This document shows, in pieces, positions 1 to 64,000 of a stretch of DNA of 64,000 nucleotides (positions are counted from its first letter, which is position 1; the number at the start of each line of letters is the position of its first letter). This DNA comes from Acidobacteriaceae bacterium (lineage in GTDB: Bacteria; Acidobacteriota; Terriglobia; Terriglobales; Acidobacteriaceae), in NCBI GenBank assembly GCA_003138515.1, contig PLGG01000035.1:16224-80223 (forward strand). Direction: 5' to 3'. The notes under the pieces are model-generated. The model had not been told where the DNA came from. It saw nothing but the letters and a program-made list of their open reading frames with translations, and made no database searches. The translations under genes and the position numbers were made by a program.

Positions 1-1733
<1,733 letters not shown>

Positions 1734-2044
1734 GAATGCGGTCTCCTCGATTGGTTTTAAGGTGCTTGAGATCAATGAGTTGCTTTGCAGTTTCCCCAGC
1801 TCAGGCCTTGCGATCCATAACTGGAACACGAAGGCTAAGAAGTCATTACGAGGGTAATGGGGTGGGGCTGGCAATCCAAGAGGGGTGCAGCGAATGGCGG
1901 AAATGGGGACTGGATGGGGAATTGGGAGAGGCGAACGGGGGCAGAGGTGGGCGGTTGGAGGGCGCGGCAAGTGATTGGCGAAGCTAGGGTTACTGTGTGG
2001 GTTCCTCGGCGACGGCCATCACCTCGGGTATCGGGGCGGAGGGC
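1734..2044. other. Gene-free upstream region with a G-rich stretch
   Basis: No convincing gene lies between the radical SAM start and the end of the next minus-strand gene. Between 1904 and 1951 the plus strand carries five runs of three to five G separated by short spacers, so the transcribed leader of the radical SAM gene would be C-rich. No clear -35/-10 pair could be picked. Confidence 0.5.
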
Positions 2045-3091
2045 TTATGGCGGGTTGACAGCGACCCGGTTGATGATGCGCTGAACGAAGACGACGCGCA
2101 CATGGATGTGGCTGGCGATCGAGGGCACGAACTCGGTGATCAAGTTGTCGATGGGCGCGGTGGCCAGGTCGACGGCGTATCGCTCGGCATCGGCCGAGAA
2201 ATGGGTCTGCTGGCCGGGTACGTAGAGGTTCGAGATCGAGATGTCGATGACGGGCGCGATGAGCTGGGAGTAGTTGAGCGTGTAACTGCCGTTGTCGGCG
2301 CTTTGCCAGAAGGTATCGTCGACGCAATGGAGGACGCGGCGCGGGATGCTGAAATCGGGACGGCGATGGTAGTGCGGATCAGTGCGGGTGACGGTGGGAA
2401 CCGCGAAGGTGCCGAAGAATTGGTCGGTCATGTCCTGGGTGAAGTTGACCCCTGACAATCTGCCCCAGCCGGGAAAGCCCGGACCGTACGCCGTGTGCGG
2501 ATTGGCCGCGATTTCGATGCTTGCCACGCCGAAGATGGTGGCGAGGTTGAAGGGGTTGATCAGGTTATCCAGGGCGAGGCGAAGTTTCTGCGCAGGTGAA
2601 AAGCGCATGACCTCAGGGCCGGTGACAAAGCGGGTATACCAGTTGAAGAACGGGGCGTGCTCAACGCAGACCGTCGACTCGACCGCGGTTGAGCCCGCCT
2701 CTCGCGTGGTTTCGCCCAGCCCGAGGACGGATACCGCGCGCAAGCCTCCGGTAGCTGCCATAGATGCGCCTGCGTTTTTCACGGCGCAAGGCTCAAGCGG
2801 TTCGGGAGGCTTGGCGGCCTTCTGCGGCGGAGGACTTTCGACAGACACATTTGTAGTTTGAGCGGGCGGGGCCGAGGCGGGTTGGGTTGAGCTTTGTGGC
2901 TGAGGAGCGGGCGGAGAAGCAGGCGCAGGTTTCGCAACTGGAGTTTGGCTGGCCTGGCTTTGCGCTACTGCGAGTTTGCAGGCGCAAAGGGAAAGCGCCA
3001 GAGCGAAGAGAGGCAGGCTGAAGAAGCGCGGCCGGCGAAGCCATGCGGGAGAGTGGCCGCATCCCATCCATTTGTCATCTAACGTGGTCAT
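2045..3091 (-). CDS. Secreted protein of unknown function with Pro/Ala-rich N-terminal linker
   Basis: This is a 348-residue protein. The first 45 residues hold a hydrophobic segment (FFSLPLFALALSLCACKLA) resembling a signal peptide. About 60 residues rich in Pro, Ala, Gln and Ser follow, then a globular part. The globular part has the pattern GPGFPGWGRLSG...TDQFFGTFAVP...DPHYHR...RRVLHCVDDTF. It resembles an uncharacterised family of exported proteins that I recall from Acidobacteria, where a similar pattern of Gly-Trp-Gly, 'HQDPRYF'-type and 'R.LHA' motifs recurs. No enzyme motif is visible. It may be an outer-membrane or periplasmic protein, and no function is assigned. It is transcribed in the same direction as the radical SAM gene but separated by about 310 bases. 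Confidence 0.75.
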   Translation of the reverse strand: MTTLDDKWMGCGHSPAWLRRPRFFSLPLFALALSLCACKLAVAQSQASQTPVAKPAPASPPAPQPQSSTQPASAPPAQTTNVSVESPPPQKAAKPPEPLEPCAVKNAGASMAATGGLRAVSVLGLGETTREAGSTAVESTVCVEHAPFFNWYTRFVTGPEVMRFSPAQKLRLALDNLINPFNLATIFGVASIEIAANPHTAYGPGFPGWGRLSGVNFTQDMTDQFFGTFAVPTVTRTDPHYHRRPDFSIPRRVLHCVDDTFWQSADNGSYTLNYSQLIAPVIDISISNLYVPGQQTHFSADAERYAVDLATAPIDNLITEFVPSIASHIHVRVVFVQRIINRVAVNPP

Positions 3092-3212
3092 GTGAAAGCA
3101 GTGCGCTTGCGTCCATAGTAATCTCGACGGTCCCCGCCGGTCGTCGAGGCATTGACGCGGCCCGTCCTGACGCTCAGACTTTGGACAGGTTGTTCAAGAA
3201 GGGACGTAACTT

Positions 3213-3524
3213 ATGACCACACCAAATCATCCCGGCTGGGGTGGCCCGCCCACGTTGGGCCAGAGGATCGACGAAGCGATCGAGCTGATTGAGATGGAGT
3301 TGCGCCACGCTATTACCTATGTAAACGACGCCGTGATTCCGCAGGTGCGCAGAGAGTCGATCACCGCAATGCGCACAGCCGCCGACACGCTGCGCAACTT
3401 GGCCGATCGCTTTGACAAGCAGAGCAACACGGCGGCGAAGCAGCAATACGGCCAGGCACCAAACGAATCACCCAACCGGGCGAACAACCCAGACAACAAC
3501 CCAAATCAGGAGTCGCGCTCTTGA
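3213..3524 (+). CDS. Small helical protein of unknown function
   Basis: This is a 103-residue acidic/helical protein. The start at 3213 follows the ribosome-binding-like GAAGGGA about 10 bases upstream. Residues 15-70 look mostly alpha-helical (IDEAIELIEMELRHAITYV and onward), and the last 30 residues are low-complexity and rich in Asn, Gln and Pro. No signal peptide or known domain is visible. The stop codon overlaps the TTG start of the RlpA-like gene, so the two are probably translationally coupled and may act together at the cell envelope. Confidence 0.7.
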   Translation: MTTPNHPGWGGPPTLGQRIDEAIELIEMELRHAITYVNDAVIPQVRRESITAMRTAADTLRNLADRFDKQSNTAAKQQYGQAPNESPNRANNPDNNPNQESRS

Positions 3525-4354
3525 GCGGAGGCGAGCTGCAGGGCAGGGAAGTGCGGCCCGTTGCAAGCTGGCCTGGCGCGGTGGCGCGCGGGGCGGTGAG
3601 TTTTGCTCTGGCAGCGATCGTCTCGCTGGGAGCGACCGGGTGCAAACACCGGGAGAATACGCGCGTGGCTCCGCCGCAGGCTTTGCCGCCGGAGGTCGAG
3701 ACTTATCCTGCAGCGCCAACCGCGCCGGTGCCGGCCAGGATTCCCGTAACGCCGGCGCCGCCGGGAGGGATTAATGACGACGATCTCGCATTCGTTGCGG
3801 CGCACAAACCGATTCTTAGTGAGGTTGGCTACGCCACGTGGTACACCGCGCCGTACAAGGGTCGCCGCGCCGCAAATGGACAGGTCTTTGACGACGATGC
3901 GATGACGGCGGCGCATCGTACGCTGCCCATGGGATCGCTGGTAGTGGTGACCAACATGAAGACCGGCGAATCAAGTGCTATGCGGATTACCGACCGCGGG
4001 CCGTTTGTGGAAGACCGGATGCTCGATTTAACCATCGCTTCGGCCAAGGCAGTGGGCATTTTCCGAACCGGCATGGCAATCGTGCGCATGGATGTGTACG
4101 AGACGCCCAAGCCGATGGCTACGGGCGGCCGGTGGTGCGTGCAGATCGGCGCGTTCCACGACGAGGAAGACGCGATTGCGCTGAAGGCGCAATTGCTGAG
4201 CGATTATCCCGGAGCAAATGTGATCGAGTTCCCCGGCGAGAAGAGCTTTTGGGTTCGCATCCGGCCGCAGGGCGACGATCGCGCGATGGCCGAACAAATT
4301 GCGCGCCACCTGCAGCCGGTAGAAGGCGATGCGTATTTGACGCGGCTGGACTAA
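3521..4354 (+). CDS. rlpA: RlpA-like lipoprotein with SPOR domain
   Basis: This 277-residue protein has an N-terminal hydrophobic segment ending in LGATGC, a plausible but imperfect lipobox. A Pro/Ala linker follows, then a double-psi beta-barrel RlpA domain (about residues 100-185) with YATWYTAPYKGRRAANG, MTAAHRTLPMGS and ITDRGPF. The C-terminus is SPOR-like (about 200-275; WCVQIGAFHDEEDAIALKA). RlpA proteins are septal ring lytic transglycosylases or their relatives, and SPOR binds denuded peptidoglycan. The Asp of DRGPF and the His of AHRTLP match residues conserved in RlpA. The TTG start is chosen because it overlaps the upstream stop (TTGA). It converges on the phosphatase gene with an 11-base gap. 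Confidence 0.88.
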   Translation: MSGGELQGREVRPVASWPGAVARGAVSFALAAIVSLGATGCKHRENTRVAPPQALPPEVETYPAAPTAPVPARIPVTPAPPGGINDDDLAFVAAHKPILSEVGYATWYTAPYKGRRAANGQVFDDDAMTAAHRTLPMGSLVVVTNMKTGESSAMRITDRGPFVEDRMLDLTIASAKAVGIFRTGMAIVRMDVYETPKPMATGGRWCVQIGAFHDEEDAIALKAQLLSDYPGANVIEFPGEKSFWVRIRPQGDDRAMAEQIARHLQPVEGDAYLTRLD

Positions 4355-4365
4355 GTGATGTGGCT

Positions 4366-5685
4366 CTACGGCAACGCGGTGACGTAGGCCGGATCGGTGG
4401 CCTGGCGCATGGCAGCAGAGAAGCTGTCCCAGGTGCATGAGAGATCCGGGCGGCTGCATGCGGGGATGAAGATAGGCGCCTCGGCGGGCGGGTTGGCGGG
4501 TGTCAGCGGCTCCGCTTTGCGCATCTGCTCGAGAGTTTGCGCGGTGAACGCGACGCGCACGATTGGTCCGGACTTGGGCGAGCGCCAAAGTTCGAAGACC
4601 AACGCGCCGCCTGGAGGAGAATCATCGACGCGGCCGTCAGCGATCCAATCGATGCCGAGCGCGCCGGCGAGAGTAACGATGTTTGTGTCGTGACCGACCA
4701 AAATGACAAGGCGGTCGCCGGGCTTTCCGAGCGCGCCGGAAACGGGCTTGCCTGTCACGCTCTGTTCCATGGTCCGGCGAATGTGGTCGAGAAGATTGGA
4801 GGCGTAGATGCGCGCGATGATGGGCGTGCGGTCTTGATAGCTCCAGGCTGCAATGTTGGCTTGCATCACGAAGCGAAGCGTGGCGGCGTCGAGGCAACCC
4901 CAGCCAGTGTCGGCGGCACTCATTCCCTGCGTGTACTCGAGGAGCAGATTCCCGGCCAGTGTGGAGGCGGTGACGAGCGGACCGTGCGCTGCTACGGGAG
5001 GATCGCCTGATCCAGGTTTGAGGCTGGCGGGAATATCGAAGATTGAGGTGCGCTTCGGATTGGATGGCACGCGTCCACAACCGGTCAAGATGCGATCGAG
5101 CGCAGCCAACTGCGGGCGGTAGGTTTCGGTCAGTTTGCCGGGGTCGCCGCCGATGCGTCCGGCGATTGCTGCCGCGGCGAGCGTCGGATCGGGATGACCG
5201 ACGCCCGCTTTGCGCGGGCTGAAGAGGGGATCGGGTACACCATCGGGCCGGGAATGAACCTCGATTATGCAATTCGGAAACATCCCCTCGGCGAGCGCCT
5301 TGCCGGTCTCGCGCGTTCGCTGGTCGATATCGGCAAGGATCGTGACATGCGTCGAATCCGCGCAACCGGTGGGTGCGAACAGGCCATTGGCGGAAAACTC
5401 CGCACGATCCCATGCGCCGAATAGCTTCATCAACTGGTAGCCGTGAGTAGTGAGAAGGCCGGGGGCAACCTCCCATTTGGGCCAAGGCGCGGCTGAATAC
5501 TTGTCAAGATCGGCTTGCGCCGTGAGCGGAGAGCGAACGCCGTGGCGAGTAAGCACGATGACAAGTTCGAGTTTCGCGTCACGAGCGGGGGCTTGTGCGA
5601 ATGACCATTGCGCAATCGGCGCGATGCTCAAAAGAAGAGCAGAAAGACTGAGAAGAATTGGCCGCTGTCTGACGGGAAGGCTCAT
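4366..5685 (-). CDS. Histidine acid phosphatase, periplasmic (phytase/glucose-1-phosphatase type)
   Basis: This 439-residue protein has an N-terminal signal peptide (LSLSALLLSIAPIAQWSFA, then QA). The catalytic RHGVRSP motif is close to residue 48 and VGHDTNI, the proton-donor HD motif, lies near the C-terminal third. These two motifs define the branch-2 histidine acid phosphatases (AppA phytase, Agp), which release phosphate from organic phosphate esters via a phosphohistidine. Length fits the family. An exported enzyme would scavenge phosphate or sugar from phosphate monoesters. Substrate cannot be told from sequence by eye. Confidence 0.9.
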   Translation of the reverse strand: MSLPVRQRPILLSLSALLLSIAPIAQWSFAQAPARDAKLELVIVLTRHGVRSPLTAQADLDKYSAAPWPKWEVAPGLLTTHGYQLMKLFGAWDRAEFSANGLFAPTGCADSTHVTILADIDQRTRETGKALAEGMFPNCIIEVHSRPDGVPDPLFSPRKAGVGHPDPTLAAAAIAGRIGGDPGKLTETYRPQLAALDRILTGCGRVPSNPKRTSIFDIPASLKPGSGDPPVAAHGPLVTASTLAGNLLLEYTQGMSAADTGWGCLDAATLRFVMQANIAAWSYQDRTPIIARIYASNLLDHIRRTMEQSVTGKPVSGALGKPGDRLVILVGHDTNIVTLAGALGIDWIADGRVDDSPPGGALVFELWRSPKSGPIVRVAFTAQTLEQMRKAEPLTPANPPAEAPIFIPACSRPDLSCTWDSFSAAMRQATDPAYVTALP

Positions 5686-5827
5686 GATACATCTCCAAAG
5701 AAAAGTGTAGCGGCATCAGCCCTAATGCGAGTGAACGTGGCGAGAATGGGCGTCGAGACCGGTGCTCCAAAAGCATGAGGGCTGAGCCGGCGGATGAGAG
5801 CCTGCCGGTCCTCTGCCAAAAGAAGAA

Positions 5828-5862
5828 AGGGCGCGCCAGAATTCCAGCGCGCCCTCTTTTGA
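5828..5862 (-). terminator. Rho-independent terminator after the TonB-dependent receptor gene
   Basis: GGGCGCGC (5829-5836) pairs with GCGCGCCC (5847-5854) around a 10-base loop. On the minus strand the stem is followed by a T-rich run. On the plus strand it is followed by TCTTTT, so it may work in both directions. It lies 23 bases beyond the receptor stop codon. Confidence 0.75.
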
Positions 5863-5876
5863 GGATTGTCGTTCTG

Positions 5877-8800
5877 CTAGAAGTTCATTTTCAGCGCGAA
5901 CTGAATGATGCGATAGTCCGCGGTTGTGAGAACGTTGCCCACCTGCGTGCCGACTGTTTGGCGCGTGCTACCGAATGCGCCGTTGGAAAAGGTCACGTTG
6001 GGATCTGACCACTGCGGATGGTTGAATACGTTAAAGAATTCGCCACGGAACTGGAAGTTCCAATTCTCGTGCGACGTAAGCGGAGTAAAGTTCTTGAGCA
6101 GACCGGTGTCCGCATCCCAGAGGGTCGGACCGCGCACGGATCCTTTGCCCGAGTTCCCATATGTTCCCGCAGCCGGCGCTGCATAGTTAGCTTTGTTGAG
6201 CCAGGGCAAGCAGTGCTTACTGTAGTTGGGCTGCCCGACAGCGGGACAGCCACTCGTGTAGGTGCTGGAGGGGCCAACGTAATTCGCGCGATCGAGGTTG
6301 TTGTTGGTTCGCGAAATGTCGGTGCCGGCCAGGATGGTCATTGGATCGCCCGATGTGATGGTGTAAAGGCCCGTCCATTGCCAGCCGCCAACAACATTGC
6401 GAACAAGACCATTGGAGCCGGTGAGCTTGGGCAGAGACCACACGAACGATGTCACGAAGTGGTGCGTGTGATCGAAAGTCGCAAGTCCAGTCTCGAAGGC
6501 ATGCTGCCGGGAGTCGTAGAATGACATGCCGGAGCCGAGGCTCGATCCGATATCCGTGATGCCGCCATTTTCGGCCAGTCCGTAATCCATCGCCTTGGAA
6601 TAGGTGTAATTGGCAAGGAGCGTGATCTGGCTGAGAATACCGGTTCCGCCCGCGGGCCGCTTTTCGAGATCGACCTCAAGTCCGTTGTAGCTGTTGGCGC
6701 CGGTGTTCCGGTTTTCGTAAATGATGCCAAACGGCTGGTACGGCCGCGTCGACTGTTCCGATGCCGAGCTGCCCGCCGTATAGACCGCGGGGTTCAAGTT
6801 TACATCCTGCCGCAGGTGCGTTCCACGCGTTCCGACATAGGAGGCGTGCAGAACCATGTCGGCGCGCAATTGATACTCGTAGGTTATGTTCCAATCGTAG
6901 ATTTCCGGCGAGACCCACTTTACGCCCGGCTGCAGGCTGTAAAGCTGCGGGTTGGCCACGAAGGCAGCGTTCTTGGGAGCGGTGGCGAGCGTAAAGCGCT
7001 GCGGGAACCCGGTCGTGAAAGTTGGATAAGCCCCCAGAGGATTCTCGAGCGGGCCGATCTGCGAGGATCCGGTCGTTGAATCGTTCAGATCAATACGCAG
7101 ACTGAATGGCGGCGAAATCGACGCGTCGTTCAGGAACAGTCCTGGCTGGCGCGATTCAAAGAACAGGCCGCCGCCTGCGCGGAGCGACATCTTCCCCGTT
7201 CCGGTCGGATCCCAGGCGACGCCCACGCGCGGGCCGAAGTTGTTAAAGTCGCCGGTCTCCCCGCGGGTCGGTACGGAGATCCCGTTGTACGTGTCGCCGA
7301 TGAAGAACAGCCCGGCGGGCGCGCTGGGGATGATGGCCGAATGAATTCCGGCAACCTGCGCGTCCGGGCGGAATTGCTGGATGCGTCCGAATTTCTCCTG
7401 CATCACTTGCTGAGGCTCCCAGCGAAGTCCAAGATCGAGTGCCAGGCGATTCGACACCTTCCACCTGTCGCCGGCGAAGACGCCCATCGGGTTCTCACGT
7501 GAATCCGAGTAGTCGCCGGACGTCTGGCTGAATGTATGCTGGTAGCCCAGCACAAAGCTCGCCATCGACAGGCCGGTTACATCGTTGGTAAAGTTGAAGT
7601 TACCGTTCTCGAAATCGGTGTTACGGATGTTCGACTGATCCACTTCCAGGTCGTAGCCGAATTCGAGATCGTGCTTGCCTTTGGTCCAGCTGATTACGTC
7701 GCGAAGGTCGTAGGTATTGCGGATGAAATGCGCATCGGTGAAATTGCCAAGAGTGAAGTCACCCGCGACAGCGAAGCTCCGGATGCCGCTTTGCGCCGTC
7801 GGCAGTTGGTAGATGGCTGAGCCGAAGGTTTTCATATCCGGCACCGTGCCTCCCGGGCCGCCTTGCTGGCCGCGGTCCGAGTTCGAGCGCACAAAGTCGA
7901 CAACGGTATTGTTCACCAGGGAGGGCGAAATTAGCCATGTGTAGCCGATGGCCCAGTTCTGCGCCAGCACGGTCGAACCCGGCCCTGCCGTCAGCAGGTT
8001 TTTCCCGTCATAGGTTGGCGCGTGAAAGTATTTGTTGATGTAAATGCGGGCAAAGAGTTTGTCCTGGCCCCGGAAGACTTGATCGAACCTGCCGGCGTAC
8101 TCGTTGAAATTCTGTTGGAGTGGCGTGCCAAAGGTCTTCGTCCCGCCCGTCGATCCTGCGGGCCAAACAGGCAGCAGCTTGGCCATATTCTGCGCCACAG
8201 TGGACACTGGGCCAATTGAGGCGTTGCTTGCAAAAGGGGTATGCGTAAACGGATTGTTGATGACTGTGATCGGATTCGTAATGGAGAAGTTTCCATTCAT
8301 GTTGTCCACGGTGGGAACGATCGCGTTGGTCGCATTGTTGACGTCGCGGATGATCGTCTTTTGCCACCCAAAGAATCCGAAGGTGGTGTTCTTGTGAATG
8401 GGGCCGCCGACGGTGCCGCCAAATTGATTGCGCTTCAAAGGATCCTTAATGTCAGCAAAGTAGTTGCGGGCATTAAAGGCCCGGTTGCGCACGAACTCGA
8501 ACAAATCACCATGCCAATCGTTGGTACCGGATTTGGTAACGACGTTCACCACCGCTCCGGCGTTGGCGCCATATTGCACATCGAAGCTGTTGGTCTGGAC
8601 GCTGAATTCCTGTAACGCATCGGGGAAGGGGAATGGAAGGTTCACGTTGCTCATCAGGTCTTCGTTGTTGCCGCCGTCCAGGCTGTAGCCAATCTGATCC
8701 GGCCGGGCTCCGTTCACTGCGATCGCGTCGGCGCCGGGAATCTGTTTCGTATCGCCCTGCAACGAGCCGGAGTTGTTTGCGATGGCCGATACCGCGCCTG

Positions 8801-9353
8801 GCACCAGCAGAGTGAGGTCCGCCGCGTTTCTTCCGTTCAACGGAATATCCACCAGACGAGTTTGCTCAATCACCTGGCCGAGCTCCGGGCTGACCGTGTT
8901 CACCTGTACGGCCGAGGTCGCCACTGTGACTTGTTGCGTCTGCGCGCCGACCTCCATGTGGATGTCCATGTCGCGGGTCTGGTCTGCCAGCATTACAACA
9001 TTCTGGATGAATTCCTTGAATCCCTGGGCCTGCACCGAGACCTTGTAGGTTGAGGGCGGAAGCGCTGTAAAGTTGAACTCGCCGCTGCCTTTCGTTTTGT
9101 CTGTGCGGACGATAGACGTGCTGAGCTCGGTCACCGTCACCGTGGCTCCGGTGATGACCGCGCCGGTTGGATCCGAGACCGTTCCCGTGATGGCGACATT
9201 GCCTCCACCCTGCGCGCTGGCCGAGGGGCCCGCAAGGAGCACCAGGGCGAGAATCGACAGCGCGACATACGGAATCAACAACAGCTTGTAAAGCGTAGTT
9301 GATTTGAAACGAAGCCGTTTTCCCGTCTCATGAAATGATTTCCACCCTGTCAT
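5877..9353 (-). CDS. TonB-dependent receptor with carboxypeptidase-regulatory-like domain
   Basis: The start at 9353 is chosen because a CGGAGG ribosome-binding site lies a few bases upstream; the frame opens 11 codons earlier. The protein is about 1,158 residues. An N-terminal membrane segment or signal peptide ends at PSASAQGG, followed by a beta-sandwich CarboxypepD_reg domain (about 40-125; ITGTVSDPTGAVITGATV). A plug domain follows with LNGRNAADLTLLVPG, NGARPDQIGYSLDGG and VVTKSGTNDWHG, then a long 22-strand barrel ending in the aromatic terminal residue of ALKMNF. These Oar-like receptors import large or complex substrates across the outer membrane with TonB energy, but the ligand is unknown. 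The divergent neighbour is a ROK regulator plus a sugar-type dehydrogenase, hinting at a glycan-derived ligand. Confidence 0.93.
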   Translation of the reverse strand: MTGWKSFHETGKRLRFKSTTLYKLLLIPYVALSILALVLLAGPSASAQGGGNVAITGTVSDPTGAVITGATVTVTELSTSIVRTDKTKGSGEFNFTALPPSTYKVSVQAQGFKEFIQNVVMLADQTRDMDIHMEVGAQTQQVTVATSAVQVNTVSPELGQVIEQTRLVDIPLNGRNAADLTLLVPGAVSAIANNSGSLQGDTKQIPGADAIAVNGARPDQIGYSLDGGNNEDLMSNVNLPFPFPDALQEFSVQTNSFDVQYGANAGAVVNVVTKSGTNDWHGDLFEFVRNRAFNARNYFADIKDPLKRNQFGGTVGGPIHKNTTFGFFGWQKTIIRDVNNATNAIVPTVDNMNGNFSITNPITVINNPFTHTPFASNASIGPVSTVAQNMAKLLPVWPAGSTGGTKTFGTPLQQNFNEYAGRFDQVFRGQDKLFARIYINKYFHAPTYDGKNLLTAGPGSTVLAQNWAIGYTWLISPSLVNNTVVDFVRSNSDRGQQGGPGGTVPDMKTFGSAIYQLPTAQSGIRSFAVAGDFTLGNFTDAHFIRNTYDLRDVISWTKGKHDLEFGYDLEVDQSNIRNTDFENGNFNFTNDVTGLSMASFVLGYQHTFSQTSGDYSDSRENPMGVFAGDRWKVSNRLALDLGLRWEPQQVMQEKFGRIQQFRPDAQVAGIHSAIIPSAPAGLFFIGDTYNGISVPTRGETGDFNNFGPRVGVAWDPTGTGKMSLRAGGGLFFESRQPGLFLNDASISPPFSLRIDLNDSTTGSSQIGPLENPLGAYPTFTTGFPQRFTLATAPKNAAFVANPQLYSLQPGVKWVSPEIYDWNITYEYQLRADMVLHASYVGTRGTHLRQDVNLNPAVYTAGSSASEQSTRPYQPFGIIYENRNTGANSYNGLEVDLEKRPAGGTGILSQITLLANYTYSKAMDYGLAENGGITDIGSSLGSGMSFYDSRQHAFETGLATFDHTHHFVTSFVWSLPKLTGSNGLVRNVVGGWQWTGLYTITSGDPMTILAGTDISRTNNNLDRANYVGPSSTYTSGCPAVGQPNYSKHCLPWLNKANYAAPAAGTYGNSGKGSVRGPTLWDADTGLLKNFTPLTSHENWNFQFRGEFFNVFNHPQWSDPNVTFSNGAFGSTRQTVGTQVGNVLTTADYRIIQFALKMNF

Positions 9354-10149
9354 ACTTAGCCTCCGAAATTTGTGAATTGCCCGCAAAGCTGCTCCTTGAC
9401 CCTTAGCCCGACTGGCCGCCGAGGCGCCGCCTCATTGGTGCGACCCTTCGATAACCCGGACGACGGGCTAAGCGAAAAACTGGAGCGACGTGCAGTCGCC
9501 AAATTACTTGGCGACGCGAAGTATATGGACCTAAAACGAGATTTGTCAAGAGAAGAAACGATTTACAATCTAGAACTTCGGGTGCAGTCGCATCACCCCA
9601 AACAACTGAATCGATTGGGGGTTCGAAAGGTGAGTCGCGAGACTGCGGTCAAGTCGTGTGGAAAATCGCTTTTGTGCAACAGTCGAATCAAGAATGGCGA
9701 GCTGCCGCACACCCGCAGACCTGTCATCGGATGTGGCGAAGATCATGATGGAGCATTACTCAGGAAGGTCCCCGGTCGGCAATTTGTCGGTTCTTTGAGA
9801 GGGATTGTAGCCAAACAAATGGCGCCTGGACGACTGCATGACACTCAATCTCATCGTGTCCAAACATCGCGGGTCCAGTCCTCGTTTGCAGCTCATTCGG
9901 CCAAGCTACGCTGCGCAACTCTTATGGTGATTAAAGAGCACTTCCTGGAGCACAGTCCCAGGGACATCGGGTTGGTCGCAGCCGAATTCACAATCGCATC
10001 TTCGAGTGAGTGAGATTCCGAAATCGCAACGGAACCGCGCCGCCTCGGATATAGTGATTGCGGGAGTGCGGGGCGCTCTAAGTTCGGTGCGGTACGTGGG
10101 GCCATGGACCGAAGAAGCCGGGCCCTGGAGATGACGAGAGCCACGAATC
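9354..10149. other. Intergenic region between receptor and ROK regulator, no convincing gene
   Basis: About 800 bases between divergent genes. A 213-codon plus-strand frame (9372-10013) exists but has no recognisable domain, no ribosome-binding site and irregular composition, so it is not called. The part at 9510-9600 is AT-richer than its surroundings and is a likely promoter zone. A small inverted repeat CCCCAA (9596-9601)/TTGGGG (9615-9620) is visible and could be an operator, but this is weak. Confidence 0.45.
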
Positions 10150-11415
10150 ATGCACACAACCGATAAACCCGTTCGACCTCGCCGCGCCGTGGCTTCGAGC
10201 GAAACTGCGCGCGAGATCAACCGTGACATCCTGCTTCACACCATTCACCTGCAACAGCCGGTAAGCCGGGCGGATCTGGCACGGCTGACTGGCCTGCAGC
10301 CCAGTACGGTTTCCGTCATCATTGGCCAGCTCATGGAAGAGGGCTGGGTGGTGGCAGGGAGTCTTGGTCGCCTGCCACGGGGCCGCAGGCCCACCTATGT
10401 AACACTGAACGACCGGCACGTCACGCTGGCCATCGATCTAAGGCCCGGAAAGGCCAATCTGGCGGTGGTCGACATCAATGGGAAGATTCTGGGCCGGGAG
10501 GCAGTTGCCTTCGACATCAAGGCCGGTTCCACACCTGAAGAGGCCAAAACGGCCATCGCGCATATCGCGAGAGCGGCGCGATCCCTACGAGCGACCTACG
10601 GCGACCGCGTGTTTCAGGGTCTCGGCGTGAGTGTCTCGGGGCGCGTGGACCAGAGAACGCACCGTCTGGTGTTTTCGCCGAACGCGCCATGGGGCCAGAT
10701 CGATCTCTACGCGGAGCTGCAAAAGGTTCTTGGGACTCCAATCGAGATGGAGAACGCCGCCAACGCATGCCTTTTCTCGGAGCGCTGGTTTGGGACCTTC
10801 AACGACGCGTCGAACCTGCTGGTGGTGGCGGTTGCGGAGGGCGTTGGAACCGGGATGCTTGTCGATGGGCGCCTGGCGCGCGGCAGGGACGATATGGCGG
10901 GCGAGTTCGGCCACATGCCGATTGAGGAATCCGGTCCTGTTTGCGGCTGCGGCAACATGGGTTGCTGGGAGACCTTCGCGTCGAACCGCGCCGGGCTGCG
11001 GTACTACCGTGAGCTGGCGCCGGAAAGTACGCTGACTTCATTTCAAGAGCTGCTCGATTTGGCACTGAAGGGCGACATTCGCGCGCTGCGCTCGATCGAC
11101 AAGATGATGACCTACCTGGCGCGAGGGTTGGCGATGCTGGCGGCTGGGCTGGCGCCAGAGGTAATCATCATCGTGGGCGACTGCACGGCGCTGTGGCCGC
11201 GCATCTGCCCTTTGCTGGAGAGCCACTTGATCGCCAAATCGTTCACGCCGCACACGCCACGTGTGGTGGCGGCCATGGATGGCGATGCGGCGCGGTTGCG
11301 CGGCGCCGCTGCACTGGTCCTGCACAAGGTGCTTTTCCGGCAGGTGGACTTTGCTCCGCGCCACGAGCGCGAAGGCGAGCGAGACAATTCCAAACTCGTC
11401 CCTACACACGCTTAA
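10150..11415 (+). CDS. ROK-family transcriptional regulator
   Basis: This 421-residue protein has an N-terminal winged helix-turn-helix (about 25-80; SRADLARLTGLQPSTVSVII) and a C-terminal ROK sugar-kinase fold. The kinase-like part contains GLGVSVSGRVD, an EMENAANACL segment, GVGTGMLVDG and the zinc-binding cluster CGCGNMGCWE. This is the NagC/Mlc/XylR architecture, in which a sugar or sugar phosphate controls DNA binding. Length is typical. The Gfo/Idh/MocA gene follows 55 bases later on the same strand and the TonB-dependent receptor is divergent, so those are the likely targets. Confidence 0.9.
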   Translation: MHTTDKPVRPRRAVASSETAREINRDILLHTIHLQQPVSRADLARLTGLQPSTVSVIIGQLMEEGWVVAGSLGRLPRGRRPTYVTLNDRHVTLAIDLRPGKANLAVVDINGKILGREAVAFDIKAGSTPEEAKTAIAHIARAARSLRATYGDRVFQGLGVSVSGRVDQRTHRLVFSPNAPWGQIDLYAELQKVLGTPIEMENAANACLFSERWFGTFNDASNLLVVAVAEGVGTGMLVDGRLARGRDDMAGEFGHMPIEESGPVCGCGNMGCWETFASNRAGLRYYRELAPESTLTSFQELLDLALKGDIRALRSIDKMMTYLARGLAMLAAGLAPEVIIIVGDCTALWPRICPLLESHLIAKSFTPHTPRVVAAMDGDAARLRGAAALVLHKVLFRQVDFAPRHEREGERDNSKLVPTHA

Positions 11416-11470
11416 AACTCTCAACAGCCATATGATGAAGTGCGGCAGCGATGCGGGAGACTGATTATCC

Positions 11471-12496
11471 ATGAGAGTGGGAATCATTGGCGCTGGCGGC
11501 ATCGCGTGGAAGCACGCGCAGGCCTACAAGAACATCGGCTACCCGATCGCGGCGGTTACGGATCGCACGGCAGAGCGCGGGCACAAGTTCGCCGATGCGT
11601 GGGGCGCGGAGTTTGCGGCCACGCCGGAGCAGCTTTGCCAGCGCGCGGACGCGGATTGCCTCGATGTTTGCACCTTTCCCGGTTACCGGCTGGCGGCGGT
11701 GGAATTGGGCGCGAAAGCACGCAAGCATGTGCTCGTGGAGAAGCCGATGGCCGTGGACCTGCAGACCGCGGCGCGTATGGTCGAGGTGGCTCGCGCAGGT
11801 GGGATCCAACTGGGTGTGGTGAGCCAGCATCGCTTCGACGATTCCACGCTGTTCCTGAAACGCGCGATCGAGGCGGGACAGCTGGGCAAGATCCTCGAGG
11901 CCGATGCCTACGTGAAGTGGCACCGCACGGACGAGTACTATGCGCGGCCGGTAAAAGGAAGTTGGGCTGGCGAAGGTGGTGGCGCATTGATCGGTCAGGC
12001 CATCCACCAGGTAGACGTGCTATTGCATCTGATCGGCGCGGCGGATGAGGTCTTTGGATACTGGCACCTGGGCGCCACACACAAGATCGAATCGGAGGAT
12101 CTGGTGTGCGCAGTGCTTCGTTATGCGTCGGGGGCAACTGGTGTAATCCAGGCTGCGACAGCGCTTTGGCCAGGCTATCCGGAGCGGATCGAGATCCACG
12201 GGACAAAGGGGAGCGCGATTGTAACCGGAGATCAATTGACGACGTGGGATGTGCGGGAAGACGAGGGCGAACGGCCGCCGATTTCGCAGCAGGCCAAGTC
12301 GGGCGCATCGGACCCGATGGCAATTTCTCTCACGCCGTTTGAGCGGCAACTGGCCGACTTCGGCGAGGCATGCAAGGCGGGCCGGCCGCCGGCGTCGTCC
12401 GGATCGGATGGATACAAGGCATTGCAACTTGTGCAGAGTATCTACACATCGTGCGCCGAAGGGCGAAAGGTGCAGATCGCGCCGGTTCAGTATTAA
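11471..12496 (+). CDS. Gfo/Idh/MocA-family NAD(P)-dependent oxidoreductase
   Basis: This 341-residue enzyme has an N-terminal Rossmann fold starting with VGIIGAGGIAWKHAQAY (GxGxxG) and the family motif VEKPMAVDL (about residues 94-102). It also has a middle HRFD/EADAYVKWHRTDEYY segment and GGGALIGQAIHQVD, whose His is the usual catalytic position. The family oxidises or reduces hydroxyls of sugars, inositols and related compounds. It lies directly downstream of the ROK regulator and is likely cotranscribed with it. The exact sugar substrate is not deducible. Confidence 0.9.
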   Translation: MRVGIIGAGGIAWKHAQAYKNIGYPIAAVTDRTAERGHKFADAWGAEFAATPEQLCQRADADCLDVCTFPGYRLAAVELGAKARKHVLVEKPMAVDLQTAARMVEVARAGGIQLGVVSQHRFDDSTLFLKRAIEAGQLGKILEADAYVKWHRTDEYYARPVKGSWAGEGGGALIGQAIHQVDVLLHLIGAADEVFGYWHLGATHKIESEDLVCAVLRYASGATGVIQAATALWPGYPERIEIHGTKGSAIVTGDQLTTWDVREDEGERPPISQQAKSGASDPMAISLTPFERQLADFGEACKAGRPPASSGSDGYKALQLVQSIYTSCAEGRKVQIAPVQY

Positions 12497-12552
12497 CTGT
12501 AGCGCTGGTTTGTTTGCGCGGCGGCTAAGGCAGCGCGGCGCAGTGGCTTGAG

Positions 12553-13329
12553 TTATTGATTGACCCCACTGGCGAGGAATCCGCCGTCTACGGCGAGTAC
12601 TTCGCCGGTGACGAACGAAGCGGCCTCGGAAGCGAGGAAGATGGTCGCACCAGCCAACTCATCTGCCTGTCCAAAGCGATGCATCGGCGTGCGCATCAGC
12701 AGTTCCTGGCCGCGCGGCGTCCCTTGAACAAGCGCGCGATTCAAGTCCGTAGAAAAGACTCCCGGAGCAATGGCGTTTACGTTTACTCCGCTGGGCGCCA
12801 GCTCGATGGCGAGAGTCCTGGTTAACGAGACGACGGCCGCTTTGCTGGCTGAGTAGGGCGCGACCCCGCGAAATGCGACAAACGAACCCAGCGAAGCGAC
12901 GTTGATGATGCGACCGTAGGCAGCGCGCACCATGGTGGCGGCGAAAATCTGGCAAGCGCGAAGCGTACCAGTGAGATTGGTTTCGATAATGCGCGACCAA
13001 TCAACTTCGGTGGTCTCGAGCGCGGGGGATTTCAAAGTGATGCCGGCGGCGTTCACGAGGATGTCGATTCTGCCGAAAGCAGCGAAGACGGCGTCGTGCA
13101 GGGCCTGAATCGAGGGACGATCGAGGACGTCGCTGACCACGCGCAGGGAGCGGCGGCCTAACGCTTCGATCTCGGCGGCGGCCTTGTCCACTTCGCGCGG
13201 GCGGCGCGAACTGGAGATAACGTCGGCGCCAGCGGCGGCCAGGCCCAGGGCCATCGCGCGCCCCAGACCAGTGGTTCCACCTGCGACTACGGCCACCTGG
13301 CCCGACAAATCGAATAGAGTTTTGCGCAT
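12553..13329 (-). CDS. Short-chain dehydrogenase/reductase
   Basis: This 258-residue classical SDR has a cofactor site GGTTGLGRAM (about 17-26), NAAGIT near residue 90, catalytic Ser in NVASLGS and the YSASKAA Tyr-Lys pair. It ends with GEVLAVDGGFLASG. It resembles gluconate-5-dehydrogenase and FabG-like reductases that act on sugar acids or oxoacyl compounds. It converges on the Gfo/Idh gene with a 56-base gap. The substrate is unknown, and a sugar-acid role is only suggested by the neighbours. Confidence 0.88.
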   Translation of the reverse strand: MRKTLFDLSGQVAVVAGGTTGLGRAMALGLAAAGADVISSSRRPREVDKAAAEIEALGRRSLRVVSDVLDRPSIQALHDAVFAAFGRIDILVNAAGITLKSPALETTEVDWSRIIETNLTGTLRACQIFAATMVRAAYGRIINVASLGSFVAFRGVAPYSASKAAVVSLTRTLAIELAPSGVNVNAIAPGVFSTDLNRALVQGTPRGQELLMRTPMHRFGQADELAGATIFLASEAASFVTGEVLAVDGGFLASGVNQ

Positions 13330-13627
13330 TGGAAAGATACTCTAACGGATTCTGCCGCAAGGCAAAAGCGGGGAGGCTCCGATCGTTTTTTGCTGCCGAA
13401 ATCGGGCAAAAACAGTGCAATCCGCCGAGTTTATTCCTGCTTCCAATTATAACATAAACTAAACATAATGTTGGAGTTACATCTCCGATCTCCTGGCCGA
13501 TCTGCGCATTGACTATGCCTTGATATTCCATCAGGGTGGACCGGTCAATCACGTTCGAACGGCGCCACAACTCTTGCGCGCATTCCTTTATGGACGAGCG
13601 GCGGCCAGCCGGTATCCTGTTCGAGAG

Positions 13628-15319
13628 ATGCGGTGGCGCAAGCCGATTGACGTCTTCAGGTGGCTCTTCGACGGGCAACGTGGCCCGCGAGGACAGATGG
13701 TTCCGCGTTGGATCTTTCTGCGCGCGCTGGCCCTCATTTATTTCTCCGCGTTTTATTCGCTGCTGTTTCAGATCAAGGGATTGATCGGTCCGGACGGAAT
13801 TCTCCCCGCTCGAGATTATCTGGCTAATATCGGTCAGCAGTTGGAGTTGGAGCGCTACTGGTACGCGCCATCGCTCCACTGGTTCTCGTCGAGCTCCGCG
13901 ATGATGATGGCGGTGACGTGGGTCGGTCTGATCGCGTCCGTGATTGCTTTCTTGAACCTGTGGCCCCGCCTGAGCTTTTTCGTTTGCTTTGTCTGTTTTG
14001 TTTCGTTCGTCGGCGCAAGCAGCGTGTTCTCTAGCTATCAGTCGGACGGAATGCTGCTGGAGGCAGGATTCCTGGCTCTGCTTTTCGCGCCGCGCGGGCT
14101 CTGGCCGGGTTGGGGCGCGCATGATCCGTCCTCGCGCATGAGCTGGTTCCTGCTGCAATGGGAGTGGTTCCGGATTTACTTCGAGTCGGGCATGGTGAAA
14201 CTGGTGAGCGGAGATGTGGAGTGGCGCAACTTCACCGCCATGGACGAGTACTACCAGAATCGCCCGCTGCCCACGTGGATTGGCTGGTACGTCGAGCACC
14301 TGCCTCATTGGTTCCATGCGGCCACTGTGGGAGGAACCCTGGCTCTCGAATTAGGCCTGGTGTTCATGATGTTCTTTCCGCGCCGTGTGCGGCTGATTCT
14401 TTTCTGCATCGTCACGCCGTGGGAGATTAGCGTGATTCTCACCGCCAACTATGCGTTCCTGAATTACCTGGTGCTATCGCTGGGCTTCCTTCTGCTCGAT
14501 GACAAGTTTCTACTCCGATTTGTTCCGGCACGATTCCGTCCGCACGAATCGGCTCGCATTGCGGTGGCCGCGCCGGAATCGCAGGATGATCAACCGCTAT
14601 CGATTCTGGGCGTGGGCGAGGCCAGCGTGGCGACGGCAGACATCGGGGAGAGCGATCACATCTCCAAGCGTCACCCATTTCTCAACCGGCTCGGATTTTC
14701 GTTTTGGGCCGCGCGCCTGACCGCAGCCGCATTCATGCTGACATGGATCGCTTACAACACGACTGCGGAGATGATTGGGATTCCGCTGCGCGAAATCCCG
14801 CTGCCGGTCAAGCCGCTCATTGCGCTCGAGCCGTTTCGCATTGCCAATCAGTATGGACTGTTCGCGGTGATGACACGCGGGCGTTACGAGATCGAATTCC
14901 AGGGCTCCAGCGACGGGACAAATTGGACCGCGTATTCGTTTCGCGACAAGCCGCAGGCATTGGATGAAGCGCCGGGAATCTATGCGCCCTATCAGCCGCG
15001 CTTCGACTGGAACCTGTGGTTTGCCTCGCTCGGCGGCTGGCGCGATAACGAGATCGTTCCGCTCACGGAAGAGCGCCTGCTGGTGGGCGACGGGGCTGTG
15101 CTGGCGCTGTTTCGCGGCGACCCCTTCCCGCAGATTCCGCCGCGCTACGTGCGCGCAGTAATTTGGCAATACTGGTTTACGACGATGGATGAAAAGCGGC
15201 AAACCGGCGACTGGTGGCGACGAGAGTATCTGGGCCTGTACGCGCCGGAACTCACGATGGCCGCGGATGGTCACTTTGCTGTGGTGCAATGGCCAGAAGA
15301 GTTGCCGCCCCACGACTAA
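13628..15319 (+). CDS. Lipase maturation factor-like multi-pass membrane protein
   Basis: The ATG at 13628 is taken as start because hydrophobic domain homology begins soon after; the frame opens 36 codons earlier at a TTG. The 563-residue protein has several membrane helices in the first 350 residues (for example LALIYFSAFYSLLFQIKGL, FVCFVCFVSFVGASSVF, LILFCIVTPWEISVILTA). It carries the family pattern LIGPDGILPA, FSSYQSDGMLLEAGFLALL and QWEWFRIYFESGMVKL, then a soluble C-terminal part with WFASLGGW. These match the LMF1 family, named for an ER chaperone of lipases, whose bacterial members have no established role. It lies 30 bases before an FAD oxidoreductase gene, probably one operon. Confidence 0.87.
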   Translation: MRWRKPIDVFRWLFDGQRGPRGQMVPRWIFLRALALIYFSAFYSLLFQIKGLIGPDGILPARDYLANIGQQLELERYWYAPSLHWFSSSSAMMMAVTWVGLIASVIAFLNLWPRLSFFVCFVCFVSFVGASSVFSSYQSDGMLLEAGFLALLFAPRGLWPGWGAHDPSSRMSWFLLQWEWFRIYFESGMVKLVSGDVEWRNFTAMDEYYQNRPLPTWIGWYVEHLPHWFHAATVGGTLALELGLVFMMFFPRRVRLILFCIVTPWEISVILTANYAFLNYLVLSLGFLLLDDKFLLRFVPARFRPHESARIAVAAPESQDDQPLSILGVGEASVATADIGESDHISKRHPFLNRLGFSFWAARLTAAAFMLTWIAYNTTAEMIGIPLREIPLPVKPLIALEPFRIANQYGLFAVMTRGRYEIEFQGSSDGTNWTAYSFRDKPQALDEAPGIYAPYQPRFDWNLWFASLGGWRDNEIVPLTEERLLVGDGAVLALFRGDPFPQIPPRYVRAVIWQYWFTTMDEKRQTGDWWRREYLGLYAPELTMAADGHFAVVQWPEELPPHD

Positions 15320-15349
15320 GGGACGAAGTACTCGGAGAAAGATGAAGCG

Positions 15350-16771
15350 ATGAGCCGCGCATGCGTGATTGGATCGGGTCCCAACGGGCTTGCCGCAGCC
15401 ATTGTGCTGGCGCGGGCGGGGATGCGCGTGGAGGTCTTCGAGGCAGAGGCCGAGCCGGGCGGTGCCGTCCGGACGCTCCCGCTCACGTTGCCGGGGTTTC
15501 TGCACGACTTCGGCTCGGCAGTGTATCCGTTCGCTGCTGGGTCTCCGTTTTTCGCCACGTTGCCTTTGGCGAATCACGGACTGGAATGGGTCCATGGAGA
15601 AGCTCCGTTGGCGCACCCGCTCGACGATGGCTCGGCCGTGGTGCTGGAGCGCGACCTGGAGGACGCGGAACGCGCGTTGGGCGCGGACGGCAAGCTGTGG
15701 CGCGGCCTGATGAAACCTGCGGCCGACGATTGGATGGAGTTTGCGGAAGACACGCTTGGGCCGGCATGGCGCATTCCACATCATCCCCTGCGCATGGCGC
15801 GATTCGGCCTGACGGCGATTCAATCCGCGCAAGGCTTTGCCAAGAGCCACTTCGTCAGCCCGCGGACACGGGCCATCTTCGCGGGATTGGCGGGTCACTC
15901 GTTTCTGAGCCTCGACCAGCCATTGAGCGCGACCATCGGATGGATGTTCGGCATCACCATTCACGCGGTGGGCTGGCCGATTCCGCGCGGCGGCGCGCGA
16001 GCTATTACGCAGGCGCTCATCGGCCACCTTAAGACGCTGGGCGGAACGGTGCACACCTCGTCCCGAATCGACGCGGCTCAACTCCGCGAGTTGGAATCGA
16101 GCAGCGAGCTCGTGCTTTTCGACACCACGCCACGGCAACTGGTTGCGATCGCGGGCGAGCGGCTCGCGTCAAAATACAAAAGCGAGCTGGAGCGGTTTCA
16201 GCGCGCGCCGGGCGTCTTCAAGGTTGACTACGCGCTATCACAGCCTGTTCCGTGGCGCGCCGCGGATTGCCGGCGAGCAATCACGGTGCACCTGGGCGGA
16301 TCGTTCGAGGAAATCGCGGCGGCCGAATCCGCCGTGGCAAATGGGCGCGAAGCCGAACAGCCCTTTGTGCTGGTCGCGCAGCCAACGCTTTTCGATCCAT
16401 CGCGCGCGCCTGAGGGCAAGCATGTGCTGTGGGCCTATTGCCACGTGCCCAACGGGTCAACGTTCGACATGACGGAGCGCATTGAGGCGCAGATCGAGCG
16501 CTTTGCGCCGGGATTTCGCGATTGTGTTCTGGCGAGGCACGTTTCCGCGCCAGCGGCGTTGGAAGCGATGGACGCGAACCTAGTTGGCGGCGACATCAGC
16601 GGCGGTGCAATGACCATGCGACAGATGTTCTTCCGGCCGACTTCGAGCGGCTACGCGACGGGGTCGCCCAGGCTGTACCTGTGTTCGGCGTCGACGCCAC
16701 CGGGCGGGGGCGTGCACGGCATGTGCGGCTATCACGCGGCGCGGCTGGCGTTGCGGCGGATCAAGAACTAG
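15350..16771 (+). CDS. Phytoene-dehydrogenase-like FAD/NAD(P) oxidoreductase
   Basis: This 473-residue protein opens with the FAD-binding GSGPNGLAAAIVLARAG (about residues 8-24) and EAEAEPGGAVRT, then HDFGSAVYPF. A FAD-contact segment sits near the end (YLCSASTPPGGGVHGMCGYH). This is the CrtI/phytoene dehydrogenase-related branch (COG1233), which desaturates or isomerises hydrophobic polyenes or all-trans-retinol-like compounds. No other carotenoid genes are in the window, so the substrate is open. The spacing suggests cotranscription with the lipase-maturation-factor-like gene. Confidence 0.85.
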   Translation: MSRACVIGSGPNGLAAAIVLARAGMRVEVFEAEAEPGGAVRTLPLTLPGFLHDFGSAVYPFAAGSPFFATLPLANHGLEWVHGEAPLAHPLDDGSAVVLERDLEDAERALGADGKLWRGLMKPAADDWMEFAEDTLGPAWRIPHHPLRMARFGLTAIQSAQGFAKSHFVSPRTRAIFAGLAGHSFLSLDQPLSATIGWMFGITIHAVGWPIPRGGARAITQALIGHLKTLGGTVHTSSRIDAAQLRELESSSELVLFDTTPRQLVAIAGERLASKYKSELERFQRAPGVFKVDYALSQPVPWRAADCRRAITVHLGGSFEEIAAAESAVANGREAEQPFVLVAQPTLFDPSRAPEGKHVLWAYCHVPNGSTFDMTERIEAQIERFAPGFRDCVLARHVSAPAALEAMDANLVGGDISGGAMTMRQMFFRPTSSGYATGSPRLYLCSASTPPGGGVHGMCGYHAARLALRRIKN

Positions 16772-16786
16772 CTCCTAGCTTCTAGC
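16770..16786. repeat. Copy of an intergenic 'agctcctagcttctagc' tag
   Basis: These 17 bases, at the stop codon of the FAD oxidoreductase, resemble the arms of the inverted repeat at 39862-39996 (same AGCTTCTAGC and TAGCTCCT words). This suggests a dispersed intergenic repeat family in this genome. Only two clear loci are in the window, plus a weaker match near 62910-62935. Confidence 0.45.
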
Positions 16787-16870
16787 GCATCCTGCGAAAT
16801 TCTGCTGTAGCGCCTAAACAGAGCGAGCGAAGAGAGGTGGCAAGCGACCGACTGCCTATCAAGAAAGCTT

Positions 16871-16930
16871 TGGCTGTTCGCCGGAACTGCGCGATGTCTT
16901 TCACATCTCGCGCGGCCCGGCGAACAGCCA
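16871..16930. repeat. Long imperfect palindrome between convergent genes
   Basis: The 14-base arm TGGCTGTTCGCCGG (16871-16884) is perfectly complementary to CCGGCGAACAGCCA (16917-16930). Inside, GCGCGATGT and ACATCTCGCGC pair again with a two-base bulge around a CTTTC loop, giving a hairpin close to 60 bases. It lies between the convergent FAD oxidoreductase and Crp/Fnr genes. No T-run follows, so it is more like a REP-type element or mRNA-stabilising hairpin than a standard terminator. Confidence 0.7.
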
Positions 16931-17028
16931 GATTAAATTCAAACAGTGCAGCAGAGCTTGCGGCTCAAGCCAAGACTTGCCGTGTTTCCCCCGGTGAAAA
17001 CTTAAAGCGTGAGAAAAGCCGGGCAACC

Positions 17029-17742
17029 TTAACCGCGCGCGTAGCTCTCCAGAGCCACGCGGCTGGGAATCGTAAGCGTGCATCCGTGTTGCGCCACCAG
17101 ATGGCGGTTCTTGAAGATGCTCAGCGTGCGCGTCACGGTCTCGCGCGAGGCGCCGATGAATTCGCCGATCTCTTCGTGCGTCATCGACATGCGGCAGTGG
17201 GCGGACCGCTCTTGCTTTTGTCCGGGCTCATCGCTCCAAACCAGCAGCAGGCGCGCCAGGCGCTCAGGTACCGATGTTGACAGGCCAACCATGCGCAACT
17301 GCTCGCAGGCGAGGTTGAAGCTGCGGCTGATTTCGCGAGTAACGATGGGATAGACATCAGGATGACGAGACAGGAATTGCAGGAACACCTGGCGTGAGAT
17401 ATGCGCAATTTTGGCCGGATAGAGCGTGTCGGCGGTCATCTCGTAGTCGCCGCCAGAGAGCGTGGGCGAAAGACCCAGCACCTCGCCGGCTTTGGCGATG
17501 TGAAAGCTCAGGCGGCGGCCATCGCTCGAGTTGATGGAGAGCTTGACCTCGCCGCCGAGGACCACGTAGATGCCCGAAGCCGGCTGCGTCTCAGTGAAGA
17601 GAACGACGTTGGACGGATAGGCGGAGGGCGCGAGAAGCGGCTCAAGATCGGCCAGAGCCGCGGCCGACAATGCCTTAAAGAAATCGCCCTTCCGGTAAGA
17701 AGGTACACCCGCGTTGTTCGTTAGATCATGTCCCATATGCAT
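17029..17742 (-). CDS. Crp/Fnr-family transcriptional regulator
   Basis: This protein is about 237 residues, with the ATG at 17742 placed one base after the stop of the STAS gene and preceded by a GGAGAG ribosome-binding site. It has an N-terminal cyclic-nucleotide-binding-like beta barrel (GEVKLSINSSDGRRLSFHIA, GEVLGLSPTLSGG) and a C-terminal winged helix with MTHEEIGEFIGASRETVTRT. There is no N-terminal Cys cluster of the FNR type, so oxygen sensing through Fe-S is unlikely. The effector is unknown. It is the second gene of a pair with the STAS-domain gene. Confidence 0.9.
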   Translation of the reverse strand: MHMGHDLTNNAGVPSYRKGDFFKALSAAALADLEPLLAPSAYPSNVVLFTETQPASGIYVVLGGEVKLSINSSDGRRLSFHIAKAGEVLGLSPTLSGGDYEMTADTLYPAKIAHISRQVFLQFLSRHPDVYPIVTREISRSFNLACEQLRMVGLSTSVPERLARLLLVWSDEPGQKQERSAHCRMSMTHEEIGEFIGASRETVTRTLSIFKNRHLVAQHGCTLTIPSRVALESYARG

Positions 17743-17743
17743 T

Positions 17744-18046
17744 TCAGCTCTCCGTGTCCGCAGGTTGTGAGTTCTTGCGCGCGACCTCTTCGGCAAGATA
17801 CTCGGTCCAGGGTGTGCCAGTGAGGATCGCGGCTCGCGTTTGAGAGTAGATGGCTCTCAAAACTTGGATCCCTGTGGCATCGGCAAATGTGGTTTCCCGC
17901 AAATCAAGAGACAGTTTCTTCTGCGCTACAGCTGGAGCTTTTTCTTCCCAAAGGCGGCCAAGTTCGGCAGCCCAAGGTCCGGCGACGCGCCCTTCCAGCT
18001 TGATGACGATCGCGTTCGAGTTTTCCTGAAAGTAGATTCGAAGCAC
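17744..18046 (-). CDS. STAS-domain protein (anti-sigma antagonist-like)
   Basis: This 100-residue protein starts at a GTG. The pattern VIKLEGRVAGPWAAELGRLW then KLSLDLRETTFADATGIQVL is that of a STAS domain. The usual DSSG phosphorylation site is DATG here, so a Thr stands where the phosphorylated Ser would be. It lies immediately upstream of the Crp/Fnr gene (stop and start almost abutting), which suggests it modulates that regulator or reports to a partner-switching system. The start codon is uncertain. Confidence 0.75.
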   Translation of the reverse strand: MLRIYFQENSNAIVIKLEGRVAGPWAAELGRLWEEKAPAVAQKKLSLDLRETTFADATGIQVLRAIYSQTRAAILTGTPWTEYLAEEVARKNSQPADTES

Positions 18047-18190
18047 TTGCTGGCTCGTCCTGCGCCATGCCTGTGATAAGGCACGGCGCGTGCCAAACTC
18101 GCGATGCGGAACCCCAGCGCCTGCATCGCGCTGAAATTAAACGATCTGCTTTTGCGGGATCGCAGCGGTTGCAGGTGATGCTGCGCGCTG

Positions 18191-18224
18191 CGTGACGAAG
18201 TGACGATGACGGCATTTCGTCACG
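18191..18224 (-). terminator. Hairpin after the sigma-54 activator gene
   Basis: CGTGACGAA (18191-18199) is complementary to TTCGTCACG (18216-18224) with a 16-base loop, starting just past the stop codon of the minus-strand activator gene. There is no strong T-run, so a terminator role is only probable. Confidence 0.4.
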
Positions 18225-18228
18225 GAGA

Positions 18229-20556
18229 CTACATGTAGTCGCCGCGCTCGATTCCGAACTTCTTGATTTTGGAGTTGAGCGTGGTGCGTTTGAGGCCTAG
18301 CCGCTTGGCTGCGCCGCCGGGTCCGCCGATGATGCCCTTGGCCTCGCGGAGCGCGCGCACAATGTGATCGCGCTCGGCCGCGTGCAGGGTGGGATTGGCC
18401 GTTGCGGATGCGCTTTCTTCTTCCTCTTCCATGGCTTCGAGCTCGGCAAGGGGCACATGGAGTACAGGCCCGCGGGACAGAATTACGGCGCGCTCCAGAA
18501 AGTTTTCGAGCTCGCGAATATTGCCCGGCCACTTCCAGGCCACCAGCGCCGCCATCGCCTCGGGCGGGATGGTTTCAATGGTTTTGCCCATGCGGCGGGC
18601 GTGGCGTGAGACAAAGTGGCGCACCAGGATTGGAATGTCGGCGGCGCGCTCGCGCAAGGACGGGGCGAAGACAGGGAAGACCTTGAGGCGATAGAAGAGG
18701 TCGCTGCGGAATTGCTTCTCGGCGACCATCTTGGCCAGATCGCGATTGGTGGCGGCGATGAGGCGCACATTGACGGGGATTGGCCGCGTTCCGCCCAAGC
18801 GCTCGAATTCGCGCTCCTGCAAAGCGCGCAGCAATTTAGGCTGCAGGTCGAGGGCCAGCTCGCCCACTTCGTCGAGAAAGAGCGTGCCCTCGTTGGCCAG
18901 CTCGAGACGGCCGATCTTGCGCGCGATGGCGCCGGTGAACGCGCCCTTCTCATGGCCGAAGAGTTCGCTTTCGAGCAGCCCTGCGGGGATGGCGGCGCAA
19001 TTCAGCTTGATGAAGGTGCGTTCGCTGCGCGCGCTCAGCCGGTGGACGGCTCGCGCCAGCAGCTCTTTGCCAGTTCCGGTTTCGCCCTCAATAAGGACTG
19101 TCGCGTCGGTGGGCGCCACGGTCTCAATCTGCCGCAGTACATTACGCAGGCCGGTGCTTTCGCCCACAATGTCGTCGAAGCGGTGCTCGAGGTTGATCTC
19201 ATCTTCAAGGTAGTGCTTTTCCTGGTCCAGCCGGTCGCGCAGCTCAGCAATGCGCCGGAATGCCATGGCGTTATCCACTGCCATCGCCACCTGCCCGGCA
19301 ATTTGCACCAGCATCTCCAGTTCGCGCTGCCCAAAACTCCCCTCTTGCCTACTCACCACTGAGAGCGCTCCAAGTGCGTTGCCGTGATGAACGAGCGGAA
19401 CCCAGCAACCCGACTGCATTCCCATTCGCTCGAGGTAAGCGAGCGTCTGGGGAGCATAGGATGCTTTGGCAGTACTTTCCAGCAGCACCGGCTCCCGCGT
19501 GCGAAACGCGATTCCAGAAAGTGAGCCATCGACGGGAACGCGCAATTCACCTGGAAAAGCTTCACTGCCCGGACCTCCGAGGAACTGCACCACCAGGTCG
19601 CCGGCCGCCTCGTCGTAAAGCACCAGGCCAGCGTTGTCGTGGGGAATCACCTCGCGTAGGGAGGCCGAAATCGCCTCCAGCAGTTTCTCTGCATCCATAT
19701 TGGCCAGCAGCGCCCCGCTGAGCTGGAAGATCAGTGCCTCCTCCGCGCGCTTGCGGTCGGTCATGTCGCGCGTGACCTTGGCGAATCCCGTCACCTCGCC
19801 ACTGCTGTCGCGGATCGCCGTGATGACGATGTTGGCCCAGAAGCGCGAACCATCCTTGCGCACACGCCAGGCTTCTTCCTCGACGCGCACCCTGGCCGCG
19901 GCTTGGCGCAGCAACTCGGCTGGGCGGCCGCGCTCCTGATCCTCCCCGGTGAAGAATCGCGAGAAGTGCAGGCCAAGCACTTCGTCCGCTTTGTAGCCCT
20001 TGATGCGCTCGGCGCCGGGGTTCCATGTGAGCACGTGGCCGTCCCGGTCGAGCAGATAAATGGCGTACTCGCCGATGCTCTCGACGATGGAGCGCAGCCG
20101 CAGATCGTTGAGCCGCAGCGCCTCCTGGGCGGCGCGTTGCTCGGTGGCGTCGCGGATAAACGTGACCACTGCCGGTCCGGATGCGGTCTGCATGGGCTTG
20201 AGCATGATGTCGACGGGGAATTCGGCGCCGTCCTTGCGCAGGCCGAAGAGATTGAGTGCGGCGCCCATCCGGCGGGTACGGGGATGGGCACTGTAGTTCT
20301 CGCGATGGCGCGGGTGGCCGCCGCGGAAACGCGCCGGCACCAGCATCTCGACGGGCTGGCCGATAAGCTCGTGGCTGGAGTAGCCGAACAGCTCTTCGGC
20401 GCGCGGATTCGCGGCACGCATCACACCACTGTTGTCGGTGACAAGGATGGCGTCCGGCGAAAACTCAAACAGCCGCTCGATCGTATTTTGGGCGAAGCCC
20501 AGCTCGGAGCTATTCTCAGCTGCCGCGCCCTGGCTGGGGGGATCCGAGGGGCACAT
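18229..20556 (-). CDS. Sigma-54-dependent activator with PAS, PAS and GAF sensor domains
   Basis: This 775-residue protein has a PAS domain (about 25-140, [20 protein letters not shown]), a second PAS/PAC (about 145-270), and GAF (about 285-430). An AAA+ domain follows (about 450-690) with Walker [12 protein letters not shown], the sigma-54 contact loop GAFTGA and Walker [13 protein letters not shown]-terminal Fis-type helix-turn-helix ([17 protein letters not shown]...[12 protein letters not shown]) completes it. It is NtrC/FhlA-like and opens promoters used by sigma-54 in response to a small molecule or redox/energy state. No receiver domain is present. The downstream or neighbouring hypAB genes make hydrogenase maturation a candidate target, by analogy with FhlA. 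That link is inference. Confidence 0.94.
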
Positions 20557-20654
20557 GTTGTTCTACCGACCTTAGGTGAAAGGTACGCTCTAGACGGGCT
20601 TTACGCAATGCCAACGATGTGAACGCTCGGTGACTGTCTCGCGACGCGCGAGGC

Positions 20655-21326
20655 TCAGGAGTGCTTCGCCTGCTCAGCGAGGTAGGCGAGCCACTCGTCC
20701 ATGCCCGCGCCGGTTTTGGCCGATGTCTCGAAGATGCGGATGCCGGGGCGAATCTCGTTGATGTTCTTGAGCGCGAGGTCGCGGTCGAAGGCGCAGGGAA
20801 CCGCGAGATCGATCTTCGTAATCACGGCCGCATCGGACGAGTTGAATAGCCCCGGGTACTTGAGCGGCTTGTCCTCGCCCTCGGTCACGCTCAGCAGCGC
20901 GACGCGGATGCGTTCGCCCAGATCGTAGCTCGACGGGCACACCAGGTTGCCGACATTCTCGATAAAGAGGTAGTTGAGGCCTGCGAGCGAGACGCCTTCC
21001 CAGCCTTCGAGATGTTTTGTGACCATCTCTGCGTCAAGGTGGCAGATGCCGTGCGTGTTGATCTGGCGCACAGGCGCGCCGCTCGCCGCCAGGCGCCGCG
21101 CATCGTTATCGGTTTCAAGATCGCCCACCAAGGCTGCCGCGTCCGCACCGCGTGCGCGCAGTGCACGCAGAGTCAGCTCAAGAAACGCAGTCTTGCCCGT
21201 GCCAGGGCTCGAGACGAGGTTCAGCACAAGCACTCCAGCCGACGTAAAGCGCTGGCGCAGCCCTGCTGCCAGCTCATCGTTCTTCTTCAGGATTCCCCGC
21301 CGCAGCTCAACAATCCGGGTCGTCAT
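20655..21326 (-). CDS. hypB: HypB, hydrogenase/urease nickel-insertion GTPase
   Basis: This is a 223-residue SIMIBI GTPase with P-loop VSSPGTGKTAF (about 38-48), GDLETDND, the metal-site segment THGICHLD, and the NKxD-equivalent TKIDL. HypB hydrolyses GTP to help HypA deliver Ni2+ to [NiFe]-hydrogenase large subunits. No N-terminal His-rich stretch or CxxCGC nickel motif is present, so it is the minimal form. Its ATG overlaps the hypA stop (ATGA), so the two are translationally coupled. No hydrogenase structural genes lie in the window. Confidence 0.95.
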   Translation of the reverse strand: MTTRIVELRRGILKKNDELAAGLRQRFTSAGVLVLNLVSSPGTGKTAFLELTLRALRARGADAAALVGDLETDNDARRLAASGAPVRQINTHGICHLDAEMVTKHLEGWEGVSLAGLNYLFIENVGNLVCPSSYDLGERIRVALLSVTEGEDKPLKYPGLFNSSDAAVITKIDLAVPCAFDRDLALKNINEIRPGIRIFETSAKTGAGMDEWLAYLAEQAKHS

Positions 21327-21739
21327 ATGTGCTCCTCCACCGGGTCCGGCTTGTCAGTTTCCGATTCCATGCGCTTCGATTCATTGGGCTCCGGTTCTTC
21401 CAGCTCAATCGATTCGATCTCGAGCTCGCGTCCCTGCCGAAGGTCAGCCGCCAGCTCGCCACAACGCGGACAGCGGAAACTCTGCACGCCCTCTAGTTCC
21501 GAATCAACGCCGCAAGCGTCGCAGTGCACGATCACGGGCAGCTTGTTAATCACCAACTTCGCGCCAGCAACGGGTGAACCTTCAGAGGCCAGTTCCCAGC
21601 AAAACTGAAGCGAGTCTTCAACGACCGACGCCAACGCGCCCACGCGCAGCCGCACCGCAATGACGCGCGCGCCAGGGTACGCGGAGGCCGACTCGGTGAC
21701 CGCCTCCACAATGCTGGCCGCGATGGAAAGCTCATGCAT
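21323..21739 (-). CDS. hypA: HypA, nickel metallochaperone for hydrogenase maturation
   Basis: The 138-residue protein starts with MHELSIAASIVEAV; the N-terminal Met-His-Glu carries the nickel site. A zinc ribbon of CDACG and CPRCG pairs lies at about residues 73-93. HypA hands nickel to hydrogenase together with HypB, encoded immediately downstream with a 4-base overlap. Typical HypA is 113-120 residues; this one has a 20-25 residue acidic and Pro-rich tail (LEEPEPNESKRMESETDK) of unknown purpose. The much longer open frame upstream is antisense to the aminotransferase, so the true start is this ATG. Confidence 0.93.
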   Translation of the reverse strand: MHELSIAASIVEAVTESASAYPGARVIAVRLRVGALASVVEDSLQFCWELASEGSPVAGAKLVINKLPVIVHCDACGVDSELEGVQSFRCPRCGELAADLRQGRELEIESIELEEPEPNESKRMESETDKPDPVEEHI

Positions 21740-21758
21740 CGATTCTTTCTGCAAGATA

Positions 21759-21772
21759 CTACGCCTGCGTAG
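21759..21772. promoter_or_regulatory. Palindrome in the hypA/aminotransferase intergenic region
   Basis: CTACGC (21759-21764) and GCGTAG (21767-21772) form a 6-base inverted repeat with a 2-base centre, 20 bases upstream of the hypA start and between divergent genes. It could be an operator. No regulator is linked to it by sequence. Confidence 0.3.
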
Positions 21773-21859
21773 GCTTTGGCTGCGACCGCGCGCACACGTT
21801 GCGAACGGGCTCCTGAAGCTGAGCGCCAAAATGTAAAATAGTTGCAAAGGATCGTCCCC

Positions 21860-23050
21860 TTGCCAGGCACCTCCACGCACACCACCGGAACTGAATCGCG
21901 CCTTGCGCTCAGCGAGCTTGCGCCGGAGACGCTTCAATCCGAAATCCGCGCCATGACCACGGAATGCGACCGCATCGGCGGCATCAACCTGGCGCAGGGC
22001 GTTTGCGATACTCCGGTACCGGAAGTGGTGGAGGCGGCGGCGATCCAGGCCATTCGCGATGGGCAGAACATCTACACGCGCTGCGACGGCATTGCGCGAT
22101 TGCGCGAGGCCATTGCAGCCAAGCAGCTGCGCGATTACGGCCTGACCTACGACGCCGACTGCGAAGTGATGGTAGCCTCCGGCGCGACTGCCGGCCTGCA
22201 CGCCGCCGCAATGGCGCTGCTCAATCCGGGCGACGAAGTGCTCGTTTTCGAGCCGTTTTACGGCTACCATGTGCATACGCTCGACTCGTTGCGTGTGAAT
22301 CCGGTGCTTGTCGCGCTTGCCGAGCCGGACTGGCAGCTGGACATGGATGCAATGCGAGCCGCGGTAACCGCGCGCACCCGCGCCATCTTGCTCAACACTC
22401 CCGGTAATCCCAGCGGGAAGATCTTCACGCTGCCTGAGCTCGAAGCCGTAACCCAACTTGCCATCGAGCGCGATCAGTTCCTGATCACAGACGAGATTTA
22501 CGAGTATTTCGTCTACGATGGCGCGCGGCACATCTGTCCGGCCACGCTGCCCGGCATGCGTGAACGCACGATTGTGCTTTCTGGTTTCAGCAAGACGTTT
22601 TCGATCACCGGCTGGCGCATCGGTTATGCCACGGCGGACGCGCGATGGATGCCCACGATGGGCCACTTCCACGACTTGACCTACGTATGCGCGCCCGTGC
22701 CGCTGCAGGTCGGCGCTGCCGCGGGCCTGGAGGAGTTGCCGCAGAGCTTCTACTCGCAATTGGCCGCCGATCATCAATCGAAGCGTGGCCGGCTGCTCGC
22801 GGCCCTCAGGGACGCTGGCATGGAAGCCTCTGCTCCTCCCGGCGCCTACTACATCTTGGCCATCACCGAGCACCTGCCCGGCAAAACTGCCGCGGAAAAA
22901 GCACGCAACCTGCTGCGCTCGACCGGCGTGGCCGCCGTGGCCGGATCGGCGTTCTTCCGCGAGGGACGCGGAGAAAATTTGCTTCGCTTCTGCTTTGCCA
23001 AACAAGATTCCGAGCTGGACGAGGCCTGCGAGCGGCTGCGGAAGCTGTAA
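21860..23050 (+). CDS. PLP-dependent class I/II aminotransferase
   Basis: This enzyme is about 396 residues. No ATG lies near the N-terminus; a TTG at 21860 is preceded by AAAGGA about 8 bases upstream, and a TTG at 21842 is the alternative. It shows fold type I features: GINLAQGVCDTP, ASGATAGLHAAAMAL, LNTPGNPSGKI, DEIYEYFVYDG and the PLP lysine in SGFSKTFSITGWRIGY. It resembles aspartate, methionine or kynurenine aminotransferases (MalY/YbdL-like I-gamma clade), and its amino-acid preference is unknown. It converges on the M1 peptidase with a 19-base gap. Confidence 0.88.
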   Translation: MPGTSTHTTGTESRLALSELAPETLQSEIRAMTTECDRIGGINLAQGVCDTPVPEVVEAAAIQAIRDGQNIYTRCDGIARLREAIAAKQLRDYGLTYDADCEVMVASGATAGLHAAAMALLNPGDEVLVFEPFYGYHVHTLDSLRVNPVLVALAEPDWQLDMDAMRAAVTARTRAILLNTPGNPSGKIFTLPELEAVTQLAIERDQFLITDEIYEYFVYDGARHICPATLPGMRERTIVLSGFSKTFSITGWRIGYATADARWMPTMGHFHDLTYVCAPVPLQVGAAAGLEELPQSFYSQLAADHQSKRGRLLAALRDAGMEASAPPGAYYILAITEHLPGKTAAEKARNLLRSTGVAAVAGSAFFREGRGENLLRFCFAKQDSELDEACERLRKL

Positions 23051-23069
23051 ACGCGCTTCGGTAAAGACC

Positions 23070-25694
23070 CTAAGATCCGGCCTGCGCAGCTAGCCAGTTC
23101 TTCAGATTTGGTTCCTGAAGGCGGCGCAGCTCAACGCAACTGTCAATGTTCTCAAGCGCATGCTTCAGAGCCACGTCAGAGGCGGGAACCGGGTGAGCGG
23201 CGAAGAAGCTTTTCACGTCGTCGCGTGCCTCGGCGGTGCAGAAGCTTCCGGTATGGCTCACCAAATCCGCGCCAAGATCGGTGGTCAGGTCAGCCTGCAC
23301 CTGATCCCAATGCGTTTTGATGAAGTTCCACGTCGCGTCGCGGTTCTCGGGGATCTGGAGACCGATGGCCAACTGAATCGCGGCGTCCTGGTTGCGCACC
23401 TTGCTTGAAACCGAGTATTCCAGTGCACGCTCAAGCAACGCGGGATTGTCAAACTGAACCAGCAGTCGTAATGCGCTCTCCTGAAGGTCGGGATCGGTCG
23501 AGGCTTCATATACCTTCTGCAATCGGTCAAAGAGCGCGGCATCGCCGTTCTCCGCGGCGGCTTCAAGAGCGGCCTGCCCAAGCGTTGGATCGACGGAAGC
23601 AGGATTATCAAGGAACCGATCGGCAGTTTTGCGCGCCTCGGCAGAGATAGCGGGGTCGTTGGCATGATCGACGAGCAGGGCGAGAAGCTGCGCGCGCAAC
23701 TCAAGCGTGTTAGGCGGGTCACCTGGTGCGGGAGGGCCGAGTTTCGCGTACTCGGGAGCAAAGTTGCGGCTCACCCACACTGCCAGCTCGTCGCGCTCTT
23801 CCTTCGTCGATGCCACTTTGTCGGCGATAGTTCCCAGCAACCCCGTCGTGTTCGAAAAGACTTCGGCGTTTGGATCGGACTTGAGAGCAGCCACTAGATT
23901 CAGATAGTCGCCCACGGTGGCTTTGTTGGCATGCACCTGCGCCCACTCGTCACCGGCGAGGCTGATGCGCTCCGAGGGCGTCAAAGCCGATTCAGCGTGA
24001 GCGACTAGGTCCGCATACTGCGCCGGCGCGTATGCGCTGCGGTAATAGCCCTTGCCGCCCGCATTGGCAAAGAAGAGGCCTGTTGCCGGTACCTTTACGC
24101 TGGAAGTCTCGGGCGTCACGAGTTCGCAGTCCGGGGCATCCGCGGCCGTGAAGCACACGGGCAGCGTCCACTTTTGCCCGGGATCGGGCGTGATGCTGGG
24201 GCTGAGGAAGAATCGCCTCTGCTCAACAGGGACATCACCATTTGCCGTCAAGCCGAAGGTGAGGTGCGGCTCGCCCGGCTGCGCTACGAGCGACTCCATG
24301 ATCTTGTCCACCGGTTTGTGGCTCGTTGCCGTCTGCGCGTTCCAAAAGTCTTCCGCAGTGGCGTTGCCGTATTCATGCGCGGCCAAGTAGGCATGCACAC
24401 CCTTGCGGAAAGTTTCTTCACCCAGGTAGTTCTCGACCATCAGAAGCACGTCGCTGGCCTTGCCATAGGCGATGCCGTCGAACATCTGATCGATCTCGTC
24501 CGGCGTATCGGCCTTGGCGCGAATGGCGCGCGTGGTAGGCTCCGCGTCGATGTTGAGGGTGTCCTGTTCATCGCCGGCTACCACTTCGGGAATGTTCCAC
24601 TCGGGATGCATCGCAGCCACGGGTTTGTTTTCCATCCAGGTGGCAAAGCCTTCGTTGAGCCAGATGTTGTCCCACCATTGCATGGTGACAAGATCTCCGA
24701 ACCACTGGTGCGCCATTTCATGCGCAACGACGAGCCCGACTTCCCGTTTTTCGGCGACGGTAGCAGTCCTGGGATCGAGTAGGAGGTCGGTTTCGCGGTA
24801 CGTGATAGCGCCGAAATTCTCCATAGCGCCGGCTTCGAAGTCAGGAATGGCGATGAGGTCGAGCTTCTTGAGCGGGTAATGAATGCCGAAGTAGTCGTCG
24901 TAGTAATGCAGGACGAACTTGGCAACATTGAGCGCGTAGGGCGTGAACGCGACCTTGTCGGGCGTTGCGCAGACGCGAATGTCCACGTTGTCCTGGCGCC
25001 CGCCGGTGCACTGGAAGCCGCCCACGAGGAAGGCGACGAGATAGGTGGACATTTTGGGTGTGGTTCCGAAGACCAGCGTATGCTTGTTTGCGCCTGGGCC
25101 TGGCGTATCGGCCGCGATGGGAGTGTTTGAGATCGCGGTATCGGCAGCGTCGATTACCAGCGAGACGTCGTAGCTGGCCTTGAAGGCTGGCTCGTCAAAG
25201 CAGGGAAAGGCGCGACGCGCGTCGGTGGCTTCGAATTGGGTAACGGCGTAGTTGCGGCGCGCGGTTTTTGACAGATAAAAGCCACGTAGCTCGTTATTCA
25301 GGGTTCCGGTGTAACGGATTTTGATAGTGGCATTGCCGGCAGGAACGGTGTTGGTAAACGTGAACGTAGCCTGCTGCTTTTTTGCGTCGAGGCTCACCGT
25401 GCCCGTCTGCTGCGAGCCGTTGGAAACGATGGTCACTGACTGGAAGGCAATCTCAATGGCGTTCAGAGTAACTGAGTTCGTGGCCTGGCTGATGTTTACT
25501 TCGATCGCTTCCTCGCCGGAGAAAGTTGCGGCTTTGAGGTTGGGCGTGAGCTTGAGCGTGTAATGAGTGGGAATGACCGTGGTGGGTAGGCGCTGGCCTA
25601 GAGCGGTCCAGGGAGAGAACAAAAGAAGAACGGCAAGAGCGGCTGCGGCGCCGAAAATCGCGCGCGCGGAAAAATAAGAAAAGGAAAGCCTCAT
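23070..25694 (-). CDS. M1-family aminopeptidase N-like metallopeptidase, exported
   Basis: The start at 25694 has a GAGGA ribosome-binding site and opens a signal peptide (SARAIFGAAAALAVLLLFSP then TALGQ), giving 874 residues; the longer frame upstream is not needed. It has the exopeptidase motif GAMENFGAI and the zinc motif VAHEMAHQWFGD with the downstream Glu in NEGFATWMENK, the full M1 (gluzincin) set. The C-terminal third is the helical ERAP1_C-like domain. It removes N-terminal residues from peptides, probably in the periplasm. It is separated by about 115 bases from the MFS gene upstream. Confidence 0.94.
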   Translation of the reverse strand: MRLSFSYFSARAIFGAAAALAVLLLFSPWTALGQRLPTTVIPTHYTLKLTPNLKAATFSGEEAIEVNISQATNSVTLNAIEIAFQSVTIVSNGSQQTGTVSLDAKKQQATFTFTNTVPAGNATIKIRYTGTLNNELRGFYLSKTARRNYAVTQFEATDARRAFPCFDEPAFKASYDVSLVIDAADTAISNTPIAADTPGPGANKHTLVFGTTPKMSTYLVAFLVGGFQCTGGRQDNVDIRVCATPDKVAFTPYALNVAKFVLHYYDDYFGIHYPLKKLDLIAIPDFEAGAMENFGAITYRETDLLLDPRTATVAEKREVGLVVAHEMAHQWFGDLVTMQWWDNIWLNEGFATWMENKPVAAMHPEWNIPEVVAGDEQDTLNIDAEPTTRAIRAKADTPDEIDQMFDGIAYGKASDVLLMVENYLGEETFRKGVHAYLAAHEYGNATAEDFWNAQTATSHKPVDKIMESLVAQPGEPHLTFGLTANGDVPVEQRRFFLSPSITPDPGQKWTLPVCFTAADAPDCELVTPETSSVKVPATGLFFANAGGKGYYRSAYAPAQYADLVAHAESALTPSERISLAGDEWAQVHANKATVGDYLNLVAALKSDPNAEVFSNTTGLLGTIADKVASTKEERDELAVWVSRNFAPEYAKLGPPAPGDPPNTLELRAQLLALLVDHANDPAISAEARKTADRFLDNPASVDPTLGQAALEAAAENGDAALFDRLQKVYEASTDPDLQESALRLLVQFDNPALLERALEYSVSSKVRNQDAAIQLAIGLQIPENRDATWNFIKTHWDQVQADLTTDLGADLVSHTGSFCTAEARDDVKSFFAAHPVPASDVALKHALENIDSCVELRRLQEPNLKNWLAAQAGS

Positions 25695-25809
25695 TGAGAT
25701 TCCTCGCAAGTTGCGGTGCGGAGCGGAAGGACGATCTTCGCTCGACCGCCGGCGACATTTTCGATCCAGCTGCCTGCGGTGAATCCTCGAGTGGCCGGCC
25801 TCTTGATTC

Positions 25810-27126
25810 TTACATAACGCGTGCGTCGATCCGCGCCGGGGCCAGCTTCGGCGAGATTGCATGGATGATGATCAGGGCCAGCGGATAGGCAAGGCACGCA
25901 GTGACAAACAGCGGCACGTAACTATGGGTCAGTCCGACGATGTAGCCGGTTGCCAACTGAAACAGCACGCCGCCGATGGCGCCTGCCATTCCGCCGATAC
26001 CGATCACGCTGCCGACGGCGGCCTTGGGAAACAGATCGGAGGGCAGCGTAAAGAGATTGGCGGACCATCCCTGGTGCGCAGCGGTGGCAATGCCCACTAC
26101 GGCCACCACGAGCCAAAGGTGATGGAGGTAGGGGGCAATAAAGACGGGCAGTACGCAGAGGGCGCAGATCAACAAAGCGGTCTTGCGGGCGAGATTCGCG
26201 CTCTTTCCTCGGCTCAACAGAGCGGAAGAAATCCATCCGCCGCCGATGCTGCCTACAGTCGAGATGCTGTACACGATCACAAGCGGAAGCCGGTTCGATG
26301 ACAGGCTCAGGCCGAAAGTGGTTTGCAGGTAACGCGGCAACCAGAAAAGATAGAACCACCAAATCGGGTCGGTGAGGAACTTGCCGATGGCGAAGACCCA
26401 GGTTTCCTTGATGGGCAGGAGATTGCTCCATGGGACGGATTCAATCTTCTCCACCGGATCGCTCAGGATCAGCTCCAACTCGCCTTTGGAAACGCTGGGG
26501 TGCTGTTCGGGCCGGCGGTAGAGCAGTAGCCAAGCGGCCAACCAGACCAGGCCCATTGCGCCGGTGACCACAAATGCTCCGCGCCAACTAAACATGGCGA
26601 CGAGAAACGGCACAATCAGCGGGACCGCGATGTTTCCAATATTAGCGCCGGAATTGAAGATCCCGGTGGCCAGCGCGCGCTCCCTTTTGGGAAACCACTC
26701 AGCCACCGTCTTGATGCAGGCAGGGAAGTTCGCCGCCTCGCCCAGCCCGAGCAGAAACATGGCCACGGCGAATGTAATGACTGAAAATGCCAAGCCCGGC
26801 AGCATGGCCGCGACGCTCCACAGGCAGATGGCAATCGCGAAAGCTTTTCTCGTGCCCAGCTTGTCGGTAAGGCCGCCGGCCACCACCATGCCGATGGCGT
26901 AAGCCGCCTGGAACGCAGCGAGGATGTAGCCGTATTTGATGCTGTTGAGTCCGGGGATCACAGTTTCGAGGAATTTCTCGAGGTAGGCGATGACTCCGCG
27001 GTCGACGTAGGCGATAACCGTGGCGAGGAAGAGAAGGGCGCAGATTACCCAGCGCAGGTGCGACATTTTCCCGGCCGGAGCCAAATTCGCGGGAGAAGCC
27101 ATGGATTCAGAACCTTGAACGGTCAT
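25810..27126 (-). CDS. MFS transporter, anion:cation symporter type (hexuronate/ExuT-like)
   Basis: This protein is about 438 residues with 12 predicted membrane segments. It has the signature loop GGLTDKLGTRKAFA between helices 2 and 3 and GLGEAANFPACIKTVAEWFP in helix 4, which is characteristic of the ACS family (hexuronate, galactonate and glucarate transporters such as ExuT/GudP). It would import sugar acids with protons. A mannonate-oxidoreductase-like SDR lies at 32.6 kb, fitting uronate use but not in the same operon. The start could also be GTG 27138 or ATG 27102. Confidence 0.87.
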   Translation of the reverse strand: MTVQGSESMASPANLAPAGKMSHLRWVICALLFLATVIAYVDRGVIAYLEKFLETVIPGLNSIKYGYILAAFQAAYAIGMVVAGGLTDKLGTRKAFAIAICLWSVAAMLPGLAFSVITFAVAMFLLGLGEAANFPACIKTVAEWFPKRERALATGIFNSGANIGNIAVPLIVPFLVAMFSWRGAFVVTGAMGLVWLAAWLLLYRRPEQHPSVSKGELELILSDPVEKIESVPWSNLLPIKETWVFAIGKFLTDPIWWFYLFWLPRYLQTTFGLSLSSNRLPLVIVYSISTVGSIGGGWISSALLSRGKSANLARKTALLICALCVLPVFIAPYLHHLWLVVAVVGIATAAHQGWSANLFTLPSDLFPKAAVGSVIGIGGMAGAIGGVLFQLATGYIVGLTHSYVPLFVTACLAYPLALIIIHAISPKLAPARIDARVM

Positions 27127-27215
27127 TTGGTGCGGCACCGTCTGGGGGCCAAAGAGGTCCGACCAATTATAACGGCGAGACGTAGCAACAGACAGGCCGC
27201 AACTTTGGGTCGGCG

Positions 27216-27731
27216 TCAGCGCGGGGCTTTTCGATTCGGCCGCATCGAGTCGAGCAGCAGGAGGCAGGCGCCGGTGACGACTGAAGAGTCGGCCACGTTG
27301 AAATCGGGCCAGTGGTAGGCGAAGATGTGGACCTCAATAAAGTCGATGACCGAGCCGTAAACGATGCGGTCGTGCACATTGCCGAGCGCTCCGCCGAGGA
27401 TGAGCGCGAGGGCGATCGTCGTGAGTGTGAGGTGGTCGCCGAGGCGGACTAAAACAATCAAGATGACAAACGCAGCGGCCATCGTGAACGCGACCAGGGC
27501 CCAGCGAACGACGTGCGGCGAAGCAGTATCGGCAAACAGCGAAAATGCCGCGCCTTCGTTTGTCCAATGAGTGATGCGCAGGAAGCGCGGGATGACCGGA
27601 ATCGCTCCGCCGAGCGGGATATGCAGGGAGACCCACGTCTTGGTCCCACGGTCAGCAATGATGACCAGCGCCGAGATGAGCAGCAACCAGAACAAGCGGC
27701 GCGGCCGCGGCCAGTTTGTTAGCCAGCTCAC
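27216..27731 (-). CDS. lspA: Lipoprotein signal peptidase II
   Basis: This 171-residue protein starts at a GTG that overlaps the ileS stop by four bases (GTGA). It has four hydrophobic segments and both catalytic Asp motifs, GNVHDRIVYGSVIDF and FNVADSS. LspA cleaves prolipoproteins before the lipidated Cys in the inner membrane. The ileS-lspA order is the same as in many proteobacteria. The open frame extends upstream into ileS but that part is antisense-free shadow of another frame, so the GTG is preferred. Confidence 0.94.
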   Translation of the reverse strand: MSWLTNWPRPRRLFWLLLISALVIIADRGTKTWVSLHIPLGGAIPVIPRFLRITHWTNEGAAFSLFADTASPHVVRWALVAFTMAAAFVILIVLVRLGDHLTLTTIALALILGGALGNVHDRIVYGSVIDFIEVHIFAYHWPDFNVADSSVVTGACLLLLDSMRPNRKAPR

Positions 27732-30721
27732 TGGTTGACCTCCGCGCCACTTTGGGGTGGTTCGATGCGCATCTCGTGCAACGCCGCCTGGCAGCGCGTG
27801 CAAACGTCGTTCCAGATGCCGTAGCTGGAGACTTCGGGCATGAAGTTCCAGCAGCGCGCGCATTTGTGGCCGGAGGCGGGACGAACGACGAAACGAAAGT
27901 TACCGACCTCATACCTTATTATTTTTTTGAGTTGCGGGGCGAAATCATCCGGGGGGAAGCTGTCGTTGGTTCGTTCAACGACAACGACGTCTGAAACGTT
28001 GAGTACCTCTTTAAGGGCACCTTCGTATTTGCAAAGAAGGGCCAAGTCGTCTTCTGCCGTGGATATCAGTATGTCCGCTTCAAGAGCTTTTCCGATCAGC
28101 TTTTGATTTCGCGCGGCTTCAAGAGCTTGCAGCGCATGATCTCTCACATGCAAGAGGCGGTTCCACTCCTTTAGCAATTCTTCAGGGGCCTCAGAGAAGA
28201 TCTCCTCCGGCTTCGGAAACAGCGCGAGGTGCACGCTGATCGGGCGGCCTTCAACCGCGGGCAGGTGTTCCCAGATTTCGTCGGCGGTAAAGGTGAGGAT
28301 GGGTGCGACCAGCCGGACAAGCGCCTCGGTGATTTGCCAAAGCACGGTCTGCGCGGATCGGCGCGCTTGGCTTGTGGGCGCGAAGGTGTACATGCGGTCT
28401 TTGAGCACGTCGAGATAAAAGGAGCTCAGGTCCACGATGGCAAACTCATTCACGGCCTGGTAAACGCGGTGAAACTCGAATGCTCCGTACCAGCCCGTTT
28501 TGCCATCCGGTCCAACAATCTTCTCAGTAAGCTCGCGCGTGCGGGCCAGCATGTAGCGGTCGAGCGGCAGCAGCTCGGCCTCGGGCACGCGGTCGCGCGC
28601 CGGAACAAAGCCATGCAGATTCCCCAGCAGGAAACGAAAAGTATTTCGCAGCTTTTTGTAGAGCTCAGCGCAGCGCTGCATCAGGTTTTCGCTGGCGGCC
28701 ATGTCTTCGCGGAAATCGACAGACGCGACCCAGAGGCGAACGATCTCGCCTCCCATCCGGTTGGCGATGTCTACAGGATCGACGCCGTTGCCGAGCGACT
28801 TCGACATGGCGCGGCCCTGTTCGTCCAGCGTCCAGCCGGCCGTGGCCACGTGGGAATAGGGTGCGCGGCCGCGCAGCGCGACTGAGGTCAGCAGCGACGA
28901 GTGGAACCATCCGCGATGCTGATCGCCGCCCTCGAGATAGAGGACCTCTCGAGCGGCCTCCGGGCCGCCCCCACTTTGGAAGGCTTTATATGCCGCACTC
29001 AGGTCCGGGTCCGACTCGCAGACGGCGAGCCAGCTCACGCCGGCGTCGAGCCAAACGTCGAGAATGTCGGTTTCCTTGCGGAACTTAGCGCCACCGCAAT
29101 GAGCGCAAACCGAGCCCTCAGGCAGCAATGCATCCGCGGCGGGCGTGCGCCAAGCCTCGATGCCCTCGCGCTCGACGAGGGAGACGACCGCGCGGTTCAG
29201 TTCCGGGGAGATGATCGGCTGGTTGCACTGCTCGCACAGGAAAACCGCAATGGGCACGTCCCAGATCTTCTGCCGGCTGATGCACCAGTCGGGGCGCGTG
29301 GCGATCATATTGGTGATACGCACCTTCCCCCAGGCCGGATCCCAGACCACCTTGTCGATCTCCTCGATAGCGAGTTGGCGAAAAGTGGTTTCAGAGCCGT
29401 CGGCGCGGCGCACCGGGGTTTCCATGCCGATGAACCATTGCTCCGTGGCGCGGAAGATTACCGGCTTGTGGCAGCGCCAGCAGTGGGGATAGGAGTGCTC
29501 AAGTTGAGAGCCGCCCAGCAGCGCGCCGCGTTCTTCGAGCATGGCGACGATGACCGGATTCGCCTTCCACACGGTCAGACCGTCGTAAGCCGGTGGCTGG
29601 GCACTATGCCAGGAATCCGGATCGAAGTGGATGTGTCCGCCGGCATCGACGCGGGAAGTCGGGTCGAGGCCGTAGCGCTGGCCGGTCAAGAAGTCGTCGG
29701 CGCCGTGGGAGGGTGCGGTGTGGACCGCGCCAGTGCCTGTGTCGGCCGTAACGTAGGTGGCCAGCACGCCCAGGATCGACCGCTCAAGGAACGGATGCTG
29801 GAAAGTGACGCGGTCGAGGACGGCTCCCTTGAAGCGGGCGAGCTCTTTGGTGGGGCCGAGCTTGCAGGCTGCGGCCACTTGCTCGGCCAGTGCAGCGGCC
29901 ACGAAGTAGACTTCGCCGGATTCGACTTCCAGCGCCACGTAATCGAAATCAGGGTGGAATGCCACGGCCAGCGACGCGGGCAGCGTCCAAGGGGTGGTAG
30001 TCCAGATGATGGTCGAAACCTGCCGCCCGGCAAGCGCGGGCGCAATGGCGGCTGGATCGGACGTCAGCCGGTAGCGCACGTAAATCGACGGGCTGGTGTG
30101 GTTCTCGTACTCGACTTCTGCCTCGGCCAGCGTTGTGCGGTCGTGGATGCACCAGTAAACCGGTTTGAGCCCGCGGTAGACGAAGCCTTTTTCGAGGAAG
30201 CCATAGAACGCCTCAAGAGTGCGGGCCTCGTAATCGTGTGTCATGGTTTTATAGGGCTTGTCCCAACGCCCGAAGCAGCCAATGCGCTCAAATTGCGCGG
30301 TCTGCATGTCGACATACTTCTGCGCGTAGGCACGGCAGGCCTTGAATATCTCCGCCACCGGCAACTCCAGCCTTTTGCGGCCAAGCTGCTCTTCCACTTT
30401 GATCTCGATCGGCAACCCGTGGCAGTCGTAGCCGGGGACAAAGGGGGCGTCGAACCCGGCCATGGTTTTGGACTTGACCACGAAGTCCTTGAGGCCCTTG
30501 TTGAGGGCATGGCCCAGGTGGATGGGCCCGTTGGCGTAGGGAGGGCCGTCGTGCAGCAGGTAGACAGGCCGTCCGCGGCCGGCTTTGCGCATCTCTTCAT
30601 AGAGACGGAGCTCGGTCCATCGGGCCAGCCGAAGCGGCTCATTCTGCGGCAGATTGGCTTTCATTGCGAAGGCGGTTTGAGGCAGGGTAAGGGTCGCCTT
30701 CAACTCCGGCGCAGGGGACAT
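27728..30721 (-). CDS. ileS: Isoleucyl-tRNA synthetase
   Basis: The protein is about 997 residues. The ATG at 30721 is chosen because GGAG lies 5 bases before it; a TTG lies 11 codons upstream. It has the class I signature PIHLGHALNK (HIGH) with HDGPPYANG, the CP1 editing domain (TTTPWTLPASLAV; DTGTGAVHTAPSHG) and KMSKS-equivalent AMSKSLGN. An anticodon-binding domain follows, and a C-terminal zinc site is formed by CARCW and CTRC. It charges tRNA-Ile. It is translationally coupled to lspA. Confidence 0.97.
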   Translation of the reverse strand: MSPAPELKATLTLPQTAFAMKANLPQNEPLRLARWTELRLYEEMRKAGRGRPVYLLHDGPPYANGPIHLGHALNKGLKDFVVKSKTMAGFDAPFVPGYDCHGLPIEIKVEEQLGRKRLELPVAEIFKACRAYAQKYVDMQTAQFERIGCFGRWDKPYKTMTHDYEARTLEAFYGFLEKGFVYRGLKPVYWCIHDRTTLAEAEVEYENHTSPSIYVRYRLTSDPAAIAPALAGRQVSTIIWTTTPWTLPASLAVAFHPDFDYVALEVESGEVYFVAAALAEQVAAACKLGPTKELARFKGAVLDRVTFQHPFLERSILGVLATYVTADTGTGAVHTAPSHGADDFLTGQRYGLDPTSRVDAGGHIHFDPDSWHSAQPPAYDGLTVWKANPVIVAMLEERGALLGGSQLEHSYPHCWRCHKPVIFRATEQWFIGMETPVRRADGSETTFRQLAIEEIDKVVWDPAWGKVRITNMIATRPDWCISRQKIWDVPIAVFLCEQCNQPIISPELNRAVVSLVEREGIEAWRTPAADALLPEGSVCAHCGGAKFRKETDILDVWLDAGVSWLAVCESDPDLSAAYKAFQSGGGPEAAREVLYLEGGDQHRGWFHSSLLTSVALRGRAPYSHVATAGWTLDEQGRAMSKSLGNGVDPVDIANRMGGEIVRLWVASVDFREDMAASENLMQRCAELYKKLRNTFRFLLGNLHGFVPARDRVPEAELLPLDRYMLARTRELTEKIVGPDGKTGWYGAFEFHRVYQAVNEFAIVDLSSFYLDVLKDRMYTFAPTSQARRSAQTVLWQITEALVRLVAPILTFTADEIWEHLPAVEGRPISVHLALFPKPEEIFSEAPEELLKEWNRLLHVRDHALQALEAARNQKLIGKALEADILISTAEDDLALLCKYEGALKEVLNVSDVVVVERTNDSFPPDDFAPQLKKIIRYEVGNFRFVVRPASGHKCARCWNFMPEVSSYGIWNDVCTRCQAALHEMRIEPPQSGAEVNQ

Positions 30722-30823
30722 CGGGACTCCGTTCAAGGATGCAAACTTGTTCAAGAATCAGTGTAAACAAAGAGGGGCCATTTTTCCCGGTAACAAACCG
30801 AACCCGGCAACCGTCTATTGCGT

Positions 30824-32017
30824 ATGGAAGTCCTGAAGCTGGTGGACTATGAGAAATCGGAGGCCGGATCTGAAGGCGGTTTGGGAGCCGAGACAAACGT
30901 TGGCGCGTTCAAGCATAATGGATTGATGGGCCTGTTGACGGACGAGCTCGCGTCCGGGCAGGCAGGAACGGCCGGGAAGAGCGCCGGAGAGAAGGCAAGC
31001 GATCAATACATGACACCGGACATGACACCGGAAGAAAAGGGCGACCAGGGAGCTTCGGTTCCAGTGACCGGCCATGAGCTGGACTCTTTCCTTGGGAAGG
31101 CTTTCCAGGAGGAGCCCATTTGGGCAAGCCTCTGGGAGCGCATCCAGGACGTGTTTTTCCCGGTCAAGCTGCCGCCCCTGGAGCTGACCTCGAAGCCTAT
31201 TCCGGTACCGGACCGGATGGCCGTGAAGGCAAATCCGTGGGCCATCGGAATCTCGACGACCTTTAACATTACCATCCTGCTGCTGGCAATCTGGCTGGGC
31301 ATTCGCGCGATCAACAACATCGTGAATCCAACCGTGCAGGCGACGAATATCGATGTCGGCGATTACAAAATGCCCAAGTCCGACACACTGGCCGGCGGCG
31401 GTGGCGGCGGTGGCGACCGAAGCATTATTGAAGCTAACAAGGGCAAGCTGCCGGAGCGGGCGAAGGATACGATAACGCCTCCGCAACCACAAACGATTGA
31501 AAAGCCCAAGCTGCCCGATCCTCCGACGATCAACGTGCAAAAGAACATTCAACTGCCCGACAACATGAATATGCCGATGATCGGCATGAAACAGTCGGCC
31601 AATGTGACTTTGGCCTCTGCAGGCGGTGGAAACGGCGCAGGCATGGGAACCGGCAGCGGCGGCGGCATGGGGCCGGGAGGCGGGAACGGATACGGCCCGG
31701 GGTATGGCGGCAACGCGGGCGGCGGCGTGTACCAGGTGGGCGGCAGAATCTCGCTGCCCGTTCTAGTCGTTCAGCCAGAGGCGGAGTTCTCCGACGAGGC
31801 GCGGCGCGCGAAATACCAGGGTCTTTGCCTGATCGGGCTGATTGTCGACGCACAGGGCAATCCGCAGAATGTTCATGTCGTCCGTGCTCTCGGTATGGGG
31901 CTGGACGAGAAGGCGATGGAAGCGGTGCGGCAATACAAGTTCAAACCGGCCATGAAGGACGGAAAGACGCCTGTCCCGGTTGAGCTTACCATCGAGGTCA
32001 ACTTCCGGCTCTACTGA
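30824..32017 (+). CDS. TonB-family energy transducer
   Basis: This protein is about 397 residues from ATG 30824. A cytoplasmic N-terminal region of some 140 residues precedes one membrane helix (TTFNITILLLAIWLGIRAI). A periplasmic linker follows, rich in Pro and then very rich in Gly (31380-31740), ending in a TonB C-terminal domain (ISLPVLVVQPEAEFSDEARR; VVRALGMGLDEKAMEAVRQY). It passes proton-motive energy to outer-membrane receptors such as the one at 5.9-9.4 kb. No exbB/exbD genes are adjacent. The long cytoplasmic N-terminus is unlike E. coli TonB. The start is uncertain. Confidence 0.88.
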   Translation: MEVLKLVDYEKSEAGSEGGLGAETNVGAFKHNGLMGLLTDELASGQAGTAGKSAGEKASDQYMTPDMTPEEKGDQGASVPVTGHELDSFLGKAFQEEPIWASLWERIQDVFFPVKLPPLELTSKPIPVPDRMAVKANPWAIGISTTFNITILLLAIWLGIRAINNIVNPTVQATNIDVGDYKMPKSDTLAGGGGGGGDRSIIEANKGKLPERAKDTITPPQPQTIEKPKLPDPPTINVQKNIQLPDNMNMPMIGMKQSANVTLASAGGGNGAGMGTGSGGGMGPGGGNGYGPGYGGNAGGGVYQVGGRISLPVLVVQPEAEFSDEARRAKYQGLCLIGLIVDAQGNPQNVHVVRALGMGLDEKAMEAVRQYKFKPAMKDGKTPVPVELTIEVNFRLY

Positions 32018-32052
32018 CGGGTCAAACTACCTAATGAACGGAAGAGCAGAGC

Positions 32053-32073
32053 GCAAGCGGCTCCGCTTTTCTT
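32053..32073 (+). terminator. Possible short terminator after the TonB gene
   Basis: AAGCGG and CCGCTT (about 32055-32068) can form a short stem with a very small loop, followed by TTTTCTT. Weak, but placed 40 bases past the TonB stop and facing the convergent gene. Confidence 0.35.
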
Positions 32074-32407
32074 ATGGGATCAACCAATCGCCATCATCTT
32101 CAAGTAGCTCTTTCATCGCGGCGCAATCGGCCGGCGCATGCGAAGAGGGCGCCACGTCATGACCGTCAACGTCCGGACCGTCTAGCGCGCGCATCACGGT
32201 CACAAATTTCTGGTTGGTCTTCATGGCTTCGTCGTGGCATTTCTTGGCCACGGCCATCAGTTGCTCCCACGTGCCCTCGAGTACTTCACCTTTGTTCTTT
32301 GTCTGATGGTAGAGGCCGCTGGCGTCGATAATCTTTGCGAGGTCGACGGTACTGTCGCTTGCATGATGGGCCTTGCCCTTGGGCAGCACACTCAACTCGA
32401 GAAGCAT
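32072..32407 (-). CDS. MTH1187/YqgV-like thiamine-binding protein
   Basis: This 111-residue protein begins MLLELSVLPKGKAHHASDST and has KIIDASGLYHQTKNKGEVLEG and WEQLMAVAKKCHDEAM. That pattern matches the small ferredoxin-like MTH1187 family (formerly DUF77), members of which bind thiamine or its pyrimidine. The last 30 residues (rich in Asp/Ala, HDVAPSSHAPAD) extend the usual about 100-residue domain. No thiamine genes are nearby. It converges on the TonB gene. Function beyond ligand binding is not known. Confidence 0.78.
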   Translation of the reverse strand: MLLELSVLPKGKAHHASDSTVDLAKIIDASGLYHQTKNKGEVLEGTWEQLMAVAKKCHDEAMKTNQKFVTVMRALDGPDVDGHDVAPSSHAPADCAAMKELLEDDGDWLIP

Positions 32408-32598
32408 CCAAACACCCCTTCTTAGTCTTCCTCTTTAGCTGATACATCGAGCCGCGACGCGACACCGTGATTTGGCATACACGCGCGTGTGACAACACTC
32501 ACGGTCATCAATGCCCACTTAGCGAAACTCTATCGTTGGCCGTCCCTTCTGCTGGCACGTCAGGCTGGTTTTGCGAGGGACAAAGGAAAGGATGCGAT

Positions 32599-33492
32599 AT
32601 GGCAGGACCGGCAGTGATGGAAGTTACACACGAGGCGGGAGTAGAGCATCGGGTTGCGTTTGACCTGGCGGAGTTGACCAGGATGTACGACTTCTCCGGA
32701 CGAACTGTCGCCATCACTGGCGGCGCGGGCATTCTGGGCAGCGAAATCGCCGGCGCGCTGGCCGGATGCGGCGCTCAGGTTGCAATTCTCGACGTGAATC
32801 CGGAGGCAGGCAAGGCTGCCGTCGAACGGATGGGCGAGCAGGGCGAGCACGTTTCGGTCTTCCAGTGCGACGTGCTCAACCGCGACAGTGTGGCGCAGAC
32901 CGCGCAGGAAGTTGTCGGCCGTCTGGGGGGCCTCGATTGCCTGGTGAATGGCGCCGGAGGCAACAAGCCCCAGGCCACGACCGGCAGCGAGCTGAAATTC
33001 TTCGATCTGCCTGCCGACGCGCTGCGTTGGGTATTCGAGCTGAACATCCTGGGCACGATTCTGCCCAGCCAGGCTTTCGGCAAGATCATGGCCGCACAGG
33101 GTTACGGGACCATCCTCAACATTTCTTCAATGAACTCATTCAGGCCGCTCACACGCATCCCGGCGTATTCGGCTGCCAAGGCCGCGGTGAGCAATTTTAC
33201 GCAGTGGCTGGCCGTGCACATGGCGCAGGAGTACTCGCCGAAGATTCGCGTAAACGCGGTGGCGCCGGGATTCTTCCTCACCGACCAGAATCGCTTCCTG
33301 CTGCTGGATAAAGAGACGGGCGAGTTAAGCGCGCGCGGCAAGTCGATCATCAGCCACACGCCCATGGCGCGCTTTGGCGAGCCGGGAGATTTGTTCGGCG
33401 CGGTGCTCTGGCTGCTCTCGCCAGCTTCGGAGTTCGTCACCGGAGTCGTCGTTCCCGTAGACGGCGGCTTCTCGGCGTTCAGCGGCGTGTGA
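32599..33492 (+). CDS. SDR, D-mannonate oxidoreductase-like (fructuronate reductase)
   Basis: The 297-residue protein starts at ATG 32599 with AAGGAAAGG about 8 bases upstream; the frame opens earlier without support. It has the SDR cofactor motif TGGAGILGSE, NGAGGN, the catalytic Ser in NISSMNS and YSAAKAA. The C-terminus (LLSPASEFVTGVVVPVDGGF and SAFSGV) and FFLTDQNRFLL are very like the UxuB/YjmF-type SDRs that interconvert D-fructuronate and D-mannonate in glucuronate catabolism. An ACS-type sugar-acid transporter lies 5 kb away. Substrate is inferred from family resemblance. Confidence 0.82.
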   Translation: MAGPAVMEVTHEAGVEHRVAFDLAELTRMYDFSGRTVAITGGAGILGSEIAGALAGCGAQVAILDVNPEAGKAAVERMGEQGEHVSVFQCDVLNRDSVAQTAQEVVGRLGGLDCLVNGAGGNKPQATTGSELKFFDLPADALRWVFELNILGTILPSQAFGKIMAAQGYGTILNISSMNSFRPLTRIPAYSAAKAAVSNFTQWLAVHMAQEYSPKIRVNAVAPGFFLTDQNRFLLLDKETGELSARGKSIISHTPMARFGEPGDLFGAVLWLLSPASEFVTGVVVPVDGGFSAFSGV

Positions 33493-33560
33493 GAACCCGA
33501 CGCCGCGCAACAAGCGCAGAAGCGGCTCCGAGCATTAAGGTGGTTTTCCTGGGTGAGAAG

Positions 33561-33637
33561 TGGTGCGCCCGGAGAGATTCGAACTCCCGACCTACTGATT
33601 CGTAGTCAGTCGCTCTATCCAGCTGAGCTACGGGCGC
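33561..33637 (-). tRNA. tRNA-Arg (anticodon ACG)
   Basis: On the minus strand a full cloverleaf is readable. The acceptor stem GCGCCCG pairs with CGGGCGC, with a D arm, an anticodon stem ACTGA/TCAGT around the loop CTACGAA (anticodon ACG) and a T arm GGGAG-TTCGAAT-CTCTC. The discriminator is A and CCA is encoded (33561-33563). It reads CGN Arg codons, with A34 normally converted to inosine by TadA. Confidence 0.97.
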
Positions 33638-33754
33638 ACACGCGCGGGCTTCAGGGCGAAACCCGAGGGACGAACCTTTGTCAGAGTATCAAGGCCGGAG
33701 AGGCAGTGCAAGGCCAGGGCGGCGGCGCAAAGTTCGACCGCCGGTGCAACGGAT

Positions 33755-34033
33755 CTACACCGTTGGTGGGAGCACTGCGGCCGGAGCCGGCGCGGGAAGG
33801 AGCGGCTCACCCTCGGCGATGTCTGGGGCAATGTCGAGCCCAGCCTCGCGGACGAGCTTGGTTACGGCGGCGGCGTTGAGGCGAGTGGCGTCATATTCGA
33901 TTCTTAGGGTGCGGGCGGCCCGGTCGAAGCCGAGCTGCCGGATGCCGTAAACATCGCGCGCGTGGGCCAGCGCCAGCGCAACCTGCTCCGTGGGCGGCGT
34001 GGCGTAGCGATAGACAATCTCCACCGTGGTCAT
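33755..34033 (-). CDS. Small protein with HMA-like fold pattern, no metal Cys
   Basis: This 92-residue protein starts at ATG 34033. The pattern VEIVYRYATP...ALAHARDVYGIRQLGFD...TLRIEYDATRLNAAAVTKLVREAGL is beta-alpha-beta-beta-alpha-beta as in heavy-metal-associated domains, but the CxxC metal site is absent. The C-terminus is Pro/Ala-rich. It lies 41 bases downstream of the TlpA-like gene on the same strand, so the two may be cotranscribed. Function unknown. Confidence 0.62.
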   Translation of the reverse strand: MTTVEIVYRYATPPTEQVALALAHARDVYGIRQLGFDRAARTLRIEYDATRLNAAAVTKLVREAGLDIAPDIAEGEPLLPAPAPAAVLPPTV

Positions 34034-34074
34034 GAGAACAGGATAGCAAGAAGTGAAGCGCAGGATTTTCGCGC

Positions 34075-34566
34075 TTAGAGGCTCTTGAGATAGGAAACAA
34101 TCTCGGGGCTGGTCCACTCCTGAGGCCCGATGAACTTGCGGCGGACAATTCCCTGGCGGTCGATGACGTAGGTCTCCGGCCACATATCCGTGTGATAGAG
34201 CTTAGCGGCTGACTGGGTGGGGTCAAAGACGGTGATGAGGTCGACGTGATCGCGAACGATGAAGTTCGAATAGGCGGCGCGATCGTCGTCGATGCTGACC
34301 GCGAGAATGGCGAAATTGGGCTGTTCATGGTGGAGCGCGAGGAGCGAAGGCATTTCCTCGACGCACGGCATGCACCAGGAAGCCCAAAAGTTGAGCAGGA
34401 CAACCTGACCGCGGTAGCTGGCAAGATGGACGGTGGACGTGCCGTCGGAGACGGTGAAGTCGGGCGCGGCCTTGCCGGTTTGCGCGGGATGCGAACCGCG
34501 GTTGCACGCGGACAGAAGGGCTAAACCAAACAAGAGCGCCAGGATGAGGCCACGAGGGAACCGCAC
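34075..34566 (-). CDS. TlpA-like thiol-disulfide oxidoreductase, lipoprotein
   Basis: This 163-residue protein starts at GTG 34566 (AAGGA just upstream). The N-terminal segment ends in the lipobox LLSAC, giving a membrane-anchored lipoprotein. A thioredoxin-fold domain follows with WASWCMPC (redox CxxC), SIDDDRAAYSNFI and PETYVID (cis-Pro position). TlpA/ResA proteins reduce periplasmic disulfides, for example in cytochrome c maturation. A much longer open frame continues upstream but is antisense to the glycosyltransferase. Divergent from that gene with a 48-base gap. Confidence 0.9.
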   Translation of the reverse strand: MRFPRGLILALLFGLALLSACNRGSHPAQTGKAAPDFTVSDGTSTVHLASYRGQVVLLNFWASWCMPCVEEMPSLLALHHEQPNFAILAVSIDDDRAAYSNFIVRDHVDLITVFDPTQSAAKLYHTDMWPETYVIDRQGIVRRKFIGPQEWTSPEIVSYLKSL

Positions 34567-34614
34567 GTCCTTATAATACGGAGCGAGAGGGCGGGAAGAA
34601 AACGGTACGGCACG

Positions 34615-35811
34615 ATGAGCAAGGATGAGCCGAAGCGGAATAGGAGCGGCAGTTGGACGCCGGTGCTGGGCCTGGCCGATCCTGCCGAGGGCACGCCTCC
34701 GGCTGCGGACTGGCGCGAGTGGGCCGGCAAAACCGCCCCGGGAACCGTCTTCGACCAACCCGAGCCGGAGGAACTGATCGAGCTGACGGTGATCGTTCCG
34801 GCACGGAACGAGCAGGACTGCCTGGGAGAGTGCCTGAAGTCGCTGGTCAGCCAATCGGAAGAAATCTTCGCGCTGGGTCGCGACTGGGAGCTGATCGTCG
34901 TTGACGATCACTCGACTGACAGAACAGCCGAAATCGCGCGCGGATTTGGCGGCGTCACGTTGCTCGATGCGGGCAAGATCGAGGCTGGATGGACAGGGAA
35001 GTCCAACGCGGTTTGGACGGCGGCCCGGCGCGCGCGGGGCCGCTGGCTGCTGTTTACCGATGCCGATACGGTGCACGAGCCGGGCGACCTGCGCAGGGCG
35101 ATGCACGAGGCCGAGCGGCACAAGGTCGGCATGTTGAGCTACTCGCCGCGGCAAATCGTCCGCGGGCTGGCTCAGCGCTCGCTCATGCCGCTGGTTTTTT
35201 GTGAATTGGCGCTGGCCTATCCGCCTTCCAAGGTCTCTGACCCCGCGCAGCGCATCGCCGCGGCCAACGGCCAGTTCCTGCTGGTGGAGCGGGAGGCCTA
35301 TCGTAAGCTCGGTGGCCACCCCAGCGTGGCCGGCAAGGTACTGGAAGACGTGGAATTGGCGTTCCTGGCCAAGCGGCGCAAAGTGGGGCTGCGCTTCCGT
35401 TATGCCGACGATGCTGTCTCCGCCCGCATGTACCGCAGCACGGCGGCGATGATCGAGAGCTGGACCAAGAACCTGAAGCTGCTCTTCAACAACGCGCTCC
35501 TGCTGGCCCTTTTCAGGGCTCTGGACTTTGCGCTGCTCTTCGGGCTGCCGATCCTGGCCTACAAGTTGTGGAACGCGCGGTTGGGCGCGCATGCGCTCGA
35601 GTGGCTTGGCGCGGGATGGGTCCTGGCGCTGCTTTGGCTGCGCACACTCTTCCGGTTCTATGCGCGGGTGGCGAAGTCGAACTTTCCTTTTCAGGATTGC
35701 GCGCTGGCGCCCCTGGGTCTGCCGCTCTTTGTGGCGCTGCTCTATCGAAGCTGGTTCCAGCACCGCATCCTGAAGCGCGTAAGCTGGAAGGGGCGGAGTT
35801 ACCCGTCGTAG
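34615..35811 (+). CDS. Family 2 glycosyltransferase, HpnB/CrtQ-like membrane enzyme
   Basis: This 398-residue protein has a GT-A catalytic domain: LTVIVPARNEQDCLGECL near residue 58, VVDDHSTDRT, the DxD motif FTDADT, and ANGQFLLVEREAYRKLGGH. Membrane segments follow the domain (ALFRALDFALLFGLPIL and others). The layout matches GT2 enzymes such as hopanoid-associated HpnB and carotenoid-type CrtQ. No hopanoid or carotenoid synthesis gene is adjacent, so acceptor and donor are unknown. The next gene downstream starts about 125 bases later. Confidence 0.82.
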   Translation: MSKDEPKRNRSGSWTPVLGLADPAEGTPPAADWREWAGKTAPGTVFDQPEPEELIELTVIVPARNEQDCLGECLKSLVSQSEEIFALGRDWELIVVDDHSTDRTAEIARGFGGVTLLDAGKIEAGWTGKSNAVWTAARRARGRWLLFTDADTVHEPGDLRRAMHEAERHKVGMLSYSPRQIVRGLAQRSLMPLVFCELALAYPPSKVSDPAQRIAAANGQFLLVEREAYRKLGGHPSVAGKVLEDVELAFLAKRRKVGLRFRYADDAVSARMYRSTAAMIESWTKNLKLLFNNALLLALFRALDFALLFGLPILAYKLWNARLGAHALEWLGAGWVLALLWLRTLFRFYARVAKSNFPFQDCALAPLGLPLFVALLYRSWFQHRILKRVSWKGRSYPS

Positions 35812-35937
35812 AAGGCGGGCCAGTGGCGACTTTTGAGCGGATCGTGAACCATAGGCGGATTCTTCGATCCCGCGCAAATTCATCTCGGCTCCGTGAAACC
35901 TTTGCCAAGCTCTGGAATCTCTTAAGTGAGGGCAGGA

Positions 35938-36357
35938 ATGGTCTTTTTGACGCGGCGGGCGACATTTTCCGCATCGCATTACTACTGGAATGAGGCTTGG
36001 CCCGCGGAAGAAAACGAGCGCGTCTTCGGGCGTTGCGCCAATCGCAACGGGCACGGGCACAATTACACGCTGGAGGTGACGGTGGCTGGCGAGCTGGACC
36101 CAGTGACCGGCTTCGTCGTCGATCTCAAATGGCTCAAGGGCGTGATGGAACAGGAAGTTCTGGCAGCATACGACCACAAGCACCTGAATCTCGATGTACC
36201 GGAGTTCAAGCACGTAATTCCGACGACGGAGAATATCGCGATCGCAACGTGGAAGCGGCTGGAGCCGGTTGTGACCGTAGCGGGTGGAGCGCGCCTGAGC
36301 CGTATTCGCGTCTATGAGACGCCGGAGATCTTTGCCGAATACAGAGGTGAAGCGTGA
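35938..36357 (+). CDS. 6-pyruvoyl-tetrahydropterin synthase homologue, first copy
   Basis: This 139-residue protein starts at ATG 35938 preceded by GAGGGCAGGA. The zinc ligands are His14 (SASH), His39 and His41 (GHGHNY). The catalytic Cys33 is in FGRCANRNGHGH and the Asp79-His80 pair is in YDHKHLNLD; PTTENIA follows. The Cys-x5-HGH spacing is the one seen in eukaryotic biopterin-type PTPS rather than the Cys-x3-HGH of QueD. It probably converts dihydroneopterin triphosphate. The next gene overlaps by four bases (GTGA), so they are coupled. Confidence 0.9.
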   Translation: MVFLTRRATFSASHYYWNEAWPAEENERVFGRCANRNGHGHNYTLEVTVAGELDPVTGFVVDLKWLKGVMEQEVLAAYDHKHLNLDVPEFKHVIPTTENIAIATWKRLEPVVTVAGGARLSRIRVYETPEIFAEYRGEA

Positions 36358-36764
36358 GAGGATACTTCGGCCGCCGCTACATGCTCAGCGCCAGCCACCG
36401 GCTGCACTCGCCGGCTCTCAGTGCGGAGGCAAACCGCAAGGCCTATGGCAAGTGCAACAACGAACACGGCCACGGTCACAATTATTTCGTTGAGGTCTTG
36501 GTGGGCGGCGCGGTGGATGCGGAGACGGGAATGGTTGTGGATCTGGTGGCGCTCGATGACAAAGTGCGGGTGCAAGTGCTGGAAAGGTTCGACCATGGCA
36601 ACCTGAATCTCGATCCGCTGTTTACCGATCGCGTTCCCACAACGGAGAATTTCTGTAAGGCGATCTTTGAGTTGTTGCACGATACGTTGCCGGCGGGCGA
36701 GCTGGTGCATGTCCGCGTGGAAGAGACGGAAAACAATTTCTTTGAGTGTTCGGCGAGAGGATAA
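36354..36764 (+). CDS. 6-pyruvoyl-tetrahydropterin synthase homologue, second copy
   Basis: The 136-residue paralogue starts at a GTG overlapping the previous stop. It keeps every active-site element: His15, Cys34 in YGKCNNEHGHGHNY, His40, His42 and Asp80-His81 in FDHGNLNLD. The GKCNN sequence is close to mammalian PTPS. Two intact copies side by side could form a hetero-oligomer or act on different pterins. folE follows six bases later, so the operon likely runs from GTP to a pyruvoyl- or carboxy-pterin. The end product (biopterin-like, or queuosine precursor) is unresolved. Confidence 0.9.
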   Translation: MRGYFGRRYMLSASHRLHSPALSAEANRKAYGKCNNEHGHGHNYFVEVLVGGAVDAETGMVVDLVALDDKVRVQVLERFDHGNLNLDPLFTDRVPTTENFCKAIFELLHDTLPAGELVHVRVEETENNFFECSARG

Positions 36765-36770
36765 AAGACG

Positions 36771-37403
36771 ATGGCGCATCCAATAGCGGTAAGCAAGCCG
36801 GTTCGCGGGGCAATTGAGGTCGACGAAGGACTGAGCAGTTTCAGCACGCAGGAGATGTACCGCGAAATCTTGAGCCGCCTGGGCGAGGATCCTGACCGCG
36901 ACGGCCTGCGCTCGACTCCGGAGCGCGTTGAAAAGGCAATGACCTTCCTCACCAAGGGCTACGATCAGGACCCGGCGAGTGTTCTGCACGGGGCAATGTT
37001 CGACGTGGAATACGATGAGATGGTCATCGTCAAGGACATCGAGATGTTCTCGCTTTGCGAGCATCACATGCTGCCCTTCTTCGGCAAGGTGCATGTGGCC
37101 TATATTCCCAAAAAGAAGGTCATTGGTCTCAGCAAGATTCCGCGGCTAGTGGAGGTATTCGCGCGGCGCCTGCAGGTGCAGGAGCGGCTGACGCGGCAGA
37201 TTGCCGACTCCATTCAGGAAGCTATTGCACCGCAGGGCGTAGGCGTGGTCATCGAGGCGCGGCATCTGTGCATGATGATGCGCGGCATCGAGAAGCAGAA
37301 TTCGTCCACGGTGACCAGCGCCATGGTGGGCTGCTTCCGGCAAAAGGAGACGCGCGCGGAGTTTCTATCGCTGGTGCGGCAGCCGGGCACGGGGATCGTC
37401 TGA
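36771..37403 (+). CDS. folE: GTP cyclohydrolase I
   Basis: This 210-residue protein has the zinc site Cys-Glu-His-His in [20 protein letters not shown] and Cys in [14 protein letters not shown], plus [15 protein letters not shown]. FolE converts GTP to 7,8-dihydroneopterin triphosphate, the substrate of PTPS-family enzymes, so its place directly behind the two PTPS genes is functionally coherent. About 30 N-terminal residues precede the conserved domain. Length and motifs are canonical. Confidence 0.96.
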
Positions 37404-37444
37404 CGCGCAAGCGACGTTCTGCCGCCAATTCTTCGATTGCCGCC

Positions 37445-38275
37445 TCAAACTCCCTGGGCGAACGGCACCGTCAGATACTTTCCTCGCAACGAGTTCGCGG
37501 CTGTGAGCGCCTGGTTGAATCTTCGCCTGCCCGTCTCGCAAATTCGCGTCAACAGCTTGCCGTCCCGTTCCATGTTCAGCAGTTCCCGCGCAATTTCTTC
37601 CAATTGCTGCCAGTCGTGCCAGTCGCCGATGCGGCGATGCGCGTTTCCCAGCGTCTCCACCAGGCCGGAATCGGCGTCGGCTGAAAGCTGCAGGATGTAA
37701 CGGAGTTCCTTCACCTTGAGCCGGAAGGCGTGGATGTTCTCAGCGTTGAACGGCGGCCATTCGCCAAGTTCGCGGACAACTCTAATCGCCGCGGTGTGGA
37801 CCCCTTCATGCGATTGGGCAGGCAATCCATTGAGGGATACAGCTTTTTTTCCAGGCGCCAGTTCGGCTCGAATGAACCTGGAGTACTGTTTCAGGTTTTC
37901 CCGCGCCAGGTCGCGCCGGCGACCGAGCACGCGCCGCAGCACCTCGGCGTTCTGCTTCCGCGCAATTTGCAGGTGCTCGAGCAGGCGGGTCAGGGAATCG
38001 CCGGCCACGTAACGCGCCAGCTTGCGCGCATTGACGATCATCACGTCCATTTCGCGCACGCCGCCTGCAGCCTTGCGTATTGGTTCAATCGATTTGAGGA
38101 CGCGCCGCGATTCCTTGCCCTCCATCTGCGCCAGCACGGAGACGATCGCCTCAACGCGTCGCGTTGTCGTGCGCAGCTTGTGAACCTCCTCGGGTGGGGG
38201 ATCGATGGGCAAGCTCTTGAGCGTCTTGCTCAGCTCCCGCACCGCCTTGCGCGCGCGTTCCAGTTCGTCTGCCAT
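37445..38275 (-). CDS. CHAD-domain protein
   Basis: This 276-residue, mostly helical, basic protein has the CHAD signature EEVHKLRTTTRRVEA (conserved His and Arg), KAAGGVREMDVMI and later FRLKVKELRYILQL. CHAD domains bind inorganic polyphosphate and often locate to polyphosphate granules. No CYTH or polyphosphate kinase partner is adjacent. It converges on folE with a 41-base gap and diverges from truB. Confidence 0.9.
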   Translation of the reverse strand: MADELERARKAVRELSKTLKSLPIDPPPEEVHKLRTTTRRVEAIVSVLAQMEGKESRRVLKSIEPIRKAAGGVREMDVMIVNARKLARYVAGDSLTRLLEHLQIARKQNAEVLRRVLGRRRDLARENLKQYSRFIRAELAPGKKAVSLNGLPAQSHEGVHTAAIRVVRELGEWPPFNAENIHAFRLKVKELRYILQLSADADSGLVETLGNAHRRIGDWHDWQQLEEIARELLNMERDGKLLTRICETGRRRFNQALTAANSLRGKYLTVPFAQGV

Positions 38276-38344
38276 CTCTGCTTTCTAGCTTGGGGCGTCG
38301 GATGGTGGGTTGGCAAGGGTACTTCAGGCTACTAGAGTGTTGAT

Positions 38345-39235
38345 GTGAACGGACTTCTTGTGATCGACAAGCCGGGCGGGATAACCAGCCACGATGTGGT
38401 GAACCGGCTGCGCCGCATCGCTGGGGAGCAATCAATTGGCCACCTCGGCACGCTGGACCCCATGGCCACCGGGGTTCTGCCGCTACTGATGGGCAGGTTC
38501 ACGCGCCTGGCGCAGTACTTTTCCGCCGCCGAAAAAAGCTATACGGGAACCATTCGCTTCGGCTTCGCGACGGACACCTATGACGCTGAGGGCGAGCCTG
38601 CAGGACCTGACCGCTGGCGGGATGAAGCGGCAACGATAACGCTCGAACGGGTGCGCTCGGCCGCCGCGCGATTCCACGGCGAGATGGAGCAGATGCCGCC
38701 GCAGTTTTCCGCCAAAAAAGTCGACGGACAGCCCGCATACAAGCTTGCCCGCGAGGGCAAACCGGTTCAGTTGAGGCCTGCCCGGATTCGGATCGACGCT
38801 TTTGTGATTGAGGCCTTGGAAGGCCCCGAGGCCAGCTTCACCATTGACATCAGCTCCGGCGGTTATGTGCGCTCCGTGGCGCACGAGTTGGGGCGCGACC
38901 TGGGCTGTGGCGCGCACCTGAGCCGCTTGCGGCGCACGCGGGCGGCCGCCTTCACTCTGGCTGACGCGTACACGCTGGAGGAGCTTGAGGCGCTGGCCGG
39001 AAATGCCGAAGCGCTGGAGGGTTTGTGCATTCATCCGCGCGCTTTGCTGCCGGAAATGCCCGCCGTGACCGGCGACGGCCAGGCTCTGGGTCGTTTCCGC
39101 AACGGGGCGCAGGCTAATCTGCCGGAGTTCACAGCCGCTCCGCTGGTGAAGGTCTTCGCCGGGCCGCGTGAATTGGTCGGAATTGCCCGCAGAGTGGCAG
39201 GCACGCTTTTTCAGCCCGTCTTGGTGTTGGGGTAG
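38345..39235 (+). CDS. truB: tRNA pseudouridine-55 synthase
   Basis: This 296-residue protein starts at GTG 38345. It has GLLVIDKPGGITSHDVV, the catalytic Asp in GHLGTLDPMATGVLPLL, the EKSYTGTIRFG segment and GGYVRSVAHELG. TruB isomerises U55 in the T loop of tRNAs. Length is typical and a short C-terminal PUA-like part is present. rbfA/nusA/infB, its frequent neighbours, are not here. Confidence 0.95.
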   Translation: MNGLLVIDKPGGITSHDVVNRLRRIAGEQSIGHLGTLDPMATGVLPLLMGRFTRLAQYFSAAEKSYTGTIRFGFATDTYDAEGEPAGPDRWRDEAATITLERVRSAAARFHGEMEQMPPQFSAKKVDGQPAYKLAREGKPVQLRPARIRIDAFVIEALEGPEASFTIDISSGGYVRSVAHELGRDLGCGAHLSRLRRTRAAAFTLADAYTLEELEALAGNAEALEGLCIHPRALLPEMPAVTGDGQALGRFRNGAQANLPEFTAAPLVKVFAGPRELVGIARRVAGTLFQPVLVLG

Positions 39236-39237
39236 TG

Positions 39238-39378
39238 TCAGGTGTCTGGGGTCAGGTGTCAGGAGTCGGCCATCGACAACAATACGGGACAGCAGATTTT
39301 TGAGGGGCGGCACCGTTTTGCAAGTGGCGGATGAATTACTGAACCCTGAACTCTGAAACCTGATCTCTGATCTCTGAA
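39238..39378. repeat. Degenerate short repeats between truB and gcvH
   Basis: TCAGGTGTC occurs at 39238-39246 and again at 39252-39260, with CAGGAGTC next to it. At 39340-39378 a second array reads as variants of CTGAACTCTGAAACCTGATC, repeated about five times as 7-8 base units. This word style is not coding in any frame. The strip separates truB from gcvH and likely holds the gcv promoter too. Confidence 0.65.
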
Positions 39379-39467
39379 CCATGTCTCTTCCCCCTTTTCC
39401 TCACTCCCGCCAGCCCTCTCGCCTTAAACTGGAGTTTCGCTGTCTTACAAGAAGGAGCAGTCTCGCC

Positions 39468-39857
39468 ATGCCTTATCCCACGAATTATCGCTACACCCGC
39501 GAGCACGAATGGATTTCGGTGGATGGCGCCATCGGATCGATCGGAATCACAGACTACGCGCAGAACTCGCTCGGCGATATTGTGTACGTCGATGCGCCCA
39601 AGGTGGGCGATACGGTTTCGGCCAATGCCACATTCGGCTCGGTAGAGAGCGTCAAGGCCGTCAGCGACCTCTTTTCGCCCGTCAGCGGCAAAGTGACCGC
39701 GGTGAACGAGGAGCTGAAGACCGCGCCCGACAAAATCAACGAGGACGCGCACGGCACATGGATCATCAAAGTCGAGCTCTCCAATCCCGAAGAGGTGACC
39801 ACACTGCTCGACGCTGCGGCGTACGAGGCGTTTATCGCCGAGGAGACAGGTAACTAG
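39468..39857 (+). CDS. gcvH: Glycine cleavage system H protein
   Basis: This 129-residue protein starts at ATG 39468 with AGAAGGAG about 10 bases upstream; the longer frame is not supported. It has REHEWISV at the N-terminus, the lipoylated Lys in GSVESVKAVSDLFSP and the C-terminal WIIKVEL. GcvH carries the aminomethyl group between P and T proteins. It is followed by gcvPA and gcvPB. No gcvT is in the window. Confidence 0.96.
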   Translation: MPYPTNYRYTREHEWISVDGAIGSIGITDYAQNSLGDIVYVDAPKVGDTVSANATFGSVESVKAVSDLFSPVSGKVTAVNEELKTAPDKINEDAHGTWIIKVELSNPEEVTTLLDAAAYEAFIAEETGN

Positions 39858-39861
39858 CTGC

Positions 39862-39996
39862 TAGCTTCTAGCTCCTGGCCTCTAGTTGTTCCGGTGGCTT
39901 AGAAGCGGCGGCGACCGAATTGGAATTCCGAACAGGCCAAGACGGCCTGTTGCATTGGCTTTTGGCTAGAAGCTAGAAGCCAGGAGCTAGAAGCTA
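39862..39996. repeat. Nested inverted repeat between gcvH and gcvPA
   Basis: TAGCTTCTAGCTCCTGGC (39862-39879) is the exact reverse complement of 39979-39996. Nested inside is a second perfect hairpin, AACAGGCC (39931-39938)/GGCCTGTT (39944-39951) with a 5-base loop. GGAATTCC (39922-39929) sits between them. The unit is 135 bases, ends five bases before the gcvPA start and separates two genes of one pathway. It resembles a small non-autonomous repeat element or a processing hairpin. No reading frame inside. Confidence 0.8.
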
Positions 39997-40001
39997 AGAA
40001 A

Positions 40002-41351
40002 ATGCGCTACCTTCCCAAATCCGACGAAGAACGCCGGCAAATGCTGGCCGAGATCGGCGCGAAGTCGATCGACGATCTCTTCTCGAGCATTCCCGCCGAG
40101 TACCGCCTTGAACGCGACCTCACCGTGCCGCGGCAGCAGGCAGAGAGCGAGATCGTCGAATACTTCCGCGCCGCCGGGCAAAAGAACGCAACTGATTACG
40201 CCAGCTTTCTCGGCGCAGGCGCTTATCGCCATTACCGCCCCGTCATCATCGATGCGCTCGTTCAGCGCGGCGAATTTCTGACGAGTTATACGCCCTACCA
40301 GGCCGAGATCACTCAAGGCACGCTCCAGGCCATCTTTGAGTTTCAGACCATGATCGCCGAGCTCACCGGCATGGACGTGGCCAACGCCAGCATGTACGAC
40401 GGGTCTACAGGAGCTGCGGAAGCGGTGATGATGGCCGTGCGGGTGACTGGCCGCAGTAACGCCGTCGTCGCCGGGACCGTTCACCCTGAATATCGCGAGG
40501 TCCTCGCTACCTACGCGAAGCATCAGGGCCTACCGACGGCGCTGGTTGGCTACGATCCGGAGACTGGCCGCATCGATCTCGATACACTGGACGCTGCGGT
40601 TTCCGCAGAAACCGCAGCCGTTCTCGTGCAAAGCCCGAACTTCTTCGGCGTCATTGAAGACATTCCAGCCATAGCGCAGATCGCGCACGCACGAGGCGCG
40701 CTGCTGATTGTTTCAATTTCCGAATCTATCTCGCTGGGCATCGTTCGTCCGCCCGTTGAGGCCGATATCGTCGCCATGGAGACGCAGTCGTTCGGAGTGG
40801 CGCTCAGCTATGGCGGACCATTTTGCGGAGTCATCGCGGCCAAGGAGCAATTTGTGCGGCAAATGCCAGGCCGGCTCGCAGGCCAAACCGTCGACGGGGC
40901 AGGGAATCGCGGATTTGTACTCACTCTCGCCACGCGCGAGCAGCACATCCGCCGCGAAAAAGCCACCTCGAACATCTGCACCAACCAGGCCCTCGTCGCG
41001 TTGATGGCCACGATCTTTCTCGCTGTCTACGGCAAGGAGGGCATTCGCGAGCTGGCCGAGCACAACTTGGCCAAAGCCGATTACGCGGCCAGGACGCTTG
41101 GCAACCAGCCGGGCGCAAAGCAGCGATTCAAGGGCGCACCGCGCTTCCACGAATTCGTTTTGCAAACCGACGAAGCGCCTGAAGCGTGGAGCCGGCGGCT
41201 GCTTGAAAACAAGATCGTCGGCGGCATCGAGCTGAGCCGGTGGTACCCCGAACTCGGCAACTGCACGCTTTGGTGCGCGACAGAAGTAGTCAAGCGCGAA
41301 CAAATCGACGCGGCGGCAAGAGTGCTGGCAGCTGAAGCGGTGGAGGCATAG
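40002..41351 (+). CDS. gcvPA: Glycine dehydrogenase (decarboxylating) subunit 1
   Basis: This 449-residue protein is the N-terminal half of P protein. It opens [20 protein letters not shown] and has [38 protein letters not shown] and the [13 protein letters not shown] segment. It has lost the PLP lysine, as in the two-subunit type, and pairs with GcvPB encoded nine bases downstream. Together they decarboxylate glycine and load GcvH. Confidence 0.96.
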
Positions 41352-41360
41352 AGGGAAACG

Positions 41361-43043
41361 ATGACTTCGAATGCAAATAGTCCAGAAGCCCGTTCCGCTG
41401 GCCCCCGCACTCTCGGCAAAGTCCGTCCGCACCAGACGCAGAACGAGGCTCTGCTTTTCGAGAAGTCCTCGCCGGGCAAGCGGGCCTACAAGCTGCCGCC
41501 GCTCGACGTGGCCGCCGTAGACTTTTCTTCTGGTCTTGGAGAAGCGTATCGGCAGAACCCGCCAGCGCTCCCCGAACTCAGCGAAATCGAAATTATTCGC
41601 CACTTCACGCGACTCTCCACCTGGAACTACGCCATCGACCTCGGAATGTATCCGCTCGGGTCTTGCACCATGAAGTACAACCCGCGTGTGAACGAGCTTG
41701 TGGCGCGAATCGAGGGATTGGCCGAAGCGCATCCCTACCGGCCAGAATCGCTGGCGCAGGGAATCCTCGAAATCTTCGACCTCCTCCAGCGCTGCCTGCT
41801 CGACATCACCGGAATGGACGCTATCACGCTGCAGCCGGCTGCCGGCGCCCACGGCGAGTTCACCGGAATTCTGCTCACGCGTGCGTGGCACGAGTCGCAG
41901 GGCAATCCGCGCAAGAAGATTCTCATCCCCGACTCCGCGCACGGCACCAATCCGGCGACGGCGGCGATCGTGGGCTACGTGGTCGAGAATCTCAAGTCGA
42001 ACGCCGACGGCGGCATCGACCTCGAAGCACTCACGCGGCAAGTCGACGGAGAGACCGCTGCGCTGATGCTCACCAATCCGTCAACACTCGGCGTCTTCGA
42101 AAGCCAGATCCACAAGATCGCCGACATCCTGCACGCCAAGGGTGCGTTGCTCTACATGGACGGCGCCAACATGAACGCGCTGGTGGGCAAGGTGCGGCCG
42201 GGCGATTTCGGCGTGGACGTAATGCACCTGAACCTGCACAAGACCTTCTCCACTCCGCACGGCGGTGGTGGCCCCGGCTCCGGCCCGGTCGCCTGCAAGG
42301 CATTTCTTGAGCCGTTCCTCCCTATCCCGGTTCTGGTCCGAGGCGGAAAGGGCGAGGAGCCCTGTTCGGATGCGGGAGATTGGGAGGACACCAATGCGGA
42401 GCCGACGGCCGACGGCTGCCCGCCGCTGTTTCGCGCGCCCGTGCTCAAGCCCGACGGCGAGCGCGTCGGCGACACGGATCCCTTGCCGCTTCACCCGTTC
42501 GGCGGCCCGCTGCGCTGGGACTATGACCGCCCGCAATCGGTTGGCCGCGTTCGCGCCTTCTATGGCAATACCGGAATGTTCATTCGCGCGCTGGCCTACA
42601 TTCTCGCCAACGGCCCCGACGGCCTGCGCCAGACGACAGAAGACGCGGTGCTGAACGCCAACTACATCCGCAAGAAGCTTGAAGACGTCTACGAGCTGCC
42701 CTACAAAACGGCCTCGATGCACGAGGTGGTCTTCAGCGACAAGCGGCAGGCGGCGCGCGGCATCAAGACCGGCGACATCGCCAAGCGGCTTATCGACTAC
42801 GGCTTCCATCCCTACACGGTCAGCTTCCCGCTCATCGTCCACGGCGCGCTGATGATCGAGCCGACCGAGAGCGAGTCGCGCGAGGAGCTGGACCTATTCA
42901 TCGCGGCGATGCGGTCGATTGCGCGCGAAGTCGAAGAGAATCCGGAGCTCGTCAAAACCGCTCCGCATTCCACGCGCGTTTCGCGTCTCGACGAAGTGCA
43001 AGCCGCGCGAAAGCCGATCCTGCGCTGGAGACCGCAGCCGTAG
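41361..43043 (+). CDS. gcvPB: Glycine dehydrogenase (decarboxylating) subunit 2
   Basis: The protein is 560 residues, longer than the usual 480-490. It has the PLP lysine in HLNLHKTFSTPHGGGGPGSG and core motifs MYPLGSCTMKYNP and QPAAGAHGEFTG. Between FLPIPVLVRGGK and LRWDYDRPQS, about residues 327-384, lies an acidic, Cys-containing insertion of some 55 residues not present in typical members. It forms the catalytic PLP subunit with GcvPA. The insertion is in frame and coding-like, so it is probably genuine. Confidence 0.95.
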   Translation: MTSNANSPEARSAGPRTLGKVRPHQTQNEALLFEKSSPGKRAYKLPPLDVAAVDFSSGLGEAYRQNPPALPELSEIEIIRHFTRLSTWNYAIDLGMYPLGSCTMKYNPRVNELVARIEGLAEAHPYRPESLAQGILEIFDLLQRCLLDITGMDAITLQPAAGAHGEFTGILLTRAWHESQGNPRKKILIPDSAHGTNPATAAIVGYVVENLKSNADGGIDLEALTRQVDGETAALMLTNPSTLGVFESQIHKIADILHAKGALLYMDGANMNALVGKVRPGDFGVDVMHLNLHKTFSTPHGGGGPGSGPVACKAFLEPFLPIPVLVRGGKGEEPCSDAGDWEDTNAEPTADGCPPLFRAPVLKPDGERVGDTDPLPLHPFGGPLRWDYDRPQSVGRVRAFYGNTGMFIRALAYILANGPDGLRQTTEDAVLNANYIRKKLEDVYELPYKTASMHEVVFSDKRQAARGIKTGDIAKRLIDYGFHPYTVSFPLIVHGALMIEPTESESREELDLFIAAMRSIAREVEENPELVKTAPHSTRVSRLDEVQAARKPILRWRPQP

Positions 43044-43150
43044 CGCAGTTCGCGTTTCGTTGCCTTGATCCTTCGGTCGCTTGATCCCTGCTTAAGGTAC
43101 CAAGGCCGGTATATGATCCACTGCGCCTGCTGGCTACACTTGGCACAGGA

Positions 43151-44119
43151 ATGGCGAGCTCTCCTCCCAGCGCAACATCAGCAGATCACGCGCCGTCATC
43201 GGCGTATCGCGGACGCGTCGCGCCCTCGCCAACGGGCTATTTGCATGTGGGTCACGCGCGCACCTTCTGGACGGCGTTTCAGCGAGCTCGGGAGGCAGAC
43301 GGCACGCTCATCATGCGCATGGAGGATCTCGATCCTGATCGTTGCCGCCCCGCCTACGCCGAGGACGCCCTCGACGATCTGCGCTGGCTGGGAATCCGCT
43401 GGCAGGAGGGCCCGGACAAAGGGGGCCCGTTCGCTCCGTATGTGCAGAGCAAGCGCCGTACTGCCTACCTTGAAGTCTGGCGCAGGCTGCTGCGAACCGG
43501 CCGCCTGTTTCCCTGCCGCTGCTCGCGCAAAGATCTGGCCAACGCACTTGGCGCGCCGCATGAGGGCGCGCAGACTGTGCGTGAAGGCAGCGAATTCGAC
43601 AGCGTCGACGACGAGCCGGACGATGAGCCGCTTTATCCCGGCACCTGTCGGCTCTTCATGGGCGGCACACCGCAGCTCCCCGGTCCAACCGCTAGCGAGT
43701 TTGAAGATCCAGGCGGCACGAACTGGCGCTTCCGAGTTCCCGACGGCGAGGTGATCGAGTTCGTCGACCTCAACCTGGGTCCGCAGCGCTTCGTCGCCGG
43801 CGTGGACTTCGGCGACTTCGTCGTCTGGCGGCGTGACGGCGTTCCCAGCTATCAACTCGCCTGCGTGGCAGACGACGCGGCAATGGGCATCTCTGAAGTA
43901 GTGCGCGGCGCGGACCTGCTCAAGTCAACCGCGCGGCAAATCCTGCTCTACCGCGCTCTCGGTTTCAACCCGCCTGCCTGGTTCCATTGCCGCCTCGTTG
44001 TTGACCACAACGGCCGGCGCCTGGCCAAGCGCCACGATGCTCTGAGCCTCCGCTCTATGCGCCAGCGCGGGCTTACTCCCATGAACATTCTCTCGGCCGA
44101 GCTTCCAGTCGAGGCATAG
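43151..44119 (+). CDS. gluQ: Glutamyl-Q tRNA(Asp) synthetase
   Basis: This 322-residue protein is a truncated GluRS with only the catalytic domain: RVAPSPTGYLHVGHAR (HIGH-type), RMEDLDPDRC and the C-x-C zinc part in FPCRCSRKDL. KRHD (in RLAKRHDALSLR) stands in place of KMSKS. It attaches glutamate to queuosine 34 of tRNA-Asp. Its presence implies queuosine in this organism, relevant to the PTPS/QueD question. It follows gcvPB by 107 bases. Confidence 0.9.
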   Translation: MASSPPSATSADHAPSSAYRGRVAPSPTGYLHVGHARTFWTAFQRAREADGTLIMRMEDLDPDRCRPAYAEDALDDLRWLGIRWQEGPDKGGPFAPYVQSKRRTAYLEVWRRLLRTGRLFPCRCSRKDLANALGAPHEGAQTVREGSEFDSVDDEPDDEPLYPGTCRLFMGGTPQLPGPTASEFEDPGGTNWRFRVPDGEVIEFVDLNLGPQRFVAGVDFGDFVVWRRDGVPSYQLACVADDAAMGISEVVRGADLLKSTARQILLYRALGFNPPAWFHCRLVVDHNGRRLAKRHDALSLRSMRQRGLTPMNILSAELPVEA

Positions 44120-44273
44120 GAAGGCGCATCGGAAGCCCGCCCGGCTGCTCACGGCCTGCCTTTGGGCTGGCTGCATTCCTGCTGCGTCGTTTGGCTTCCA
44201 TGCTTTACCATCGTTGACGTGCGAAGGGTTTCCGCTGCGAGTCGGCCGGGCGCCCATTGCTCGACCGTTTGCC

Positions 44274-44873
44274 ATGCAAGAGGATCTGCAACTTCGATTG
44301 AACCCATTGCGCAGCGCGCCCAATCTGCTCACGCTGATGCGCATCTGTTTGGCGCCGTTCCTGGTGGCCGCAATCCTCGAGGGCCACTTCCTGCTGAGCT
44401 TCATTCTCTTTGTGGCAGCGGGACTGACCGATGCGCTCGATGGCCTGCTGGCGCGATTGCTCAAGCAGCGTTCGATGCTCGGGCAGTATCTTGACCCTGT
44501 GGCAGACAAGCTGCTGCTCAGCACGCTCTTTCTGGTGCTCTTTTACAAGGGATTAATGCCGGGCACCGTGACGGTCTTGGTCTTCGGAAGAGACGTGGGA
44601 ATTCTGCTGGTTGCCGCCATTCTTTATGCGGCCGTCGGGCGGCGCGAATTCCATCCCAGCATCTTCGGCAAGGCCAACACGCTTGCCCAGATAAGCGCCG
44701 TCGCGGCCGTTCTGCTACACCAGGTCACACCGCCGTGGTATTGGGTCACGGTCACCCGGAGACTAGCGCTCTCCGCCACCATCGGGCTGACTGTGGCGTC
44801 GGGCCTGCATTATGCATGGCTGGTATCGCGGCGCCCAGGAACCCCGGCCGCAAGCGGCGCCGGCGCCAAATAG
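44274..44873 (+). CDS. CDP-alcohol phosphatidyltransferase, PgsA-like
   Basis: This protein is 199 residues from ATG 44274. It has the full family motif D-G-x2-A-R-x8-G-x3-D-x3-D: DALDGLLARLLKQRSMLGQY then LDPVADK. Five or six membrane segments follow. Such enzymes exchange CMP from CDP-diacylglycerol for an alcohol, for example glycerol-3-phosphate in phosphatidylglycerol synthesis. Cardiolipin synthase of the Cls-eukaryote type is an alternative. The alcohol is not deducible. Confidence 0.88.
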   Translation: MQEDLQLRLNPLRSAPNLLTLMRICLAPFLVAAILEGHFLLSFILFVAAGLTDALDGLLARLLKQRSMLGQYLDPVADKLLLSTLFLVLFYKGLMPGTVTVLVFGRDVGILLVAAILYAAVGRREFHPSIFGKANTLAQISAVAAVLLHQVTPPWYWVTVTRRLALSATIGLTVASGLHYAWLVSRRPGTPAASGAGAK

Positions 44874-44940
44874 ATTGATTGCTCCAGAACCGCGGACGCA
44901 CGAGAAACACCGCTCCCTGCGCGAGAGCAGTTCGCAGCCT

Positions 44941-45105
44941 CTAGGAATCGTCCGGTTGTTCCTCGGCTCCAGCCGTCTCTTCAATCTCCATATCGCGAAA
45001 TTCTTCAGAATCGAAGATCTCGCCACACTCCAGGCACTCGACGTACTCGGTGTCGTCGTGCCGGGAAACGATCCGGACTCTGGGGTGTTTGCAGGCGGTT
45101 GCCAT
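44941..45105 (-). CDS. Small zinc-ribbon-like acidic protein
   Basis: This is a 54-residue protein, MATACKHPRVRIVSRHDDTE then CLECGEIFDSEEF and an acidic tail. A lone Cys at residue 5 with the later CxxC and nearby His could make a zinc site. The ORF extends further upstream but that part is Arg/Ser-rich and probably untranslated. No family recognised; conserved small proteins of this kind are common in the phylum. The start is inferred from the ATG, with no clear ribosome-binding site. Confidence 0.55.
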   Translation of the reverse strand: MATACKHPRVRIVSRHDDTEYVECLECGEIFDSEEFRDMEIEETAGAEEQPDDS

Positions 45106-45361
45106 CGTTCTACGAGCTTGGTTCTCCTTCGCCGATCCCAGAGCTGGAATTCCCGCCCCCGGTTGAGGGGAGGGCCGCCGCTCCCTTGTGGCTTCTTCCT
45201 TTCGGGAGTATTGGCTTTCGGGTATGGTTGCTCGGGAATGGCTATAGGTGCTCTTTCCGCCAGATTGTAGCCGTCTTTTGCCCGATTGCAAACCGTTTTT
45301 TTGATGAATCCGTGGGCCTGGCGCTCGGAACTAACCGTGATTTGAGCTAGCGAGCACCGAC

Positions 45362-45397
45362 TTGAAGGTGAATTCAACCGGACGTATACTAAATACG
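45362..45397 (+). promoter_or_regulatory. Promoter with overlapping operator for the Rrf2 gene
   Basis: TTGAAG (45362-45367) and TATACT (45385-45390) are a sigma-70-type pair with 17-base spacing. CGTAT (45383-45387) and ATACG (45393-45397) form a 5-base inverted repeat that overlaps the -10 box, placed as an Rrf2 autoregulation site would be. Confidence 0.6.
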
Positions 45398-45419
45398 GAC
45401 CTAACCAGTCGCATATTTC

Positions 45420-45878
45420 ATGCTAAAGCTCACCAAAAAAGCGGATTATGGGCTCATGGCGCTCAAGTACCTCGCCGAGCACCCGGAGACGCCTGCACTC
45501 AGCGCCAAGGACGTCGCGGACGCCTACGGCATCCCTGCCCAGCTTTTGGCCAAGATTCTGCAGCGGCTCACCAAGGTGGGGCTTTTGCGCTCTCATGCCG
45601 GCATGAACGGCGGGTACGCGCTGTCCCGCGACGCGCGACAAATCTCGGCCTTCGAAGTGATCCACGCCATCGACGGGCCTTTGTTCATCACCTCCTGCTT
45701 CAAGGGCGAAAAGTCCTGCGATTTAACCCCAAGTTGCACCATCAAAGAACCCCTGGCGCGCGTGAACGAGACCATCGCCGGAGTTCTGAAGAGCATCAGC
45801 ATCCAGGACCTCGCGGAACAAGAGCATGCCGCCGGAAAAGCCCACGATGCGCAAGGGCTGGTTTCATTGACGCTATGA
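45420..45878 (+). CDS. Rrf2-family transcriptional regulator (IscR-like)
   Basis: This 152-residue protein has an N-terminal winged helix MLKLTKKADYGLMALKYLAE with LSAKDVADAYGIPAQLLAKI, and three Cys in SCFKGEKSCDLTPSC (about residues 97-110), the Fe-S-binding pattern of IscR and SufR type proteins. It probably senses Fe-S status or redox and controls Fe-S assembly. The SufA/ErpA-like gene 137 bases downstream supports this. The upstream palindrome overlaps its own promoter. Confidence 0.9.
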   Translation: MLKLTKKADYGLMALKYLAEHPETPALSAKDVADAYGIPAQLLAKILQRLTKVGLLRSHAGMNGGYALSRDARQISAFEVIHAIDGPLFITSCFKGEKSCDLTPSCTIKEPLARVNETIAGVLKSISIQDLAEQEHAAGKAHDAQGLVSLTL

Positions 45879-46015
45879 GCAGTTAAAGCGATGTGCGGTC
45901 GAAGCGCATACATCTGCATGAAGGATCGGCCTTGGCCGAACAAGGGTAGAATCGGCAGCCGCTTCAACCGAATCAAATAGCCAGCAAGATACGTTTGTTG
46001 AACGAAACCAAAACT

Positions 46016-46429
46016 ATGGCAAATATCGTCACAATCGGATCGATCCCCTCGCCGGACGCTGTGGCAGCGCAGTCTGAAGCTCCTCAGGCGCCCGCAGTGG
46101 ACCTTAACGTAACAGCCAGTGCGGTGGCGCGCATCCGCGTCATCCTCGCCAAGGAGGGCATCTCGCCGGAAGAAGGCGGGTTGCGCCTGGGCGTCAAAGG
46201 CGGAGGCTGCTCCGGGCTCTCCTACTCTATCGGCTTCGATGCGGACCCACGCGAGCGCGACAACATCTTCACATTCGAAGATGTCCGCGTCTTCATCGAT
46301 CCCAAGAGCTTCGTCTATCTGCAAGGCATGACGCTCGACTACGAGGAGACGCTCATCCGCCAGGGATTCAACTTCATCAATCCCAACTCCGCGCGCTCCT
46401 GCGGCTGCGGAACGTCGTTTTCCGTCTAA
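46016..46429 (+). CDS. A-type Fe-S carrier (SufA/IscA/ErpA family)
   Basis: This protein is 137 residues from ATG 46016. It has the A-type motif: GGGCSGLSYSIGF, then SCGCGTSF at the C-terminus, giving the three conserved Cys. It carries Fe-S clusters to apoproteins. An N-terminal extension of about 35 residues is low-complexity. It follows the Rrf2 regulator, so regulation by Fe-S status is likely. Which of SufA, IscA or ErpA it is cannot be settled by motif. Confidence 0.92.
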   Translation: MANIVTIGSIPSPDAVAAQSEAPQAPAVDLNVTASAVARIRVILAKEGISPEEGGLRLGVKGGGCSGLSYSIGFDADPRERDNIFTFEDVRVFIDPKSFVYLQGMTLDYEETLIRQGFNFINPNSARSCGCGTSFSV

Positions 46430-46488
46430 GGCTCCGCGAGCACCTGGGCGGTCCTTGACTTAATTCTGCCGATAATTCACGCAGGACT

Positions 46489-47322
46489 TCACCGCAGCGC
46501 CATTTCAATCCCAGCCTCCGCCAGCGGCGTCATGATTGCGTAGCCGGCGGGCAGCGGGTGCACGCCATCCGCGCTCAGTGTCGGTGGTAGCCCCCCGCGT
46601 TCATCGCTCATCGCCGAGTAATAGTCCACGTACACATAGCCTTTTTCGGCGGCGTATTGCTTCATCCAGGTATTCACCGAAACGACCTTAGGCGCGGGCG
46701 TCAATCCCGGTGCCCACGGAAAGTCGAACGCAGGAAGCACCGAGCACAACACGACTCGACTCCCGTTCGCACTCGCAAGCTCCGCCATCGACGCGATGTT
46801 TCCCTCGGTCTGCTCCAGCGTCATGGGCCCCGTGTTCCCGGCAACGTCGTTTATTCCGGCGAGAATCACCACAGCCTTGGGCTTCAAATCGATCACGTCC
46901 TGCCGGAACCGCACCACCATTTGCGGAGAAGTTTGCCCGCCGATGCCGCGATTAATGTACGGCTTGCCGGGAAACGACTCATCCAGCTTCCATCCCTGCG
47001 TGATCGAGTCGCCCATGAAGACCACTCGATTCTCGCCCGGCTTCGGCGCAGTCAGCATTGCGTTAGCCTCCTTGAAGCGCTCAAGCCCGCCAAAGTCCAC
47101 CAGCAACTGCTTGTCGTGATCCATCCAATACGGATTATTCGGATGCCCAGACGGGGAGGTCTGTGCCGCCGGCGAGGTCTGCGGCCGTGGTGCCGGTTGC
47201 GCTGCAGGCACTTGGGTCTGGGGCGGGGTTGCGGGCGCCTGGGCTTTTAGCGGGGCAACAGCAAAGAACCCGGCCAGAGCCGCGACGAAAAGAGTCGTTT
47301 TGCAAAGGTTCGAGCGATCCAC
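46489..47322 (-). CDS. SGNH/GDSL-family hydrolase, exported
   Basis: This protein is about 277 residues from GTG 47322, which has GGAG 7 bases upstream and opens directly into a signal peptide (TTLFVAALAGFFAVAPLKA). A Pro/Gln-rich linker follows. The enzyme part has FMGDSITQGW (block I, catalytic Ser), GIGGQ, AGINDV (block III, Asn) and DGVHPLPAGY (block V, Asp/His). It is a PAF-acetylhydrolase-like or rhamnogalacturonan acetylesterase-like esterase, and the substrate is unknown. An upstream ATG at 47451 is possible but adds a non-signal extension. Confidence 0.87.
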   Translation of the reverse strand: MDRSNLCKTTLFVAALAGFFAVAPLKAQAPATPPQTQVPAAQPAPRPQTSPAAQTSPSGHPNNPYWMDHDKQLLVDFGGLERFKEANAMLTAPKPGENRVVFMGDSITQGWKLDESFPGKPYINRGIGGQTSPQMVVRFRQDVIDLKPKAVVILAGINDVAGNTGPMTLEQTEGNIASMAELASANGSRVVLCSVLPAFDFPWAPGLTPAPKVVSVNTWMKQYAAEKGYVYVDYYSAMSDERGGLPPTLSADGVHPLPAGYAIMTPLAEAGIEMALR

Positions 47323-47470
47323 GAGAGTGCTCCAATCGGTTCCAGATCGCCGCGGACGGCTGCCAACCAACCGTTCTGCGACGCGCTTCCGATTGTAGGC
47401 AATCGCACCCAGTGCAGGCCACTCGCGCTCCGAAACACGGCGCGCTCGCATCTCGCGCTAGAATCCAAAC

Positions 47471-49000
47471 ATGCCCGCGACGGCCGTATCTCCCGATGTT
47501 CTGATCAAGTACGAGCCTGTCATTGGCCTCGAAGTGCACGTGCAACTGCTCACAGCCACAAAGGCTTTCTGCGGATGCGCGAATCATTTCGGATCCGACC
47601 CGAATACGAACGTCTGCCCTGTTTGCCTTGGGCTACCGGGCGCGCTGCCAGTTTTAAACGCGAAGGCGGTCGAATTCGCCACGCTGGCCGCGGTGGCGCT
47701 CAACTGTCAGGTGCGCGAACAGTCCATCTTCGCCCGCAAGAACTATTTCTATCCCGACCTGCCCAAGGGCTACCAGATTTCGCAGTTTGACAAGCCTCTG
47801 GCCGAGCACGGATGGATCGATGTTCCAACGACAGACGGTTCGACGATGACCGGCGCCCGCGGCGACAGGTGGCCCGAAGAGCCGGGGTCGCCGGGGTGGA
47901 AGCGCATCGGCATTACGCGCCTGCACATGGAAGAAGATGCGGGCAAGAGCCTCCACGAGGGATTCTCTGACTCCGCCACGCGCACCTATCTCGACCTGAA
48001 CCGTTGCGGCACGCCCCTCATCGAAATCGTCAGCGAGCCCGACATTCGCACGCCCGACGAGGCCTTCGAATACCTCACGCGGCTCAAGGAGATCCTGCTC
48101 TATACCGGCGTCTCCGATTGCAACATGGAGGCGGGTTCGCTGCGTTGCGATGCCAACGTCAGCGTTCGTCCCAGGGGCCAGGAAAAATTTGGCACCAAGG
48201 CCGAGGTGAAAAACGTCAACAGCTTCAAGTTCATTCGCGCGGCGCTGGAGTACGAAATCGAGCGCCAGGTCGAGGTGATCGAATCGGGCGGGCGCGTGAT
48301 GCAGGAAACTCGGCTATGGAACGCCAACGAAGGCCGCACGTACTCCATGCGTTCCAAAGAGCAGGCGCACGACTACCGCTACTTTCCCGAGCCGGACCTG
48401 CCGCCGGTGATCGTATCGCCCGAATTCCTGGAACGTAGAACAGCGGAGCTGCCGGAGCTGCCGGAGGCGCGGCGCAAGCGCATGATCGCCGAATACGAAC
48501 TGAGCGTTCAGGACGCACACACGCTCACTGCCTCGCGCGAGTTTGCCGATCGCTTCGAAGCCGCGGCAAAGACGGCGCGCAATCCACGGCGCGTGGTCAA
48601 CGTTCTCCTGAGCGAGGTAGGCGGACGCCTGAAGGCGCGGGGCCTCGAGCTGGATCGATCTCCCGTAACCATGGCCGGCATTGTGCTGGCCGCCGATCTG
48701 CTCGATGAGGGCAAGATCAGCTCAAAGCAAATGAAACAGATTCTCGATGTGAGTTTTGAAACCGGTGAAGACTTCGGCCCTGTCTATGAGCGCGAGAAGC
48801 CTCAGCAGATCACCGACGCTGCCGCGCTCGAAAAGCTGATTGACGAGGTGATCGCCGCCAATCCCAAACAGGTTGAACAGTATCGCGGCGGCAAGAAGAC
48901 GATGGCGGGATTCTTTGTAGGCCAGGTGATGCGCGCGTCGAGGGGCCAGGCTAATCCGGCATTGCTCAATGAGCTGGTGACAAAAAAGCTGGACGGCTGA
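47471..49000 (+). CDS. gatB: Aspartyl/glutamyl-tRNA amidotransferase subunit B
   Basis: This 509-residue protein has YEPVIGLEVHVQLLT, FCGCANHFGSDPNTNVCPVC (zinc Cys), LPKGYQISQFDKPLAEHG, RTYLDLNRCGTPLIEIV and the C-terminal YqeY-like helical domain. GatB activates Glu-tRNA-Gln or Asp-tRNA-Asn in GatCAB. gatA and gatC are not in the window. Length is canonical. Confidence 0.96.
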   Translation: MPATAVSPDVLIKYEPVIGLEVHVQLLTATKAFCGCANHFGSDPNTNVCPVCLGLPGALPVLNAKAVEFATLAAVALNCQVREQSIFARKNYFYPDLPKGYQISQFDKPLAEHGWIDVPTTDGSTMTGARGDRWPEEPGSPGWKRIGITRLHMEEDAGKSLHEGFSDSATRTYLDLNRCGTPLIEIVSEPDIRTPDEAFEYLTRLKEILLYTGVSDCNMEAGSLRCDANVSVRPRGQEKFGTKAEVKNVNSFKFIRAALEYEIERQVEVIESGGRVMQETRLWNANEGRTYSMRSKEQAHDYRYFPEPDLPPVIVSPEFLERRTAELPELPEARRKRMIAEYELSVQDAHTLTASREFADRFEAAAKTARNPRRVVNVLLSEVGGRLKARGLELDRSPVTMAGIVLAADLLDEGKISSKQMKQILDVSFETGEDFGPVYEREKPQQITDAAALEKLIDEVIAANPKQVEQYRGGKKTMAGFFVGQVMRASRGQANPALLNELVTKKLDG

Positions 49001-49075
49001 AACTCAACCCGCGGGCTGGCCTCCGGTGCCGCCGCGCAAATTCGCGATCCCGCGCGAAACGCACACCGCGACAGG

Positions 49076-49450
49076 CTATTTCAACTTCAGATCCGAAATG
49101 AAATCCTTGCGCGCGTCCCACGAGCTTACGGTCTTGATCGCGCTCTTTTTGCCGTCTTTCTCCGCCCACAAGTCGAAGTCGATGCTCATGTCGACCTGCG
49201 CGAAGTGGAAGTGGCCTTCCGCCGTGGAATCAAAGCTGCGAATGGTTTTGCTCTTCTCGTCCTTCAAGAAAACCGTGGCCCCTGGAACGGGCTCGGAGCT
49301 CGCGTTCAGCACAGTGCCCGAAACGGTGCGCATGCCAATGTTTTGGGCCCACGTTGCGGAAGAAAGGAGCGTATTCCGCGGCCCTGCAGGAAGAGCTCCG
49401 AATGCAAGAAGACTCAATACAGTCGCCGCCACCAAGCCGGCTCGGCTCAT
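49076..49450 (-). CDS. Secreted protein with carboxypeptidase-regulatory-like fold
   Basis: This 124-residue protein has a signal peptide (LVAATVLSLLAFGALPAG). A single beta-sandwich domain follows, resembling the regulatory domain of carboxypeptidases: VSGTVLNASSEPVPGATVFL, KTIRSFDSTAEGHFHF, FDLWAEKDGKKSAIKTVSS. The same fold starts the TonB-dependent receptor. Its ATG lies two bases past the LysW-like stop, so it is the second gene of that operon. It may bind a carbohydrate or peptide at the surface. Confidence 0.82.
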   Translation of the reverse strand: MSRAGLVAATVLSLLAFGALPAGPRNTLLSSATWAQNIGMRTVSGTVLNASSEPVPGATVFLKDEKSKTIRSFDSTAEGHFHFAQVDMSIDFDLWAEKDGKKSAIKTVSSWDARKDFISDLKLK

Positions 49451-49452
49451 TC

Positions 49453-49644
49453 CTACTCCTCCTCATCCTCTGTCAGGAGATCTTCTTCCTCTTCGAGACC
49501 CTCTTCGATGCGCGCCAACTCCAGCGGTTCGACGCCAACCACTTCGTACTCCGTCCCACACTCTTCGCAGGCTATCACGTCGCCCTCTTCCACTTCGTCG
49601 ATTTCAATGTTCAGGGCGGTGTCGCATTCAGGGCAGCTGGGCAT
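49453..49644 (-). CDS. LysW-like zinc-ribbon carrier protein
   Basis: This 63-residue acidic protein starts at ATG 49644, preceded by GAGGAGG five bases upstream. The pattern CPECD...VIACEECGTEYEVVGVEPLEL is that of LysW, the amino-group carrier in Lys/Arg biosynthesis, including the zinc Cys pairs. True LysW ends in EDWGE with a C-terminal Glu as the attachment site; here the tail is LLTEDEEE and is longer. No lysine or arginine gene is near. It might be a carrier in another pathway or a ribbon protein reused elsewhere. Confidence 0.7.
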   Translation of the reverse strand: MPSCPECDTALNIEIDEVEEGDVIACEECGTEYEVVGVEPLELARIEEGLEEEEDLLTEDEEE

Positions 49645-49959
49645 GGCAGCCTCCTCACTTTCCAAGCCGAATCGTATCGCAGGATGAGACCGTCTTCGTT
49701 CGGCAACCATCGCTAGTTTTAGGGAGAACCCGGCCTCAGGTCAAGAGCCAAAAGGCACACTTGAAGCCGGCATTCTCGTTGCCGGAAAAGAGGCCCTCCC
49801 TACTCCTTAGACGATGCGCATTTCGGGAGGGTCGTTGGCTGTGCCCCATCGCCGGTGCAGACCAATTAGTGTGCTCATCCGCCCCGGGGGCTGCTCTCCC
49901 ACGCTTTGCCCCACTCGCCATGACACCGGCGCGCTTGAGCGTTTACCCTGTTGATTACG

Positions 49960-50778
49960 ATGCCAAGATTTGGCTCCAGCCCGCTCGCCTTCCCTGACTT
50001 CAAAGGTGCCACGCGCCGGTTGATTCTCATCAACCTGGCCGCATACTTTGTCCTGGTGCTGGCGACCTTGGCGTCTTCCTCCGCCGGAACGATTGCCGGC
50101 TCGCTCGTCTTCGACCCCTATTCCTTCATGCATGGAGCCCTCTGGCAGCCCTTCACCTACAGCTTTGTGCATGTCGGAATCCTTGGGACCCTTTTCGAGC
50201 TGCTGTCGCTGTGGTTTCTCGCAGGATTTCTCGAGGCCTTTCACGATGCCAACTGGGTTACAAGCCTCTATGCGGTTTCCGTGCTGGGCACCGCCGCGGC
50301 TGCGCTGGTGCTCTATTTGGTCGCGAAAACGCTGGCCCCTTCGCTGCTCCTCAACGTCAGCCCGCTCTTCGGCTGCTTTGGCGGAATCTTCGGATTGCTG
50401 GTAGCCATTGGGCTCCTCTATGGCGACACGCAGTTCCTTCTATTCTTCGTCATCGGCATCAAGGCGCGCTACATGGTCATGATTTATGCGCTTATTGCCG
50501 TGGCCATGCTGTTTGGCCAGGAACGAATGTATGCGTTCGCACAACTAGGCGGAGCACTCGCCGGTCTTGCCTTCGTGCGCATTGCGCCCCGGCGTGGAAT
50601 GTCCTTCATGCTCAGCGAAGGCTGGTTCGGCCTGCGCAACCGCTACTACCGTTGGAAGCGCCGCCGCGCGGCCCGCAAGTTCGAGGTTTACATGCGCTCG
50701 CAGGGCCGCACCGTAAAGTTCGACGGACAGGGCCGCCGGATCGATGACGATTCCGACGACAAGAAGCGCTGGAACTGA
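49960..50778 (+). CDS. Rhomboid-like membrane protein lacking catalytic residues
   Basis: This 272-residue protein has six hydrophobic helices. The TM4 region reads SPLFGCFGGIFGLLVA where active rhomboids have GxSG; Ser is replaced by Phe (residue 140). The TM6 region reads FAQLGGALAGL; the usual His is Gln195. Both catalytic residues are therefore missing, so it should be a pseudoprotease (iRhom/derlin-like in principle). A basic 60-residue cytoplasmic tail follows. A fabD gene follows 90 bases later. The start is ATG 49960, with an earlier TTG at 49951 possible. Confidence 0.8.
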   Translation: MPRFGSSPLAFPDFKGATRRLILINLAAYFVLVLATLASSSAGTIAGSLVFDPYSFMHGALWQPFTYSFVHVGILGTLFELLSLWFLAGFLEAFHDANWVTSLYAVSVLGTAAAALVLYLVAKTLAPSLLLNVSPLFGCFGGIFGLLVAIGLLYGDTQFLLFFVIGIKARYMVMIYALIAVAMLFGQERMYAFAQLGGALAGLAFVRIAPRRGMSFMLSEGWFGLRNRYYRWKRRRAARKFEVYMRSQGRTVKFDGQGRRIDDDSDDKKRWN

Positions 50779-50868
50779 ACGCGAAGCCGTCCTTCGGGAT
50801 TCGCTGGCTGGGATAACCCCCGCGCGCGGCGCGATAGAATCTCACTGGCACGATAGAGTCTTACAGAA

Positions 50869-51819
50869 ATGACCAACAAAATCGCCTTTCTCTTTCCGGG
50901 GCAGGGTTCGCAGGCCGTTGGCATGGGCCGCGAGCTCGCCGAACGATTTCCCTTGGCAGCCGAAACCTTCGCCGAAGCCGACGCAGCGCTCGGCTTCCCG
51001 TTGTCGAAGCTGTGCTTCGAGGGGCCTGAAGAAGATCTGCGCCTGACCGGGAACACGCAGCCGGCCATCATGACGGTCAGCGTTGCAGCCGCGCGCGTTA
51101 TCGGCGAGCATGGCGTTGCGCCGGCGCTCGCAGCCGGGCATTCGCTGGGCGAGTGGTCGGCTCACGTCATCGCCGGTACGCTTTCCTTCGCCGATGCGGT
51201 GCGCGCCGTCAAGGCCCGCGGCCATGCCATGCAGCAGGCGGTTCCGGCAGGGCAGGGAGCCATGGCCGCTGTTCTTGCGCTCGAAGCCGCACAGGTCGCC
51301 GAGGCTTGCGAAGAGGCCGCGCGCGAAACCGGATTGACGGTGCAGGCGGCGAATCTCAACTCGCCAAGTCAGACGGTCATCTCTGGCGCTGCTGGGGCGG
51401 TTGAAAAAGCTTCCGCGCTCTGCAAGGCCAGGGGCGCGCGCCGTACCGTCATGCTTCCCGTCAGTGCTCCCTTTCACTGTGCGCTCATGCAGCCGGCCCA
51501 GGAGGAAGTGGCTCGCGTGCTCTCCGGCGTCGCGATGCACGACCCGCACATTCCCGTGGCTGCCAACGTCACCGGCGGCCTTGTTACCACGGCCGATGCA
51601 ACGCGCGACGCGCTCATCCGCCAGGTCACCGGCACAGTCCGCTGGGTCGATTGCGTGCAATCGCTGAGAGCTGCGGGCGCTAATCTTTTCATCGAAGTCG
51701 GCCCCGGCAAGGTGCTCTGCGGCCTGCTCAAGCAGATCGACCCCGCTTTGAAGGCGCTGAACGTGGAGGACGCCGCGAGCCTGGAAAAGACGCTGGCAGA
51801 GCTGAAGCGCGGCGACTGA
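50869..51819 (+). CDS. fabD: Malonyl-CoA:ACP transacylase
   Basis: This 316-residue protein has FLFPGQGSQAVGMG, the nucleophile in GHSLGEWSAHV, NLNSPSQTVISG and PVSAPFHCALM with the catalytic His. FabD loads malonate onto acyl carrier protein for fatty acid synthesis. fabH, fabG and acpP, usual companions, are not present. Downstream is the convergent oligopeptidase gene. Confidence 0.96.
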   Translation: MTNKIAFLFPGQGSQAVGMGRELAERFPLAAETFAEADAALGFPLSKLCFEGPEEDLRLTGNTQPAIMTVSVAAARVIGEHGVAPALAAGHSLGEWSAHVIAGTLSFADAVRAVKARGHAMQQAVPAGQGAMAAVLALEAAQVAEACEEAARETGLTVQAANLNSPSQTVISGAAGAVEKASALCKARGARRTVMLPVSAPFHCALMQPAQEEVARVLSGVAMHDPHIPVAANVTGGLVTTADATRDALIRQVTGTVRWVDCVQSLRAAGANLFIEVGPGKVLCGLLKQIDPALKALNVEDAASLEKTLAELKRGD

Positions 51820-51840
51820 GCGGCTGATCGGCGTAGACCG

Positions 51841-54000
51841 TCACGCAAGTCCGAATTCACGAAGCAAGAACGCGTAGTCCAGCGCGATCTCCTTCAGATA
51901 GTCGTATCGCCCGCTCGCTCCGCCGTGCCCGGCCTGCATATTGGTCACCAGCAGCAGCGGATTCGAATCCGTCTTCAGCGTTCGCAGCTTGGCCACATAC
52001 TTAGCCGGTTCCCAGTACATCACCTGGCTGTCGTGCAGGCTGGTCTTCACGAGCATCGCGGGATAGTTCGCCGCGCGCAGATTGTCGTACGGCGAATAAC
52101 TCAACATGTAACGGAAATACTCTTCCTGATTCGGGTCGCCCCACTCTTCGTATTCGGGAACCGTCAGGGGCAGGGAAGCGTCGAGCATCGTGTTCATCAC
52201 GTCCACAAATGGAACGTGCGAGACAATCGCGCGAAATAGGTCGGGCCGCATGTTGGCGATCGCGCCCATCAGCAACCCTCCTGCCGACCCGCCCTCAGCC
52301 GCCACGCGCCTCGGATCGCCGTATCCCCGCGCGGTCAGGTGTTCTACGCAGGCGATGAAGTCGCTAAAAGTATTGCGTTTCACCAGCATCTTTCCCGCGT
52401 CGTGCCATGGCTCGCCCAGGTCGCCGCCACCGCGAATGTGCGCATACGCCAGCACTACACCGCGATCAAGCAAGCTCAGCCGGTTCGAGCTGAACCCGAT
52501 GGGCAGAGAGTAGCCATACGATCCATAGCCGTACACATAAAGCGGATTCTTGGGTGCCTCGGTTCCCGATTCTGGGACCTGGGAAACTGCTGAACTTTTC
52601 GTGCCCGAGCTGTTCCCTGCGAACTTATCCTTGCGGTAAACAATCGAGACCGGAACCTCGACCCCATCCTGCGCCTTTGCGTGAATCCTTTCGCTCGCGT
52701 AGAGCGTGCGGTCGAATCCGCCCGGAACCTCGAGCTGCTTGAGCAGCGTCGACGCGCCTGTCGCTATGTCGTATTCGTACACCGAGCTTGGCGTTACCAG
52801 CGATTGATACGCGTAGCGAAACGTCGCCGTCTCGAAGATGCGATTGATATGCGGGTGCGCGCTGTAGGCCGGCTCGGGGAAGGCGATTTCACCCGTGGGG
52901 GCAGCTTCAGCACTGTCGTCTGCGAATTTCCACAGCCTCAATCGCGGCAGCCCATCCTCGCGCTCACACGCGATAAAGAACCCCGCGAAGAGATCGACGT
53001 CCTCGATCATTACCTTGTCGCGGTGGGCAATCCGCTCGGTCCAGTGCTTGCGGCCCGGCGTAGCCACGGGCGCCGTTACCAGCCGGAAATTGCGCCCCTG
53101 ATCGTTCGTCCGAATAAACCACAGCCCGTTGCGGTGGTCGACCGAGTACTCGTGCTCATCCTCGCGCGGCGCGATCAGCGAAAAGGCGCCGGCCGGCTCG
53201 TCCGCTCGTAGCACCCGCGCCTCGCTTGTCGTATGGCTGGCCGCTTCCACAACGATGTACTTTCCATCGCGCGTCCGCCCGGCGGCCAGGTTGAAGCGCC
53301 CGTCGTCGTCCTGGTAGACCAGCACATCTTCCGCGTGCGCGGAGCCCAGCACATGCCGCCACAATTGGAACTGCCGCTTTTGCTGCTCGTCCTCAACGGT
53401 GTAAAACAGTGTCCGATTGTCCGCCGCCCAAACGACGGACCCCACACGCTCGACCTCGCCCGCCAAAGTCTCGCCGGTCTCTAGGTCCTTGATGTGCAGG
53501 GTGTATTGGCGAAAGCCCTTGGTGTCGGTTGTATAAGCCAGCCAGCGGCCATTATCCGTAATATCGGTGTCGCCAATCGCAAAAAACGCCTGTCCCTGCG
53601 CGAGCTGATTTCCATCAAGCAGCACCTCTTCCGCCGCGTCCCCTTCTGCCGCATCGCCGCCCGCTCCGGCCGGCCCGCCCCGCTTGCGGCAGTGGATCCC
53701 ATACTGCAGCCCCTCCTCGGTGCGCGTGTAATACCACCAACCGCCGTCGCGGTAGGGAACGGAGACATCGGTCTGCTTCACATGGCTCAGCATCTCCTGG
53801 TAAAGCTCTTCGCGCAGGCCAGCAAGCGGCGCCATCACCGCCTCAGCATAGGCATTCTCGGCCTCCAGATATGCGGTCACATCTGGATTGTCCTTGTCCC
53901 GCAGCCAGGCGTAGTCGTCCGCAAGCAGCACTCCGTGCATTCGCGTTTCGGTGTGAATTTTGCGCACAACTGGCGGCGTGGGCAGCGGATTCTGGCTCAT
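51841..54000 (-). CDS. Oligopeptidase B-like S9 serine peptidase
   Basis: This protein is about 719 residues from ATG 54000; the frame opens ten codons earlier at 54030. The N-terminal half is the beta-propeller (HGVLLADDYAWLRDKDNPDV), then the alpha/beta hydrolase with the nucleophile in GGSAGGLLMGAI and His in GHGGASGRYD. The Asp is expected in TSLHDSQVMYWEP. These enzymes cut peptides after basic residues. There is no signal peptide, so it is cytoplasmic. It faces the toxin-antitoxin pair divergently. Confidence 0.92.
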   Translation of the reverse strand: MSQNPLPTPPVVRKIHTETRMHGVLLADDYAWLRDKDNPDVTAYLEAENAYAEAVMAPLAGLREELYQEMLSHVKQTDVSVPYRDGGWWYYTRTEEGLQYGIHCRKRGGPAGAGGDAAEGDAAEEVLLDGNQLAQGQAFFAIGDTDITDNGRWLAYTTDTKGFRQYTLHIKDLETGETLAGEVERVGSVVWAADNRTLFYTVEDEQQKRQFQLWRHVLGSAHAEDVLVYQDDDGRFNLAAGRTRDGKYIVVEAASHTTSEARVLRADEPAGAFSLIAPREDEHEYSVDHRNGLWFIRTNDQGRNFRLVTAPVATPGRKHWTERIAHRDKVMIEDVDLFAGFFIACEREDGLPRLRLWKFADDSAEAAPTGEIAFPEPAYSAHPHINRIFETATFRYAYQSLVTPSSVYEYDIATGASTLLKQLEVPGGFDRTLYASERIHAKAQDGVEVPVSIVYRKDKFAGNSSGTKSSAVSQVPESGTEAPKNPLYVYGYGSYGYSLPIGFSSNRLSLLDRGVVLAYAHIRGGGDLGEPWHDAGKMLVKRNTFSDFIACVEHLTARGYGDPRRVAAEGGSAGGLLMGAIANMRPDLFRAIVSHVPFVDVMNTMLDASLPLTVPEYEEWGDPNQEEYFRYMLSYSPYDNLRAANYPAMLVKTSLHDSQVMYWEPAKYVAKLRTLKTDSNPLLLVTNMQAGHGGASGRYDYLKEIALDYAFLLREFGLA

Positions 54001-54074
54001 TTCTATCCCAGTGTATCGGTTGACTCCCATCCGGCAAAATTGTACAGTTCAATTCATCAGACTGGAGAGTTGTC

Positions 54075-54374
54075 ATGGGGACTTCCGGAGCAATTGGTAA
54101 CGCAACTGTCGTTTCCGCTTTGAGAGCACGAGCCAATTTTGGCAAGATTCTGGATCGAGTCGACAGCGAGGGGAAATCCCTGGTAATCGAAAAGCGGGGT
54201 ATGCCGCGAGCCGTGCTGCTCAGCATTCGTGACTACGTGAAACTCGCTGCTCCGGAGCCGGAAATCCTGAAAATCGTTGGAGAAGAGTCGCGGCGAAACG
54301 GAACCGATAGACTCACTTCGCGCCAAATCGACCAGTTGATCAAATCCACGCGCGCACGCAAGAAGCGGCGGTGA
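54075..54374 (+). CDS. Phd/YefM-like antitoxin
   Basis: This 99-residue protein has the Phd/YefM N-terminal DNA-binding pattern: VVSALRARANFGKILDRVDSE, then LVIEKRGMPRAVLLS (beta strand pair) and an alpha-helical, basic C-terminus. It would bind and inhibit the adjacent PIN toxin and repress its own operon. The toxin start overlaps its stop codon. Confidence 0.85.
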   Translation: MGTSGAIGNATVVSALRARANFGKILDRVDSEGKSLVIEKRGMPRAVLLSIRDYVKLAAPEPEILKIVGEESRRNGTDRLTSRQIDQLIKSTRARKKRR

Positions 54375-54799
54375 TGCTCAATCTTCGGCTCGTCGTCGAC
54401 ACAAATGTCGTGGTTTCTGCCGCGCTTAGGCCGCTAGGGCTACAGCGCGTGGCGCTGATCTTAGCGGTTACAAAACCGGCGCGACTTTATGTTTCGGATC
54501 CAATCCTTGACGAGTATTCGGAGGTGCTGGCACGCAGCATGCTGCACATTCGGAAAGGAACTCGCGCGCAGATTCTTCAGATGATCCGCAATCGCAGCTT
54601 CCTTGTTTCGCCGCAGCGCAATCTCGAAGTAACCTACGATCCCGACGACAATTTATTCCTTGAATGCGCAGAAGCGGCTCGTGCGGACTACCTGATTACG
54701 GATAATCTGAGACATTTTCCACGATTCTGGCGGAGCACCAAGGTCATTAGCTCTCGCGAATTCATCGAAATCGCAGCTCCTCATCTCCTGCCGCAATAA
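54374..54799 (+). CDS. PIN-domain toxin (ribonuclease) of a type II TA pair
   Basis: This 141-residue protein begins with LRLVVDTNVVVSA (first catalytic Asp), then DPILDEYSEVL, and VTYDPDDNLFLECAEAARAD followed by DYLITDNLRHF. The acidic tetrad of PIN RNases is complete, so it is likely active. It belongs to the COG1569 (PIN_3) subgroup of putative toxins. ATG 54374 overlaps the antitoxin stop TGA, and an in-frame GTG at 54371 is possible. Confidence 0.88.
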   Translation: MLNLRLVVDTNVVVSAALRPLGLQRVALILAVTKPARLYVSDPILDEYSEVLARSMLHIRKGTRAQILQMIRNRSFLVSPQRNLEVTYDPDDNLFLECAEAARADYLITDNLRHFPRFWRSTKVISSREFIEIAAPHLLPQ

Positions 54800-54861
54800 G
54801 GTGCGGCCGTAACGCACCTCCGGGAACTCGCCGCGCCCCGTCAACGTACAATAATGGAGGA

Positions 54862-55686
54862 ATGAGAGGCCTTCGCCGCGCGCGTTTCGCCATGTTTCCG
54901 CCGTTGCTGGCGGTTCTTTTCGCATTCCTCCCCGCTGCCTCCCGCGCCGAATCGGTCGCAAGCCTGCCCCAACCCACCGACTATGTCAGCGATTTTGCGC
55001 ACGTGCTGTCGCCTGACGCGATCACGCGGCTGGACTCGATCTGCGCGCAGCTCGACCACTCTCAAGCCAACGCGCAGATCGCCGTCGTCACCGTGCACGA
55101 CCTCAACGGCGACGACGCAGCTGACTACGCAAACCAGCTTGAAGACCACTGGAAGATGGGCAACAAGGGCGACAACAAGTACGCCATGGTGCTGCTGGCT
55201 GTCGCCGACCACAAGTACCGCATCGAAGTTGGCTACGGTCTCGAAGGGATCCTGCCCGATGGCAAGACCGGCGACATTGGCCGCGACATGGTTCCCGACC
55301 TGAAGGCCTCGGATTACGACGGCGCGGTAACGCTCGCCGTGGGCGAGGTCGCCAAGGTGATCGCAGACGACGCCAAAATCACGCTCAATCAAGACCAGCC
55401 GGCGGCCCCTCCGAGCCAGCCAGCGGACCAGGGCTCGTCCGCCGGCAAGCTGGTTCTGCTTATCCTTGTGTTAATCCTCTTTGGCGGAGGTTCGTTGTTT
55501 CGCATTCTTTTCGGCACCAGCCTTTTCTTTGGCGGCTGGGGGCGGGGCGGTTGGCGTGGAGGCTCTGGGATGGGCGGCGGATTTGGCGGCGGAGGTTTCG
55601 GCGGCGGTGGCGGCGGTGGAGGTTTTGGTGGATTTGGCGGTGGCGGCGGCGGATTTGGTGGCGGCGGCGCCGGAGGAAGTTGGTAG
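54862..55686 (+). CDS. TPM-domain protein (YgcG-like), secreted/anchored
   Basis: This 274-residue protein has an N-terminal signal peptide (FPPLLAVLFAFLPAASRA) and a TPM domain: TDYVSDFAHVLSPDAITRLD, IAVVTVHDLNGDDAADYANQ, GLEGILPDGKTGDIGRDMVP. A membrane helix (LVLLILVLILFGG) follows, and the last 60 residues are almost all Gly with Phe, Ser and Trp. TPM domains have been described as phosphatase-like in plants and participate in photosystem repair; in bacteria they associate with LemA. The LemA gene is next, about 57 bases downstream, as commonly seen. Confidence 0.9.
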   Translation: MRGLRRARFAMFPPLLAVLFAFLPAASRAESVASLPQPTDYVSDFAHVLSPDAITRLDSICAQLDHSQANAQIAVVTVHDLNGDDAADYANQLEDHWKMGNKGDNKYAMVLLAVADHKYRIEVGYGLEGILPDGKTGDIGRDMVPDLKASDYDGAVTLAVGEVAKVIADDAKITLNQDQPAAPPSQPADQGSSAGKLVLLILVLILFGGGSLFRILFGTSLFFGGWGRGGWRGGSGMGGGFGGGGFGGGGGGGGFGGFGGGGGGFGGGGAGGSW

Positions 55687-55743
55687 GAGCAAGAAAGTTT
55701 GCGTGGCTTCTCGCATATAGAAGCCGGAGGAGAATCGAACTGT

Positions 55744-56322
55744 ATGAGCCGTGGACTTGGAATTACCTTGGCTGTTTTGGGCGTCCTGCTTCTCGTGGTG
55801 CTGATGATCGCTGGCAGCTTCGTCAGCGCAAAAAATCAGATGGTGACCAAGGATCAGACAGTAAAATCGCGATGGTCTGAGGTTGATGTAGAACTGGAGC
55901 GTCGCGCTGACCTGATCCCCAACCTGGTGTCAACCGTAAAGGGCTTCACCAAAGAAGAAAGCAGCGTGTTTGCCGACATCGCGCAGGCGCGGGAAGGACT
56001 GATGAACGCCCAAACCCCGGCAGACAAGATCGCCGCGAACAATCAGCTCGATGGTTCTCTTGCCAAGGTACTCGTCCTGACCGAGAACTACCCGCAGCTG
56101 CGTTCCAGCGATCAATTCATGCGCTTGCAGGATGAGCTTTCGGGCACCGAGAACCGGATCAGCGTCGCGCGCAAGCGCTACAACGACGCAATACAGGACT
56201 ACAACACCTTTATTTTGCAATTCCCCAACAGCGTTTGGGCGGGAATTGCCGGCTTCCACCAAAACAATGCCTACTTCACCGCCAGCCCGGCGTCGCAGGC
56301 CGTGCCCAACGTGAGCTTTTAG
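55744..56322 (+). CDS. lemA: LemA-family protein
   Basis: This protein is 192 residues from ATG 55744, with GGAGGAG upstream. An N-terminal membrane helix (LAVLGVLLLVVLMIAGSF) precedes the LemA domain: WSEVDVELERRADLIPNLV, AREGLMNAQTPADKIAA and NENYPQLRSSDQFMRLQDELSG (partly). LemA is an envelope protein of unknown biochemical role, commonly paired with TPM proteins as here. It is followed by a clear hairpin. Confidence 0.93.
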   Translation: MSRGLGITLAVLGVLLLVVLMIAGSFVSAKNQMVTKDQTVKSRWSEVDVELERRADLIPNLVSTVKGFTKEESSVFADIAQAREGLMNAQTPADKIAANNQLDGSLAKVLVLTENYPQLRSSDQFMRLQDELSGTENRISVARKRYNDAIQDYNTFILQFPNSVWAGIAGFHQNNAYFTASPASQAVPNVSF

Positions 56323-56364
56323 ATTCGCACCGCTGCTCGGGCGGCCCAGCCGAGGAACAAGCAA

Positions 56365-56394
56365 AAGGCCATTCCGCGTGGGCGGGATGGCCTT
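56365..56394. terminator. Bidirectional terminator between lemA and the STAS gene
   Basis: AAGGCCATTCCGC (56365-56377) pairs with GCGGGATGGCCTT (56382-56394) around GTGG, with one G-U pair. On the minus strand it is followed by TTTTGC, so it should end transcription of the STAS gene. On the plus strand a weaker C/T run follows. The converging genes share it. Confidence 0.75.
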
Positions 56395-56422
56395 CTTGTC
56401 TCAGAGCTTCGCCCGAATGGGG

Positions 56423-56767
56423 CTACTTGAAGGAAGCGATCGCGCTGGCCTCGTCATCGTAGATGTCGAAGACGGTATACAACTTGGTCAGTTGCAGCAG
56501 GTCGTGGACCTTCTTGGTCAGTTTGAGCAGTTTCAGTTTCGCGCCCTGATTCCTCGCTGTGGTGTAGGCGCTCACCAGTTCACCCAGACCCGAGCTGTCA
56601 ATGTAGCTCACTTCACCCACATCCAGCAGGATGTTTCGCTGCCCTTTGCCGATCAGATCCCGAATGGCGTCGCGCAGTTGCACGCTGCCCTCGCCTAATG
56701 TGATCCGCCCGCTGAGTTCCAAAACTGTGACGCCATCCACTTCCCTGGAAGCTATCGCAAGTGCCAC
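56423..56767 (-). CDS. Anti-sigma factor antagonist (RsbV/SpoIIAA-type STAS)
   Basis: This 114-residue STAS protein starts at GTG 56767 with GAAGGAGG six bases upstream. It has VTVLELSGRITLGEGSVQL and VSYIDSSGLGELV, the latter containing the phosphorylatable Ser. It should be controlled by the GHKL kinase encoded just upstream on the same strand. The pair is the standard partner-switching set, but no sigma factor is adjacent. Confidence 0.93.
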   Translation of the reverse strand: MALAIASREVDGVTVLELSGRITLGEGSVQLRDAIRDLIGKGQRNILLDVGEVSYIDSSGLGELVSAYTTARNQGAKLKLLKLTKKVHDLLQLTKLYTVFDIYDDEASAIASFK

Positions 56768-56893
56768 GGAAATTTCCTCCTTCTCGCTAATTCGGTTATA
56801 GCATCTTTGCCGCCGCCGGCTTGCGGAAAACTCCACGCCCGGCCCCTTCGCGGGATAAACGATGATTCCTTGCTTCCCGCGCTCGCCACCATG

Positions 56894-57388
56894 CTAAGTG
56901 TTTTTGGCCGTTGGCGCCAGATGCTTGATGAGCGTCAACTCGGTCCCTGGATGCAATTGTCGAAAGTGTACCTCATCCATAAGAGACCGGATGAGGAAGA
57001 TGCCGCGGCCGGTGCCGCGGAGAAGGTTCTCGGTTGCCAGCGGATCGGGCACTTTGTCGGGGTTAAATCCGTGGCCCTGGTCGGCAATCACAATCACCAG
57101 GTCCTTGCCCGTATTCTCCAGCGAGACGTCGATCTGCCGTGCGGGATCGTATTCGTTGCCGTGCAGCACGGCATTAATGGCTGCCTCGCGGACAGCCATG
57201 CCGATGTGGAAGCGCTGATCCTCGTCCAGACCTGCCTCCGTGGCCAACTGATCCGCGGCCTCTTCCACCTCGCTGACACTATCCATGGTGGAGCTTAGCC
57301 GGAAACTCCGCCGTTCTCTGCTCGGTCCAGTCACCAGGCTGCTTTCTGCCTCCACTGAAGGCGCTGCAAACGCCATCCCGCGCTTCAT
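56894..57388 (-). CDS. RsbW-like serine kinase / anti-sigma factor
   Basis: This protein is about 164 residues (ATG 57388 chosen; TTG at 57430 is possible). A GHKL ATPase has the N box REAAINAVLHGN, and G boxes VIADQGHGFNP and GTGRGIFLI. It phosphorylates STAS proteins and, unphosphorylated partner permitting, inhibits a sigma factor. The STAS gene follows on the same strand with a 126-base gap. There is no Cys- or sensor-rich extension. Confidence 0.87.
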   Translation of the reverse strand: MKRGMAFAAPSVEAESSLVTGPSRERRSFRLSSTMDSVSEVEEAADQLATEAGLDEDQRFHIGMAVREAAINAVLHGNEYDPARQIDVSLENTGKDLVIVIADQGHGFNPDKVPDPLATENLLRGTGRGIFLIRSLMDEVHFRQLHPGTELTLIKHLAPTAKNT

Positions 57389-57542
57389 CAACCTAGCTGG
57401 CAGTTTCAAGTCTGGATGCGATTGTGTCAAGCGGACAAGGGATTACTTTCGTTGGTCCCGGCGCGGATTCACGACGGCATGCGCCTCGCCCATGGGAGTA
57501 AACTTCGGTCCATAGGTCGACCTTCAACCCACGGAGCCGCGC

Positions 57543-58799
57543 ATGAACCAGCGCACCCCAATCCGCGTCAGCCTGACGGCGCTTCTCGGCACGCCGGTGA
57601 CAGACGCGCACGGTCAGTTGAGGGGCAAGCTCAAGGATATTGTCGTTACCACGGGACCGGACGGCGGCAGGGTGGCAGGGATTGCTCTCAAGACCCGCTC
57701 TGGCCTTTCGATTGTGCCTTCGCAGGAAATTATGGAAACTCCTGCCGGCACGCTCGAATTGCGCTCGGCTGAGGCGCTCGCTCCCCTCAAGGACGAAGGC
57801 AGCTATCTCTTTTTGCAGCGGGACCTCATCGACCGCCAGATTATCGACATCAACGGCCGAAAAGTGGTCCGCGTCAACGATGTCGATCTGGAATGGACCG
57901 ATCAGGGGGCTGTCCACCATCTGCGCGTGGCTGAAGTCGAAGTCGGACTGCGGGGAGCGTTTCGCAGGGTTTTCAAAGGCGTCTTGCCGCGTACGCGGCT
58001 CGAATCCATCTCACGCAGGTTCATCGCGCGCGCCATTCCCTGGCAATTCGTCGACGTCATTGAGCCCGATCCCGCGCGGCGCGTCAAGCTGCGCATCGAA
58101 CACGAGCGGCTCGCCGGCATCCATCCCTCCGAGCTGGCCGACATTCTGGAAGATCTGGCGCCCGCCGAGCGGGAGGCCGTCTTCACCTCACTCAACCAGG
58201 AGGTGGCCGCCGAGACTCTGGAAGAGGTCGAGCCCAAGCTGCAAAAGGCGCTGCTCGAAAAGCTCGACGAGGAGCGCATCGCGGACATCGTGGAAGAGAT
58301 GGACCCCGGCGCCGCCGCCGATCTGCTCTCCGAGCTCTCCGAGGAGCAGTCCGACGCCATCCTCGAGGAGATGGAGCCGGAGGAGCGGCAGGAGGTCGAG
58401 GAACTGCTTGAGTTCGACGAGGACTCCGCCGCCGGCTGCATGACCACGGAATTCGTCTACCTGGGCGTGGACGCCACCGTTGCGCAGGGCGTGCAGGCGC
58501 TGCGCAGCTTCGACGGCGATCCGGAAAGCGTGACCGAAGTTTTTCTGCTCGATGAGCAGCGTATGCTTCGCGGCGCCATTCCGCTGGCTCGCCTGGTCAT
58601 GGCTCAGCCCGATTCGCACCTGAACGTCCTGGCCGAGCCTCGCGTCATCTCTTGCCCGCCAGACATGAAACAAAACGAATTGGCCGAAATGTTCGACAAA
58701 TACAACCTGCACGCGCTTCCCGTCGTTGACTTGCATGGCCGCATGGTTGGCGTGGTGCAAGCCGAGCGCGTCATCAGCTTTCTGCGCGAAAAGCTATAG
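57543..58799 (+). CDS. PRC-barrel, MgtE_N and CBS domain protein, no membrane part
   Basis: This 418-residue soluble protein has a PRC-barrel-like N-terminal pair (about 1-170; LGTPVTDAHGQLRGKLKDIV, DINGRKVVRVNDVDLEW). An MgtE N-type helical domain follows (about 185-290), rich in acidic heptads (PSELADILEDL, EERIADIVEEM). Two CBS domains close it (about 300-418; VPVDLHGRMVGVVQ-like). MgtE couples these domains to a Mg2+ channel, but here there is no channel. It may therefore act as a cytosolic Mg2+ or nucleotide sensor. An Nramp-family transporter lies 2.8 kb downstream. Confidence 0.87.
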   Translation: MNQRTPIRVSLTALLGTPVTDAHGQLRGKLKDIVVTTGPDGGRVAGIALKTRSGLSIVPSQEIMETPAGTLELRSAEALAPLKDEGSYLFLQRDLIDRQIIDINGRKVVRVNDVDLEWTDQGAVHHLRVAEVEVGLRGAFRRVFKGVLPRTRLESISRRFIARAIPWQFVDVIEPDPARRVKLRIEHERLAGIHPSELADILEDLAPAEREAVFTSLNQEVAAETLEEVEPKLQKALLEKLDEERIADIVEEMDPGAAADLLSELSEEQSDAILEEMEPEERQEVEELLEFDEDSAAGCMTTEFVYLGVDATVAQGVQALRSFDGDPESVTEVFLLDEQRMLRGAIPLARLVMAQPDSHLNVLAEPRVISCPPDMKQNELAEMFDKYNLHALPVVDLHGRMVGVVQAERVISFLREKL

Positions 58800-58828
58800 C
58801 GATTCCGTATGAAATCGTCACGCGTTTG

Positions 58829-59164
58829 CTAAGGATTCTTGTCCTCTTCGCTGAGCAATTCGGCGAACCGGTCGAGCTTTCGCTCCCACGCCGTTCGGTG
58901 ATTGCGCGTCCATTGCTCGAGAGCACGAAACCCCGCGGTCTCAAGCCGGCAGACGCGCACCCGCCCGAGCTTTTCCGTATGCACCAACCTCGCGTCCTCA
59001 AGAATCTGCAGGTGCTGCACCACCGCGGTGAGAGTGATTCCGAGGGGTTCTGCCAGCCTTGAAACCGACGCGGGCCTCTCGACGAGCCTGTCGAGAATAG
59101 CTCGCCGCGTGGGATCGCCCAGCGCGTGAAACAGTCGGTTGATGTCGATTGGACGATCGCGCAT
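58829..59164 (-). CDS. ArsR-family repressor
   Basis: This 111-residue winged-helix protein has the ArsR pattern ALGDPTRRAILDRLVER and SVSRLAEPLGITLTAVVQHLQ, then RVRVCRLETAGF. There is no CxC metal motif of ArsR/SmtB in the DNA-binding helix, so it probably senses something other than As/Cd. It follows the SRPBCC gene by nine bases in the same operon. The palindromic sites upstream are likely its operators. Confidence 0.91.
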   Translation of the reverse strand: MRDRPIDINRLFHALGDPTRRAILDRLVERPASVSRLAEPLGITLTAVVQHLQILEDARLVHTEKLGRVRVCRLETAGFRALEQWTRNHRTAWERKLDRFAELLSEEDKNP

Positions 59165-59173
59165 CGGTCCCCT

Positions 59174-59650
59174 TTACTGCGCCAGTTCCTTATGCAGCCG
59201 ATCGATGAGCCCATTCCAGCCCACTTCGATCATCCTCACCCCGTCCGGCCAGTCGATGTAGGCCCCCTGATGCGTGAGGATCACATCCGTCCCTTTCTCA
59301 GCCGGCACAAACTCGAATGTCGCCAGCATCACTACGATGGTCTTCCCATTCAGAGACATTTTCGTGGTCATCACAATTCGCTTGTCGGCTTCGATGTCCT
59401 GATAAACGCTTTCATTCGCAATCACCGCCCCCGCAATCGGATGGCCCTCCTTGAAGCGATACTGGAACTGTTCGCTTCCGCCCAAACGAAAATCCATATG
59501 GAATTCCTGGATCTCGTGGTCGCCCTCGGCGTACCAGCGGCGCTTCAGAGCGGGCTGGGCAAAGGCGGAGAACACGCGCGCCGGAAGCTGGGGAAAGTTG
59601 CGTTCGATGACGAAGGTATTGTGGATCGTGTTCGACTCAGTTGCGGTCAT
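59174..59650 (-). CDS. SRPBCC (AHSA1-like) domain protein
   Basis: This protein is 158 residues from ATG 59650 with AGGAGG nine bases upstream. It has the START/Bet v1-like fold: FVIERNFPQLPARVFSAFAQ, KRRWYAEGDHEIQEF, GTDVILTHQGAYIDWPDG and GWNGLIDRLHKEL. Proteins of this type, often called activator of Hsp90 ATPase homologues, bind hydrophobic ligands. Encoded before an ArsR regulator in the same operon, it could handle the signal that regulator senses. Confidence 0.9.
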   Translation of the reverse strand: MTATESNTIHNTFVIERNFPQLPARVFSAFAQPALKRRWYAEGDHEIQEFHMDFRLGGSEQFQYRFKEGHPIAGAVIANESVYQDIEADKRIVMTTKMSLNGKTIVVMLATFEFVPAEKGTDVILTHQGAYIDWPDGVRMIEVGWNGLIDRLHKELAQ

Positions 59651-59673
59651 GTTGTTTTTTCCTCCTGGAGAAG

Positions 59674-59738
59674 ATACTGAAGCAACAACTTCAGTATTGT
59701 CCAAGTCTGGAAAATTGTCAAGTGGATACTTCAGTATT
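59674..59738 (-). promoter_or_regulatory. Operator region of the SRPBCC-ArsR operon
   Basis: ATACTGAAG (59674-59682) and CTTCAGTAT (59689-59697) form a perfect 9-base inverted repeat with a 6-base centre. A second near-copy of the right arm, ATACTTCAGTAT, lies at 59727-59738. Both are 25-90 bases upstream of the SRPBCC start, matching binding sites for the operon's own ArsR repressor. Confidence 0.7.
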
Positions 59739-59957
59739 TTTCTTGCCTAAGGCTCGCCTGGGTTTCATCGTTCCCAGTCGCTCAGAACACAAGCCGCAAT
59801 ACCTGGGGACGCCAATCGTGTTTGGCAATCCCCGCCGGGCTCGAATATCGAGATGCGTTTGTCCCAGATTGAGCAATTCTGCTCACTTTGGACGCGTAAA
59901 TTGCCGAATCTCGATTCAAACTCGCGGATTTTTCTGAATCTATGAAACAATTCATAC

Positions 59958-61439
59958 ATGATCCCATTTCCCAAAATCATTCAGGGCGGAATGGGCGTAG
60001 GTGTGTCGAATTGGCGCCTGGCCCAGGCCGTCTCAAAACTTGGCCAGTTAGGCGTCGTGTCGGGCACGGCGCTGGATTCGGTCTTTGTGCGCCGCCTCGC
60101 GGACGGCGATCAGGGCGGAAACATGCGCCGTGGACTGGACGCGTTTCCGTTTCAGGAGATGGCGAAGCGCATCTGGCAGGAGTATTTCGTGCCTGGCGGT
60201 ACGGCTGCAGGTGCGCCTTATAAGGCGCTTTGCATGCACCAGAAACACGATTCGCGCAAGCTCATCGAGCTCTGCATCGTGAGCAACTTCGTTGAGGTTT
60301 TTCTGGCTAAGGAAGGCCACAGCAATCCTGTCGGGATCAACTATCTTGAAAAAGTGCAGATCCCCCATTTGCCTTCAATCTACGGCGCTATGTTGGCGGG
60401 CGTAGGCTATGTGCTGATGGGTGCGGGAATCCCGCTCCACATTCCCGGAGTGCTGGATGCGTTTGCGGCGAACCATGCCGCGGAGTATCGCTTGGCTATA
60501 GCCGGCGCGGCGCATGGTCAGTCTGCGGATTTTGACGAGCCGATGCGGCTCGATCCGGCCGACTACGCGGAAGGACCGCTGCCGGCACTCGACCGGCCAA
60601 GGTTTCTGGCCATTGTTTCGTCGAACACCCTGGCGGCCACTATGCTGCGTCGCTCAAGCGGCCGCGTAGACGGCCTTGTGATTGAAAGCCCGACGGCAGG
60701 CGGACACAACGCGCCGCCACGGGGTAAGCTGCAGCTCAACGCCGCAGGAGAGCCGCTCTATGGCGAGCGCGACCGGGTGAACATCGAGGAGTTGCGGGCG
60801 CTGGGCGTTCCCTTCTGGCTGGCCGGCGGGTATGGCAGCGCAACCAAGCTGCGCGAGGCGCTGGAGCAGGGCGCGGCGGGAGTGCAGGTGGGAACCGCAT
60901 TTGCGTTCAGCCGGGAATCGGGCATGAGGGCAGACCTGAAGACGCGGCTGATCGAGCAGGCGATTGCCGGCGCCGGCGAAGTGTTTACCGATCCGCTGGC
61001 CTCGCCCACGGGATTTCCGTTCAAGGTTGCGCGGCTAGAGGGCACCTCTTCGGAGCCCAATGTCTACTATGGGCGAAACCGGATTTGCGATCTTGGTTAT
61101 CTCCGCGAGCCATACGCGGCGGGCGATGACCAGATTGGCTATCGTTGCTCGGCGGAGCCAGTTGAAAACTACGTCGCCAAAGGCGGCAAGATCGAGGACA
61201 CCGTTGGGCGCAAGTGCCTCTGCAATACTCTGATGGCGAATATAGGGCACCAGCAGACGCGCAAGAATGGCTCGGTTGAGCCGGCTCTGATAACCGTAGG
61301 CGACGACCTGAATACGATTGCGCAGTTCGTTGCGCCGGGACGCGCGAGCTACTCCGCGGCGAACGTAGTGGAGTCCCTGCTCGGCAACGGCGTGTCGCCG
61401 ATGCAGCAAACAGAGCGCGTGCTCGCGGCCTCGGCTTAA
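59958..61439 (+). CDS. Nitronate monooxygenase-like flavoprotein
   Basis: This 493-residue TIM-barrel protein opens IIQGGMGVGVSNWRLAQAVS, the FMN-dependent NPD/nitronate monooxygenase signature. It has VIESPTAGGHNAPPRG and PFWLAGGYGSATKLREALEQ with GAAGVQVGTAF. The C-terminal 110 residues extend beyond the usual 320-350-residue enzyme and contain ITVGDDLNTIAQFV, resembling the larger COG2070 branch. Substrate is unknown; PfaD-like trans-enoyl reductases are related, but no PKS genes are near. A clear terminator follows. Confidence 0.87.
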   Translation: MIPFPKIIQGGMGVGVSNWRLAQAVSKLGQLGVVSGTALDSVFVRRLADGDQGGNMRRGLDAFPFQEMAKRIWQEYFVPGGTAAGAPYKALCMHQKHDSRKLIELCIVSNFVEVFLAKEGHSNPVGINYLEKVQIPHLPSIYGAMLAGVGYVLMGAGIPLHIPGVLDAFAANHAAEYRLAIAGAAHGQSADFDEPMRLDPADYAEGPLPALDRPRFLAIVSSNTLAATMLRRSSGRVDGLVIESPTAGGHNAPPRGKLQLNAAGEPLYGERDRVNIEELRALGVPFWLAGGYGSATKLREALEQGAAGVQVGTAFAFSRESGMRADLKTRLIEQAIAGAGEVFTDPLASPTGFPFKVARLEGTSSEPNVYYGRNRICDLGYLREPYAAGDDQIGYRCSAEPVENYVAKGGKIEDTVGRKCLCNTLMANIGHQQTRKNGSVEPALITVGDDLNTIAQFVAPGRASYSAANVVESLLGNGVSPMQQTERVLAASA

Positions 61440-61478
61440 AGCGGGCCAAAAAAAGCGCAGAATTTCTGAGCGAGTGAG

Positions 61479-61514
61479 GGGTGGATTCTTCTTTGTGAAG
61501 AGTCCACCCTTTTT
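61479..61514 (+). terminator. Rho-independent terminator after the nitronate monooxygenase gene
   Basis: GGGTGGATTCTTC (61479-61491) pairs with GAAGAGTCCACCC (61497-61509) with one G-U pair and a 5-base loop, directly followed by TTTTT (61510-61514). It is the strongest terminator in the window, 40 bases after the stop codon. Confidence 0.9.
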
Positions 61515-61645
61515 GCATGGGACAGCCGGCGAGAAACTTCCGCCTCCGGCTTCGCGCGTTCGGGTCCCGCCTGTTATGGTCAGTGAGGAATCTTTTTCCG
61601 CCAACCTAAAACCGCAATGAATCCACCCTAGGAACTCGCGTCACC

Positions 61646-62896
61646 ATGTGGAAGCGCTGGCGAATCCGGATCCTTCTCTTTCTGGCCGTTCTCGGTCCCG
61701 GATTCATTACTGCTAATGTCGATAACGACTCCGGCGGCATCCTCACCTACTCTCAGGCCGGCGCGCAATACGGCTACACCCTTCTGTGGACCATGATTCC
61801 CATCACCATCGCGCTCATCGTGGTGCAGGAGATGTGTGCCCGCATGGGCGTGGTCACCGGCAAGGGTCTCAGCGATCTTATCCGCGAGGAGTTCGGCCTG
61901 CGCCTCACCTTTGTCCTTATGGTGCTGCTGGTCGTAGTCAATTACACCAACGTGGTCACCGAGTTCATCGGTATCGCCGGCTCGCTGCATTTGTTTCACG
62001 TGTCCAAGCTGATCTCCGTGCCCATCTGCGCCGCACTCGTGTGGGCGCTGGTCATCCGCGGCGACTATAAGAGCACGGAAAAGATTTTCCTCGTCGCGTC
62101 GGCTGTCTACATCACGTATATCTTTGCCGGCGTATTGTCGCAGCCCAGTTGGCACGATGCGCTGTGGGCTACTGTCAAGCTCCCCGCCAAATCGGTGTGG
62201 GGAGACAAAGCCTACATGTACATGGCCATCGGCGTTGTCGGCACCACCATCGCGCCCTGGATGCAGTTCTACCTTCAGTCGTCGATCGTGGAGAAGGGAA
62301 TCCGCGTCAAGGACTACGCCGCCTCGCGCCTCGATGTGATCGTTGGCAGTATCTTCACCGATCTCATCGCCTGGTTCATCGTGGTGGCCTGCGCGGCCAC
62401 GCTCTTTGTGCACGGCATGGGGGCCATTCAGGTGGCCGCCGACGCGGCCGAGGCCATGCGCCCGCTGGCCGGCGACTACGCTTTCATCCTCTTTGCCTTC
62501 GGGCTTTTCAATGCCTCGCTATTCGCCGCGTCCATTCTGCCGCTGTCTACGGCTTACACCGTCTGCGAGGGGCTGGGCGTCGAATCGGGCGTCGACAAAA
62601 GCTTCCGCGAAGCGCCATTCTTCTACTGGCTCTATACGCTGCTCATTGCCGGCGGCGCCATCACCGTCCTGCTGCTGCCGGATGCTCAGCTCATCAACGT
62701 CGCCATCTTGTCGCAAGTGCTCAACGGTGTCCTGCTCCCGGTTGTCATCATTCTCATGCTGATGCTCATCAATCGCGCTGACCTGATGGGCGAGCACAAA
62801 AACTCGCGCCTCTGGAACGTGATCGCATGGGCCACCAGCATTATCGTGATCGGGATGACGCTGGTGATGCTCTGGGGGATGATGCCGGGCCACTGA
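61646..62896 (+). CDS. Nramp-family divalent metal transporter, atypical site
   Basis: This 416-residue protein has about 11 membrane segments. The TM1 site, DPGN in MntH, reads NVDNDSGGILTYSQAGA here, and the TM6 Met-Pro-His segment reads TTIAPWMQFYLQ (Ala-Pro). Loss of the Met and change of DPGN would alter selectivity away from Mn2+/Fe2+, as in Nramp-related Mg2+ transporters. The rest (GYTLLWTMIPITIALIVVQE, TGKGLSDLIREEFG) is typical Nramp. A soluble MgtE_N/CBS protein is encoded at 57.5 kb. Mg2+ transport is a hypothesis. Confidence 0.9.
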   Translation: MWKRWRIRILLFLAVLGPGFITANVDNDSGGILTYSQAGAQYGYTLLWTMIPITIALIVVQEMCARMGVVTGKGLSDLIREEFGLRLTFVLMVLLVVVNYTNVVTEFIGIAGSLHLFHVSKLISVPICAALVWALVIRGDYKSTEKIFLVASAVYITYIFAGVLSQPSWHDALWATVKLPAKSVWGDKAYMYMAIGVVGTTIAPWMQFYLQSSIVEKGIRVKDYAASRLDVIVGSIFTDLIAWFIVVACAATLFVHGMGAIQVAADAAEAMRPLAGDYAFILFAFGLFNASLFAASILPLSTAYTVCEGLGVESGVDKSFREAPFFYWLYTLLIAGGAITVLLLPDAQLINVAILSQVLNGVLLPVVIILMLMLINRADLMGEHKNSRLWNVIAWATSIIVIGMTLVMLWGMMPGH

Positions 62897-62933
62897 TGAC
62901 AGCAAGTTCAGGAGCCGGGAGCTGAAAGCTGCT

Positions 62934-63374
62934 TCATAGCAGTTTCCCCGCCGCCAAATCCTTGATCAGCCCGCGATCCGCAGCCAGGAATTTGTAGTCG
63001 GTCAATTCTTCCAACTTCACCCAGCGCACCTGCTGGTAGATCTGATTGTCGATGTCGCCCACAAAACTGCGAACTGCGAAGAACTGCAAATCCACAGCGC
63101 CACCGCCGCGATAGTTGTGGCGAATGCGCGTCACCGCGGGGCCAACCTCTGCGCGAATGCCTAGCTCTTCGACCAATTCGCGCGCCAGCGCCTCCTGCGG
63201 GCTCTCGCCAGGCTCAATCTTCCCGCCCGGAAACTCCCACAATGAACCCATGGGCTGATCCACCCGCCGCTGCCCAATCAGCACTTCGCGGTCACGAACG
63301 ATCAGCGCAGCCGCCACAAAACGAAGTGCGGGCCCGGGAGTATGTGTCTTCGGCTTGGGTTGGCTGTCATTCAC
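62934..63374 (-). CDS. Nudix hydrolase, MutT-like
   Basis: This 146-residue protein has the Nudix box GGKIEPGESPQEALAREL then VEELGI. The N-terminal part (RFVAAALIVRDREVLIGQRR) and PMGSLWEFPGGK fit MutT 8-oxo-dGTP diphosphatases. It would clean oxidised nucleotides or another nucleoside diphosphate. Its stop is about 40 bases from the Nramp stop, with which it converges. Confidence 0.9.
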   Translation of the reverse strand: MNDSQPKPKTHTPGPALRFVAAALIVRDREVLIGQRRVDQPMGSLWEFPGGKIEPGESPQEALARELVEELGIRAEVGPAVTRIRHNYRGGGAVDLQFFAVRSFVGDIDNQIYQQVRWVKLEELTDYKFLAADRGLIKDLAAGKLL

Positions 63375-63494
63375 GCAATCCAGTGTAAATGACAGAAAAG
63401 AGAGAATTGTCTAAGGATTGTATCCATTCGCAGCCTCCAGGCTCGGCCCTCCGGAGTCATATTCTGGATGGCGGCGAACCGTCAACCACCGGCT

Positions 63495-64000
63495 CTACTC
63501 CCCACCCACCGCCGCTTCAACGCCCTCGGCCACCCGCGGCCTGAAGTAGCCCCAACCTCTCTTCGCCGTCGCTACAAGCAGCGCCGGAGATGGATTCACA
63601 GGAAAGGGACAGCGCGCCATCTTCAGCATTGCCAGGTCGTGAATTGAGTTGCCAAACACGGCATCGGGCGCGGGCAGGCCCACTCGCTTGAGCGCAGCCG
63701 CCTTCGCCTCGTCCGTCGGCACGTCAACGATCTCACTGGTGATGATGCCGTCCTTGACACGCACCTCAGCCGCCAAAATGTGCTCCTCAGTGATGCCGAA
63801 ATCGCGCAGGCCTTCTGCCACCACCCACCGGTTCGTCGAGCTGACGGCCCAAATCTCAATCCCGGCCTGCCGCATCTTCTCCACCAGCGCTGCCATCTCG
63901 GCAAAGACGCGCTCGCGCACAAATTCGCTCACATAGCGTGCGGCGGCAGCCTGCAATTCGCTGTCACGCAGTCCGGCGTACATCTGCACCATTTCGCCGC
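63495..64000 (-). CDS. HAD-family phosphatase, N-terminus cut by window edge
   Basis: The visible part is the C-terminal 168 codons of an HAD-IB (phosphoserine-phosphatase-like) enzyme. It shows EIWAVSSTNRWVVAEG (motif II Ser/Thr region), a Lys and GLPAPDAVFGNSIHDLAML, where motif IV is GNSIHD in place of the usual GDS..D. The DxDxT nucleophile would lie beyond 64000. The ATG at 63992 is internal, since the frame stays open to the edge. Substrate unknown. Confidence 0.75.
   Translation of the reverse strand, partial: GEMVQMYAGLRDSELQAAAARYVSEFVRERVFAEMAALVEKMRQAGIEIWAVSSTNRWVVAEGLRDFGITEEHILAAEVRVKDGIITSEIVDVPTDEAKAAALKRVGLPAPDAVFGNSIHDLAMLKMARCPFPVNPSPALLVATAKRGWGYFRPRVAEGVEAAVGGE

Follow-up and report, generated by a model that had tools for sequence, protein, structure and literature searches.

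The locus examined here raises the question of why an acidobacterial genome should carry two PTPS genes (copies A and B) in tandem before folE, and of whether the two proteins act separately or together. Paired copies with divided active-site residues, as read in relatives, suggest a joint action of the two proteins as a single enzyme.

The locus and its conservation

The features of the window, the stretch of 64,000 nucleotides that was analysed, are collected in Table 1. On re-reading the coordinates, copies A and B were found to share four bases (GTGA at 36354-36357) and folE to start six bases past the end of copy B, so that the tandem with its four-base overlap and folE directly behind, as well as the presence of gluQ, agree with the initial annotation. 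The ATG of copy A at 35938 matches the N-terminus M-[VI]-[FY]-L-T-R that is frequent in homologues. With truB, gcvH, gcvPA and gcvPB downstream, folE of the window has glycine cleavage genes, whose products use folate, in its neighbourhood; a truB relative was present nearby in 16 of 21 loci. A gene similar to the TlpA-like one seems to be present at the loci of relatives, but the cluster there also contained overlapping frames.

Table 1. Features of the window (positions count from its first letter)
Feature	Coordinates	Strand	Basis and remarks
hypB (hydrogenase nickel incorporation)	20655..21326	-	hydrogenase maturation locus may be near
TlpA/thioredoxin-like lipoprotein gene	34075..34578	-	by eye; start approximate; divergent from GT2
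GT2 membrane glycosyltransferase	34615..35811	+	profile matches, HpnB/CruG-like but below those cut-offs; upstream of copy A
PTPS copy A	35938..36357	+	ATG start; Cx5HGH; full catalytic set
PTPS copy B	36354..36764	+	GTG start; Cx5HGH plus ExxHGH; full catalytic set in window
folE, GTP cyclohydrolase I	36771..37403	+	NCBIfam equivalog over cut-off
truB, gcvH, gcvPA, gcvPB	38345..43043	+	downstream of folE
gluQ	43151..44119		

Of 60 same-family genomes, 58 (the window's among them) showed the A-B pair, and 56 gave at least three PTPS matches; two genomes of the family (G263 and G276) gave one PTPS match each, reflecting either true loss of the pair or assembly gaps. When 71 same-family loci were scored (the 58 and 13 further family genomes), folE stood beside the pair in 70, the contig ending first in L127, and GT2 lay on the same strand upstream of copy A in 65, window included. 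The occurrence of A and B together in 71 same-family loci indicates that the tandem is not due to chance. A scan of named genomes, taken as the best 80 of 565 confirmed stretches and thus favouring near relatives, recovered A, B and folE in order in 79 of these 80 loci, with GT2 upstream in 68 of them. The labels among the best 80 include Acidobacteriaceae, Terriglobia, Acidiferrales, gp1, gp2 and gp13, together with Betaproteobacteria (L193) and Bacteroidetes (L195, the sole single-copy locus of the 80); the survey covers Acidobacteriota plus these two loci with non-acidobacterial labels. Judged by the labels, the family of the window would lie in or near Acidobacteriaceae. Acidobacteriaceae, Acidiferrales and their kin have kept the arrangement A-B-folE, mostly with GT2 upstream.

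Class of the two copies and other pterin genes of the genome

Both copies were matched by the Pfam PTPS profile (E 2e-36 for copy A and 1e-28 for copy B), and the catalytic set of rat PTPS, whose numbering is used throughout (H23, C42, H48, H50, D88, H89, E107 and E133), is complete in each, including the zinc His ligands, catalytic Cys and Asp-His pair that had been ascribed to them. In the classification given in a passage of PMC5041015, CxxxHGH marks QueD, CxxxxxHGH marks PTPS-II and ExxHGH marks PTPS-III. The motif reads CANRNGHGH in copy A and CNNEHGHGH in copy B, confirming the Cys-x5-HGH spacing of eukaryotic PTPS rather than that of QueD; in copy B it also reads as ExxHGH (E-H-G-HGH), a motif absent from copy A. 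By sequence, the closest solved structures are rat and human PTPS (1b66, E 1e-36 for A and 2e-34 for B), with E. coli QueD (4ntm) matching far more weakly (E 1e-9 and 7e-6); each window copy is 48% identical to rat PTPS, and the two are 39% identical to each other. An AlphaFold model of copy B (pLDDT 95.9) found its best fold match in rat PTPS 1gtq (TM 0.95, rmsd 1.1 Å), with a TM of about 0.8 against E. coli QueD. Subgroup assignment by profile, as the initial annotation had proposed, placed both copies in the PTPS family and below the QueD cut-off (TIGR03367; 63.5 and 62.4 bits against 89.25 bits). The two copies are thus probably of the PTPS-II (biopterin-type) class.

The rat (1b66, 1gtq) and human (3i2b) enzymes have in common with A and B the Cx5HGH motif, the zinc His, the Cys, the Asp-His and the Glu; however, rat and human PTPS are homohexamers of one gene, whereas the window holds two diverged genes in tandem with folE. 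A bacterial PTPS-II of dual-domain structure was reportedly described by Kong et al. in FEBS Lett in 2006. With two PTPS domains per unit it is like the A-B pair in domain count, and in the window the two domains, unlike those of that enzyme, sit in separate genes; in two other families (f13 and f7) they sit in one chain.

The source assembly (4.23 Mb, 97% complete) was searched for further pterin genes. Three PTPS genes were found: copies A and B, and one on contig 79 that reads CENPHGH, a motif shared with the QueD genes examined in six further genomes of the family. By its motif, this third gene is the genome's QueD, of the published CExxHGH PTPS-I/III hybrid type. QueD/PTPS-I proteins and such hybrids have the fold and zinc site of A and B, but the contig-79 type differs from them in its motif (Cx3HGH or CExxHGH), in being about ten residues shorter before it and in lying elsewhere in the genome. 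Both a separate queD and queC, which it had been proposed to look for in the full genome, are thus present, and the outcome that would have refuted the initial annotation (A and B both falling with QueD in a genome lacking any other queD) did not arise. FolK is present too, and none of 60 family genomes had a FolB match above the cut-off, the three weak matches all lying outside the source genome. CExxHGH hybrids are described in part of PMC5041015 as able to serve both folate and queuosine synthesis, which fits the absence of FolB; a hybrid QueD able to account for both pathways would leave copies A and B free for another branch.

Active-site residues of the paired copies

For the comparison with rat PTPS, 139 A and 139 B sequences were used after removal of sequence duplicates (319 to 298 rows). 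A/B matches of less than 120 bits among the 80 loci were left out (L156_A gave 100 bits and no readable motif), as was L043_A from the residue scoring of the 71 loci, its frame being merged with that of GT2, although it is intact by eye. In copy A, H23, C42, H48, H50, D88, H89, T105, E107 and E133 are present in 139 of 139 sequences, and in copy B the same holds for H23, C42, H48, H50, E107 and E133. Asp88-His89 of copy B is intact in 93 of 139 sequences; in the remaining 46, 17 distinct pairs stand in its place. A quick tree of the B sequences, to which 25 A and other rows were added, has 27 changes of this state, with 74 of 169 inner branches open, and a quick A+FolE+GT2 tree of 71 loci, built without B, has 17. 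The copy B sequences form one group (SH-aLRT 88) and have rat-like L25, T134 and N137 at ≥99%; in copy A, Y25 and a P-D-L-F stretch predominate. The invariant zinc, Cys and Glu sites together with recurrent loss of Asp-His indicate that copy B is strongly constrained and that its own Asp-His is dispensable. In place of the two equivalent intact enzymes assumed by the initial annotation, the comparative residue data point to two non-equivalent partners, a new point beyond that annotation. The Glu of ExxHGH occurs in two of the 139 B sequences (the window and L129) and also in two fused f13 C-halves; window B was not adopted as a conserved PTPS-II/III hybrid because of this low count in B, the f13 C-halves notwithstanding.

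Across the phylum, an A/B profile detected PTPS-II-like genes in 59 of 247 genomes at E 1e-22, and all 14 two-copy genomes outside the window's family and f2 were read. Both PTPS domains lie in one chain beside folE in f13 (four genomes) and f7 (one). The f13 N-half has kept Asp-His, but its Cys42 is replaced by R or H and its Glu133 by T or A, and the C-half has Cys and Glu without Asp-His; in f7, Cys42 of the N-half is replaced by K and Asp-His is kept (the Glu133 column is doubtful), and the C-half keeps Cys and Glu with Asp-Cys in place of Asp-His. In f33 (three genomes) and f63 (one) the two copies are encoded on separate contigs. Cys and Glu are present in one of them, together with DR, DC or ER in place of Asp-His; the other retains Asp-His but is without Cys, Glu133 and the zinc ligand H48, and in f63 without H23 as well. 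Complementary loss, that is, a Cys-containing copy with broken Asp-His and a Cys-less copy with Asp-His, was thus found in nine of nine two-copy genomes without a complete PTPS-II (f13, f7, f33 and f63). The other pairs do not show complementary division: both copies are complete in f16 (four genomes), one copy is complete and the other lacks Cys and Asp-His in f31 (one genome), and in f2 (G171) copy A has lost Cys only and copy B is complete. Among genomes with a single PTPS-II-like match, 14 of 15 have a complete gene, including G030; the very divergent single copy of G182, likewise outside the pattern, is without Cys and Asp-His.

In a phylum tree of 137 columns, on which the deep branches rest and in which many forks are open, copy B was grouped with the f16 downstream copy, the f13 and f7 C-halves and f2 B (87/84), copy A with f2 A (94/97), and the f13 N-half with the f16 upstream copy (94/83). 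The f7 N-half is weakly placed on a long branch outside the copy A group, and the Asp-His copies of f33 and f63 form one group, also weakly placed. Their Cys copies fall among the single-copy genes (98/95), apart from the group of B and C-halves, and the split of the active site therefore seems to have arisen at least twice.

A proposed shared-site enzyme and the use of its product

In rat PTPS, Cys42 and Asp88-His89 of the catalytic triad come from different subunits. If the triad is divided in this way, a partner can lend its Asp-His to the zinc/Cys site of the other, and losses should be complementary in a shared intersubunit site, as was found. An intersubunit catalytic triad of PTPS was reportedly described by Burgisser et al. 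in 1995, and PMC7546909 describes the PTPS hexamer as a pair of trimers whose active sites lie where three neighbouring monomers meet. We infer a route in which 7,8-dihydroneopterin triphosphate, the product of FolE, would be converted by an enzyme composed of A and B to 6-pyruvoyl-tetrahydropterin or a close relative, in a branch separate from queuosine and folate, both of which could be served by the hybrid QueD of contig 79. In such a mixed oligomer A would always bring Asp-His, and B would always bring the zinc site, Cys and pterin-binding Glu; both copies are still complete in the window, B lacks an intact Asp-His in many relatives, and the division is complete in the four other families.

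On this evidence, A and B may well be two co-assembling subunits of one PTPS-II-type enzyme that share active sites, a reading for which the chances appear evenly balanced. More tentatively, acidobacterial PTPS-II could have come to require two kinds of subunit, the active site between them being split (Asp-His from one subunit; zinc, Cys and Glu from the other); of this development the window tandem would be an early, complete stage and the fused and dispersed pairs the finished stage, reached at least twice. Because A and B of the window are both complete, site sharing there is read from relatives. If true, it would provide a natural series that leads, by way of gene duplication, from a homo-oligomer with shared sites to an obligate hetero-oligomer and whose intermediate stages survive within one phylum. 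Naming such genes singly as QueD or PTPS can mislead. No description of a divided PTPS triad or of this operon was found in the one literature collection searched.

Copy A never loses its zinc/Cys site in 139 sequences and could act alone, so that it alone might be the PTPS, B having changed role to a pterin-binding or regulatory subunit or to an Asp-His-independent reaction. Both the completeness of A and the recurrent loss of Asp-His in B with zinc, Cys and Glu sites kept favour this explanation; however, nine genomes of four other families have complementary halves (fused in five of the nine), which are better explained by shared sites than by a free change of role, and the explanation is considered rather unlikely. 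The same recurrent loss could be taken as decay of B as a functionless, redundant duplicate, but a single B group, zinc, Cys and Glu sites invariant in all 139 sequences and a conserved gene order make this highly improbable.

Equally little probability is given to a role of one copy in preQ0/queuosine synthesis, which the initial annotation had held to be the main alternative. It would accord with gluQ in the window and with the superfamily that A and B have in common with QueD, but the genome has a separate QueD (Cx3HGH) and QueC, and A and B score below the QueD cut-off and have animal PTPS as their closest matches. A role of one copy, most likely B, in making 6-hydroxymethyl-dihydropterin for folate in place of FolB (PTPS-III activity) would accord with the presence of FolK without FolB and with ExxHGH in window B, L129_B and the two f13 C-halves. 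It is judged improbable, as the PTPS-III Glu is found in so few B sequences although FolB is missing across the family, and the genome's QueD itself has the published CExxHGH hybrid motif. According to PMC2229834, 6-hydroxymethyl-dihydropterin is made by neither the E. coli nor the human PTPS.

Biopterin itself is a possible end product, though a somewhat doubtful one. The dedicated pterin route envisaged by the initial annotation is supported as regards the PTPS-II class and the conserved unit with folE; a complete biopterin route is less well supported. No biopterin-dependent aromatic amino acid hydroxylase (PF00351) was found in the source genome; this raises the question of biopterin-type cofactor use in acidobacteria without such hydroxylases. 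PhhA was present in 23 of 60 relatives in one search and in 10 of 19 in another. Over the 71 loci it was present in 26 and absent in 15 with intact B versus 6 and 24 with broken B (Fisher p 0.0003, raw table); after correction for kinship, seven independent pairs on supported branches averaged 2.5 for and 2.5 against, a test of little power that leaves the link unsupported, and PhhA was not retained as the reason for an intact B. No SDR over the TIGR01500 (sepiapterin reductase) cut-off was found in the source genome, but none of 14 control genomes passed either, including that of Synechococcus elongatus, named in a passage of PMC5227711 as a known BH4 producer. An SDR (Pfam adh_short) directly follows folE in two of the three f13 loci covering that place (L214 and L215), and in f16 (L217 and L219) an SDR, assigned by eye, ends just before the PTPS pair; these neighbours fit the last step of BH4 synthesis, the SDR models being generic. 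The GT2 at the locus could point to a glycosylated pterin, as is stated in part of PMC3546692 to occur in cyanobacteria, though it resembles HpnB/CruG (below cut-offs). In the f31 genome (L224:2755-4717), the two PTPS-II-like copies flank a GT2 gene, and the second copy is the one without Cys and Asp-His.
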